From positions 14,375 through 58,278 of the forward strand of contig PLXJ01000050.1 of the NCBI GenBank assembly GCA_003151395.1: a stretch of DNA of 43,904 bases, given 5' to 3'. The notes under the pieces are model-generated. The model did no database searches and was not told where the DNA came from. It saw only the letters and a program-made list of their open reading frames with translations. Source of the DNA: Actinomycetota bacterium. GTDB lineage: Bacteria; Actinomycetota; Actinomycetes; Nanopelagicales; Nanopelagicaceae. A program made the translations under genes and the position numbers. Of this stretch, positions 1 to 43,904 are shown piece by piece. Positions within the stretch are counted from its first letter, which is position 1; the number at the start of each line of letters is the position of its first letter.

Positions 1-196
1 TGGACCAAGTCCAATGTTGTGGCAGGTAGGTGGTCGGAATCGAAAGGATCTCTGCCTTTGACTTTACTGATGTAATCATCATTTCGATATATGGAGCAAG
101 GAATATCAAGCCAATTGTCCAACCAGAGATAGTTAATGTGACCTTGCGACCGGTTATTTTCCGCTTGGGAGTTCTCCGAGGTAACTTAGTTTTCAT
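1..196 (-). CDS. Sugar ABC transporter permease, MalG-like (partial)
   Basis: Membrane subunit of a carbohydrate importer of the CUT1 (MalG/UgpE) class. Only the first 65 codons are present; the gene runs off the left edge. The visible part has a basic cytoplasmic start (MKTKLPRRTPKRK) and then one hydrophobic segment, GWTIGLIFLAPYIEMMITS, continuing into a stretch with the usual periplasmic-side pattern (SVKSKAEILSIPTTYLPQ). This matches the N-terminus of MalG-type permeases. The ATG at 196 lies 11 bases after the stop of the first permease, so the two are co-transcribed. The conserved EAA loop is outside the window. Identity rests on context plus the N-terminal pattern. Confidence 0.8.
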   Translation of the reverse strand, partial: MKTKLPRRTPKRKITGRKVTLTISGWTIGLIFLAPYIEMMITSVKSKAEILSIPTTYLPQHWTWS

Positions 197-207
197 GGTG
201 GTTGTCA

Positions 208-1092
208 CTATGCGTCTTCCCTCCAGCGTGAGACTTTCAGGAACAAGATAATAAAGAGCAGAATTATTGTGAAGTTTATTGTGGCCATTGATGCAGACTG
301 ACCGATATCAGCATTACGGAATGAAATTTTGTATGCGAGCGTTGTTGTCGTATCTGTTGAATACCCTGGGCCACCAGTGGTCATCACCCAAATAATGGGG
401 AATGAATTGAAAACGTTGATGAGGTTGATAACTATTCCGATGAGTAGCGCTGGTCTAAGTAATGGAAAAATTATATTGCGATAACGCTGCCAACCGGATG
501 CTCCGTCTACCGTAGACGCTTCAAGAATATCTTCACCGATTGTTGTCAATCCAGCCAGAATGACATAGGTTGTGAAAGGAACTGAAACAAAGACTGCGAC
601 AACAATTAACCATGCAAATGACTGCGTCGGGCTTCCCAGAAATTGCACTTGATCTTGAATTAGTCCTAAACTGATTAGAATTCGGTTGAGAATTCCATAG
701 TAGCCATTGAGGATCCAAAGCCAAGAAGTTGATGTCATTACTACCGATGCGGCCCATGGAACGATAAGCGCATAACGCACAAGGCGGCGACCCGGAAATT
801 TTGCATGAAGAATTTGGGCTACTGGCAGTGAGATCAAAACAGTTGCGACAACGATAGTGATAGTCCAGATCACGGTTCGTTCGAGTACGGCAACTAAATT
901 TGGGTTGTGAAAGAGGTTCCGATAATTCGATAAGCCCGTGAAACCATGTGATGTTCCGGTTTCATCGATATTCATAAATGAGGTTCTGACCATCTCGTAG
1001 GCAGGGTATAGAACCATCAAGATGATAACCGCGGTCGCGGGGCCGATCCAAGGGAGCGCACCTATTCGGTAACGCTTGCGAACGGTGGTCAC
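208..1092 (-). CDS. Sugar ABC transporter permease, MalF/UgpA-like
   Basis: Membrane subunit of a CUT1-class carbohydrate importer, 294 residues, with about six hydrophobic helices. The first helix is near residues 14-35 (WIGPATAVIILMVLYPAYE). The EAA loop that contacts the ATPase is at about residues 191-217 (EASTVDGASGWQRYRNIIFP). It lies downstream of the binding-protein gene, separated by a hairpin at 1163-1199, and upstream of the partial second permease. No ATPase gene is visible on this side; it may lie beyond the edge or be a shared MsiK-type ATPase encoded elsewhere. The substrate cannot be read from sequence. The divergent amino-sugar operon suggests an amino sugar or chito-oligosaccharide, which is inference. 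Confidence 0.9.
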   Translation of the reverse strand: MTTVRKRYRIGALPWIGPATAVIILMVLYPAYEMVRTSFMNIDETGTSHGFTGLSNYRNLFHNPNLVAVLERTVIWTITIVVATVLISLPVAQILHAKFPGRRLVRYALIVPWAASVVMTSTSWLWILNGYYGILNRILISLGLIQDQVQFLGSPTQSFAWLIVVAVFVSVPFTTYVILAGLTTIGEDILEASTVDGASGWQRYRNIIFPLLRPALLIGIVINLINVFNSFPIIWVMTTGGPGYSTDTTTTLAYKISFRNADIGQSASMATINFTIILLFIILFLKVSRWREDA

Positions 1093-1162
1093 TAGTGCCC
1101 TACTTTCTTGTAGTGATCGATTCGAAGGCTTGGGTGGCGGTTAAATAAACGAAGATTTAATA

Positions 1163-1199
1163 ATATTGGGGGCTCACAATTTCTGCGAGCCCCCAATAT
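1163..1199 (-). terminator. Strong hairpin between binding protein and permeases
   Basis: A perfect 13-bp inverted repeat (ATATTGGGGGCTC / GAGCCCCCAATAT) with an 11-base loop starts a few bases after the binding-protein stop. On the minus strand it is followed by TTATTAAAT, a modest U-rich tail. It can act as a partial terminator or a 3' stabiliser, which would give more binding protein than permease. Confidence 0.8.
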
Positions 1200-1210
1200 C
1201 CCCTTACTTG

Positions 1211-2461
1211 TTATTTAGCGGCAATTGCAGCTGTTTCGAGTTGTCCGAGAACTGCTGATGGACTGCCGGTTACTGCTTGACCAATTCCTTGTTGGATCTG
1301 GCCTTTTACTGAGTTCCACGATGCGATATCTCCTGGATAGAAGACTGCGTTTGGAAGTAACTTGATAAATGGAGCGAGTGCTGGATTTGATGCAGCTTTT
1401 ACACCAGCAGACTTGGTTGCAGGAATGAATCCACCCGCTGCAGTGAGGAACTTCGCATAGTTATCAGGCTGGTAGATAAAGTCCATCCACTTCTGAATGG
1501 CTGCTTGGTTTCCGTTCTTGTTGTAGGCAGTGAAGTAATCCTGAACACCAAGAGTTACTGGCTTGTGCTTGGAGTTTGATACAAATGAACCAGTACCGAC
1601 ATTGATCTTGGAACCGCCATTTGCAGTAAGCCAACTACCAAGGAATACAGAACCATTGATGAAGACCGCTTTGCCCGCAGCGAAGAGTGCTTGAGCACAA
1701 GCAGTGCGGTCGCACTTCTCTGGATTTGGTTCCGTGTAACCCTTTGAGACGAGTGACTTCAAATAGGTGGCAGTTGCAATGTTTGCAGGTGAATTTAGTA
1801 CCCACTTCTTAGTTGCGTAGTCGTAATATGTGCCGCCGTTGCCGCCAGCCCAAATGTTGAATTCAGCTTGAGCTTCTTCGGGTCCAAGTGGGAGTGCGTA
1901 TCCGTAGATACCCTTCTCTTTACGATGGATGATTCCAAGATCAGTTGTCAGTGACAACCATGAGGTTGGGAGTTTTTTGATCCCTGCCTTAGCCAAGAGG
2001 TCCTTGTTGTAAAACAAGGCGCGCGCTGATGCAAGATCAGGAAGTGCATAAACAACCCCGTTGTATTTCGAGTTGTTCAGGAAGGTTGGAAGTATGTCCG
2101 CCAAGGTTGATGGAGAAACTATCTGTGAAGCGGGGTATAGAAGCCCTGCTGCTGCTGGAGCTGAGTAGTCACCTTTGTTAACGACATCTGGTGTCTGCCC
2201 GCTGGCAATTTGAGTAGTTACATATTGATCGATGTCGTTCCAACTTTTAACTGTCACATTGACGGTGATGTCTGGGTTGGCAGCGTGGAAGCGTGTAGCG
2301 AAGTCATTCCATTGATTTTGCTGGGTATGGCCGTCGCCAGGGTAATCGGCGGCAATCATGGTGAGGGTGGTTGCGGCATGTGAGGAGGTAACCCCAATTG
2401 CCATTGATGTGGCGAGAGCAAGGGCAGCTGTTACTGCCGCTCCGCGCGTCATTCTCTTCAT
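1211..2461 (-). CDS. Extracellular sugar-binding protein (family 1)
   Basis: Secreted substrate-binding component of the adjacent sugar importer, 416 residues. The start is set at the ATG at 2461 (MKRMTRGAAVTAAL) because AAAGGACG lies just upstream and a signal peptide begins there. An in-frame start further upstream (2575) would add 38 polar residues that do not look real. The signal peptide ends near VTSSHA-ATTL and contains no lipobox cysteine. The mature part has the MalE/UgpB pattern: LTMIAADYPGDG, then TPDVVNKGDYSAPAAAGLL, FYNKDLLAKAG and a late GGFIPATKSA segment. First gene of the minus-strand operon, divergent from the amino-sugar operon at 2693. Confidence 0.9.
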   Translation of the reverse strand: MKRMTRGAAVTAALALATSMAIGVTSSHAATTLTMIAADYPGDGHTQQNQWNDFATRFHAANPDITVNVTVKSWNDIDQYVTTQIASGQTPDVVNKGDYSAPAAAGLLYPASQIVSPSTLADILPTFLNNSKYNGVVYALPDLASARALFYNKDLLAKAGIKKLPTSWLSLTTDLGIIHRKEKGIYGYALPLGPEEAQAEFNIWAGGNGGTYYDYATKKWVLNSPANIATATYLKSLVSKGYTEPNPEKCDRTACAQALFAAGKAVFINGSVFLGSWLTANGGSKINVGTGSFVSNSKHKPVTLGVQDYFTAYNKNGNQAAIQKWMDFIYQPDNYAKFLTAAGGFIPATKSAGVKAASNPALAPFIKLLPNAVFYPGDIASWNSVKGQIQQGIGQAVTGSPSAVLGQLETAAIAAK

Positions 2462-2591
2462 GTAGTACGTCCTTTGCCTGTAGGCCCGGGGGATCCGGGT
2501 AGTGGTCTGACTGGAGTGACGCTGTGAGGAACAGCGTCCATGGAGTGCTCCGTCCTTACGGTGGACACACTTCACTACCTTCTAACTCGGA

Positions 2592-2662
2592 AGTCAAGCA
2601 CTTTTGCATAAATTTGTTGTTATTTGGCGAAAATAATCAAATTCGCTCAAATTTTCTTGACT
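2592..2662. promoter_or_regulatory. Divergent promoter region with operator-like palindromes
   Basis: The two back-to-back operons have facing -35 boxes of the same sequence: AGTCAA at 2592-2597 (TTGACT on minus) and TTGACT at 2657-2662 on plus. The roughly 60 bp between them contain an AATTTG (2611-2616) / CAAATT (2638-2643) inverted repeat and an overlapping GCGAA (2627-2631) / TTCGC (2642-2646) pair. A shared regulator binding here would control uptake and catabolism together. The boxes are seen; binding is inferred, and no regulator gene is adjacent. Confidence 0.5.
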
Positions 2663-2680
2663 TGCCCTAGCTCTTACCTT

Positions 2681-2695
2681 TACGGTGCGGAGATG
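2681..2695 (+). promoter_or_regulatory. -10 box of a leaderless promoter
   Basis: TACGGT at 2681-2686 lies 18 bases after TTGACT (2657-2662), and its predicted transcription start falls on the A of the ATG at 2693. There is no Shine-Dalgarno sequence at usable spacing. This sets the start of the SIS gene and suggests a leaderless mRNA. Confidence 0.55.
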
Positions 2696-3598
2696 AACAG
2701 TGCCAATGGCCTCCATGAAAAGCAGTTCCACGCAGATCGAGAGATCGCCAGCCAGCCAGAAATTTGGCGTAAAACTGCGGATTTCGCCCCCTCGGTTAGC
2801 CATCTGCTCCCCCTTCCCGGTGAGCGTATTGCGGTAGTTGGATGCGGAAGTTCGTGGTTTATGTCTCAGGCCTACGCCAGCCTTCGGGAAGCGGCAGGGC
2901 AGGGGGAATCGCATAGTTTTACCGCGTCGGAGTACATCTATACCCGCAATTACGATCGCGTCGTTGCGATTACTCGTAGCGGAACAACATCGGAAACTAT
3001 TGAATTATTGGGCAACCTCAGGGGCAAAGTAGCCACCGTGGTCTTGACGGCCGTCCCTGGCTCCCCAGTTACAGAACTAGCTTCACATTCAATTGTCATG
3101 GATTTTGCCGACGAAGAATCGGTCGTGCAAACCCGTTGGGCGACGGCCGCCCTTGGGTTGCTTCGGACTCAATTTGGAACAGATCTTAAAGAGCTTTCTA
3201 AGCAGGCGGAAATAGCACTGGCAGAGGATTTGGGTGATCTCCCACAGATGGATGAGATTACTTATGTCGGAACCGGTTGGACGATCGGATTGGCGCAAGA
3301 GGCAGCGCTAAAGACTCGCGAATCAGCACAATTTTGGGCGGAGGCTTACCCAGCCATGGACTATCGCCACGGCCCACTTTCAATTTCGCAACCCGGCCGC
3401 GCGGTATGGGCATTTGGCGAAGTTGAACAAGCCTTGATTGCAGATATCGCACAAACAGGTGCGACATTTGAATCAAGCACCTTGGATCCGATGGCTCATT
3501 TAATAAAGGCTCAACGATTAGCAATTGCACTCGCTCGAATTCGGGGAATGAACCCAGACCATCCCCGCAATCTTTCGCGATCGATAATCTTGAATTAA
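2693..3598 (+). CDS. SIS-domain aminosugar isomerase/deaminase
   Basis: Two-SIS-domain protein of the GlmS-isomerase/AgaS/NagB-II group, 301 residues. It probably converts glucosamine-6-phosphate (made by the NagA-like protein two genes on) to fructose-6-phosphate and ammonia. The first SIS domain shows VVGCGSSWFMSQ (residues 48-59) and the phosphosugar loop TRSGTTSE (94-101). The second shows YVGTGWTIGLAQEAALKTRE (191-210) with Glu210 and the RHGP motif at 225-228, typical of this group. There is no glutaminase domain, so it is not glucosamine synthase. First gene of the operon; the ATG at 2693 is chosen from the leaderless promoter. Exact substrate is inferred from neighbours. Confidence 0.85.
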   Translation: MNSANGLHEKQFHADREIASQPEIWRKTADFAPSVSHLLPLPGERIAVVGCGSSWFMSQAYASLREAAGQGESHSFTASEYIYTRNYDRVVAITRSGTTSETIELLGNLRGKVATVVLTAVPGSPVTELASHSIVMDFADEESVVQTRWATAALGLLRTQFGTDLKELSKQAEIALAEDLGDLPQMDEITYVGTGWTIGLAQEAALKTRESAQFWAEAYPAMDYRHGPLSISQPGRAVWAFGEVEQALIADIAQTGATFESSTLDPMAHLIKAQRLAIALARIRGMNPDHPRNLSRSIILN

Positions 3599-3632
3599 AC
3601 ACTCACCGGGAAATCTCAATTACAGTGTGCAG

Positions 3633-4532
3633 ATGAAATTTGTTGCCGCGATTGATGTCGGCGGCACTTCAATAAAAGCTGCCCTGGTTTCCCAAGAATT
3701 AGAAATTATTGAAACTATTTCCGCACCAACTCCGCGAGAGGATTTTTCTGGCATTGAAACCGCACGATCGATTGCATCAATAGTTCATGATCTCGAGAAG
3801 TTACATATAGCAAGTGCAATTGGCTTTGCGGTACCTGGCGCGTTGAATGAAGAGTCCGGGGTTAGTCGTTGGAGTGGAAATTTAGGTTGGAAAGATCTTC
3901 CCATTAAAGAGTTAGTTTCAAATGAGGTTAAACGCCCGGTTGCCTTTGGCCACGATGTCAGAAGCGGAGCGCTTGCAGAATTGCGAAGCGGAGCCGCTGT
4001 TAAATACCAACAGTCGATATTTATTCCGATTGGTACTGGAATTGCAGCAGCGTTGATAATAGATGGGAAAATTAGAAGTAGTGATGGATATGCTGGAGAA
4101 ATTGGCCATTTGAATGTAGGACATGACCTTAAATGTGTATGTGGATTGTCGGGATGTCTTGAAACAATTTCTTCGGCATCGGCAATTTCAAAAGAGTATT
4201 TGAAAAAAACTGGGAACCAACTCTCAGCAAAGGAGATACTCGGCAGAATAAAAACTGATGACCATGCTTACCAGGTGTGGGAGCAAGCAATTGCCTACCT
4301 TGCAGTGGCTCTCGAAGAGTTAATAACTATCCTCTCTCCCGAGGCAATCGTCTTTGGGGGCGGACTATCTCAGGCGGGATCTGCCCTTCTAGCCCCACTC
4401 AATGCAATTTTGGATGATCGATTAACTTTCCAGCGAAGGCCCGAACTCTTGATTGCCCACTATGGTGCCAATGCGGGAACAATCGGATGCGCGATTATGG
4501 CGCTAGATCTCCTACCATCGGAGGCGACATGA
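3633..4532 (+). CDS. ROK-family sugar kinase
   Basis: ATP-dependent sugar kinase of the ROK family, 299 residues, likely phosphorylating N-acetylglucosamine or a related hexose in the cytoplasm. It has the phosphate-1 motif AAIDVGGTSIKAAL (residues 5-18), the catalytic Asp in FGHD (Asp108) and the ROK zinc site with His159, Cys168, Cys170 and Cys175 (GHLNVGHDLKCVCGLSGC). It has no N-terminal helix-turn-helix, so it is a kinase rather than a NagC/XylR-type repressor. Either GTG 3627 or ATG 3633 could start it; ATG is preferred because TACAGT at 3621-3626 is 7 bases upstream, as in the SIS gene. Its stop overlaps the next start (ATGA). Confidence 0.88.
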   Translation: MKFVAAIDVGGTSIKAALVSQELEIIETISAPTPREDFSGIETARSIASIVHDLEKLHIASAIGFAVPGALNEESGVSRWSGNLGWKDLPIKELVSNEVKRPVAFGHDVRSGALAELRSGAAVKYQQSIFIPIGTGIAAALIIDGKIRSSDGYAGEIGHLNVGHDLKCVCGLSGCLETISSASAISKEYLKKTGNQLSAKEILGRIKTDDHAYQVWEQAIAYLAVALEELITILSPEAIVFGGGLSQAGSALLAPLNAILDDRLTFQRRPELLIAHYGANAGTIGCAIMALDLLPSEAT

Positions 4533-5407
4533 AAACTGGGTTCACGGATATTCATTGTCATGGGGGCGGTGGATTTAGCTTTAGTGATCCCGATCCAGGT
4601 CATATTGAAATTGCACTTCAAACGCATCGCGATCACGGAACAACAACTCAAATTGCAAGTTTGGTTTCTGAACCACTAGAAAAGTTAGCCACTCAAATTA
4701 AAGGCTTGATCCCATTTGCGGAAAGCAAAAGCATCGCGGGAATTCACCTTGAGGGACCTTATTTGTCGAGTGATAAATGCGGAGCGCACGATCCAAAATT
4801 TCTACGGTTGCCAAATCTCGAAGAAATTAGAGAATTGATTGATGCCGGGAAAGGTCACATTAAAATGATTACTATCGCCCCAGAGTTGCCTGGCGCATTG
4901 AATGCTATTGCACTTCTTCGAAAACTCGACGTAACTGTCGCGGTTGGCCATACTAATGCGACTGATGTTGAAGCACGTGGGGCTTTTGATTCTGGCGCAA
5001 CCGTTGTAACCCACATGTTTAACGCTCTCCCAGAACTTGATCACCATGTTGGGACAATAATGAATGAATTACTAATCAACCCCGATATCTACTTTGAATT
5101 GATATTAGACGGAGTGCACGTCAATCATTCGGCAGTCCAACTTCTACTTGATTTAGCGCCAGATCGAATCATCTTGATAACTGATGCGATGTCAGCTGCT
5201 GGGGGTGAAGATGGCAATTACACGATTGGGGAGATGGAGGTTACGGTCCGGAGTGGTGTGGCAACGCTCGCCTCCAATGGATCGCTAGCCGGTAGCACGC
5301 TTACAATGGATGCTGCATACAATCGCCTCATAAATGACTTTAATGTTTCGAAAGCGGCTGCATCAGTAGCAGCAATCGATCTAGGAAGGAAGGCGCTTGG
5401 AATATGA
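4529..5407 (+). CDS. nagA: Short N-acetylglucosamine-6-phosphate deacetylase (NagA-like)
   Basis: Amidohydrolase removing acetate from N-acetylglucosamine-6-phosphate, feeding the SIS deaminase. Start at ATG 4529, overlapping the kinase stop and preceded by GGAGG. Metal and catalytic motifs are all present: DIHCHGGGG (His9, His11), HLEGPYLS (Glu75), GHTNA (His141), THMFNALP (His162), LDGVHV (His197) and the catalytic Asp in LITDAMSAAG (Asp219). At 292 residues it is about 90 shorter than typical NagA. It begins almost at the HxH motif and ends at RKALGI, so both strands of the flanking beta-sandwich domain are missing. No frameshift is seen at either end. Overlaps the next gene by ATGA. Confidence 0.88.
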   Translation: MKTGFTDIHCHGGGGFSFSDPDPGHIEIALQTHRDHGTTTQIASLVSEPLEKLATQIKGLIPFAESKSIAGIHLEGPYLSSDKCGAHDPKFLRLPNLEEIRELIDAGKGHIKMITIAPELPGALNAIALLRKLDVTVAVGHTNATDVEARGAFDSGATVVTHMFNALPELDHHVGTIMNELLINPDIYFELILDGVHVNHSAVQLLLDLAPDRIILITDAMSAAGGEDGNYTIGEMEVTVRSGVATLASNGSLAGSTLTMDAAYNRLINDFNVSKAAASVAAIDLGRKALGI

Positions 5408-6378
5408 GCAAACTACGTTGGGGATTTTTAAGTGCGGGCGGAATAGCTACATCGGTAGCTAGAGATTTTCGGATAGCTGGCATAACCATTCAGGCCGTCG
5501 GTGCCAGAGATTTGGCAAAGGCGAATGAGTTTGCGGAGAAGTTTGATATTCCCAATCGCCACCAGGGATATGATGCTTTGGTCAATGATCCTGAAGTTGA
5601 TGTAGTTTATGTTTCAACTCCACACCCTTGGCACCACCAACATGCTCTCCTGGCACTTAACGCTGGCAAGCACGTACTCCTGGAGAAGCCCTTCACTATC
5701 AACGCTCGCGAAGCGCAAGAGATTAAAGACCTCGCGACGAAAAAGAAACTCTTTGTCCTCGAAGCTATGTGGTCCAGGTTCCTTCCCTCAATGGATGCTA
5801 TTTTTGAGGTAATTAATTCCGGAGTGCTCGGCGAAATTAAATTAGTGACCGCTGATCACAGCCAGTACCTTCCACACGTCCCACGTCTCTGGAAGCCAGA
5901 GTTGGGCGGCGGGGCGCTACTTGATTTAGGTATTTACCCAGTTTCATTTGCGGTGCGGGTGCTAGGGCTGCCAGAAAAGATAACGGCAAAGGCAACGCTC
6001 ACGGGCGAGAAGGTGGATGAGACGACTTCGATCATTTTTGAGTACGCAAATGGGGCCCAAGCAACTTTGACGACTTGTATGTCTGCTGCCGGTCCAGTCA
6101 CTGCAGTCGTCGTGGGTACATTCGGGCGGATTGAAATAGACAAATCCTTTTACGATCAAACCTCATTTAAGGTTTATAACCAAGGGGGAGAAGTCATCCA
6201 AAGCTATGCTCAAAAGATTGATGGAATTGGTCGTCAGTACCAGGGTCTTCACCTTGAAAAATGCGTAGCCGAGGGGTTGCTCGAAAGCCCAGTATTAAGC
6301 ATTACTGAATCGGTGGAAATCATGAAGGTGATGGATGGGCTTCGCGCCCAGATCGGCGTTAAATACCCAACCGAGTAG
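5404..6378 (+). CDS. Gfo/Idh/MocA family NAD(P)-dependent oxidoreductase
   Basis: Cytoplasmic sugar-type dehydrogenase, 324 residues. The N-terminal Rossmann fold shows GFLSAGGIATS (residues 7-17) and the family EKP motif is at 94-96 (LLEKPFTIN), followed by the C-terminal alpha/beta dimer domain (GGGALLDLGIYPVSFAVRVLG). It overlaps the NagA-like gene by ATGA and is the last gene of the amino-sugar operon, so it may oxidise or epimerise a sugar brought in by the neighbouring transporter. Family is certain; substrate is not known. Confidence 0.88.
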   Translation: MSKLRWGFLSAGGIATSVARDFRIAGITIQAVGARDLAKANEFAEKFDIPNRHQGYDALVNDPEVDVVYVSTPHPWHHQHALLALNAGKHVLLEKPFTINAREAQEIKDLATKKKLFVLEAMWSRFLPSMDAIFEVINSGVLGEIKLVTADHSQYLPHVPRLWKPELGGGALLDLGIYPVSFAVRVLGLPEKITAKATLTGEKVDETTSIIFEYANGAQATLTTCMSAAGPVTAVVVGTFGRIEIDKSFYDQTSFKVYNQGGEVIQSYAQKIDGIGRQYQGLHLEKCVAEGLLESPVLSITESVEIMKVMDGLRAQIGVKYPTE

Positions 6379-6389
6379 GTGGTTCATAG

Positions 6390-6408
6390 GCATTTAGTCT
6401 CTAAATGC
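6390..6408. terminator. Hairpin between convergent genes
   Basis: An 8-bp perfect stem (GCATTTAG / CTAAATGC) with a TCT loop sits in the short gap between the convergent oxidoreductase and aldo/keto reductase genes and covers the latter's stop codon. No T-tract follows on either strand, so termination is only suggested. Confidence 0.4.
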
Positions 6409-7368
6409 AGGTTGCTCCACTAGTTCACTTTGTATTGGTCCATCTGGTGGGCAACTCGCATTGAGTTCTGCAATTTCCGTGGCGCTCAATTGAATATCTA
6501 ACCCAGTAATCGAATCCAGAATTGAAGCGGATTTTGACGCTCCGGGTATTGGAATCGACGTCGGGAACTTCGCTAAATGCCAGGCAACAGTGAGCGCATA
6601 AACGGAAACACCCTTTGCTGATGCAATTTGATCAAACGCCTCAAATTCTCCAGTCGCCATTTTTTCGAAGTTAGATCCCCCACCCAGCGGAGACCACGGT
6701 AAGAAAGCGATGCCAAATTCGGTGCAGGTATCGATGACATCAGCAGAGAGGCGGTAACGCGGACTAAATTCATTTTGTACTGAAACCACTCCGCCTTGCG
6801 CAGGTGTTCCCCCGATTGAAATAGCGCGGCGAAGTTGTGCGGCGTTAACGTTGCTCAGACCTATAGCGCCAACGTAACCATGCTCCTTAAGCGTCAAGAC
6901 ATTTTCAAATTGATCCTCAAAAGTAATAGAAGGGTCTAGACGATGATGCTGCCACAGGGGTATTTTGGAGAGTCCCATCTTCGCGGCAGAGGCTTCAACG
7001 GCGCGATACAAATAATGTTTTGTGGCGTTGCGACCGGGGGTTCCCCACCAGTTGTCTCCCTTTGCGCGAGTTATCCCTCCCTTGGTACCAATGACAATTT
7101 TCGACTTCTGATCGGGCGTACCACCCCAAGTCCTAAAAGCTTCTCCGACGATTCGCTCGTTATGTCCCATCGCATTCCAAGCCGGGGCATAAATATCGGC
7201 GGTATCGAGAAATTGAACTCCCGCATCGAGCGCGGCGTGGATAACGCTTATGGCATAGTCGCGATCATCAAGAATCCACCTATTGCGATCACTCGCCATC
7301 GATAGTGGCATACATCCCAAGCCAACTGCCGTTACCTCATATGGACCAAGCGTGCGAGTTCTTGTCAT
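6394..7368 (-). CDS. Aldo/keto reductase
   Basis: NADPH-dependent aldo/keto reductase, 324 residues. Family marks: GLGCMPLS near residue 17, the catalytic region DTADIY (Asp55, Tyr60), GTKGGI with the catalytic Lys96, the WQHHRLDP segment in place of the usual His motif, and the C-terminal cofactor segment PIPGASKSASI. Start set at ATG 7368; an in-frame TTG at 7374 would add two residues. It lies 20 bp after cydC on the same strand, so it may be read from the cyd operon. TAGAGT seven bases before the ATG could also give a separate leaderless transcript. Substrate unknown. Confidence 0.88.
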   Translation of the reverse strand: MTRTRTLGPYEVTAVGLGCMPLSMASDRNRWILDDRDYAISVIHAALDAGVQFLDTADIYAPAWNAMGHNERIVGEAFRTWGGTPDQKSKIVIGTKGGITRAKGDNWWGTPGRNATKHYLYRAVEASAAKMGLSKIPLWQHHRLDPSITFEDQFENVLTLKEHGYVGAIGLSNVNAAQLRRAISIGGTPAQGGVVSVQNEFSPRYRLSADVIDTCTEFGIAFLPWSPLGGGSNFEKMATGEFEAFDQIASAKGVSVYALTVAWHLAKFPTSIPIPGASKSASILDSITGLDIQLSATEIAELNASCPPDGPIQSELVEQPAFRD

Positions 7369-7388
7369 GACCAAAACTCTAGTGGAGT

Positions 7389-8969
7389 TTAGAGCGAAAT
7401 GGATAAGGCAGATATAGGGAGAGGAAGGTGCGAAACAATAATTAACGCGCTTCTAGCTAGCCTTTCAGAGACTCTTATAGATATTCGCTCTACTTGCCCA
7501 GAATCCAAGAACTCGTACGGTTCATCAAGAATAAATATTGGAGTATTGCGTAGAAGCACTCGCGCCAGCTTTAGCCGCTGTTTTTCTCCGCCAGAAAAAT
7601 TAAATCCTAGAGATCCGATCATGGTATCCAAGCCAGCGGGCAAATTAAGGACAAAGTCTCGCAACTCAACAATCTCTAGAACCTCAAGCAATTCTTGATC
7701 CTCCGCCGATGGATTGCCGATTTTTAAATTCTCGCGGATTGAGGTACCAAAAAGATAATCATCTTGCAACAAAGTGGAAAATAGATGCGCGTCACCAGGA
7801 TGCAATTTTTGACCATTCAAAAGGATCTCACCGGAGTACGGGATAAATCCCAACAAGGCGTTTATGATCGATGATTTTCCAGAACCGGATCTCCCAGAAA
7901 TAAGAAGAGTTTCATGACTGGAAACAGTTGCGCTTATCACCCGCGTAGTTGCATCTGGCAACAAAGGAAGAACAGCGCGAAATTCCAGGCGCACCGAAAG
8001 TGGAATCGATGATTCCTCGATAGTAGTTAAATCAATAATTTCGAGCATGGGCCCGATATTTCTAATCGCGCCTAGAATCAAACGCAGTTGAGAAAAGGCA
8101 CCGGGCAGTGAACTTAAACCATCAAAGATTGCAAGGGGCACCAGAGCTACTACGGCAATGTTGATTCCAGCTAAGTGATGATTGAGTGCACCTTCTGCGC
8201 CAAACCGAAGCGCAACGATGACCGAAGCGCCGAGCGCTACAAAGTAGAAAGCGCTTGCAAAACCCGAACGAGCCGCGTTCCTGGCTTCTACCTCCGTTAT
8301 TTTGTCTTGTAATTGATCAATTTGGTTCAAAAGTTCCCGATCATAATTGTAAATCAGCGACTCTGGAGCGGATTCAGCAACTTGTAATATCTGGTCAAAG
8401 AGTTGACTCTCATAGTTTCTGGCCTCGGATTCCCCTCCAGAAATCATTGCTAAGAACGGGATCAAGAAAGTTGCCAGGAGGAAAATCGCAGCGATCGCGT
8501 TCCCGCAGGCGGGCAAAAGCCAATGGATAATGGTGATTCCAGCTCCCCCAGAGATGAGGCTGGCGAGCCAGGGAGAAGCAACGCGCAACCACAAATCTTG
8601 CGCTAACTCAACATCGTTAATGATCTCCGAGAGAAGATTTCCGCGATGGAGCGCGGAATAATCCCCTGGCAAGAGTCGACTAAAACGTTCATAAATTCTG
8701 ACCCTGAGGGAGCTCTGAATTTTTAGCGCGCTATTGTGTTCAAGGATGCGGCTAGCATATTTCAAAACACCACGTGAAAGACCGAAAAAACGCACACTTA
8801 CAATGGCGACCTCTAGAACTAAAACGGGTGGCCTTGTGGATGCCATGGAAATCAACCATGCACTAGTAGCAAGCAATCCGACCGCAGCTCCTAGCGATGC
8901 GCCACTAAGTAGAACAGCTGAGGCCATCTCACGCCACTGCACTTTAAAGATCCCTAGAACTCTCCTCAC
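7389..8969 (-). CDS. cydC: Thiol reductant ABC exporter subunit CydC
   Basis: Half of the heterodimeric CydDC exporter, which moves cysteine or glutathione-type thiols out of the cytoplasm and is needed to assemble cytochrome bd; 526 residues. The N-terminal part is a transmembrane domain of about six helices. The C-terminal ATPase has Walker A GRSGSGKSS (359-367), signature FSGGE (458-462) and Walker B IFILDEP followed by YEF rather than the more usual TA(H/S). Start is a GTG overlapping the cydD stop (GTGA). Fourth gene of cydABDC. CydC and CydD are told apart by order and by similarity to each family, so the two names could in principle be swapped. Confidence 0.88.
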   Translation of the reverse strand: MRRVLGIFKVQWREMASAVLLSGASLGAAVGLLATSAWLISMASTRPPVLVLEVAIVSVRFFGLSRGVLKYASRILEHNSALKIQSSLRVRIYERFSRLLPGDYSALHRGNLLSEIINDVELAQDLWLRVASPWLASLISGGAGITIIHWLLPACGNAIAAIFLLATFLIPFLAMISGGESEARNYESQLFDQILQVAESAPESLIYNYDRELLNQIDQLQDKITEVEARNAARSGFASAFYFVALGASVIVALRFGAEGALNHHLAGINIAVVALVPLAIFDGLSSLPGAFSQLRLILGAIRNIGPMLEIIDLTTIEESSIPLSVRLEFRAVLPLLPDATTRVISATVSSHETLLISGRSGSGKSSIINALLGFIPYSGEILLNGQKLHPGDAHLFSTLLQDDYLFGTSIRENLKIGNPSAEDQELLEVLEIVELRDFVLNLPAGLDTMIGSLGFNFSGGEKQRLKLARVLLRNTPIFILDEPYEFLDSGQVERISIRVSERLARSALIIVSHLPLPISALSISL

Positions 8970-10603
8970 TTTGATACACCCATACTTGTCACGTGAGTCG
9001 AGGATCCAATCATGAACTCGCGGTGAGATATCAGAAGAACCATTGCTCCTTCCTTAGCTCTCTCGCGTAGCACGTTGGCAATTTGATTTTCAGAAATGTC
9101 ATCGACGGAAGCCGTTGGTTCATCCAGTATTAGGATGGGTGCCGATTTCATTAGTGCGCGAGCCAAAGCAATCTTCCTCAGTTGTCCGATAGAGAGTTTT
9201 TGACGAACCGTTCCTAATTCCGTCTGGAGCCCTTGCGGCAAATCTTGTGGGTCCAGATCAACCCTAAGTAACGCCGTCGTTAGATCGCTATCACTTGCCT
9301 GGGGCTGCGCATGACGAAGAATGTGGGCGACTGTGCCAATTGGAAATTTGGGCTCTTGAGGTTGCCATGCAATTAAGGATCGCCACGCCACTAGATCCAT
9401 GGTCGATAGGTCAGTTGAACCAGATTGATCACTGATCGTCACTGTGCCCTCAGTGGGATAAATAAATCCTAAGAGAATGCCAGCTAGGGTCGATTTACCA
9501 GAACCGGAAGGACCAATGAGCGCATGTATTTCACCCGGACGCCACTTTCCCGCAGGGATAATGATCTCTTCGCGGTTAGGGTAACAAACTTTTAACTCGC
9601 TCCAGGAAATCTCGGATACCTGAGTAGCCACGTAATTAGCGTTTCGTAATGGTTTTTCGAGAATAGAAAAGAGTTGATTAAATGCGGCAACTCCATCAGC
9701 AGCGGCATGAAAATATGCGCTCACCTGTCGGATGGGCCAGTACACCTCCGGGGCAAGAACCAACACAAATAAGCCGACTGATAACGGCATTGAGCCATTG
9801 ACGAGACGTAGCCCAATTGTTACTGCGAGGAGTGCCACTGAAAGTGTCGCAACGAGTTCGAGAGCTAGTGAAGATAGAAACGAAACTCTTAAAACCTGCA
9901 TGGTTTCCGTACGGTATTTGTTTCCTACCTCATCGAGTTTCTTGCTCTGAAGTTTTTCGCGACCGTAGACCTTGAGGGTAGTGAGCCCGCTCAGTAGATC
10001 AAGAAAATATCCACTTAAGAGCGCCAGGGTCTGCCATTTTTTTTCAGTTGCGCTTGCCGTAAATTTTCCTATCAGAATCCCAAAGACCGGAATCAAAGGA
10101 ATGGTCAGCAGGATAATTCCTCCTGATTTCCAATCGCGCCAGGCAATCGTAATTCCGACTACTACCGGTACTACGACGGCGATGAAAAGTTGGGGAAGAA
10201 ATTTCGCAAAGTAACTATCGAGACTATTGATCCCCTTTGTCACCAGAAGTGCAATTCCCACCGTTCCTAACTCCGTCGTATCCGATCCACTATTTTCCAA
10301 AGTTTTTTTCATTACTTCAGTTCGTAGTTCATTACGCATTTTGCTACTCGCAGTAGTACTCACGCGATCGTTTGTAAACGCCAGAAGCGCGCGTGCCAAG
10401 AATATGAGCCCTAAGACCACAACTTCTGCATGAAGAGAACTGAAGGCTCGATTATCCTGAAAAAATTTGCAAATCAAATCCACCAATAGGAAAGCCTGCG
10501 CAATGGTGAAGGTTGCGCCAATTACTGCGATGAGGACTATGGCGAAAATAAAACCCCGGCTGCTGCGTGAGTACCGCAACAACCGGGGGTCAAATGGTTT
10601 CAC
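8966..10603 (-). CDS. cydD: Thiol reductant ABC exporter subunit CydD
   Basis: Partner half of the CydDC exporter, 545 residues. Transmembrane domain in residues 1-320, then an ATPase with Walker A GPSGSGKST (364-372), an altered signature LSIGQ (470-474, in place of LSGGQ) and Walker B ILILDEPTAS. A divergent signature in one subunit is common in heterodimeric exporters with one degenerate site. Start is GTG at 10603, sharing its G with the cydB stop (TAGTG), which indicates translational coupling. Its C-terminus overlaps the cydC start by four bases. Confidence 0.88.
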   Translation of the reverse strand: MKPFDPRLLRYSRSSRGFIFAIVLIAVIGATFTIAQAFLLVDLICKFFQDNRAFSSLHAEVVVLGLIFLARALLAFTNDRVSTTASSKMRNELRTEVMKKTLENSGSDTTELGTVGIALLVTKGINSLDSYFAKFLPQLFIAVVVPVVVGITIAWRDWKSGGIILLTIPLIPVFGILIGKFTASATEKKWQTLALLSGYFLDLLSGLTTLKVYGREKLQSKKLDEVGNKYRTETMQVLRVSFLSSLALELVATLSVALLAVTIGLRLVNGSMPLSVGLFVLVLAPEVYWPIRQVSAYFHAAADGVAAFNQLFSILEKPLRNANYVATQVSEISWSELKVCYPNREEIIIPAGKWRPGEIHALIGPSGSGKSTLAGILLGFIYPTEGTVTISDQSGSTDLSTMDLVAWRSLIAWQPQEPKFPIGTVAHILRHAQPQASDSDLTTALLRVDLDPQDLPQGLQTELGTVRQKLSIGQLRKIALARALMKSAPILILDEPTASVDDISENQIANVLRERAKEGAMVLLISHREFMIGSSTHVTSMGVSK

Positions 10604-11643
10604 TAGTGGACGGTATCCAAAACTCCAGCCTCTGGGGTAGAGATCTGATTTGGATTAATTCGCTTACGGAATATCCAGTAAGACCAACCCTGGTAGAGCA
10701 GGACGATTGGGGTCATGATCAAAGCCACCCAGGTCATTACACCAAGGGTGTAATGGGTACTTGATGCGTTGAATATATTGAGTCCAGGTCCACCCGCAGT
10801 GCGATTTGGCATCACATTTGGGTAGAGCCCAGTAAATAGGGTGATAACTACCGCAGCTGTCGCAATTGCAGAGAATAGGAAGGCGTAACCTTCACGACCC
10901 TTCATATTTGCGGCCAGTGCTGACAACCAGGCTACGACGACGACAGTGGATCCTGCGATAACTCCACCTTTTGAGGTTAATCCCAACATTGTCCATCCAA
11001 GGAAGAGAACAGCGAGTAGGGCGGTTACTAGTCCCACTTGTTGACCCAACTTGTTTGCTCGAACTCGAATTTCCCCATCAGTTTTCAGGGCTAGGAAGAA
11101 TGCTCCATGTGAGACAAACAGTGAAAGAGTGGTTAACCCTCCAAGTAGTGCGTACGGATTGAGTAGATTCCAGAATCCACCCGAATACTGGATGTAGCCA
11201 GCGGATGTTTTAACCAGGGGAACGCCGCGAACTATATTCGCAAATGCCACACCCCAGAGAAGTGCGGGAAGAAAACTGGAGATCGTTATTGCAAGATCCC
11301 AACGAGAGCGCCACTTTTCGCTGCCGTATTTGCTCCGATACTCAAAGGAAACGCCACGGACAATCAGTGATATCAAGATTAGGAAGAGTGGAAGATAGAA
11401 ACCACTGAACAAAGTTGCGTACCACTCCGGGAAGGCAGCGAAGGTAGCTCCGCCTGCGACGAGCAACCAAACTTCATTGCCATCCCAAAGTGGCCCAAGC
11501 GTTGTTAGAACGGCACGACGTTCGGCCTGATTTTTTGCAACTACTGGAAGCAGAATTCCCACCCCAAAGTCGAAACCTTCAAGGACGAAGTAACCGATCC
11601 AGAGGACGGCGATGATGACGAACCAGAATGAATTAAGTGAGAT
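10603..11643 (-). CDS. cydB: Cytochrome bd ubiquinol/menaquinol oxidase subunit II, with apparent ATC start
   Basis: Subunit II of the bd-type terminal oxidase in the plasma membrane. The frame is open from the cydA stop onward and encodes the standard CydB N-terminus, SLNSFWFVIIAVLWIGYFVL followed by EGFDFGVG, but no ATG, GTG or TTG precedes it. The codon where the family starts is ATC (11643-11641), placed eight bases after GGGAG, an ideal ribosome-site spacing. The first ordinary start (GTG 11562) would delete the first helix and the conserved GFDFG motif. With ATC the protein has 346 residues, the usual length. The later part has LWDGNEVWL and nine or so helices. Lies 21 bp after cydA. 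Confidence 0.88.
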   Translation of the reverse strand: MSLNSFWFVIIAVLWIGYFVLEGFDFGVGILLPVVAKNQAERRAVLTTLGPLWDGNEVWLLVAGGATFAAFPEWYATLFSGFYLPLFLILISLIVRGVSFEYRSKYGSEKWRSRWDLAITISSFLPALLWGVAFANIVRGVPLVKTSAGYIQYSGGFWNLLNPYALLGGLTTLSLFVSHGAFFLALKTDGEIRVRANKLGQQVGLVTALLAVLFLGWTMLGLTSKGGVIAGSTVVVVAWLSALAANMKGREGYAFLFSAIATAAVVITLFTGLYPNVMPNRTAGGPGLNIFNASSTHYTLGVMTWVALIMTPIVLLYQGWSYWIFRKRINPNQISTPEAGVLDTVH

Positions 11644-11664
11644 TTTTTGTTTCTCCCTAGCAGC

Positions 11665-13050
11665 CTAGTAAGCCATCGTGAGTGTTTTGGAGTTCTCATC
11701 GCGTTCGATGGTTTTCTCTGGACCCACCTTGATAGTGCGGTAGATCAATCCGAATTCAATGACGGCGAGAACTCCGTAGAGCAATGTGAAGACAACCATG
11801 GTGAAGAGCACACTTGCCGCGCTGACTCCGGGGCTCACGCCGGCGGAAGTCTTAAAGAGTCCAAAGACAACCCAAGGTTGACGGGCGCTTTCGGTAAAGA
11901 TCCATCCGAAAGAGTTAGCCAAGATTGGTAGGAACGGAAGCACGACCATGCTCCGTACAAACCATCGCTTGCGCGGGAAGCGCCCTTGCCGAATAAACCA
12001 CAAGGCGAGCAATGAAATAAGCGCGGCCAGGGCTCCAAAGCCAATCATCAACCGGAAACTCCAGTAAGCGAATGGAATATTTGGCGTGTAGTTGCCAGGA
12101 CCATACTTCTGTTCGTAACTCTTCTCCAGCGTATTTACACCTTCAACAGTTCCATTCACATTTCCAGTTGCCATGAATGAGAGGACAGAGGGTAAACCGA
12201 TTTGGAAGACCGATTTGCTTCCGTTGAGTGTTCCAATAGTCAAAAGTGAGAAGGGAACATTTGTTTTGGTGTTGTATACGGCCTCGGCAGCTGCCATTTT
12301 CATCGGTTGCTGCGTGGTCATCAAACGAGCCGTTGTGTCGCCAGAGACCCCAACAATTACAAAGGAGATGAGGACAGTTATAAGTCCAATTTTAAGTGCG
12401 GGCTTAGCAACTTCGGCATCCTTCTTATGAAAGATCATCCACGCACCAACTCCTGCGAATAGTGCCCCGGCAGTTAAGAATGCGGATGGAATTGTGTGGA
12501 AGAAGGCAGCAAGTGCGGTTGAGTTAGTTAACACCTTGAAAATACTGGTGAGCTCTGCACGACCGCGGGTGCCGTTCAATACGTAGCCAACAGGATGTTG
12601 CATGAAGGCATTTGCAGCCAGGATGAAGTAAGCGGATAACAAAGTGCCAATCGCCGCCAACCATATTGCGGCTAAGTGAAGTTTCTTTGAGAGTCGATCC
12701 CAACCAAAAATCCACATTCCGAGAAATGTGCTTTCCAAAAAGAAGGCCAAAAGTCCCTCTATCGCTAATGGAGCACCGAAAATATCTCCTACGAAGCGAC
12801 TATAGGAAGACCAGTTCATCCCGAACTGGAACTCTTGAACGATGCCAGTTACCACTCCAATTGCAAAGTTGATGAGAAATAACTTCCCAAAGAATTTAGT
12901 CGCGCGCAGGTACTTATCCTTATTTGTCCGGTACCAAGCGGTCTGAAGTCCCGCAACCAAGAATCCAGATCCGATCGTGATCGGCACAAAGATGAAGTGG
13001 TAAACGGTAGTTATTCCAAATTGCCATCTAGCAAGGTCTAGTGCACTCAT
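11665..13050 (-). CDS. cydA: Cytochrome bd oxidase subunit I
   Basis: Heme-binding subunit I of cytochrome bd, a high-affinity quinol oxidase; 461 residues. His18 in VYHFIFVP is the expected heme ligand of helix 1. The FQFGMNW segment and the quinol-site motif, here ARQPW (usually GRQPW), are present. Length fits the short Q-loop type. Start ATG 13050 has GGGGAG four bases upstream. First gene of cydA-cydB-cydD-cydC. An imperfect hairpin and TGTGAA half-site lie in the upstream region, but no clear operator could be assigned. Confidence 0.95.
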   Translation of the reverse strand: MSALDLARWQFGITTVYHFIFVPITIGSGFLVAGLQTAWYRTNKDKYLRATKFFGKLFLINFAIGVVTGIVQEFQFGMNWSSYSRFVGDIFGAPLAIEGLLAFFLESTFLGMWIFGWDRLSKKLHLAAIWLAAIGTLLSAYFILAANAFMQHPVGYVLNGTRGRAELTSIFKVLTNSTALAAFFHTIPSAFLTAGALFAGVGAWMIFHKKDAEVAKPALKIGLITVLISFVIVGVSGDTTARLMTTQQPMKMAAAEAVYNTKTNVPFSLLTIGTLNGSKSVFQIGLPSVLSFMATGNVNGTVEGVNTLEKSYEQKYGPGNYTPNIPFAYWSFRLMIGFGALAALISLLALWFIRQGRFPRKRWFVRSMVVLPFLPILANSFGWIFTESARQPWVVFGLFKTSAGVSPGVSAASVLFTMVVFTLLYGVLAVIEFGLIYRTIKVGPEKTIERDENSKTLTMAY

Positions 13051-13100
13051 GAAACTCCCCTATCTGATGGGGTAAATCTTTGCTAATGGCTCAACACATT

Positions 13101-13139
13101 CACAGTAAAAGGGCGAGTGCTACCCCTTTGAAGACTGTG
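13101..13139. other. Imperfect hairpin upstream of cydA
   Basis: CACAGT/ACTGTG outer arms and AAAGGG/CCCTTT inner arms form an imperfect stem between the stop of the 13169-14836 gene and cydA, both on the minus strand. It could terminate the upstream gene or regulate cydA. There is no T-tract. Confidence 0.35.
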
Positions 13140-13168
13140 TTTTACGCCAAATTTAGGCTATCTGGCCA

Positions 13169-14836
13169 TTACTGTGTAAGCGAAGTTCCAACTTTTGGAA
13201 TCTGCCAGAGTTTTAGTACTTGTTTAGTTATATCTTGGATAAGCCCCCTGGATGCGGAATCAAATGGCAAATCCACACAGGCATCGCTTAATTGGCAACT
13301 CCAAGTGGTCATTCCCGCATTGAAGAGCGCACTCCCGGAAGGGAATCCAATCCAATCAACTTGGGCAACCGGCTTCTTAAAAAGTTTGTGGCTGGCGGCA
13401 TCCCGCCATGACATTAAACCACTGTAGAGAATGTGGACGTTTGGAGGTTCCGCGGCATTTGGTGTTACCCCTTCCACTTCAGAGTCACTTGAGACTCCCC
13501 CTATCGGAGCGGAGGTAGAAACATGTAACCACAGGGGAATTTTGACGGGATACAAAGTGCCGAACACATGAACTCCACTGGTTTGTTCTCCTGAAATCAA
13601 ACTGGGAGGAGTGTTAATTCTCTTATTGGCAAATTCGATAGTAACCAGATTTAAATTCGTGTCTGGGTCCTCTGTCGCATCGCGGTACATGACCAAATGA
13701 CGGTCAAGCCCATATTTAGACGGGGCGAGTCGAGTTTGCCAGTAAGCCGTATTTCCACCAAATATTGCCACATTTACGCCTAAGTTACGTGCCGCAATAA
13801 ACGTATTAAACATTTGGTGAGTGAAATATTCCGCGTGGCCTCCGACAATAACGCCTGAATATTTAGTAATTATCGATGGCCACTGGTTGATGTCTAAATC
13901 CGATTCTTGATCAATATTGATTCCTTGTTCTTCAGCAAACTGAATAAACGGAATCGCGTCGCGCTGTATCGAATACAAGCCACTTCCCACCATAGGTCGA
14001 TCAAAAGAGGCAACTCGACTTCGCTCATCTGTGTCTCTGTTGCCGTCCTTACCTGGTCCAAGATAAGCGGATCGGCCTCCAAAACTGTTGTACATCTCCC
14101 ATGTCATGAAGGATTGCATCATCACTAATTTAGATGAGCCTATGGGGCTTCGAACAATTAGCGGAGCGACATTTTCAATCTGACCGAAGGCGGAAAAGGA
14201 AATGATTAAGTAAAAACCTGGCGTCCAGTCGCTCCCAACCGTAAAGGAGGTTACGACGGGCCAATTTGCTTCGGTATAGCGAGTTGCAGCTTTGGAAGTT
14301 GTAGCCTTGCCTCGTTTCAAATTGATTGCACCCGAGCGCCACACTTCTCGCGCCCCAGCACCTTTGTAGTAGCCGATTCGCCAAGCAGCAAAAGTCCGTG
14401 GAATCTTTGTTATGGGAGCGCTATTCGAAGAATAAAGCGCTGCGTGAATCTTGACTCGTGCCCCACAAGAAACCGCGGTTTGGTCGAGCCATAACGCACT
14501 GCCTTCAGCCGAATATAATTGCAGATTCTTCCAACTGGCTTGATTCATCTTTACGCCAGGTTTTTTATTCTCATCCGCAACCCAGGTCGGCGAGAGTGAA
14601 GGACAGGTAGAGTTAACAAAAGGTGACGCATCTGGCGGGAGAGTCACCTGTTCTGAGGCGGCGAAGGTTTCGAGTGGTCGCTTGGAAAGATCCACGTGCT
14701 TGACCATTGGTGGAAACTTCTCAACTGGAGCGCTTTTTTGAATGAAGAGATAGGACGTTGCGCCACCAACGATAAGTGAAACGATTATCGCCGCGGAGAC
14801 CAGAGCTGCCGTGCGGCCAGTGAACGGAAGTCTCAT
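13169..14836 (-). CDS. Membrane-anchored protein with N,N-dimethylformamidase beta-like domain
   Basis: 555-residue protein with one N-terminal membrane anchor (about residues 9-32) and the rest presumably outside the membrane. The middle and C-terminal part resembles the large-subunit C-terminal domain of N,N-dimethylformamidase: the order LVMMQSFMTWEMYNSFGG, SFDRPM, a GVIVGGHAEYFTHQMFNTF segment and VAIFGGNTAYWQTRL matches that family. The preceding 100-230 region is beta-rich, like the jelly-roll part of these enzymes. A small alpha subunit gene is not adjacent. Whether it hydrolyses formamides is unknown; many actinobacterial members of the family are uncharacterised. Upstream of cydA on the same strand but with 118 bp between. 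Confidence 0.65.
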   Translation of the reverse strand: MRLPFTGRTAALVSAAIIVSLIVGGATSYLFIQKSAPVEKFPPMVKHVDLSKRPLETFAASEQVTLPPDASPFVNSTCPSLSPTWVADENKKPGVKMNQASWKNLQLYSAEGSALWLDQTAVSCGARVKIHAALYSSNSAPITKIPRTFAAWRIGYYKGAGAREVWRSGAINLKRGKATTSKAATRYTEANWPVVTSFTVGSDWTPGFYLIISFSAFGQIENVAPLIVRSPIGSSKLVMMQSFMTWEMYNSFGGRSAYLGPGKDGNRDTDERSRVASFDRPMVGSGLYSIQRDAIPFIQFAEEQGINIDQESDLDINQWPSIITKYSGVIVGGHAEYFTHQMFNTFIAARNLGVNVAIFGGNTAYWQTRLAPSKYGLDRHLVMYRDATEDPDTNLNLVTIEFANKRINTPPSLISGEQTSGVHVFGTLYPVKIPLWLHVSTSAPIGGVSSDSEVEGVTPNAAEPPNVHILYSGLMSWRDAASHKLFKKPVAQVDWIGFPSGSALFNAGMTTWSCQLSDACVDLPFDSASRGLIQDITKQVLKLWQIPKVGTSLTQ

Positions 14837-14881
14837 CAGGTTTTAAGTCTATCGAGGTTGGTAACCAAGTAAATCCGAGAA

Positions 14882-14910
14882 TTGACTGGAATAAACCTCC
14901 GCGGTTACCT
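14882..14910 (+). promoter_or_regulatory. Promoter of tRNA-Ser
   Basis: TTGACT (14882-14887), 17-base spacer, TTACCT (14905-14910), placing transcription start about 14 bases before the tRNA. Confidence 0.55.
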
Positions 14911-14930
14911 GTAAACTCCCAACACCACTT

Positions 14931-15021
14931 GGAGACGTCGCATAGCCCGGTCGAGTGCGCCTCACTGCTAATGAGGTAGGCCCGTTAAACGGCCTCGGAG
15001 GTTCAAATCCTCTCGTCTCCG
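14931..15021 (+). tRNA. tRNA-Ser(GCU)
   Basis: 91-nt class II tRNA. Acceptor GGAGACG pairs with CGTCTCC, discriminator G, anticodon loop CTGCTAA gives GCT, a long variable arm follows, and the T arm has GGTTCAAATCC. CCA is not encoded. It reads the AGC/AGU serine codons. Confidence 0.95.
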
Positions 15022-15029
15022 CAATAAAA

Positions 15030-15062
15030 GTCGGCTCCCTATTCAGTGAGGTCGAAGCCGAC
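15030..15062 (+). terminator. Hairpin after tRNA-Ser
   Basis: Seven-base arms GTCGGCT and AGCCGAC begin eight bases after the tRNA. No T-run follows, so it may be a processing or weak termination signal. Confidence 0.45.
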
Positions 15063-15083
15063 CCCGATGAGACATCTCTATCA

Positions 15084-15668
15084 CTAGTTCTTATGCGGAG
15101 CGACAGGCCTTGTTGGATCCGCTGGCTTTACAGGAGCGACAGGTTTTGTTGGACCAGCTGGCTTTATAGGACGAAGTGGGCCATTTCCAAGTGTGGCCAC
15201 AGCGCTTTTATACGTTGCGTTAGCCAACTTAGGCGCACCCCAATATGCATTAAGTGCTGCGGTTAGTGCGGCACTCGAAGGATTACCGGCAGTTGCGGCC
15301 AAAAAGGCAGCATCAGCGTTCGCGAGCGTTGCCACTCGAGCAGCCTGGAGCGCATCTAACTTCGCTTGCCATGCGGCTCTGGCCACTTGGTAAGTAGCTA
15401 AAGTTGCCTGCCAAGAAGTTTCATAACTATCCATTGTGCTCTTCCAAGCAGCCTTATATTTATTCATAGCGGTTCGATAATTAATATCGTTCGTAACATT
15501 GGCAACTTGATACTGAACCAGCGCAACTTTATAAGCCGCTAATTGCATCTGGTAAGTCGATGGAGTTGATGTAGCGCTCGGAGTTGAATCCGCAAGGGCT
15601 AGGCCACTAGACCCAAGGAGTGCGCTCGACGTTAGTAGGGCTAACGCGATGATTCTTGTTGACTTCAT
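15084..15668 (-). CDS. Secreted helical protein with Lys/Pro-rich tail (paralog 2)
   Basis: 194 residues, not assigned to a known family. A signal peptide (MKSTRIIALALLTSSALLGS, cleavage after LALA) is followed by a Ser/Thr/Pro linker, a long alanine-rich alpha-helical region (about residues 40-160) with regularly spaced Tyr and Trp (YKVALVQYQVA, DINYRTAMNKYKAAW, SWQATLATYQ), and a tail of KPxxP units (residues 165-194). It shares order and motifs with the protein encoded at 15902-16513, so the two are tandem duplicates. AAGGAG precedes the ATG. The basic Pro-rich tail suggests binding to the cell wall, which is inference. Confidence 0.75.
   Translation of the reverse strand: MKSTRIIALALLTSSALLGSSGLALADSTPSATSTPSTYQMQLAAYKVALVQYQVANVTNDINYRTAMNKYKAAWKSTMDSYETSWQATLATYQVARAAWQAKLDALQAARVATLANADAAFLAATAGNPSSAALTAALNAYWGAPKLANATYKSAVATLGNGPLRPIKPAGPTKPVAPVKPADPTRPVAPHKN
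15096..15180 (-). repeat. Degenerate Lys/Pro repeat coding region
   Basis: Diverged 18-base units coding for KPxxPx repeats at the C-terminus of the 15084-15668 protein, corresponding to the cleaner repeats at 15930-15994. Confidence 0.55.
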
Positions 15669-15844
15669 TTCTATTACTCCTTAAATATTGGGTCCCGTTG
15701 CCCTCTAAGCGACAATTCGCAAAATTTCTGGTGGCACCCGACTAAGTTAATGGCAGCATTAAATTACTCAGTGTGCATCTTCGGTTCCTGAAGGATGGCT
15801 TTCGGTTCACCCACAACATGAGGTCGTGTTTATGACAGCTAAAG

Positions 15845-15886
15845 CCGAAGAGCCCCCCAAACTTGGCGAATTGGGAGGCCCTTCGG
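15845..15886 (-). terminator. Terminator of the 15902-16513 gene
   Basis: Arms CCGAAG...CCCCCCAA and TTGGGAGG...CTTCGG form a long stem with two mismatches and a 10-base loop, beginning 15 bases after the stop. A short CTTTAG tail follows on the minus strand. It separates the two paralogs. Confidence 0.7.
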
Positions 15887-15901
15887 ATATCAGGTGGCTA
15901 T

Positions 15902-16513
15902 TTACTTACTTGGTTTTACCGGTGCCATCGGCTTAGTTGGAGCAACAGGCTTAGTTGGAGCTACAGGCTTTACTGGAGCAACAGGCTTCACTGGGCGAAT
16001 AGGTGCTACACCAACTGCTACGACCGAGGTTTTGAAATTGGTATTCGCAACTTTGGTTGCGTTCCAATAAGAGGTCAACGCAGCGTTTAGTGCATCATTT
16101 GTCGGTGTACCTGAGGTTGCAGAAAGGAAAGCTATATCAGCAGAATCCATGGCGCTCTTATGAGTAGCTTGGATGGGAGTCAGCTTTGCTTGGTAGGCGA
16201 GGTTGGCAGTTTGGAATGTTGTGAGCGTGGCTTGCCATGCCGCTTCGTAATTCTTTGCCGTGGTGTTCCAGTCGGACCAGTATTTTGACATAACGGCTCG
16301 GTAATTAATGTCGCTTGTAACAAGGGCAACCCGATATTGAGTCAAAGCGATTTTGTACTGTGCCAGGGCAACTTTGTAAGCTGCCAATTGAGTTTGATAG
16401 GCAGAGGGGCTCGCAACTGGGGTGGGCGCAGTGTCCGCGATTGCCGCCGTTGTGGACCCGATGAATAACCCCGTAGTCAAAAGGGCTGCTGTGATGAATT
16501 GCTTTGACTTCAT
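15902..16513 (-). CDS. Secreted helical protein with Lys/Pro-rich tail (paralog 1)
   Basis: 203 residues, same architecture as the 15084-15668 protein: signal peptide (cleavage after AAIA), linker, Tyr/Trp-rich helical region (QLAAYKVALAQYKIALTQY, DINYRAVMSKYWSDW, AAWQATLTTFQ, TSYWNATKVANT) and a tail of six-residue KPVAPT repeats. The tail is longer and more regular than in the paralog. It has no sortase motif and no transmembrane anchor. AGGAG six bases before the ATG is a strong ribosome site, but it is partly inside a hairpin at 16522-16554. Function unknown; an abundant wall-associated structural protein is a reasonable guess. Confidence 0.75.
   Translation of the reverse strand: MKSKQFITAALLTTGLFIGSTTAAIADTAPTPVASPSAYQTQLAAYKVALAQYKIALTQYRVALVTSDINYRAVMSKYWSDWNTTAKNYEAAWQATLTTFQTANLAYQAKLTPIQATHKSAMDSADIAFLSATSGTPTNDALNAALTSYWNATKVANTNFKTSVVAVGVAPIRPVKPVAPVKPVAPTKPVAPTKPMAPVKPSK
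15930..15994 (-). repeat. 18-bp tandem repeats coding KPVAPT
   Basis: About three and a half 18-base units of the form GGCTTAGTTGGAGCAACA (plus-strand reading) with one to three changes between copies. They code for the Lys/Pro/Ala repeat tail, so copy number can vary without frameshift. Confidence 0.8.
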
Positions 16514-16521
16514 TTTTCACT

Positions 16522-16554
16522 CCTTTAAGAGTTGGACAAACTTGTCCTTAAAGG
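16522..16554 (-). promoter_or_regulatory. 5' UTR hairpin covering the ribosome site
   Basis: CCTTTAA (16522-16528) and TTAAAGG (16548-16554) pair, with an inner GGACA/TGTCC stem. The AAGG of the ribosome site of the 15902-16513 gene is in the outer stem, so folding would reduce translation. It could equally be a DNA operator. Confidence 0.5.
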
Positions 16555-16624
16555 AATACTCGAGGCTAATCTTGTGGAATCATTGTGAGAAATCATCCGG
16601 AATCTTGTGGGTTAACTTGCGCTG

Positions 16625-17092
16625 CTACCTCTGCTTCCAGGCTCCTGGGCGATTGAGCGCTTTATTGATCTTTGCGGGTAGTTGGTTTGTTGCAATCTGA
16701 TAGAGGGATACCTCTTCCACGACATCTCTGATGGCGACTCGAGTCGCTATCCAAACTTCTTGAAGATGCGCAGCGCTGCCTTGATATTTTGCATTTTCTG
16801 GGGTCTCTCCCTTGATCCGAGCTAGCGGTCCGTCGATTATTCGGAGCACATCAGCGACGCTGATTTTACGGGGGTGAAGAGTTAAGTGATATCCGCCGCG
16901 GGCGCCTCGTTTGCTATCTATAAAGCCAGCTTGCTTTAGTTCGCTGAGAATAGTTTCAAGAAACTTTGCTGGAATCTGTTGGGACTTTGCAATAGCGGCG
17001 CTAGAAGTAAGTGAGGTTGGGTCAACGAGATAGGCATCGGTTAGACATAACATCGCACGAACGGCGTAATCAGTTTCGGCAGAAATGTTCAC
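16625..17092 (-). CDS. Rrf2-family transcriptional regulator without cluster cysteines
   Basis: DNA-binding regulator of the Rrf2 family, 155 residues from the GTG at 17092 (family start, NISAETDYAVRAML); an ATG at 17110 is the alternative. The winged helix is clear: SSAAIAKSQQIPAKFLETILSELKQAGFI followed by the RGARGGYHL wing. The segment after the wing, where IscR/NsrR/RsrR members carry three cysteines for an iron-sulfur cluster, has none (GETPENAKYQGSAAHLQEVW). In this it resembles CymR, the Firmicute regulator of cysteine metabolism. It is divergent from the ssu/sulfate assimilation genes, so it probably controls them. Confidence 0.85.
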   Translation of the reverse strand: MNISAETDYAVRAMLCLTDAYLVDPTSLTSSAAIAKSQQIPAKFLETILSELKQAGFIDSKRGARGGYHLTLHPRKISVADVLRIIDGPLARIKGETPENAKYQGSAAHLQEVWIATRVAIRDVVEEVSLYQIATNQLPAKINKALNRPGAWKQR

Positions 17093-17194
17093 GGTGCAAT
17101 TCTCTAACATTTTGATGCGAACTAGTTGCGAATACAAGTTGACCACGCTCTTTTATTTTAATTCTTCGGTACCTTTCGACTCTGCTTAATTCCC

Positions 17195-17212
17195 ATGAAT
17201 TGAGTATGAATT
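17195..17212. promoter_or_regulatory. ATGAATT direct repeat between Rrf2 gene and ssuA
   Basis: ATGAATT occurs at 17195-17201 and 17206-17212, an 11-base period equal to about one helix turn, in the divergent promoter region. It is a candidate site for the adjacent Rrf2 regulator. Confidence 0.35.
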
Positions 17213-17239
17213 ACTTGGACACGACCGTGAGGAATTGAT

Positions 17240-18328
17240 ATGAAACGATCTACAAATGGAATTAGCCGGAAGAAAATTGCAGTCGCAGTAACAGTCGCCG
17301 TGTTCATGGGTCTTATTTCAAACCAAGCTTTTGCTGCTGCTCCAGCAGTTCAAGTCGCCAAGGTAGTTAGGATCGGTTACCTGACCAATCTCACACATGC
17401 CCCGGCGCTAGTAGCGCGGGATAAGGGTCTCTTTGAAAAGTACTTGGCAGAACATGGAACGACAATTCAGTATGTGACTTTTGGGGCCGGTCCGGACGAA
17501 ATAAATGCGCTCAAGGGGAGCGCAATCGACTTAGCATTTGTAGGCCCGAATCCAACAATCAATGGCTTTGTCACAACTAATGGGACGCTCCTGAAAGTCG
17601 TCTCAGGAACAACCTCTGGCGGAGCAGAGCTCGTCGTATCACCGAATATAACGTCTGCTTCGCAGTTAAAGGGAACAAAGCTTTCTAGCCCCCAACTGGG
17701 CAACACCCAAGATGTAGCGCTTCGCTCATGGTTATTAACACAAGGGCTTAAAACCAGTCTCACGGGTAAAGGCGATGTTACGGTGATTCCAACCTCTAAC
17801 TCCCAAGTGCTTGCGCTATTTAAATCACATCAACTTCAAGGTGGGTGGCTTCCTGAGCCGTGGAGTAGCCAATTGGTTCTTAAAGGCGGAGCAAAAGTAT
17901 TGGTAAATGAAAAATCTCTCTGGGCTAACGGTCAATTCGAAACAACGGACTTGGTTGCATCAACAGATTTTCTCGCAAAGTATCCAGATACCGTATCCGA
18001 TATCCTCAAAGGTGAATTGGATGCGATCGATCTAATTAAAAATGATCCAGTAGTAGCCCAACAATCTGTGCAGAATCAACTTCAGGCATCTACGGGTGCA
18101 ATTCTTGATACAGCAGTACTTGCTCGGGCCTGGACGGATCTTTCCTTCACTGTGAATCCCTTAACATCCACGCTCCGTCGCGGTGCAGTCAATGCCGTTC
18201 GGGTCGGTTTGCTTCCGAATCTGCCATCAAATGGTTTAGCGGGGATATATGACCTTCGTTTGCTCAATCAGATACTTAAGTCTCGTAAATTGCCTCCAGT
18301 ATCGGCAGGGGGTCTAGGTGCCCAATAA
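17240..18328 (+). CDS. Sulfonate/sulfate-type ABC transporter binding protein
   Basis: Secreted binding protein of the SsuA/TauA/NMT1 class, 362 residues. Signal peptide ends near NQAFA-AAP with no lipobox cysteine. Mature features: VRIGYLTNLTHAPALVARDKG, FGAGPDEINALKGSAIDLAFVG, the late GGWLPEPWSSQLV and the helical C-terminal lobe. First gene of an overlapping ABC trio upstream of the sulfite reductase. No desulfonating oxygenase (SsuD, TauD) is nearby, so the true ligand may be sulfate, thiosulfate or another sulfur compound. A GAGGAA ribosome site precedes the ATG. Confidence 0.85.
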   Translation: MKRSTNGISRKKIAVAVTVAVFMGLISNQAFAAAPAVQVAKVVRIGYLTNLTHAPALVARDKGLFEKYLAEHGTTIQYVTFGAGPDEINALKGSAIDLAFVGPNPTINGFVTTNGTLLKVVSGTTSGGAELVVSPNITSASQLKGTKLSSPQLGNTQDVALRSWLLTQGLKTSLTGKGDVTVIPTSNSQVLALFKSHQLQGGWLPEPWSSQLVLKGGAKVLVNEKSLWANGQFETTDLVASTDFLAKYPDTVSDILKGELDAIDLIKNDPVVAQQSVQNQLQASTGAILDTAVLARAWTDLSFTVNPLTSTLRRGAVNAVRVGLLPNLPSNGLAGIYDLRLLNQILKSRKLPPVSAGGLGAQ

Positions 18329-19085
18329 TCTTGTGTCAGCGGAAACAGAGGTGGATTCAGCCCTCTCTTTGATTGGCGTATCAAAAACCTTTCGCTCTAC
18401 TGAGGGCAAGATTCTGGATAATATTAATCTGGATGTGAAGACCGGGGAGTTCCTGTCCATTGTTGGAGCTTCTGGGTGCGGTAAGAGCACGCTCCTGAAC
18501 ATCATCTGTGGGTTGGATAAGGATTATCAAGGAACCGCCACCAAAGCGGTTCCTTCCACGCTGATGTTCCAAGATTCGGCACTCTTGCCGTGGCTCAGCG
18601 TCTTACAAAATGTTGTATTGCCAATGCAACTTCAAGGTAGACCAAAAGCAGAGCGAACAGAAATTGCGAAAGACTTGTTGACGCGTATGGATTTACGTAA
18701 CGTCTTTGATAAGAAGCCACATGAACTTTCTGGGGGAATGCGTCAGAGAGTAGCTATTGCTCGCGCACTTGCCCAGGAAAGCAAAATGATTCTCATGGAT
18801 GAACCTTTCGGTGCCCTTGATGCGATTACCAGAGATGTACTCCACGACGAACTATCAAAAGTCTGGAGTGAAAATAAGTTGACCGTGGTTTTCGTTACCC
18901 ACAATGTCCGTGAGGCAGTTCGACTCGGTCAGCGCGTAATTTTGATGAGCTCACGCCCTGGAACCTTCATTAAAGAGTGGGTTGTTGATATGCCGGAACC
19001 ACGTCGAATTGACACAACTGCTGTTGCGCAGATGGCTAGCGAAATCACAGACGAACTTAGAAAAGAGATACGTCGCCATGGATGA
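18318..19085 (+). CDS. Sulfonate/sulfate-type ABC transporter ATPase
   Basis: ATP-binding subunit of the SsuB/TauB class, 255 residues. Walker A GASGCGKST, the LSGGMRQRVAIARAL signature and Walker B ILMDEPFGALD are intact, and the FVTHNVREAV switch region is typical of this class. Start is GTG 18318 overlapping the binding-protein stop by 11 bases, preceded by GGGGG. Couples to the permease encoded at 19078. Confidence 0.92.
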   Translation: MPNNLVSAETEVDSALSLIGVSKTFRSTEGKILDNINLDVKTGEFLSIVGASGCGKSTLLNIICGLDKDYQGTATKAVPSTLMFQDSALLPWLSVLQNVVLPMQLQGRPKAERTEIAKDLLTRMDLRNVFDKKPHELSGGMRQRVAIARALAQESKMILMDEPFGALDAITRDVLHDELSKVWSENKLTVVFVTHNVREAVRLGQRVILMSSRPGTFIKEWVVDMPEPRRIDTTAVAQMASEITDELRKEIRRHG

Positions 19086-19929
19086 GATTTCAGAACTTAA
19101 CTCTGGCTTGGATGCGCTTGAGTCTGGCACAGATAAAAATGATCGAAATATATTATTGAGAAATGCTTTTCGCCTCTATCCAATAATTTCAGCTCTCGTG
19201 ATCATTTCGATTTGGCAATTAGTTGTGACCTTTTCGCATATTCCTAATTACAAATTGCCGACTCCGCTTCAAGTTTTTGATTCACTTCACCGGGAATCGA
19301 GTCAAGGTGCTCTTTGGGGGGCAATCAGGACGTCAGTGACTAGAGGAGCAATTGGATTCTTTTTTGCGATCGCGATCGCGACTCCGGTGGGACTTCTGCT
19401 AGGACTCGATAGGAGATTTCGAGCGGTGTTTAGGCCCATTTTGGTTGGCTTACAGCAATTGCCTTCAGTGGCTTGGGTCCCAGCTGCCGTTATTTGGTTT
19501 GGGCTATCCCCTGTGACCATTTATGCAGTAATCATGTTAGGTGCGGTGCCATCGATAGCCAATGGTTTGATTTCTGGGATTGATCAGATGCCTCCGATTG
19601 TTACAAAGGTCGCCGATGTAATGCACGCAAATCAATGGCAAAAGATCCGCTATTTCATTCTGCCCTCGGCATGGGTTGGATATTTAGCTGGCTTGGAGCA
19701 AGGGTGGGCATTCGCCTGGCGCTCCTTAATGGCAGCAGAGTTAATTGCGGTTTCGCCCTCATTGGGTATTGGAGTTGGTCAGTTACTTGATATCGGACGC
19801 CAATTGGGAGATATGTCGCTCGTTGTTGGAAGCATAATTGTGATTATGGTGATTGGAATCACTATTGAAAAAATTATCTTTAGTCCAATTAGAAATCGGG
19901 CTTACAGAAATCGTGGTCTTGCAATTTAG
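19078..19929 (+). CDS. Sulfonate/sulfate-type ABC transporter permease
   Basis: Membrane subunit of the SsuC/TauC class, 283 residues with about six helices. Start at ATG 19078 (MDEISELNSG), overlapping the ATPase gene by eight bases; the longer open frame upstream is out of character. The hydrophobic core runs from YPIISALVIISIWQLVVTF, and the loop that contacts the ATPase follows PIVTKVADVMHANQWQKIRY. Ends with a basic tail (RNRAYRNRGL). Confidence 0.9.
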   Translation: MDEISELNSGLDALESGTDKNDRNILLRNAFRLYPIISALVIISIWQLVVTFSHIPNYKLPTPLQVFDSLHRESSQGALWGAIRTSVTRGAIGFFFAIAIATPVGLLLGLDRRFRAVFRPILVGLQQLPSVAWVPAAVIWFGLSPVTIYAVIMLGAVPSIANGLISGIDQMPPIVTKVADVMHANQWQKIRYFILPSAWVGYLAGLEQGWAFAWRSLMAAELIAVSPSLGIGVGQLLDIGRQLGDMSLVVGSIIVIMVIGITIEKIIFSPIRNRAYRNRGLAI

Positions 19930-19985
19930 TTGACTAGAACACAATTGTTGCCATTCAATCGCATCTAATAAATGCTCGTAATAAA

Positions 19986-20014
19986 TTGACCTTCATGCAT
20001 GAGCACTCAATAAT
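19986..20014 (+). promoter_or_regulatory. Promoter of the sulfate assimilation operon
   Basis: TTGACC (19986-19991), 17-base spacer, AATAAT (20009-20014). Transcription would start about 27 bases before the TTG start of the sulfite reductase gene. The spacer contains the palindrome ATGCAT, a possible operator. The operon can therefore be expressed apart from the transporter genes. Confidence 0.6.
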
Positions 20015-20047
20015 TGCGGCTTCTTATCGGAATTTAAAGGAGTTTTC

Positions 20048-21727
20048 TTGAGCAACTCATCTCAATTAGAGCCAGTCGATCCTGCCTTGTTATTTAAATC
20101 TGGAAATGGTCGTTGGGCGTTGGGTGAGACGGAACCGTTGAATCCAAATGAAATATTTAAACAAGAAGATGACGGGCTTAATGTTCGGGCGCGAATAGAA
20201 AATGAATATTCGAAGACGGGTTTCTATTCAATTCCCGAGGATGATCTTCGTGGCCGGTTTCGTTGGTGGGGCTTGTATTCCCAACGTAAACCCGGCACCA
20301 CAGGTACAGATACCTCGCAATTAAGTGCGGCAGAATTGGAAGATCCGTATTTCATGCTTCGAATTCGAAGCGACGGTGGGCAACTGAATAACGTGCAATT
20401 GAAGACGATCGCATCCATCTCTCAAAGGTTTGCGCGCGACACCGCAGATATATCTGACCGCCAAAATATCCAACTACATTGGATTGACATAAAAGATGTT
20501 CCGACAATCTGGAGTGAACTTGAGGCAGTTGGACTCTCCTCTAATGAGGCTTGTGGTGACGTTCCGCGCGTGGTTCTGGGTTCCCCAGTAGCTGGAATTG
20601 CAACAGATGAAATTATTGATGGAACCCCAGCCATCGAAGAAATTGTCCGACGTTTTGTCGGAAATCCACTGTTTTCAAATTTGCCTCGTAAATTCAAATC
20701 TGCAGTCTCTGGTTCGCCTAAGTTGGATGTTGCGCACGAAATTAATGATGTTTCTTTCGTCGGAGTCGTGCATCCAGAACATGGTGCTGGCTTTGATGTA
20801 TTTGTCGGTGGTGGGCTTTCCACCAATCCAATGTTTGCGCAGCGACTAGGGACGTGGGTACCTCTCGAAGAAGTTGCCGATGTTTTTGAAGGAATTTTGG
20901 CGGTTTTTAGGGATTATGGAAATCGCAAGAATCGCGCCAAAGCGCGTCTTAAATTCGTGATGGAAGAACTTGGGGCGGAGAAGTTTCGGGAGCTGTTAGA
21001 AAGCAATTATCTGGGTCGTAAACTAATAGATGGCCCCGCGCCAGCACCTCATAAAGGTCGAAGGGATCACGTAGGCGTCTACGAGCAACAAGACGGAAAT
21101 TTCTATGTTGGAGCCGCTCCAACCGTTGGCCGAGTAAGCGGAACGATTTTGGAGACTGTCGCTGAATTGGCCGAGAGATATGGCAGTGGCCGGATTCGGC
21201 TAACCGCGCAGCAGAAATTTGTAATCTTGGATGTAAAGGAAATTGACGTTGTTCCCTTAAAGGAGGGATTAGAAAAGTTAGGGCTTTACGTAGAACCTTC
21301 AGAATTTCGTCGCGGCGCTATGGCATGTACTGGAATTGAATTCTGCAAACTCGCTTTCGTCGATACTAAAACTCGAACTCGTGATCTAGTTACTCAACTT
21401 GAAGAGAGAATCCCCGATTTCAAGCAACCATTAACAATTCACATCAATGGTTGCCCAAACTCGTGTGCACGGATTCAAGTTGCAGATATCGGTTTTAAGG
21501 GGCTCATCTCCACCGATGAAAATGGAAACTCCGAGGAGGGATTTCAAGTTCATCTAGGGGGCGAGCTCGACGGTGATTTTGGGCGCAAACCCCGGGGATT
21601 GAAGATATCTGCTCGCGAATTGCCGGATTATGTAGAGCGAGTAGTTCGTCGATTTGAAAGCGATCGTACCGAGAATGAAAGATTTGCCGACTGGGCTAAA
21701 CGTGCCGAAGATGAAGCACTCGCATGA
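20048..21727 (+). CDS. sir: Ferredoxin-dependent sulfite reductase
   Basis: Siroheme and 4Fe-4S enzyme reducing sulfite to sulfide with electrons from ferredoxin, 559 residues. The cofactor ligands are Cys427, Cys433, Cys469 and Cys473 (ACTGIEFC and GCPNSC). The two repeated ferrite reductase halves are recognisable: MLRIRSDGGQLNNVQL with ISDRQNIQLHWI in the first, and GRIRLTAQQKFVILDV in the second. Start is TTG with AAAGGAG five bases upstream. Nitrite reductases share the fold; the neighbours cysH, cysD and cysN decide for sulfite. Its stop overlaps cysH by ATGA. Confidence 0.9.
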   Translation: MSNSSQLEPVDPALLFKSGNGRWALGETEPLNPNEIFKQEDDGLNVRARIENEYSKTGFYSIPEDDLRGRFRWWGLYSQRKPGTTGTDTSQLSAAELEDPYFMLRIRSDGGQLNNVQLKTIASISQRFARDTADISDRQNIQLHWIDIKDVPTIWSELEAVGLSSNEACGDVPRVVLGSPVAGIATDEIIDGTPAIEEIVRRFVGNPLFSNLPRKFKSAVSGSPKLDVAHEINDVSFVGVVHPEHGAGFDVFVGGGLSTNPMFAQRLGTWVPLEEVADVFEGILAVFRDYGNRKNRAKARLKFVMEELGAEKFRELLESNYLGRKLIDGPAPAPHKGRRDHVGVYEQQDGNFYVGAAPTVGRVSGTILETVAELAERYGSGRIRLTAQQKFVILDVKEIDVVPLKEGLEKLGLYVEPSEFRRGAMACTGIEFCKLAFVDTKTRTRDLVTQLEERIPDFKQPLTIHINGCPNSCARIQVADIGFKGLISTDENGNSEEGFQVHLGGELDGDFGRKPRGLKISARELPDYVERVVRRFESDRTENERFADWAKRAEDEALA

Positions 21728-22443
21728 CAAGTATTGATGGTGATGAGGAGCAGTTAACTCTCATTGCAGCAGGCAATGCAGCTATTTTCGGAGCCGGCGG
21801 GGATATGGTAGAAGAAGCGCGGCTCGCATTGCGTTGGGCCTATGAAAAGTTTGGCCAGGAGCTAGTTGTCGCGAGTTCAATGGGCGATGAAGCGCTGGTG
21901 TATCTTGCCGAGGAAGAAATTCCAGGAGCACAATTGGTGTTCATCGACACCGGTTATCATTTTTCAGAAACCATAGCTCTCCGTGATCAGGTGTCTGCCG
22001 AGGGAAAACTCAAGGTTCGAACCGCCCTTCCTTTATTGACGATTGAACAACAATCCGATCAGCACGGAAAGGATCTTTGGTTTAGCAATCCTGACGCTTG
22101 TTGCGCGATACGCAAGGTCGAACCGCTTGAACGAACTTTAGTTAATTTCTCGGCATGGGTCACTGGGCTTCGTCGCGTGGATGCACCCACTCGCAAAGAT
22201 ATTGATGTCATCACCTGGGACACAAAGCGAAATAAAGTGAAAGTAAATCCACTAGCTGCTTGGGACGATGAGTTTCTTGCGGAATTTACAAAGCGTAACC
22301 CGGTCAAAGTGAATGCGCTTCGGGAAAAAAGTTTTACTTCGATTGGGTGTGAACCCTGTACTCGTCCCACAGCACTTGGTGAAGATCCAAGAGCCGGACG
22401 GTGGAGTGGAACTGCAAAGATTGAATGTGGTTTACATACGTGA
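21724..22443 (+). CDS. cysH: Adenylyl-sulfate (APS) reductase
   Basis: Reduces APS to sulfite using thioredoxin, 239 residues. The iron-sulfur form is shown by Cys126-Cys127 (DACCAIRK) and Cys209/Cys212 (GCEPCTRP), the ligands that PAPS-specific enzymes lack. The catalytic Cys235 is in the C-terminal ECGLHT. Absence of an APS kinase gene in the operon agrees with direct use of APS. Start ATG overlaps the sir stop. Confidence 0.93.
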   Translation: MTSIDGDEEQLTLIAAGNAAIFGAGGDMVEEARLALRWAYEKFGQELVVASSMGDEALVYLAEEEIPGAQLVFIDTGYHFSETIALRDQVSAEGKLKVRTALPLLTIEQQSDQHGKDLWFSNPDACCAIRKVEPLERTLVNFSAWVTGLRRVDAPTRKDIDVITWDTKRNKVKVNPLAAWDDEFLAEFTKRNPVKVNALREKSFTSIGCEPCTRPTALGEDPRAGRWSGTAKIECGLHT

Positions 22444-23345
22444 CCGCAACGTCCAAGCTAACTCAACTAGATTTGCTTGAGTCAGAAGCAGTTCATATTA
22501 TGCGAGAAACTGCTGGGACTTTCGAACGAACGGTCTTGCTTTTTAGCGGCGGTAAAGACTCTATCGTGATGTTGCATTTAGCGGCTAAGGCATTCGCCCC
22601 CGCGAGGATTCCCTTTGTCGCTCTTCACGTAGATACGGGTCATAATTTTCCCGAAGTTCTCGATTTTCGAGATAAATGTGTCGAGAAATATGGAATTGAA
22701 CTAAAGGTCGCGCTTGTTCAGGATTACATCGATGCAGGTAAGTTGGAAGAGCGAGATGACGGAACACGCAATCCCTTGCAGACTCTGCCGCTCCTCGACG
22801 CAATTAATAGCAACAAATATGACGCAGTTTTCGGTGGTGGACGGCGCGATGAAGAGAAGGCTCGAGCCAAAGAACGCATTTTTAGTTTGAGAAATGAATT
22901 TGGGCAATGGGATCCAAAAAGACAGCGCCCGGAGTTATGGGACCTCTATAACGGACGCCACAAGCCTGGGGAGCATGTACGGGTATTTCCTCTATCCAAC
23001 TGGACCGAGTTTGATATTTGGCAATATATCGCGCGTGAAAAGATAGATCTCCCTTCAATATATTTTGCGCATACGCGCAGCGTATTTAATCGTTCGGGGA
23101 TGTGGCTGGCTCCAGGTGAATGGGGCGGTCCGAAATCTTCAGAGGAAGTTAAGCCCCTCCAGGTTCGCTACCGCACTGTGGGAGACATGTCATGTACTGG
23201 AGCGGTCGTATCAAGCGCAGTTACTGTGGAAGAGATTATTGTTGAAATCTTGGCGAGCACGGTGACCGAAAGAGGAGCAACTCGCGCGGATGACAAGCTA
23301 TCTGAAGCGGCCATGGAAGACCGAAAACGTGAAGGATATTTTTAG
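22440..23345 (+). CDS. cysD: Sulfate adenylyltransferase subunit 2
   Basis: ATP sulfurylase catalytic subunit, 301 residues, making APS from sulfate and ATP together with CysN. The PP-loop SGGKDS is at residues 36-41, followed by HVDTGHNFPEVL and the GGRRDEEKARAKERI region of the family. Start is GTG 22440, overlapping the cysH stop (GTGA); an in-frame ATG at 22425 would overlap cysH more and is less likely. Confidence 0.94.
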   Translation: MTATSKLTQLDLLESEAVHIMRETAGTFERTVLLFSGGKDSIVMLHLAAKAFAPARIPFVALHVDTGHNFPEVLDFRDKCVEKYGIELKVALVQDYIDAGKLEERDDGTRNPLQTLPLLDAINSNKYDAVFGGGRRDEEKARAKERIFSLRNEFGQWDPKRQRPELWDLYNGRHKPGEHVRVFPLSNWTEFDIWQYIAREKIDLPSIYFAHTRSVFNRSGMWLAPGEWGGPKSSEEVKPLQVRYRTVGDMSCTGAVVSSAVTVEEIIVEILASTVTERGATRADDKLSEAAMEDRKREGYF

Positions 23346-23347
23346 AA

Positions 23348-24631
23348 ATGAGCACTGATACTCGAGATCTCCTCCGATTTACGACGGTAGGTTCCGTTGA
23401 CGACGGAAAATCAACGCTAGTTGGACGAATTCTGCATGACACCAAGTCAATTTTGGTTGACACGATGGCCGCAGTTGAATCGGTGAGTAAGGCGCGAGGG
23501 CTGACGCAGGCGGATCTTGCACTGTTAACTGATGGTTTGCGTTCTGAGCGTGAACAAGGAATCACAATAGATGTGGCGTACCGGTACTTTTCAACGGCGA
23601 AGCGTTCATTTATTCTGAATGACACTCCTGGGCACGTTCAATACACGCGAAATATGGTGACCGGAGCCTCTAATGCAGATGTTGCGGTGATCTTGATAGA
23701 TGCCAGACAAGGAATTTTGGAGCAGACGCAGCGCCACTTAACGATTCTCTCTTTGCTCGGAATGAAGCGGATCCTATTAGCAGTTAATAAGATGGATTTA
23801 GTCGACTATAGCGAACTCCGTTTTTTGGAAATTGAGAAGGCTTTTAAGGATCTATCTGAAGCGCTAGGAATAGCGGAGTTCACTGCAATTCCAGTCTGTG
23901 CATTGATTGGAGACAATGTAGTTTTTGAATCAAATTCGATGGCTTGGTATAAAGGACCAACGATTTTGGATTACTTAGAAAGCGTTCCGGTTTTGACTGC
24001 TGACCGGACAGAACCATTTCGATTTCCCGTCCAGTATGTAATCCGTCCTCGAGATGACAAATTCCATGATTATCGCGCCTATGCTGGAAAAGTTGCTCAT
24101 GGAACCGTCAAAGTAGGCGATCAAGTAATTGTTCAACCAGATGGCCGCAAGTCCACCGTAGTTGCGATTGATGGTTTGTCTGGACCACTCGAAGAGGCGG
24201 TAACTTCTCAATCAGTGGCACTTCGATTAAGCGACGATATTGATATTTCCCGGGGCGCGTTGATATCGGGCATAACAAACCCAGCCACGGTGAGTGATCT
24301 ACTTATTGCCAACGTCTCGATTTTGTCAGACCATGCGCTAGATGCTGGGGACCGAGTCTACTTTCAACACGGTACCAAAGTAGTTCTGGCAATTGTAGAA
24401 AGTATTATTGGAAAATATGACTTGAATTCGCTCACCCCAATTTCTTTCAATGAAGAGTTGCAACTCAATGATTTAGGAGTTGTGAAGATAAGACTCTCCC
24501 AGGAGTTGCCACTTGATCGTTTCTCGGACCTACCAAAAACTGGATCCTTTCTGTTAGTGAATCAATTTAACGGCGCAACTATCGCCGCTGGAATGATTAC
24601 TACTGATATCGAACTTGAGCCATCGATTTAA
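23348..24631 (+). CDS. cysN: Sulfate adenylyltransferase subunit 1 (GTPase)
   Basis: GTPase subunit that drives sulfate adenylylation, 427 residues. G1 is GSVDDGKST (15-23), G3 is DTPGH, G4 is NKMD; elongation-factor-like beta barrels follow. The protein ends after these domains, with no fused APS kinase (CysC), consistent with the APS-type CysH upstream. Two bases separate it from cysD. Confidence 0.94.
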   Translation: MSTDTRDLLRFTTVGSVDDGKSTLVGRILHDTKSILVDTMAAVESVSKARGLTQADLALLTDGLRSEREQGITIDVAYRYFSTAKRSFILNDTPGHVQYTRNMVTGASNADVAVILIDARQGILEQTQRHLTILSLLGMKRILLAVNKMDLVDYSELRFLEIEKAFKDLSEALGIAEFTAIPVCALIGDNVVFESNSMAWYKGPTILDYLESVPVLTADRTEPFRFPVQYVIRPRDDKFHDYRAYAGKVAHGTVKVGDQVIVQPDGRKSTVVAIDGLSGPLEEAVTSQSVALRLSDDIDISRGALISGITNPATVSDLLIANVSILSDHALDAGDRVYFQHGTKVVLAIVESIIGKYDLNSLTPISFNEELQLNDLGVVKIRLSQELPLDRFSDLPKTGSFLLVNQFNGATIAAGMITTDIELEPSI

Positions 24632-24634
24632 CCG

Positions 24635-25846
24635 ATGGCGCCTAACTATTCGCTGACACTGAATTTAGCGTCAAAAAGAGTAGTGGTCATTGGAGCAGGT
24701 CCAGTTGCAACCAGACGATTGAGTGATCTCATAAGTTCCGGCGCAGACCTTACGGTTATCGCACCAATCGCAACGGAAGAGATTCAAAGTTGGGCAAGCA
24801 AGGGAACCATTAAATGGCTAGGGCGACCCTATTTAGTAGCAGACCTAAATGACGCGTGGCTAATAGTTGCAGCGACTGGTTCTGATTTTATCAATCAGGA
24901 GATCGCGACTTGGGCGGAAAGTCATCAAATTTGGACGATGATCATGGGAGATAGCGAGTTGTCCACGGCTTGGCGCCCTGCGGTTGCGAATGGGCCTGAT
25001 GGAATCATCGTTGCGGTAACTGGAGGTCGTGATCCAAAACGTGCCATGGCTATTAGAGATGCTATTTCACTACAGATTGATCTGGGAACTCTGCCAATTC
25101 GGGCAATTCGCAAGCGAGAGGGTTTCGGAAGGGTTTCTTTAGTTGGTGGTGGTCCTGGCGATAAGAGTCTTCTCACACTCCGGGGGAGGCAACTACTAGC
25201 AGCTGCGGATGTCGTGGTCGTCGATCGTCTTGCCCCGCAGCAAATTTTGGAGGAACTTTCTTCTGATATCGAGATAATTGATTGCGGAAAATCTCCCGGT
25301 AATCATAAATTAACTCAAGATCAGATCAACGAAATAATTGTTGATCGCGCTAAGGCAGGGTTAGACGTTGTTCGGCTCAAAGGCGGTGACCCATTTGTTT
25401 TTGGTCGCGGCAGTGAAGAACTACAAGCCTGTATCGCTGCTGGCATCGAGTGCAAAGTAGTCCCTGGTGTCTCCTCCGCCATTGCAGTTCCCGCCGCAGC
25501 TGGTATTCCCGTTACTCATCGTGGGGTAGCCCAAGCTTTTACGGTTGTAAATGGCCATGGGGATCTTCCCATTTCACTCGCCGTAAGTCAGCAAACATTT
25601 GTCATTCTGATGGGTGTCGATGAGCTAGAGAAGATTGTTGATCGTTTTCTCCGAAGCGGATGGAACCAAGAAACTCCGATATCCGTGATCGAAAACGGTT
25701 GGTCTCTTGAGCAGCGATCTACGACCAGCACTCTCTCAAAAATAGGCGAACTCAAGAGCACGGTCGGATTTCGATCCCCTGCGGTCATAGTTATTGGAGA
25801 AGTAGTTAAATTTCGCGAGCAATTTGGTGATTTACATGGGCTTTAA
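24635..25846 (+). CDS. cysG: Siroheme synthase: precorrin-2 dehydrogenase / uroporphyrinogen-III methyltransferase
   Basis: Two-domain enzyme, 403 residues. Residues 1-155 form the NAD-dependent precorrin-2 dehydrogenase/chelatase part (VVVIGAGPVATRR near 16-28, then VAATGSDFIN). Residues 165-403 are the SAM-dependent uroporphyrinogen-III C-methyltransferase (VGGGPGD 170-176, VRLKGGDPFVFGRG, VVPGVSSAIAVPAAAGIPVTHR). It makes the siroheme precursor for the sulfite reductase from the product of the hem operon next door. The N-terminal module is shorter than in Escherichia coli CysG, and a separate chelatase gene follows, so iron insertion is probably done by that one. Confidence 0.92.
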   Translation: MAPNYSLTLNLASKRVVVIGAGPVATRRLSDLISSGADLTVIAPIATEEIQSWASKGTIKWLGRPYLVADLNDAWLIVAATGSDFINQEIATWAESHQIWTMIMGDSELSTAWRPAVANGPDGIIVAVTGGRDPKRAMAIRDAISLQIDLGTLPIRAIRKREGFGRVSLVGGGPGDKSLLTLRGRQLLAAADVVVVDRLAPQQILEELSSDIEIIDCGKSPGNHKLTQDQINEIIVDRAKAGLDVVRLKGGDPFVFGRGSEELQACIAAGIECKVVPGVSSAIAVPAAAGIPVTHRGVAQAFTVVNGHGDLPISLAVSQQTFVILMGVDELEKIVDRFLRSGWNQETPISVIENGWSLEQRSTTSTLSKIGELKSTVGFRSPAVIVIGEVVKFREQFGDLHGL

Positions 25847-26516
25847 CGAGTCCGCCACATCAAACATTATTTTCTTAGCCCACGGTTCACCAGATCCACG
25901 TTCTGCAGAATGTATGGAGGAGTTCGCCAGTGTTGTTTCTGACCAGATCGGGATCCCAGTTCATAGCGCATATCTAGATCACAATTTTCCAACTCTTCAA
26001 GAAATATCTGAGCGTATCCAAGACCCACATGCGCTGGTCATGCCCATGCTGCTTTCAAATGCCTTTCATGCGCGCTTTGATCTTCCAAAGGCGGCAAAAT
26101 CAGCTGGACTTCAAAATGTTATGCCGCCCATTGGGCATCCAACACAGGTACTCCAGGAACTGTTAGTTCGAGCACAAGAGCCAGCCATAGTCGTATCTGT
26201 GGGGACTTCAAATGTCTGTGCCCAAGCGGTATTTGAAGTCGCAGTTCAATCAGCGAGCTGGCAATGTGGAATCAGCGCAGATCATGCGTATGTAACCGGG
26301 AAAAAAGATCTGATCAAGAATAAGCTCGATGACTACGCAAATTCCGGTGGGAAAACCGTTATTCCTTGGTTCTTGGCCGATGGAAAGTTAATGGATCAAA
26401 TTCGAGTGGAAGCTGACATGCGAGATTTGAGGGTCGAGGGAAACGGTATTTGCCGTGAAGCGATTTTTGTCAGTCATGTTGTGCAGAAACTTAAACTTGT
26501 TTGTAGCCTAAATTAG
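25836..26516 (+). CDS. sirB: Sirohydrochlorin ferrochelatase-like protein (SirB/CbiX)
   Basis: CbiX/SirB-type chelatase, 226 residues, probably inserting iron into sirohydrochlorin to give siroheme. The family signature LAHGSPDPRS with its metal-binding His is at the N-terminus, and a second His lies in NAFHARFDLP. A second, weaker half follows, with FLADGKLMDQIRVEA. Start set at ATG 25836, overlapping cysG by 11 bases. Last gene of the sulfur operon. A cobalt role cannot be excluded, but no other cobalamin gene is here. Confidence 0.82.
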   Translation: MGFNESATSNIIFLAHGSPDPRSAECMEEFASVVSDQIGIPVHSAYLDHNFPTLQEISERIQDPHALVMPMLLSNAFHARFDLPKAAKSAGLQNVMPPIGHPTQVLQELLVRAQEPAIVVSVGTSNVCAQAVFEVAVQSASWQCGISADHAYVTGKKDLIKNKLDDYANSGGKTVIPWFLADGKLMDQIRVEADMRDLRVEGNGICREAIFVSHVVQKLKLVCSLN

Positions 26517-26522
26517 TTCTAG

Positions 26523-27818
26523 CTACTTTGCAGCAATCTGTGCGGATTTTTTTGCGGCGCTTAAAATTAATTCGACGTCATTATCTGACATCGCACCATT
26601 TACGAACCAAGCCTCGAAAGCAGACGGAGGAAGTGAGACGCCGTTATCGAGCATGGCGTGAAAGAAGGTGGCAAACTGTTTGACATCTTGTTGCTTGGCA
26701 TCTGCATAAGAGTGCACGATATTTGGTGTAAAGAAAAATGAAAACAAATTTCCAGCGCTTTGGCAACTATGCTCAATTCCCACAGAATCCAACTCTGCTG
26801 AGATCCCTTTCGAAAGTTGCTGCGCACGAGTATCTAATTTGCTATATAGCGCTTCATCGCAGAGTTGTAGTGTTGCAAGACCGGCCGTGGACGCAACCGG
26901 ATTTCCACTTAAAGTTCCTGCTTGATAGACCGAGCCGACTGGAGCCAATAAATCCATGATTGATGAATTGGCACCAAGTGCTGCAAGCGGATAACCACCG
27001 CCAATTACCTTTCCAAAAGTGAATATGTCTGGTGTCCAACCTTCCTGGGCAACGGACTCCCACCACCCACCTTGAGATATTCGAAAACCTGTCATCACCT
27101 CATCAAGAATCATAAGCGCACCGTTTTTGTGGCAGAGATCAGCAATTAACTTATTGAATCCTGGAAGAGGTGGGACTACACCCATGTTGGCTGGTGCCGC
27201 TTCTGTTATGACAGCAGCGATCTCTTCCCCGCGAGAAACAAAGAGTTGTTCTAAGGCAGGTGCGTCGTTGTAATTAATGACTATGGTGTCTTGGGTCGCT
27301 CCAGCAGTCACTCCGGGTGAATTAGGGAGTCCGAGTGTCATCACGCCAGAGCCAGCCTGCACTAATAACGCATCTGAATGTCCGTGATAACAACCTACAA
27401 ATTTGACCAGAAGGTTGCGACCGGTAGCCGCTCGAGCAAGCCTCACTGAAGTCATTACTGCTTCGGTACCTGATGAGACGAAGCGAACTTTTTCTACTGG
27501 CAATACACGTTTAACAATCTCTTCTGCGAGTTCAACTTCGTAAGGTGAAGGGGCTCCAAAGGAGGAGGAGAGCCTTGAAACTCGGTTTACTGCAGCGATT
27601 ACTTCTGGATGGGCGTGCCCAACAATCATTGGACCCCATGATCCGACTAAATCTATATACCTGTTCCCATCGACATCCCAGACGTGGGAACCTTCACCGC
27701 GAACCATATATAGCGGAGTTCCTCCAACGGCAGAGAATGCACGAACAGGTGAGGAGACTCCACCCGGAATTACCTTTTGCGCGCGTTCGTGCCAAGCCTT
27801 GGAATTCTCAATCTTCAT
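26523..27818 (-). CDS. hemL: Glutamate-1-semialdehyde 2,1-aminomutase
   Basis: PLP enzyme forming 5-aminolevulinate from glutamate-1-semialdehyde, 431 residues. Start region [22 protein letters not shown] is characteristic. The PLP lysine is Lys270 in [11 protein letters not shown], and the cofactor region [16 protein letters not shown] is intact. Last gene of hemACDBL; its start overlaps hemB by 11 bases. Convergent with sirB, with only a few bases between stops. Confidence 0.96.
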
Positions 27819-28785
27819 GTAACCAGCTTGCTACTTCTAGCGCCCAATAGGTGCAGACGATGGTGGCCCCAGCCCGTTTAGTTGCCAGGAGTATCTCCAA
27901 AATTGCTGATTTGCGATCGATAGCTCCAGCATCTGCTGCGCTTTCGACCATCGCCATCTCCCCAGAAATTACGTAGGAAGCAATCGGTAAATTGAACGTA
28001 TCTGAGGCTTGTCGCACGATATCCAAATACATCATTCCGGGTTTGACCATAATGATGTCAGCACCTTGTTCGACGTCTAACGAGATTTCTCGAATCGCTT
28101 CTCTTGAGTTAGCCGGATCCTGTTGGTAGGTCTTGCGATTTCCTTTAAGTTGCGAGTCCACTGCATTTCTAAAAGGTCCATAAAAAGCCGAAGCATATTT
28201 TGCGGCATAAGCAAGAATCGAAGTCTCCTGAAATCCAGCACTTTCCAGCGCATCTCTGACTGCTCCAACCTGACCATCCATCATGCCGCTGGTTCCTAAC
28301 ATGTGCGCCCCCGCGCTCGCCAACTGAACCGCCATTACTTTGTAAATTTCTAGAGTCGCATCATTGTCGACCAACCCAACTTCATCTAGCACTCCGCAAT
28401 GTCCATGGCTAGTAAATTCATCAAGGCACAAATCTGCAATTACGACTAATTCATCACCAACTACTTCCCTCACCATCTTTACTGATCGGTGCAAAATCCC
28501 TTCGGGATTTGTGGCTTGGCTGCCGACCTCATCTCGCTCAAGAGGAATCGCAAAAATCATGACTCCACCGATCCCTAATTTAAGGGCGCTTTCTACCTCC
28601 TGCCGCAAACTATCTAAAGAATGCTGAAAGACCCCTTTCATATTCGCGATCGGTTCTGGCGCTAACAACCCCTCTTTGACGAAAACGGGAAGTATGAAAT
28701 TTTCCGCGTGTAGGTGATTCTCGGATACAAGTTCTCGCATAGCTTGGCTAGTTCGCAATCGGCGTGGGCGTTCGGCCATATTCAT
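27808..28785 (-). CDS. hemB: Delta-aminolevulinic acid dehydratase (porphobilinogen synthase)
   Basis: Condenses two 5-aminolevulinates to porphobilinogen, 325 residues. Start at ATG 28785, which shares a base with the hemD stop (TAATG); an ATG two codons on is possible. Schiff-base lysines are Lys196 ([12 protein letters not shown]) and Lys248 (MVKPGMMY). The metal segment [15 protein letters not shown] has Cys120, Asp122 and Cys130, a Cys/Asp/Cys set known from actinobacterial enzymes. Confidence 0.95.
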
Positions 28786-29531
28786 TAAGGTTTCCCATCT
28801 AGCGTGCATGCCACCAAATCCGCTAAGTCTTCTGGACTCGGACTTTTGGCAACCCCAGCCACATTCATGGCTAATTCTCTCGCAAATTCAGCGGTGATAG
28901 GACCACCACAGAAAACAGGTATTGTGGAATTGGGAGCCAACGAGTTGAGCACGGTTGCCGCACTTGGCGAGCGCAACACGATCCCAGAGAAGGACTCTGA
29001 ATTAATTTGCCGGACAATCGACTTTTCTACCGCGGCAGGACTATTTATATAAATAGTTTTGGAATACACCTTCCAACCGGCTTCGGAGAGTCCATTCTCA
29101 AGTGTTGTTCGGGATAGATTTCCGAGCGGTAAGACGGCATCCGCGGGTGCCATTTCTTTTAACTCAAGGAGGAGTTTGGTTGAGTCGGCACTCCGCGGCA
29201 AGAAAATATTAGTCACTCCCAATTGACTTAAAGTCTCTGCACTTCCCTTTCCAATTGCTGCGCACCGAATATTTGGATTGGTCACTAGCGCTTCTTGCAA
29301 TTTGTCTGTACCCACTAGTTTTCCCCACTGTGGAAGCGCATTTCTGGAGGCCACCACCAACCATCCCTTTGCGTCTTCGAGCGCCGTTAGTAACTCTTGT
29401 GCATCTTCCATTAATCCCGACGATATTTGCGTAAAGGGTGCGATTACGGAAGACAGACTCCGATTGTGGAGGGCGGACGCATCTCGACTATTTCCCGTGC
29501 TGCTTACGAGAAGGATAGGTTTCAGGCTCAT
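28785..29531 (-). CDS. hemD: Uroporphyrinogen-III synthase
   Basis: Closes and inverts ring D of hydroxymethylbilane, 248 residues. The family is weakly conserved; support comes from the two-lobe pattern (GWLVVASRNAL, IRCAAIGKGSAETL, AVLPLGNLSRTTLENGL, FSGIVLRSPSAATVL) and from its place between hemC and hemB, overlapping hemC by four bases. Its product is the branch point to heme and siroheme. Confidence 0.85.
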   Translation of the reverse strand: MSLKPILLVSSTGNSRDASALHNRSLSSVIAPFTQISSGLMEDAQELLTALEDAKGWLVVASRNALPQWGKLVGTDKLQEALVTNPNIRCAAIGKGSAETLSQLGVTNIFLPRSADSTKLLLELKEMAPADAVLPLGNLSRTTLENGLSEAGWKVYSKTIYINSPAAVEKSIVRQINSESFSGIVLRSPSAATVLNSLAPNSTIPVFCGGPITAEFARELAMNVAGVAKSPSPEDLADLVACTLDGKP

Positions 29532-30418
29532 CGAACAAAAAGGTCAGCGAGTTGAAGTCCCAATGCTTGTGCGGCAACTAAGTCAAAATCAGATCTGACT
29601 GCAGAAGAGAGTGAAAATTTTTGACTGGGGATTCCTAAACTTCCGCCAAGTTCTGCTGTGAGAGTCAATTGGCCATTATCAACCTGGGCAGTGGCCCCGA
29701 TGGCAATCTCGCATCCTGCTTGTAAGCCTTGCAAGACTGCTCGTTCCGCTGTTGCAGTCATTCTAGAGAGCGGGTCATCAAGTTCTTTTAGTAGGGAGAT
29801 CAGTTCTCGGTCATCGCTTCGGCACTCAACTGCTAGTGCACCTTGGGCTGGAGCTGGGATGAAAACATCTAGTTCAAAATATTGTGCGACTTCATTGAGT
29901 CGACTTATTCGAGCCAATCCAGCTGCAGCCAGCACAACCGCGTCATACTCACCTGATCTAACCTTTTCTATCCTTGAATCAACATTCCCTCTGATTGGTT
30001 CCGGGAGTAATTCAGAATTCAGTCTAGATATTGTTGCCGATCTCCGGGGGGAAGATGTTCCAATCCTCGAACCAGGATTTAGGTCAACAAACAGCTGATT
30101 GCCCGTTGAGACCAGGACTTCACGGGAATCTTCTCGTATCGGAATTGCCGCGATGGTTAGTTCTGGATGAGGAATAGAAGGTAAGTCCTTTAGTGAGTGC
30201 ACTAGAAAATCGACTTCACCTTTCAACAGTGCGGCTCGCAAGGCGTTGACAAACGCACCAGGAATAACTGGATTGAAGATAGAGATAGACAAATCATCCC
30301 CAGCAGTTTCGATTACTTTTAAATCAATTTGGTGACCAGTAATTAGGTTTGCTACCCATCTTGATTGGGTGAGCGCAAGTTGACTTCCGCGGGTGCCTAG
30401 TACGAGCAACTTACCCAT
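29528..30418 (-). CDS. hemC: Porphobilinogen deaminase (hydroxymethylbilane synthase)
   Basis: Joins four porphobilinogens, 296 residues. Typical start LVLGTRGSQLALTQSRWV; the active-site loop HSLKDLP; substrate-binding TSSPRRSA and RGNVDSRI; the dipyrromethane-carrying Cys236 in GLQAGCEIAIGA. Overlaps hemA by eight bases and hemD by four. Confidence 0.96.
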   Translation of the reverse strand: MGKLLVLGTRGSQLALTQSRWVANLITGHQIDLKVIETAGDDLSISIFNPVIPGAFVNALRAALLKGEVDFLVHSLKDLPSIPHPELTIAAIPIREDSREVLVSTGNQLFVDLNPGSRIGTSSPRRSATISRLNSELLPEPIRGNVDSRIEKVRSGEYDAVVLAAAGLARISRLNEVAQYFELDVFIPAPAQGALAVECRSDDRELISLLKELDDPLSRMTATAERAVLQGLQAGCEIAIGATAQVDNGQLTLTAELGGSLGIPSQKFSLSSAVRSDFDLVAAQALGLQLADLFVR

Positions 30419-31502
30419 GGTTGATCGGGAGTGAAGCCGTCTCTAGTACAAACTCTATTTCTTCCGCTATCAAATCAACTACGTTGCCTCGAATTACCCT
30501 TGCATTTCGGAAGTTAAGGCGCGCCACCTGTTTCTCTCCGAAAGCAAGAACCGCTTGCTCAACTATCGACTCGGCACGGGCGATCGTCTCGTGATGTTCA
30601 ACGGGAGCGTTTCTATAAATATCTTGCAAGTCTATGAGAACTACGTTACCTAAACTCTTTACAGAATTATCAACATCCTTGGCAAGAGATAAATCCAAGA
30701 TTGGGAATGATTCCCTTTTTACAACGGCGAGATGCTCACGAGTAATAATTGAACCGTGCGTCCCGTTGCATGTGACAAGTAGGTCCACTTGAGAGAGAGC
30801 ACTGGACAACCCTCCAGATTTGATGGGTGTGGTCTGATGAGATGCGGAAAATAAATTGGCTCTGCCACTCATCGAGTAAGTTAAAATTTCCCTCACTCGC
30901 TCGCGTTTCAAGGCTGCGGTTACCACGCGCGCATACGCGCCAGTACCTAAAACCAAAACTCGCTTTCCTTCAAAGTCGAAGTTGGTTTGTTTTACGAGTT
31001 CCAATCCACCGGTAACCAGTGATCGCCCCGCCTTACCCAATCCCGTCTCCGCCGCAACTTTTTTGGAGATTCGGGAACTCTCTTGAAAAAGCATCTCAAT
31101 ATTTCTGGAAGTTATCCCGCGAAGTTGTGATGAACTCAAGGAGCGTTTTACTTGACCAGCTATCTCGTCCTCACCTACGATCATCGATTCAAGACCTGCG
31201 GCGACTCTAAAGAGGTGGCGCGTAACTTCCGCTCCACTCTTGTACCGCATGTGATTAGTCGGTATTCCGGTAATTTCAATTACTTTGGCAAGAATATGAT
31301 CCTGTGAATGCGTTGGCATGGAGGAATCAAAGTAAATTTCGAATCTGTTGCAGGTACTGACTAGGACTACTCCGGTTATTCCGAATTCACTTGCCTCTGG
31401 CGAAGAAATAATTTGCAATATTTTCTCTGCATGCGCTTCAAGCACCTCCAGTTTTTCAAGGGAGAGTTCGCGAAAACTCGTGCCAATGAAGTGAAGGGAC
31501 AT
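30411..31502 (-). CDS. hemA: Glutamyl-tRNA reductase
   Basis: First enzyme of the C5 heme pathway, 363 residues, somewhat shorter than the usual 420 or more because the C-terminal dimerisation region is brief. Active-site Cys51 lies in VSTCNRFEIY; the tRNA-binding and NADPH domains follow (VLGTGAYARVVTAAL). First gene of hemA-C-D-B-L. TAAGAT six bases before the ATG suggests a leaderless transcript; there is no ribosome site. Confidence 0.95.
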   Translation of the reverse strand: MSLHFIGTSFRELSLEKLEVLEAHAEKILQIISSPEASEFGITGVVLVSTCNRFEIYFDSSMPTHSQDHILAKVIEITGIPTNHMRYKSGAEVTRHLFRVAAGLESMIVGEDEIAGQVKRSLSSSQLRGITSRNIEMLFQESSRISKKVAAETGLGKAGRSLVTGGLELVKQTNFDFEGKRVLVLGTGAYARVVTAALKRERVREILTYSMSGRANLFSASHQTTPIKSGGLSSALSQVDLLVTCNGTHGSIITREHLAVVKRESFPILDLSLAKDVDNSVKSLGNVVLIDLQDIYRNAPVEHHETIARAESIVEQAVLAFGEKQVARLNFRNARVIRGNVVDLIAEEIEFVLETASLPINHG

Positions 31503-31560
31503 GGGGAAATCTTAAGCCCTTGGAGGTGCGTTGATTGATCGCCATCAGTTCACTACTGCA

Positions 31561-31592
31561 AACCCATTGCAACAGCGACGCCGCAGTGGGTT
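31561..31592 (-). terminator. Terminator of the 31599-32174 gene
   Basis: Ten-base arms AACCCATTGC and GCAGTGGGTT (one G-U pair) with a 12-base loop begin a few bases after the stop, in the gap before hemA. The T-tail is short. Confidence 0.55.
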
Positions 31593-31598
31593 ATGTTA

Positions 31599-32174
31599 TT
31601 AAAGAAGTGTCTGCGTCGACTTGATGAAGGCGAGCAAAGGTGCGGGAGGAGTTGCCACTGCTGGTGCCGAGAAAGTAAGGATTACATACTTTCCAGCGAC
31701 CCAAGCATCTAGGCGCAAACTTCCTGCCTTGGATGTTGAAGCAACACCATCTTCTTTTCCATTACCGAAATCTAGGTAATCGCTGACGCCACCAACTGGA
31801 GTCTTCTTCATAGCTCCTGCTGACTGCTTAACGACATATGCTAAATATTGAGTTGCCGTCATTGCAGGCTTCTTCTTTCCGTTAGCGGCTACTGAATATT
31901 TCGCAATATCTGCGGGGCTAATACAGCCGACGACAAGTGCCTTGGCACCAAAGTCGATCGTTGTTCCGAGTGCATTTGCCTGATTAGCGGCCGCATTGGC
32001 GAAGTTATATGGGGTGGTGGCTGGACCAGTTGCTGATTTATAGCCATCTGCAACGACAAGAGCCTTGGTAATCGAAGCGCACGATCCAGTCGCAGCTTGA
32101 GCCATTGGGGTAAAAGACACAACGGCAATAACTAATGACATAGATAGAGTGCTAAGAATGAATTTCCGTTGCAT
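31599..32174 (-). CDS. Small secreted protein of unknown function
   Basis: 191 residues from ATG 32174, chosen because AAGGAG lies just upstream and a signal peptide starts here (MQRKFILSTLSMSLVIAVVS, cleavage after MAQA). The mature protein starts ATGSCASITKALVV and has a second cysteine in VVGCIS, so one disulfide is possible. The rest is a compact alpha/beta-looking domain (LDFGNGKEDGVASTSKAGSLRL, VAGKYVILTFSAP). I do not recognise the family. Monocistronic, with its own terminator, divergent from fprA. Confidence 0.7.
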   Translation of the reverse strand: MQRKFILSTLSMSLVIAVVSFTPMAQAATGSCASITKALVVADGYKSATGPATTPYNFANAAANQANALGTTIDFGAKALVVGCISPADIAKYSVAANGKKKPAMTATQYLAYVVKQSAGAMKKTPVGGVSDYLDFGNGKEDGVASTSKAGSLRLDAWVAGKYVILTFSAPAVATPPAPLLAFIKSTQTLL

Positions 32175-32283
32175 GATGCTCCTTATTAGTGGATTCAAGG
32201 TCAGGATAATTGACCAACGACGGCACAATTTCATGATTACCTATGTGTTAACTGTGAAATATCTGACACAGGGCTGAAACTTT

Positions 32284-32327
32284 CCCACTTTAACTTCGGG
32301 GTAACAGATTGCGACCTGTAAAGTGGG
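32284..32327. promoter_or_regulatory. Inverted repeat in the fprA upstream region
   Basis: CCCACTTTA (32284-32292) and TAAAGTGGG (32319-32327) form a perfect 9-bp inverted repeat 31 bases before the fprA start. It could be an RNA hairpin in the leader or a regulator site between the divergent genes. Confidence 0.45.
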
Positions 32328-32357
32328 CATTTCAAGCATCAATAGAAGAGGTCTCCT

Positions 32358-33668
32358 TTGCCGCATTACAAAATTGCCATCGTTGGAGCGGGTCCAGCGG
32401 GGTATTTCACGGCTCAAGCGCTTCAAAGCGCCCAGAGCGAAGACCTTATTTTTTCGATCGATATGTTTGAGCGCCTCCCAACTATGTGGGGATTGGTTCG
32501 ATCCGGTGTGGCTCCCGATCACCCCAAGATCAAATCGGTATCGAAGGTTTTTGAAAAGATTGCCTCGGACCCTAATTTTCGATTATTCGGCAATGTGGAG
32601 GTGGGTAAAGATATTGATATCGAAGAAATTTGCCCACGCTATGACGCGGTTGTTATGTGCACCGGATCCAGTATTGGTAGAAAACTGGGCATCCCAGGTG
32701 AAGAATTACCAGGTTCCTTGTCGGCGGCGGAATTCGTTCCTTGGTACAACGGTCACCCGGATTATGTAAATGTGAAAGTTCCACTTGATGGAGATACCGC
32801 GGTAATTATTGGCGCCGGGAATGTGGCTATGGACTGCGCCCGAATACTTGCGCTGAATCCCACAGAACTCGATTCCACAGATACGGCCCTGCATGCGCTC
32901 GCGGCGCTCCATGCCAGCAATATCAGAAAGGTATATATCGCAGGTCGTCGCGGTCCAGAGCACGCTGCATTTACCTCACCAGAACTACGGGAGCTGCCTA
33001 AATTAGAACATACTGACGTCGTTATTGACGCCACCGAGGTCCATGATGCGCATGAGCGAGCACTTGCTGCTGGTGAGATAGAGAAACATACCGCTGCCAA
33101 TTTAGAGGCGTGGCGATTGATTGCCGAACATCCTCGCGCGGGTCATGAACGCTCCATGGAATTTCACTTCTTATCGGCCCCCAAAGAGATAAGGGGTAAC
33201 GGCAGAGTCGAGGAAGTAATTTTTGGAATTAACGAAATTAGAGCCGGTAAGGTAGTTGATACTGGTGAAACGCGCTCAATCAAAACAAATCTTGTTATAT
33301 CCGCGATTGGTTATCACTCTGATTACATCAAGGGAGTTTCGTTCCGCGACGGAAAAGTTGAAAACGATAATGGTCGCGTGCTCGGAACTAATATTTATAC
33401 GGTGGGCTGGGCTAAACGCGGTCCATCAGGAGTAATTGGAACCAACAAGAGCGATGCAGCCGATGTTGTGAAACTGCTCATTGAAGATTTAGATCCCGAA
33501 CCAAAGAACGGCGGGGATATTACGGTAGTTATTCCCCTTTCAATTCCAATCATTGATCAGACCGGCTGGACAAAAATAAATGAAGCTGAAATTGCGGCTG
33601 GGGTTGTAGTGGGTAAACCTCGAATAAAAGAAGTAGTAATTCCCGAACTTATTTCTCTTGCCGAATAA
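32358..33668 (+). CDS. fprA: Ferredoxin/flavodoxin-NADP reductase, adrenodoxin-reductase type
   Basis: FAD protein moving electrons between NADPH and ferredoxin, 436 residues. FAD motif VGAGPAGYFTAQAL at 9-22, the MWGLVRSGVAPDHPKIK segment specific to this family, the NADP motif IIGAGNVAMDCARIL and the late WAKRGPSGVIGTNKSDA. Start is TTG with GAGG upstream; no better start is available. In this genome it is a likely electron source for the ferredoxin-dependent sulfite reductase, though it is not in that operon. Its last 20 bases overlap the MFS gene tail to tail. Confidence 0.93.
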   Translation: MPHYKIAIVGAGPAGYFTAQALQSAQSEDLIFSIDMFERLPTMWGLVRSGVAPDHPKIKSVSKVFEKIASDPNFRLFGNVEVGKDIDIEEICPRYDAVVMCTGSSIGRKLGIPGEELPGSLSAAEFVPWYNGHPDYVNVKVPLDGDTAVIIGAGNVAMDCARILALNPTELDSTDTALHALAALHASNIRKVYIAGRRGPEHAAFTSPELRELPKLEHTDVVIDATEVHDAHERALAAGEIEKHTAANLEAWRLIAEHPRAGHERSMEFHFLSAPKEIRGNGRVEEVIFGINEIRAGKVVDTGETRSIKTNLVISAIGYHSDYIKGVSFRDGKVENDNGRVLGTNIYTVGWAKRGPSGVIGTNKSDAADVVKLLIEDLDPEPKNGGDITVVIPLSIPIIDQTGWTKINEAEIAAGVVVGKPRIKEVVIPELISLAE

Positions 33669-34815
33669 CGTATCTGGAGCCGGCCGCTAGACATAAACCT
33701 AGCGCTGCTGGCACCAACATTGCCCACCGCAATGTAATTGCCTCTGATATGTACCCCATTATTGGTGGGCCGACGACAAATCCAAAGTAGGAGATGCCAG
33801 AAACGGTAGCCACGGCCTCTGATGGCGCAATGGTTCCTGTGAATTTGTTAATGGCGATCTTTCCTGCTTCGCTATAAATCATCGGGATAACGGTGCACAT
33901 TCCGATACCTAAGAAAAGCCAACCAAAAATCTCACCACCAATCCCACCGATGAGCAGGCCGGTTCCCAGACCTAAACCTGCAAATAGCCCGCCAAAAAAC
34001 AAAAGTTGACCTGGTCCAAATTTATGAGCCAACCGATCGCCCAAAAAGCGGCCGGTGACCATCGTTATTGAGAAACAAATATAAGGAAGCGTTCCCACGA
34101 ACGGAGAAGTATGGAAAGTGGTTCTAGCAAGCACTCCACCCCAGTCACCGGCAGAACCTTCTCCGATAGATGCTGACATTCCAAGTAATCCCATGACCCA
34201 AAAGATTGTTGGACGTCTAGGTCGCTTGAGCTTTCTCGGCTCTTGTTGATCACTCGATGCCGGCAAGAACCGTGATTTCATATAAAGGAGCACAACGACA
34301 AATAGCACAGATACTAAACACTCTTGGATAATCTCTTTTACATGCAACTGCGCCATAAGTCCGCCACATGCGCTTCCCGCCAATGCCCCCACCGAATACA
34401 AAGCATGGAAAGTACTCATTACTCGATGCTTGAACCGTTGTTCCAGAGTCACAGCATGCGTATTCATCGCGACATCTTGAAAAGCAATTGCAAATCCAAA
34501 CAAGTAAAGCGCGATGCAAAATGAGATGTAATTAAACGAAATTCCAACCAAAGGCATCGACAGAATAATTGCAACAGATCCTAATATCGTGACTCGGGCA
34601 CTACCGTGTTTTGCTGACCATCGCCCACTTGGACCCAACGCCGATAAGACCCCTGCGGCCATAAAAAAGAGTGCCGTTCCAAGCGCACCATTTGAAATTT
34701 GTAAATGAAATTTGTAATCGGGTAATTGCGAAACGATTATCCCGACCGAAAATCCATTCATCATAAAAGCCAGAGTCGTGGCAATGCGGGCTCTTAGCAA
34801 CTCATTCCGACTCAT
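33649..34815 (-). CDS. MFS transporter
   Basis: Twelve-helix major facilitator of 388 residues, resembling the YbjJ/fucose-permease-like branch. Helix 1 is FMMNGFSVGIIVSQLP; the loop after helix 2 has GPSGRWSAKHG; a charged central loop (QQEPRKLKRPRRP) separates the halves; the second half begins IFWVMGLLGMSASIGEGSAGDW. Substrate unknown. AGGA precedes the ATG. Probably co-transcribed with the methyltransferase gene 42 bp upstream. Confidence 0.85.
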   Translation of the reverse strand: MSRNELLRARIATTLAFMMNGFSVGIIVSQLPDYKFHLQISNGALGTALFFMAAGVLSALGPSGRWSAKHGSARVTILGSVAIILSMPLVGISFNYISFCIALYLFGFAIAFQDVAMNTHAVTLEQRFKHRVMSTFHALYSVGALAGSACGGLMAQLHVKEIIQECLVSVLFVVVLLYMKSRFLPASSDQQEPRKLKRPRRPTIFWVMGLLGMSASIGEGSAGDWGGVLARTTFHTSPFVGTLPYICFSITMVTGRFLGDRLAHKFGPGQLLFFGGLFAGLGLGTGLLIGGIGGEIFGWLFLGIGMCTVIPMIYSEAGKIAINKFTGTIAPSEAVATVSGISYFGFVVGPPIMGYISEAITLRWAMLVPAALGLCLAAGSRYVIRQEK

Positions 34816-34857
34816 CGACGAATCCTATGGAATAAATTTACTTGGCTCCACCTTAAT

Positions 34858-35547
34858 TCAGAAATCAGATTCGATTCGGAATACTAAAACTCGAGCCTGA
34901 TCTCCATAATGAGTGCTTTCTGGCTCGTAAACTTGAATTTTAAGGATTTGCAGGTCAGCAATTTTATTGGTTTCAATCAACTGGTTTAACTTCTTATCAA
35001 ATTCGCGTGCCTCAAAATGTTCGTTATTCACACCGATAACACACCAACCATTGGGGCGCACCAGCGCAATCAAATTGTCAATGGCCTCTGGGCCTAAATG
35101 GCCATGGGTAAATGTGCCAGAGCAAATTAAGGCGTCATAGGGCGAATTTGGTGTAGATGCCCGCTTCGACATGTCTTGCTCTAATAACAATTGATATACC
35201 GAACTTCCATTCTGTCTCTTCTTATCCTGGGCTTTGGTAAGCATCTCGGGTGAAATATCAATCCCATCAATGACTAAATTTGGGCGCAGTGAGGATAGAT
35301 ACATGCCTGTAAGGCCAGTGCCAGTTCCGATATCGACGATGCTCGAGATATCTGCCGATGTTATGACGTTATGAAATACCTCGGAAATAGCTTGTGGGTA
35401 ACGATACTTTTGAGTTGCTACAAATACTGATTCGTAGGTGGCAGCCCATTTTGCGTAAAGTCGCCGATTGTCATCTGGTGTTTTGACTGAATACGCTTCT
35501 TCCAATCCGAGTGATTGTGAAGCCCGAGAATCAGGCGTATCTACCAT
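34858..35547 (-). CDS. Class I SAM-dependent methyltransferase
   Basis: 229 residues. SAM motif I is VDIGTGTGLTG (about 71-81), the acidic residue after strand 2 is in DGIDISPEM, and motif IV is YDALICSGTFTHGH. The overall pattern (YAKWAATYES ahead of motif I, VRPNGWCVIGVN after) resembles WBSCR27-like small-molecule methyltransferases. Substrate unknown. AAAGGA ribosome site upstream. Confidence 0.85.
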   Translation of the reverse strand: MVDTPDSRASQSLGLEEAYSVKTPDDNRRLYAKWAATYESVFVATQKYRYPQAISEVFHNVITSADISSIVDIGTGTGLTGMYLSSLRPNLVIDGIDISPEMLTKAQDKKRQNGSSVYQLLLEQDMSKRASTPNSPYDALICSGTFTHGHLGPEAIDNLIALVRPNGWCVIGVNNEHFEAREFDKKLNQLIETNKIADLQILKIQVYEPESTHYGDQARVLVFRIESDF

Positions 35548-35660
35548 TTGAATTTTCCTTTTTGACCCTCCTGGAGCGAAATCACTAACTTATATTATTC
35601 ACTCATTCTTTACGAATGAAGATGGCTCCATCCTCCATTTCGATGCGAAATCCGTTAGTT

Positions 35661-35689
35661 TTGGGCTCGCGCCGCTCAACAGGTAGTAT
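35661..35689 (+). promoter_or_regulatory. Promoter of tRNA-Arg
   Basis: TTGGGC (35661-35666), 17-base spacer, TAGTAT (35684-35689), 15 bases before the tRNA. Confidence 0.65.
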
Positions 35690-35704
35690 TCACTCTCTCA
35701 ACTG

Positions 35705-35777
35705 GCGCTTGTAGCTCAACGGATAGAGCATCTGACTACGGATCAGAAGGTTAGGGGTTCGAATCCCTTCAAGCGCA
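35705..35777 (+). tRNA. tRNA-Arg(ACG)
   Basis: 73-nt tRNA: acceptor GCGCTTG/CAAGCGC, D arm with AGCTCAACGGATAGAGC, anticodon loop CTACGGA (ACG, expected to be edited to ICG), T arm GGGGTTCGAATCCC, discriminator A. CCA is not encoded. Confidence 0.96.
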
Positions 35778-35779
35778 CT

Positions 35780-35822
35780 TTGCCAAAACGAGCGATGGAA
35801 TAACTTCTGGCAATTTGAATTT
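35780..35822 (+). terminator. Possible terminator of tRNA-Arg
   Basis: TTGCCA (35780-35785) and TGGCAA (35808-35813) can pair around a 22-base loop, followed by TTTGAATTT. Weak stem, reasonable tail. Confidence 0.4.
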
Positions 35823-35823
35823 G

Positions 35824-35832
35824 TGTCATAAT
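35824..35832 (+). promoter_or_regulatory. Extended -10 promoter of a presumptive small RNA
   Basis: TGTCATAAT matches an extended -10 (TGn + CATAAT, five of six bases of TATAAT). Predicted start is near 35839. No good -35 is seen, as is common with extended -10 promoters. Confidence 0.5.
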
Positions 35833-35838
35833 ACGTCT

Positions 35839-35900
35839 ACTACCAGTTTGGCAGGCAACAGGATTCAACTTTCGGGTTGAATCCTGTTGCTATTTGTTTT
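35839..35900 (+). ncRNA. Presumptive small RNA ending in a perfect terminator
   Basis: From the predicted start at about 35839 the transcript would be about 60 nt: a short single-stranded head containing CCAGTTTGGCA (35843-35853), then a hairpin of 15 perfect pairs (GCAACAGGATTCAAC / GTTGAATCCTGTTGC, 35855-35890) with loop TTTCGG, then TATTTGTTTT. No open reading frame fits. The head is the exact complement of part of the tRNA-like gene 160 bases downstream. Promoter plus terminator with no gene between is the evidence; expression is inference. Confidence 0.5.
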
Positions 35901-35979
35901 CCACTCCTGTGATGTATTCACACCTTTCATTTGAGGAAGAAGCCGGATTCCAACATCACCCAGATACTTCTCCAGCAGT

Positions 35980-36053
35980 GTTGGCGTGGTGTAACTGGCA
36001 GCACATCTGTTTTTGCCAAACTGGCAGAGCGGGTTCGAATCCCGTCGCCAACT
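35980..36053 (+). tRNA. tRNA-Gln-like gene with abnormal anticodon arm
   Basis: 74 nt. Acceptor GTTGGCG pairs fully with CGCCAAC, the D arm GTGT/GCAC with loop AACTGGCA is that of tRNA-Gln, and the T arm GCGGG/CCCGT with TTCGAAT is normal. The middle is not. In the standard register the anticodon would be TTG (Gln), but the stem TCTGT/AAACT has only two pairs and position 37 is C. Other folds are TCTG/CAGA with a 15-base loop or TTTGCC/GGCAGA with a 5-base loop. AACTGGCAG from the D loop (35993-36001) is repeated at 36019-36027. It may be a pseudo-tRNA, a non-decoding tRNA-like RNA, or an odd but working tRNA-Gln. Confidence 0.6.
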
Positions 36054-36069
36054 CTGCAGTCTCACAATG

Positions 36070-36108
36070 GTTTTACGGATCGATTGGCAACGATCCTATG
36101 AGTAAAAC
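36070..36108 (+). ncRNA. Nested hairpin downstream of the tRNA-like gene
   Basis: GTTTTAC (36070-36076) pairs with GTAAAAC (36102-36108), and inside it GGATCG (36077-36082) pairs with CGATCC (36091-36096), leaving an 8-base loop and a TATGA bulge: 13 pairs without mismatch. It lies between the tRNA-like gene and its terminator, so it is probably part of the same transcript. Confidence 0.5.
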
Positions 36109-36118
36109 GGGTTGAGCG

Positions 36119-36149
36119 AAGGTCCTGGGCTACTGCCTAGGACCTTTTT
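36119..36149 (+). terminator. Strong Rho-independent terminator
   Basis: AAGGTCCTGGG / CCTAGGACCTT stem of 11 pairs (one G-T), six-base loop, then TTT. It ends the transcript that includes the tRNA-like gene and the nested hairpin. Confidence 0.8.
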
Positions 36150-36172
36150 AATTGACTAAATTGACGAGGCAG

Positions 36173-36204
36173 TCCCAGTGCCCAGTTTCATCCCACGAGG
36201 CGCA
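36173..36204. repeat. 32-bp direct repeat, copy A
   Basis: 29 of 32 bases match copy B at 36615-36646; the shared core is GCCCAGTTTCATCCCA. The two copies flank the small gene at 36276. Copy A is also preceded by ATTGACTAAATTGA, similar to ATTGACCAAATCGA near 36560. Confidence 0.8.
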
Positions 36205-36275
36205 TCATCCAACCGCTTATCTAAAGGGTCTTTGGGTGTAGTGATTTCGCGGAGGCTTGTTCTTCATTTCACATC

Positions 36276-36506
36276 ATGGGAAACTTTAGGATGAAAACTG
36301 GTAAGGAAACCATCTACTACGACAATGGGAATATCAAACACGCAGGTTCTTTCAAAAACGGAGAAATGCATGGGGTTTGGAAGTTCTATCGGAGAGATGG
36401 AAGTGTGATGAGGGTTGGGAAAATGAGTGAAGGTAATCAAATTGGAATTTGGACTACCTACGATCGAAGAGGAGCGGTGGTAAAGGAAACCAACTTCGGA
36501 AATTGA
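36276..36506 (+). CDS. YwqK/MORN-variant repeat protein
   Basis: 76 residues made almost wholly of about three MORN-variant repeats of some 22 residues: YYDNGNIKHAGSFKNGEMHG, VWKFYRRDGSVMRVGKMSEG and IGIWTTYDRRGAVVKETNF. Such proteins are annotated as YwqK-family antitoxins in some genomes, but no toxin gene is adjacent. No signal peptide. Start may be ATG 36276 or 36291; neither has a good ribosome site. It is isolated and flanked by the 32-bp direct repeats, which suggests it arrived as a small insertion. Confidence 0.65.
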   Translation: MGNFRMKTGKETIYYDNGNIKHAGSFKNGEMHGVWKFYRRDGSVMRVGKMSEGNQIGIWTTYDRRGAVVKETNFGN

Positions 36507-36910
36507 ATCGCGAAAGAACGGTCACTTGAACTCAGAAGTGGTGATTGCGTTTTACTGATTGACCAAATCGATTCGTTTTCCCAGAATTCTGTTGCTCGAA
36601 ATAGCAAACCCGATTCCCAATGCCCAGTTTCATCCCATGAGGGGCACTTTGAAAACGAAGATTAGACTGAATTTCCCCTTTTAACCTCTACCAATTTCTC
36701 TTACTTTATTTTGATATGTTAATACGAATTATTCGACCGCTTTCGTCGGAACCATTAGAACTCTTTTACTTAATCATTAGTCACATCGGTTAAAGTTGCT
36801 TTTGAAGCATAGGCAAAACTGAGTCCCAGCGAACTCACAGCCCGTCGGTCCGCGGATTAGCTTTTAAGGCAATACGCTAACCCTCATCCAGTTCATAGAA
36901 GTGGTGGAGC
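36507..36910. other. Intergenic region without a gene
   Basis: About 400 bases. It holds a weak hairpin after the MORN gene (CACTT/AAGTG near 36524-36541), direct-repeat copy B, an AT-rich stretch (36680-36780), the small palindrome TGCTTTTGAAGCA near 36799, and the ribosome site GGTGGAGC of the next gene. I could not pick a convincing promoter and see no open frame worth calling. Confidence 0.5.
36615..36646. repeat. 32-bp direct repeat, copy B
   Basis: Second copy of the repeat described at 36173-36204, differing at three positions. Confidence 0.8.
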
Positions 36911-37828
36911 ATGATTGAAGTGAAAGGGCTCACAAAGAGCTACGGAAAAACCAAAGCTGTTGATGACGTAACTTTTACCGTCCAACCTGGTGTGGTCACT
37001 GGATTTCTCGGTCCTAATGGTGCCGGAAAATCAACAACCATGAGAGTTATTTTGGGTCTAGATAAACCCACACATGGTGAAGTTCTCATCAATAATCAAA
37101 GATATGTTGAGTCGCACACACCACTTTCTCTACTGGGAAGTCTTCTCGAAGCAAAATCCGTAGATAAAGGACGTTCCGCTTACAACCATCTGGCTGCTGT
37201 CGGAGCAACAATGAATATTGGCAAATCGCGCATCAACGAAGTCATCGATTTAGTAGGGCTCGAAAGTGTCAAAAATAAGAATGCCGCAAAATTCTCACTC
37301 GGGATGGGACAGCGACTTGGAATTGCTACCGCGCTGCTTGGAGATCCGGAGATTCTCGTTCTAGACGAGCCCGTCAACGGACTCGATCCAGATGGAATTT
37401 TATGGATCCGAAATTTATTAAAGGATCTGGCTCGTCAAGGTCGAACGATCTTCTTGTCTTCTCACTTAATGAGTGAGATGGAACTGACTGCAGAACACCT
37501 CCTTGTGATTGGTCAAGGCAAAATACTTGCTGATATGTCAATGCACGACTTTATTTCACGCTCGTCCCAAAATTTTGTGCAGATCGTTACACCACAAGCG
37601 GATGTGCTAGCTGACATTCTGCGAAAGAGCGGAGGTGTGATTCGCTCAAAAGATCGAACCACCCTTGAAGTTGGCGAGATCACTGCGGCGCAAGTTGGCG
37701 ATCTGGCTTTAAAGAACCAAATCGTTTTGCATCAGTTGTCCGATATCGCCCCATCTTTAGAGAGTGCCTTTATGGAGATGACACAGGATCAAGTGAATTT
37801 TCATGGACATCTAGCGGAGGAAAAGTGA
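36911..37828 (+). CDS. ABC-2 type transporter ATPase
   Basis: ATPase of a BcrA/CcmA-type exporter, 305 residues. Walker A GPNGAGKST, signature SLGMGQR (a Gly/Met variant), Walker B ILVLDEPVNGLDP and the switch SSHLMSEM are present. The C-terminal 80 residues are the usual extension of drug and peptide exporters of this class. Ribosome site GGTGGAGC lies before the ATG. Works with the permease that follows; substrate unknown. Confidence 0.92.
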   Translation: MIEVKGLTKSYGKTKAVDDVTFTVQPGVVTGFLGPNGAGKSTTMRVILGLDKPTHGEVLINNQRYVESHTPLSLLGSLLEAKSVDKGRSAYNHLAAVGATMNIGKSRINEVIDLVGLESVKNKNAAKFSLGMGQRLGIATALLGDPEILVLDEPVNGLDPDGILWIRNLLKDLARQGRTIFLSSHLMSEMELTAEHLLVIGQGKILADMSMHDFISRSSQNFVQIVTPQADVLADILRKSGGVIRSKDRTTLEVGEITAAQVGDLALKNQIVLHQLSDIAPSLESAFMEMTQDQVNFHGHLAEEK

Positions 37829-38631
37829 TGAAAGAGATCACATTCACGAGCAAGTTCCACGATAACAAACTCACCTTTGCCCGCGTGACAAAATCAGAAT
37901 GGATCAAATTTCGTTCCATTCGCTCCAACTGGATTGTTCTTTCTTTAACCGTACTGGTGATTGTTGGTTTTAGTGCGCTTAGTGCCATCATGTCGCAACA
38001 TCGCAATGGTCCATCAGATCGCACGCCATTTGACCGCATGTTAACAGGGGTGAATCTATCGGTGTTGATCATCTCGGTCTTTGGTGGGGTACTAGGGTCT
38101 CGCGAATACAGCAGCGGTATGATCAAAAGTTCATTTAGCGCCGTTCCTCGCCGTCTTCCGGTTCTTTTCAACAGGGTGATTATATTTGTAGCAACGATGC
38201 TGCCGCTTCTTTTGATTTCAATTCTGGCTGCATTTTTTATTGGATCGGCGCTCTTCAAACATGATGGAACGGTTGTACCGAAATTTGGTGACCCATTTAT
38301 TGCTCGTGCACTTTTTGGGTATGCATTTTATGTTCTAGGTTTGGGGATACTTGGACTTTTGATTGGATTTTTGACCCGCCAGACTGCACTGGCCATAGGC
38401 ATTACTGTCGGTGGAATTCTCTTCTTGCCTGCGCTTTTAGGTGCAATTTTGCCAAGCAGTTGGCACAAAGTGTTGGAGTACTTACCTTCAAATGCAGGAG
38501 GTGCTTTTACTTCGCCAACCGCATTTAGTGTGAATTCACTTTCCCCAAATATGGGGGGCGGAGTTTTCTTACTTTGGATTATTGGAGTATTTGTTTTAAC
38601 GAGTTACTCGATGCTCTCGCGAGATGTATAG
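37828..38631 (+). CDS. ABC-2 type transporter permease
   Basis: Six-helix permease, 267 residues. ATG 37828 is chosen because GGAGG is seven bases upstream; a GTG at 37825 is the alternative. The N-terminal segment FARVTKSEWIKFRSIRSNWI is the classic start of actinobacterial ABC-2 permeases. Helices include IVLSLTVLVIVGFSALSAIM and LLLISILAAFFIGSALF. Coupled to the ATPase gene through overlapping stop and start. Confidence 0.88.
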   Translation: MKEITFTSKFHDNKLTFARVTKSEWIKFRSIRSNWIVLSLTVLVIVGFSALSAIMSQHRNGPSDRTPFDRMLTGVNLSVLIISVFGGVLGSREYSSGMIKSSFSAVPRRLPVLFNRVIIFVATMLPLLLISILAAFFIGSALFKHDGTVVPKFGDPFIARALFGYAFYVLGLGILGLLIGFLTRQTALAIGITVGGILFLPALLGAILPSSWHKVLEYLPSNAGGAFTSPTAFSVNSLSPNMGGGVFLLWIIGVFVLTSYSMLSRDV

Positions 38632-38699
38632 AAGTATCTGCTCGCAGTTGGAACACTTAATATGACTAATTATTGTTACCTGGACAATTAGTCGCGCTA

Positions 38700-39797
38700 A
38701 TGTTTCGCAAACTTCGACTGCCACGTAAAGTCAAGAGATTCATTGGCGTGATGGCTTTCGTAATGATTGGCTGGCTCGGATGGTCGATTGGCGGCGCACT
38801 TACCGCCCCCGGTACGGATAGTGTTTCAGCGCGCTTAGCTGGTTGGGGTCGGGATCATTACTTTGGTGGACTCGTTACCGCCGGTGAAAAACTTCAGTAT
38901 TGGTTGCACCCACCAAAGATTGGTGGCACTCCCTCGCTCGGACTGATTCATGGAGTTGACCTATTTGTTTCCGGCGCACATCCTCCAATCATTCCGTTTG
39001 CATTGCCCGCGCTCCCCGGTGAAGGTGTTTTTCACACTCTCGTAAAAAATCGGGGTAAATCCGCGATTGCAGTTACCTACCTTCGCCCAGATTCCACTCA
39101 CAGTTCTTATCTTGCGAGTGTTGTTTGGATGAATGGTTCGCTTGTGAAATTAGTTCAACACCCAGGCTATAAAGATCCCGGGCACCTTTCTCTCTGGTCT
39201 CAGCCTGACACCATCTCGATTGCCGAGCGCGCTGGACTGCTCGCAACATTTAACAGTGGATTCAAAATGAAAGATGCTCACGGCGCGTTTTACGCCAACG
39301 GCAATATGGTCGGCAAACTCAATCCCGGCGCTGCATCGTTGATTATTTATAAAGATGGCCACACCGATGTTGGGATGTGGGGAAATCAAGTTATTCTAAC
39401 TCCAGATGTTCTCTCGGTTCGCCAAAACCTGACTCTTCTCATAAATCACGGTGCAATCACCGTTAATTCAAGTACACGTTTGTGGCCCTGGGCGAGCACA
39501 ATGAGCAACAACTCGTATATCTGGCGATCTGGAATTGGCGTTACCGCGTCGGGAGATCTGGTTTACGTGATCGGAGATGCACTCTCTCTACATTCGTTGG
39601 CGTCAATCCTGCTACGGGCTGGCGCGGTCCGCGCAATGGAACTCGACATTAATAGCGGCTGGGTTTCCTATATGTGGTACGGACCAGGTCCAACTGCCAC
39701 CACGCCAGTCCCACACAAGTTATTGCCCTTCCATGTCCCTTTAAGCGGATACTTCACTCAGACAAGTCGGGACTTTTTCGCCGTTTATTCGCGGTAG
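38700..39797 (+). CDS. Phosphodiester glycosidase family (NAGPA-like) membrane protein
   Basis: 365 residues from ATG 38700 (MFRKLRLPRKVKRF); an in-frame TTG at 38673 would add nine residues. A basic N-terminus precedes one membrane segment (FIGVMAFVMIGWLGWSIGGAL), so the rest is outside the cell. The domain resembles NAGPA (phosphodiester glycosidase): TFNSGFKMKDAHGAFYANG, LLINHGAITVN, and the acidic MELDINSGW. Members of this family act on sugar phosphodiester bonds, including wall polymers. The real substrate is unknown. Located after the ABC exporter, with 68 bases between. Confidence 0.8.
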   Translation: MFRKLRLPRKVKRFIGVMAFVMIGWLGWSIGGALTAPGTDSVSARLAGWGRDHYFGGLVTAGEKLQYWLHPPKIGGTPSLGLIHGVDLFVSGAHPPIIPFALPALPGEGVFHTLVKNRGKSAIAVTYLRPDSTHSSYLASVVWMNGSLVKLVQHPGYKDPGHLSLWSQPDTISIAERAGLLATFNSGFKMKDAHGAFYANGNMVGKLNPGAASLIIYKDGHTDVGMWGNQVILTPDVLSVRQNLTLLINHGAITVNSSTRLWPWASTMSNNSYIWRSGIGVTASGDLVYVIGDALSLHSLASILLRAGAVRAMELDINSGWVSYMWYGPGPTATTPVPHKLLPFHVPLSGYFTQTSRDFFAVYSR

Positions 39798-39898
39798 TAC
39801 TCATTCTCTTGAAGTATTCAATTGCTTTCACAAGACTCACGAGACAACGAGTTTGCTAACAAATAGACTTGTTTCTCGCCAAACGAAGGTGTCCGAAG

Positions 39899-40435
39899 AT
39901 GAGAAAAGTGGTCGTGTATGAGTTGATGTCCTTAGATGGTGTCGCCGAGGAACCCAATAGTTTCATCACCGATTGGGACAGCGCGATGGATGCCAACCTC
40001 GCCGCCGTGACTGAACGCCAAGACGCCGTGATCCTGGGTCGCCGAAGTTATGACGAATGGGCACGATTCTGGCCCGAAAGTGATATCCAACCGTTTTCAA
40101 CTTTCATTAATTCGGTCAAGAAGTATGTAGCGACATCCACGGCGATCGATCTCGATTGGGCCAACACGACGGCGATTGATGAAGAGTTGGTTGACTTCGT
40201 TCGAGATCTGAAGAGCCAACCTGGAGACGAAATTGGTGTTCACGCAAGTATCTCGGTTGCGCAGAGCTTGTTACGGGCTAATCTCGTGGACGAACTTCAC
40301 CTTGTGATCGCGCCTCGGATAGCCGGCGCAGGACGAAAACTACTTGATGGGTTGCCGCCGATCGACCTGACCTTGATTCAAAGTTCGATTTCGTCCACAG
40401 GTTATCTGCTTCTAACTTACGGGGTCACTCGGTAA
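39899..40435 (+). CDS. Dihydrofolate reductase-like (RibD C-terminal) protein
   Basis: 178 residues. The fold signature starts RKVVVYELMSLDGVAEEP, then DAVILGRRSYDEWARFWP for the NADPH site, and ends with the RibD-C pattern VAQSLLRANLVDELHLVIAP and GAGRKLLDG. Start at ATG 39899, 30 bases inside the longest frame, because the family begins there. These stand-alone proteins are usually of unknown substrate; classical DHFR activity is not implied. Confidence 0.85.
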   Translation: MRKVVVYELMSLDGVAEEPNSFITDWDSAMDANLAAVTERQDAVILGRRSYDEWARFWPESDIQPFSTFINSVKKYVATSTAIDLDWANTTAIDEELVDFVRDLKSQPGDEIGVHASISVAQSLLRANLVDELHLVIAPRIAGAGRKLLDGLPPIDLTLIQSSISSTGYLLLTYGVTR

Positions 40436-40846
40436 GCGCGTCTCGCAATTAACTTTCCGCAATCGACCGGTAGTAGGTTCCGTAGATGCATCGAGAGAGC
40501 GGTAGGTCGAGGGGCAAAAGATCTTTTTTGAGAGATGCTCTGCCACTAATCGCGCGAGTGTGGTGATCGACGGCTCTGATTTCGAGCCACCTTCATAGGA
40601 TTCCGCCTAGATCAGTTACGTGCAAGTGCCTAACGGAACTGTTGGGGATTGGTCGAACCAGTTAAATCCTAGGGCTCCCTTGGAAATGTCCAGATCGTTC
40701 TGACCTTTTGGCTCTGGAGGGACTCCCCGTCTGGACTGCGGTAGCAAGCGTGAGGCATGGGGTGATCGAGCTGGCGTGCTAACTAGACATAAAAAAACAT
40801 GAAAAAAAGGCTTGCATTTAACAAAAAAGGTGTTAAATTTCACACC
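40436..40846. other. Intergenic region before the second amino-sugar locus
   Basis: About 410 bases without a credible gene. It contains the palindrome AAAAGATCTTTT (40516-40527), a small hairpin GGCTC/GAGCC near 40571-40587, facing TCCAGA/TCTGGA arms near 40688-40736, and the promoter of the SIS gene at its right end. Confidence 0.5.
40812..40839 (+). promoter_or_regulatory. Leaderless promoter with overlapping palindrome
   Basis: TTGCAT (40812-40817), 16-base spacer, TAAATT (40834-40839), predicted start on the A of ATG 40847. A perfect 7-bp inverted repeat ATTTAAC (40816-40822) / GTTAAAT (40832-40838) covers the -35 edge and -10, as expected for a repressor operator. Confidence 0.6.
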
Positions 40847-41905
40847 ATGAACGAGAAAAACATTACACTCAATGATTCCCTTGGCTTCACGCCCTACATG
40901 AAAGATGTCCAGGATCAGCCTTATGCGGTCGATCGACTACTTACCCTTGCTTCATCTGTAAGTTCATTGGCCCCACTATCGGAATTGCTAGGCGCTACCA
41001 GAGTCATCATTAGTGGAATGGGAAGTAGTCATTTCACTACTTATCCGATTTATAAAGCTCTCATAAAGGCGGGGGTTCCTACATGGAGGATAGATTCAGC
41101 TCAATTACTGGATTTGCTTCCTGAAATAGTTATTCCCGGCACAGTTTTGTGGCTAACTTCCCAATCTGGTGAGAGCGGGGAAATCATTCAGATTATTGAG
41201 TGCATTTCCAAAGAAATCCACATAGTCGGTGTTACTAACAACGTGAATAGCACCCTCGCAAATCGAGCCAACACGCTAATTGAACTAAATTCTGGTGAAG
41301 AAGCGACTGTAAGCACCAAGAGTTATCTAAATTCAATATTAGTTGCTCGAATTGTAGAGAGTGAAATCGCTCAAAATCGCTCAGCAGTTATGACCGATCT
41401 TGCAGGAACTGGCAAAGAAATTTCTCGATTTCTTGACGATCTCGAGAAAAGTATTCACGCATTTTCGAAATTCGGAGATGGCAAGCAGCTCTTATTGTTA
41501 GGACGAGGGGACTCTGCAATCTCAGCTCAGGCCGCAGCACTTATTTTAAAAGAGTCTGCGAAAATTCCTGCCGAGGGAATGAGTGCTGGAGTATTTCGTC
41601 ACGGGCCCATTGAATTATCAAATCACCAAACTTCCGTAATTATATTCAATCACGATGGAGAATCAGAGTCTGAATTGAATGCAGCCCTTGCCTCTGAACT
41701 AATTCGAAATGAAGTGGAGGTAGCTTGGATTGGCAATCAAAACTTCGCCCCCACTGGCGTGCTCAACTTCATCACCCCTCGGTTCCTCGATCCTTTAATA
41801 GGCGACGCACTTGCATTCCAAACCATGAGTTTCGCTTTCGCGCAACGCAAAGGTATTGAGGCGGGAAAGTTCTTGGTAGCACAAAAAGTCACACAAAAGC
41901 TATGA
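40847..41905 (+). CDS. SIS-domain sugar isomerase/deaminase (second copy)
   Basis: 352 residues, two SIS domains, related to but distinct from the protein at 2693. First SIS: VIISGMGSSHFTTYPIY, with the phosphosugar loop TSQSGESGEI. Second: LLGRGDSAISAQAAALILKE, then the Glu region and FRHGPIELS. ATG 40847 follows the leaderless promoter; an in-frame start at 40799 is rejected because it lies upstream of the promoter. Head of an operon with a sugar importer, so it probably processes an imported amino sugar after phosphorylation. Confidence 0.85.
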   Translation: MNEKNITLNDSLGFTPYMKDVQDQPYAVDRLLTLASSVSSLAPLSELLGATRVIISGMGSSHFTTYPIYKALIKAGVPTWRIDSAQLLDLLPEIVIPGTVLWLTSQSGESGEIIQIIECISKEIHIVGVTNNVNSTLANRANTLIELNSGEEATVSTKSYLNSILVARIVESEIAQNRSAVMTDLAGTGKEISRFLDDLEKSIHAFSKFGDGKQLLLLGRGDSAISAQAAALILKESAKIPAEGMSAGVFRHGPIELSNHQTSVIIFNHDGESESELNAALASELIRNEVEVAWIGNQNFAPTGVLNFITPRFLDPLIGDALAFQTMSFAFAQRKGIEAGKFLVAQKVTQKL

Positions 41906-41908
41906 GAC

Positions 41909-41927
41909 TTCTCTGAAATTCAGAGAA
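41909..41927 (+). other. Intercistronic hairpin
   Basis: Perfect 8-bp stem TTCTCTGA / TCAGAGAA with AAT loop, just after the SIS stop and before the binding-protein ribosome site. Without a T-tract it looks like an mRNA processing or protection element. Confidence 0.5.
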
Positions 41928-41952
41928 TGCAACGACGATGGGAAGGTGAAAA

Positions 41953-43230
41953 ATGAAAACGAAGCATAAGCGAGGATTCTTGTCCTCGAAAACATCAATA
42001 ACTACGATCAGCATTTTAGCTGTTTCTTCACTTATTGTGACCGGTTGCGCTGCAACGGCGGCTACGAAACCCAGTTCAATTACTGTGTTTCTTATTCCCA
42101 GCCCAACTGAAGATGCAATCAAGGCCCGGATTCCTGCTTTTGAAAAAGAGTCTGGAATAAAGGTTCAGGTGATCGACGCACCATACGACTCTGCTCACCA
42201 AAAGATGTTGCTTTCATTTCAAGCTAAAAAAGGATCGTACGATGTGGTCCAGTTCGATAATCCATTTTTGGCACCGTTCGCAAGTCAGAACGCTTTGGCA
42301 AATTTAGATCCGTATATCGCGGCATCTAAGACTTATGATATCGCTGACTTTGTAAAGCCACTTCGAGATTACGGCAAGTACTCAGGACACACCTATGGCC
42401 TTGACCTCTCAACCGAACCATTTGTTTTGTGGTACCGCACTGATATATATTCAAAGTTGGGACTCACTGTTCCAAAGACCTGGGCTCAGTATCTAGCAAA
42501 TGCCAAAAAAATTCAGGCAAGTGGTGACGCTACTGGTCAAGTAATCGCGAACAACAGTTCAGTAAATTCATGGTGGTGGCTACAGTTCGTATGGAGTTTC
42601 GGTGGCGATCTGACAAATGCTTCTGGCAAGGTTATTGTTAACAATGCCGCTGCCGTTCAAGCCACAGATTATATGAAGAGTCTTCTCCCTGTTAGTCCCA
42701 AGAGCGCCATTACTGCAACAGGTGATGATGCGACAACACTCTTCACTACTCAAAATATTGGGCAAATGATCAATTACTCAGGATATGCTCCAATTATCTT
42801 AGATCCAAAGCAGTCTAAATTTGCAGCAAATATTGCGGCTGCTCCAATCCCACTAGGAAAATCCAATATCACCGAGCTCACCGGTTGGAATATCGGAATC
42901 CCCGCTGACAGTAAAAAGAAAGACGCTGCCTGGCAGTTCTTAGATTGGCTGCTGAGTAAAAATAACACTCCGAAATTAATTCAAGCTGGAGCTGCTGCAA
43001 TTGGTCGTACTTCAATAGTTCACAACGCTGCACTATTAAAAGCATCGCCGTATATAGCCGCATTAGGACCAGCTGCTATTACTGGACGACGATTGCCGGC
43101 ACTTACGAACTGGGGACAAATTTCTTTCCAGATCGGGACGAATGTTCAAAATATTCTCTCGGGGAACGCGTCCACTGTGACTGGCCTAAATACCTTAGCC
43201 GGGCAATTGACTACGACAATGGGTAAGTAG
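41953..43230 (+). CDS. Sugar-binding lipoprotein of an ABC importer
   Basis: Family 1 extracellular binding protein, 425 residues. The signal peptide ends in a lipobox, VTGC (SSLIVTGCAAT), so it is lipid-anchored, unlike the binding protein at 1211. Mature part: ITVFLIPSPTEDAIKARIPAFEKESGIKV in pieces typical of the family, then WYRTDIYSKLGL and the late ELTGWNIGIPADSKKKDAAW. GGAAGG lies before the ATG. Part of the SIS-binding protein-permease operon; sugar unknown. Confidence 0.92.
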   Translation: MKTKHKRGFLSSKTSITTISILAVSSLIVTGCAATAATKPSSITVFLIPSPTEDAIKARIPAFEKESGIKVQVIDAPYDSAHQKMLLSFQAKKGSYDVVQFDNPFLAPFASQNALANLDPYIAASKTYDIADFVKPLRDYGKYSGHTYGLDLSTEPFVLWYRTDIYSKLGLTVPKTWAQYLANAKKIQASGDATGQVIANNSSVNSWWWLQFVWSFGGDLTNASGKVIVNNAAAVQATDYMKSLLPVSPKSAITATGDDATTLFTTQNIGQMINYSGYAPIILDPKQSKFAANIAAAPIPLGKSNITELTGWNIGIPADSKKKDAAWQFLDWLLSKNNTPKLIQAGAAAIGRTSIVHNAALLKASPYIAALGPAAITGRRLPALTNWGQISFQIGTNVQNILSGNASTVTGLNTLAGQLTTTMGK

Positions 43231-43246
43231 AAGGGCAGCACTGGAT

Positions 43247-43904
43247 ATGCGACTACAACAGAAGCACTCGATCGAGAGAAGTCACGTTGCGGTTCTTCAA
43301 CGGATACGTAATCGCTTTTCAGGAGGGGTGTACCTGCTCCCAGCCTGGATGCTTCTGTTGGCTGTCGTACTAATTCCCATGCTATTTAGTCTCAGAGGGT
43401 CGTTTACAAATGCAAGTCTTCTGAATACGAATTCGCACTATGTCGGGTTAAGCAACTACACCCAAATATTTCACGATTCATTATTTTGGCAAGCCGTAAG
43501 AACCACCATGCTTATTTCTGGAATTTCTCTATTTATACAAATCCCCCTTGGATTTTTCCTAGCTGTGCTTCTGAATATGGAGTTACGGGGAACAGCACTA
43601 CTCCGTACAGGGATACTAATGCCACTGCTGTTGACTCCGGTGGCTGTAGGTCTCATGTGGAGATTGATGATGAACATTGATAATGGTGTTATTGATGGAA
43701 CACTTCACATGTTTGGACTTCCCGCCATTAATTGGTTGGGAGATAGACATGCAGCTATTTGGAGTGTTGTCTTTGTTGATTCCTGGCAAAATACAGCTTT
43801 TGTAATGCTTCTGCTTCTTGCTGGACTACAAAATATTCCGGTAAGTCCCGTGGAGGCGGCCCGCGTCGACGGGGCAACGACATTTCAGATTTACCGCCAC
43901 GTAA
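43247..43904 (+). CDS. Sugar ABC transporter permease, MalF/UgpA-like (partial)
   Basis: First 219 codons; the gene runs off the right edge. Basic N-terminus, then YLLPAWMLLLAVVLIPMLFS as helix 1, LSNYTQIFHDSLFWQAV, further helices, and the EAA loop at the very end (EAARVDGATTFQIYRHV). Class CUT1. The start at 43247 is 16 bases after the binding-protein stop. Confidence 0.9.
   Translation, partial: MRLQQKHSIERSHVAVLQRIRNRFSGGVYLLPAWMLLLAVVLIPMLFSLRGSFTNASLLNTNSHYVGLSNYTQIFHDSLFWQAVRTTMLISGISLFIQIPLGFFLAVLLNMELRGTALLRTGILMPLLLTPVAVGLMWRLMMNIDNGVIDGTLHMFGLPAINWLGDRHAAIWSVVFVDSWQNTAFVMLLLLAGLQNIPVSPVEAARVDGATTFQIYRHV

Follow-up and report, generated by a model that had tools for sequence, protein, structure and literature searches.

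The window, the whole 43,904-nucleotide stretch of DNA analyzed here, corresponds to G000:C45:14375-58278 in a draft assembly whose 54 contigs total 1,849,696 bases (completeness 93.56%), and it carries the cytochrome bd oxidase genes on its minus strand. Subunit I is encoded by cydA (11665..13050), whose best NCBIfam match, NF011677, scores 313.4 bits, below that model's cut-off of 968. Subunit II is encoded by cydB (10603..11643), which comprises 346 codons when counted from an ATC codon; its product falls in the CydB family by both TIGR00203 (346.7 bits against a cut-off of 117.3) and PF02322 (362.4 against 35.6 bits). Then come cydD (8966..10603; TIGR02857, 532.8 bits, cut-off 435), with a GTG start that overlaps the end of cydB, and cydC (7389..8969; TIGR02868, 389.9 bits, cut-off 329.05), with a GTG start that overlaps the end of cydD. 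We rejected the idea that a second cydB copy carries the function, as the window cydB is the sole match above the PF02322 cut-off in this 93.6% complete genome. The one weak PF02322 match elsewhere (15.3 bits) lies inside a 976-residue frame.

Read on the minus strand from the cydA stop, the cydB leader is TAG GCT GCT AGG GAG AAA CAA AAA ATC TCA CTT AAT TCA TTC TGG TTC. The TAG (11665-11667) shares its frame with cydB and is separated by 21 bases from the downstream ATC (11641-11643); a Shine-Dalgarno-like AGGGAG (11653..11658) lies between them. An earlier sequence-only reading of this DNA had proposed that cydB starts at the ATC, noting that the frame holds no ATG, GTG or TTG from the cydA stop to codon 28. 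We confirmed the lack of such codons; the GTG at codon 28 (11560-11562) is the sole such codon within the first 40 codons from the ATC. The same reading placed the ATC eight bases after GGGAG, where the actual gap is 9 bases (AAACAAAAA).

By a rough estimate, 35 codons without a canonical start are not rare in themselves, so the weight of the missing start comes from homology. In the solved CydB chains 8b4o, 7d5i and 7nkz, residue 3 or 4 aligns with residue 3 or 4 of the window protein, and the best-matching chains align residue for residue from that position, which places the ATC at CydB residue 1. This placement, also made in the sequence-only reading, is supported by the solved chains together with the alignment of 26 of 26 close relatives.

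Start codon and constraint among relatives

Loci of relatives were taken from contig matches as the best 80 of 566 loci, and the start region was read directly in 26 loci from genome_contigs. Merging the loci and removing 34 duplicates and 2 truncated rows gave 107 distinct relatives. The aligned start codon is ATG in 76 of these and GTG in 4. The other 27 all offer a canonical codon in the interval from -9 to +3 codons, which is a lenient test since chance often supplies one. ATC, ATA or ATT is found at the aligned cydB start in none of the 107, and ATG occupies precisely that position in all 26 distinct relatives with 85% or higher identity to the N-terminal query.

We also scanned 296 genomes of the family for start patterns. 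An ATH start fits a single genome, the source genome itself, and a DTG start fits 43, all of them with ATG. The scan is strict: 77 of the 296 genomes have a CydB match (the source genome is counted here, and some matches are partial), and 33 of the 77 fit neither pattern. A search at the order level again covered 296 genomes, all those listed being from the same family, and apparently does not widen the sample. A search of 60 genomes turned up no second one of this species; the closest match has 85% DNA identity. Among the relatives examined, no other assembly has ATC at the cydB start, and close relatives have ATG. This is the pattern that the sequence-only reading had itself set against a functional ATC start, and its suggestion that the ATC holds subunit II synthesis low or ties it to cydA translation finds no support in conservation.

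The rest of cydB is undecayed. Counting only sites where two outgroups agree, we found 31 synonymous and 7 nonsynonymous changes in cydB on the window branch, one of the latter being the start itself, and 30 and 4 on the sister branch. For cydA, the corresponding counts are 37 and 9 on the window branch versus 41 and 9 on the sister branch. These branch counts, which give no sign of decay in cydB, suggest that the gene was under selection until recently. Because cydB is present as a single copy and has not decayed, any change of its start would be recent.

Shine-Dalgarno strength and leader fold

Poor start codons are reported to tend to come with stronger Shine-Dalgarno sequences (PMC5622118), and we looked at the cydB leader for such compensation. 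In the same study, switches of the Shine-Dalgarno sequence and switches of the start codon are reported to have no significant association, and of 61,358 ancestral AUG starts, 363 changed to GUG, 113 to UUG, 2 to CUG and 1 to AUU (PMC5622118).

The predicted Shine-Dalgarno duplex of cydB is -7.9 kcal/mol. Duplex energies were computed with an assumed anti-Shine-Dalgarno sequence, since a search of the assembly for the source genome's own 16S gave no match. The duplex is stronger in 12 of the 14 relatives folded (-8.2 in the nearest, -10.2 to -10.6 in the next four) and weaker in two, L012 (-6.9) and L013 (-7.3). It is also weaker than that of the genome's own infC, the gene for initiation factor IF3 (-10.3 kcal/mol). 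The strong or extended Shine-Dalgarno sequence that goes with infC-like starts is thus absent from cydB.

The leader is predicted to fold at -4.8 kcal/mol with ATC versus -1.5 kcal/mol with ATG, which does not amount to the compensation that PMC5622118 describes as a tendency. The predicted hairpin pairs a 5' arm over the Shine-Dalgarno sequence (UAGGGAGA, 11652..11659, minus strand) with a 3' arm that takes in two bases of the start codon (UCUC(A)CUUA, 11634..11642, minus strand). When ten codons were folded in place, ATC was the most stable; the identical stem formed with ATT, at -2.2, and the other codons ranged from -0.7 to -2.6. The hairpin is therefore only partly special to ATC. Five close relatives with ATG fold at -6.6 (L087) and at -1.1 to -2.9 (the other four). 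Since the leader of one ATG relative folds more stably than that of the window cydB, the hairpin is a modest signal, and with L012 and L013 having weaker Shine-Dalgarno sequences, neither signal is strong. We found no compensating change for the ATC start in Shine-Dalgarno strength or leader fold, and the context likewise lends no support to the regulated start put forward in the earlier reading.

It is the ATC that makes an inverted repeat with the Shine-Dalgarno sequence complete (11634-11659, minus strand). One guess is that this may reflect a templated mutation or a sequencing error caused by fold-back.

Apparent AUC initiation at infC and reports from other bacteria

IF3 was found in 56 of 60 genomes, the source genome included, and we read the infC loci of 30 of the 55 relatives. 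In the source genome, the infC frame lacks any canonical start from the stop before it up to the conserved N-terminus, where it reads AGAGGAAGAGTT ATC AGC GCC GAA (ATC at L229:1726-1728, minus strand, G000:C49). The codon at the conserved N-terminus is ATC in 29 of the 30 relatives' loci; in the remaining locus, L252, AAC stands there and ATT comes next. Seventeen of the 30 relatives also have a canonical codon further upstream in the open frame, so that ATC is not the sole infC start candidate there; none occurs in the other 13 or in the source genome, whose own infC appears to start at ATC. Gene callers that accept ATG, GTG and TTG alone would overlook this start or put it in the wrong place.

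Streptomyces infC is reported to start at ATC, and IF3 to repress the GTC start of Streptomyces sigR (PMC5472188). In Staphylococcus aureus, AUU and AUA starts are reported to give about 10% of AUG in poor medium and, for one gene, up to 30% in rich medium (PMC13009471). One ATC is listed among E. coli upstream starts (PMC13245402). Mutation of the B. subtilis rny start to AUC is reported to leave reporter expression much lower (PMC10303841), and for a chloroplast gene of Chlamydomonas, PMC9845219 cites at second hand a figure of 10-20% with AUU or AUC, to which we give no weight. The earlier reading had pointed out that rare AUU, AUA and AUC starts under IF3 control are known. AUC initiation is credible here, given the ATC of the genome's own infC. 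Cells of this lineage could thus make use of an AUC start, though at cydB it would probably be weak.

If the base is right, cydB resembles infC, a gene with an IF3-autoregulated AUU, AUA or AUC start, in having an AUH codon at a conserved N-terminus with no canonical start at hand. However, the infC ATC is kept in 29 of the 30 relatives' loci, from genus to class, whereas the cydB ATC is private, and infC has the stronger predicted Shine-Dalgarno sequence. Streptomyces sigR is also an actinobacterial gene co-transcribed with a partner, and its non-canonical start could likewise be repressed by IF3. The regulatory elements of sigR-rsrA, however, have been tested and are reported to show high conservation among Streptomyces (PMC5472188), whereas the cydB ATC is a non-conserved feature seen in sequence.

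The S. aureus genes cvfC1, ccpN and citZ share with cydB a non-canonical start, in their case with lower yield (PMC13009471). The citZ AUA is reported to be limited to one strain lineage, and the cydB ATC may be likewise. In contrast to cydB, cvfC1 and ccpN are described with extended Shine-Dalgarno motifs, conserved starts and measured yields (PMC13009471). The S. aureus set comprises AUU and AUA starts, and AUC does not occur in that text. E. coli pcnB is reported from experiment to have an inefficient AUH start that limits its product, but the codon is AUU, not AUC. Among the matches listed in one limited literature collection, we found no cydB with an AUC or ATC start.

Origin of the ATC codon

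We lean toward the view that the ATC is a consensus error or a recent, unfixed and mostly disabling mutation, not a selected regulatory start. The ancestral cydB start would have been ATG, and of the assemblies examined this one alone has C in place of G at the third base; either the consensus base would be wrong, or a very recent mutation that largely silences cydB would not be fixed. We infer a wrong or unfixed base from comparison of the sequences: a private ATC, ATG in close relatives, a leader with no compensating change and an otherwise intact gene. Against it stand the ATC at the genome's own infC, which suggests that AUC starts are tolerable, the modest strength of the Shine-Dalgarno and hairpin signals, and a window that contains no N and has no flagged frame break.

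The assembly is decent but not perfect. Twenty sampled stretches (355,659 bases) contain 28 runs of N, of which 27 are two bases long and one spans 40, and the short runs occur about once per 13 kb. These runs make a consensus error plausible, though none falls in the window. A frame-break check of 112 pairs flagged a single case, in L157, where a 2-N run at L157:10150 (G000:C17) interrupts a putative mutM-like frame, named from its sequence.

Alternatively, the AUC may be present in the cells and used, with cydB working like infC, which we regard as possible but less likely. The initiator tRNA would read AUC weakly and IF3 would reject most of the complexes, so that CydB synthesis would run at perhaps one tenth of the AUG rate, or lower. 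The bd oxidase would then be limited by CydB rather than by CydA, and the level of CydB would rise as IF3 activity falls. The ATC at infC in this genome and in its relatives, the intact and constrained cydB frame, and the reports on Streptomyces infC and sigR (PMC5472188) and on S. aureus (PMC13009471) all favor use of the AUC. However, no relative examined shares the ATC at cydB, and its Shine-Dalgarno sequence is weaker than that of infC and comes with a modest hairpin. CydA and CydB are needed together, and a big cut in CydB alone would bring no clear benefit. The low reporter expression from AUC at B. subtilis rny (PMC10303841) points the same way. The fuller form of this idea, in which cydB is truly AUC-started along with infC and IF3 activity sets the amount of bd oxidase, as a respiratory control by initiation fidelity, is improbable.

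We consider it very improbable that translation starts at the internal GTG and yields a shortened CydB. That GTG is the first canonical start and would be the choice of a caller limited to ATG, GTG and TTG, but starting there would lose residues 1-27, including the conserved EGFDFG, which is identical in the two best-matching solved chains, and close relatives start 27 codons earlier.

Less credible still is ribosomal read-through of the cydA TAG into a CydA-CydB fusion, for although there is no other stop between the two genes, which share a frame 21 bases apart, and although in 2 of 13 genus loci (L087 and L092) the two genes likewise share a frame interrupted by the cydA stop alone, the other 11 are out of frame (10) or have a further stop intervening (L091), so the frame match here looks like chance. 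In those two loci, the spacing between cydA and cydB differs from that in the window.

If the AUC start is real, cydB would give an example from nature of AUC initiation outside infC and would link IF3 to a respiratory oxidase, and callers allowing only ATG, GTG and TTG would misplace the start of cydB. If the base is an error or an unfixed mutation, which we hold more likely, there would be nothing new in the cydB ATC, and the case shows that a single odd start codon in a draft assembly has to be checked against relatives and reads before regulation is claimed. The apparent ATC start of infC in this lineage is a useful control for such claims.

We checked whether starts are missing elsewhere in the genome. 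In 399,563 bases there are 1,552 frames of at least 70 codons, of which 233 have hits and 136 were left after removal of shadow frames; 36 were dropped (less than 45% identity), and 4 of the 100 frames examined were flagged. A general loss of start-codon stringency is not borne out, as cydB is the sole clear missing start among the 100. Two of the flagged frames were dismissed, one in L163, where the alignment runs upstream of the shared start, and one in L161, which is antisense to a 444-residue frame. The last is ambiguous. It is an 86-codon putative frame at L151:14844-15101 (G000:C5), 85% identical to one in G020; its ATT stands opposite ATG in the G020 relative, and both have an ATG 18 codons further on.
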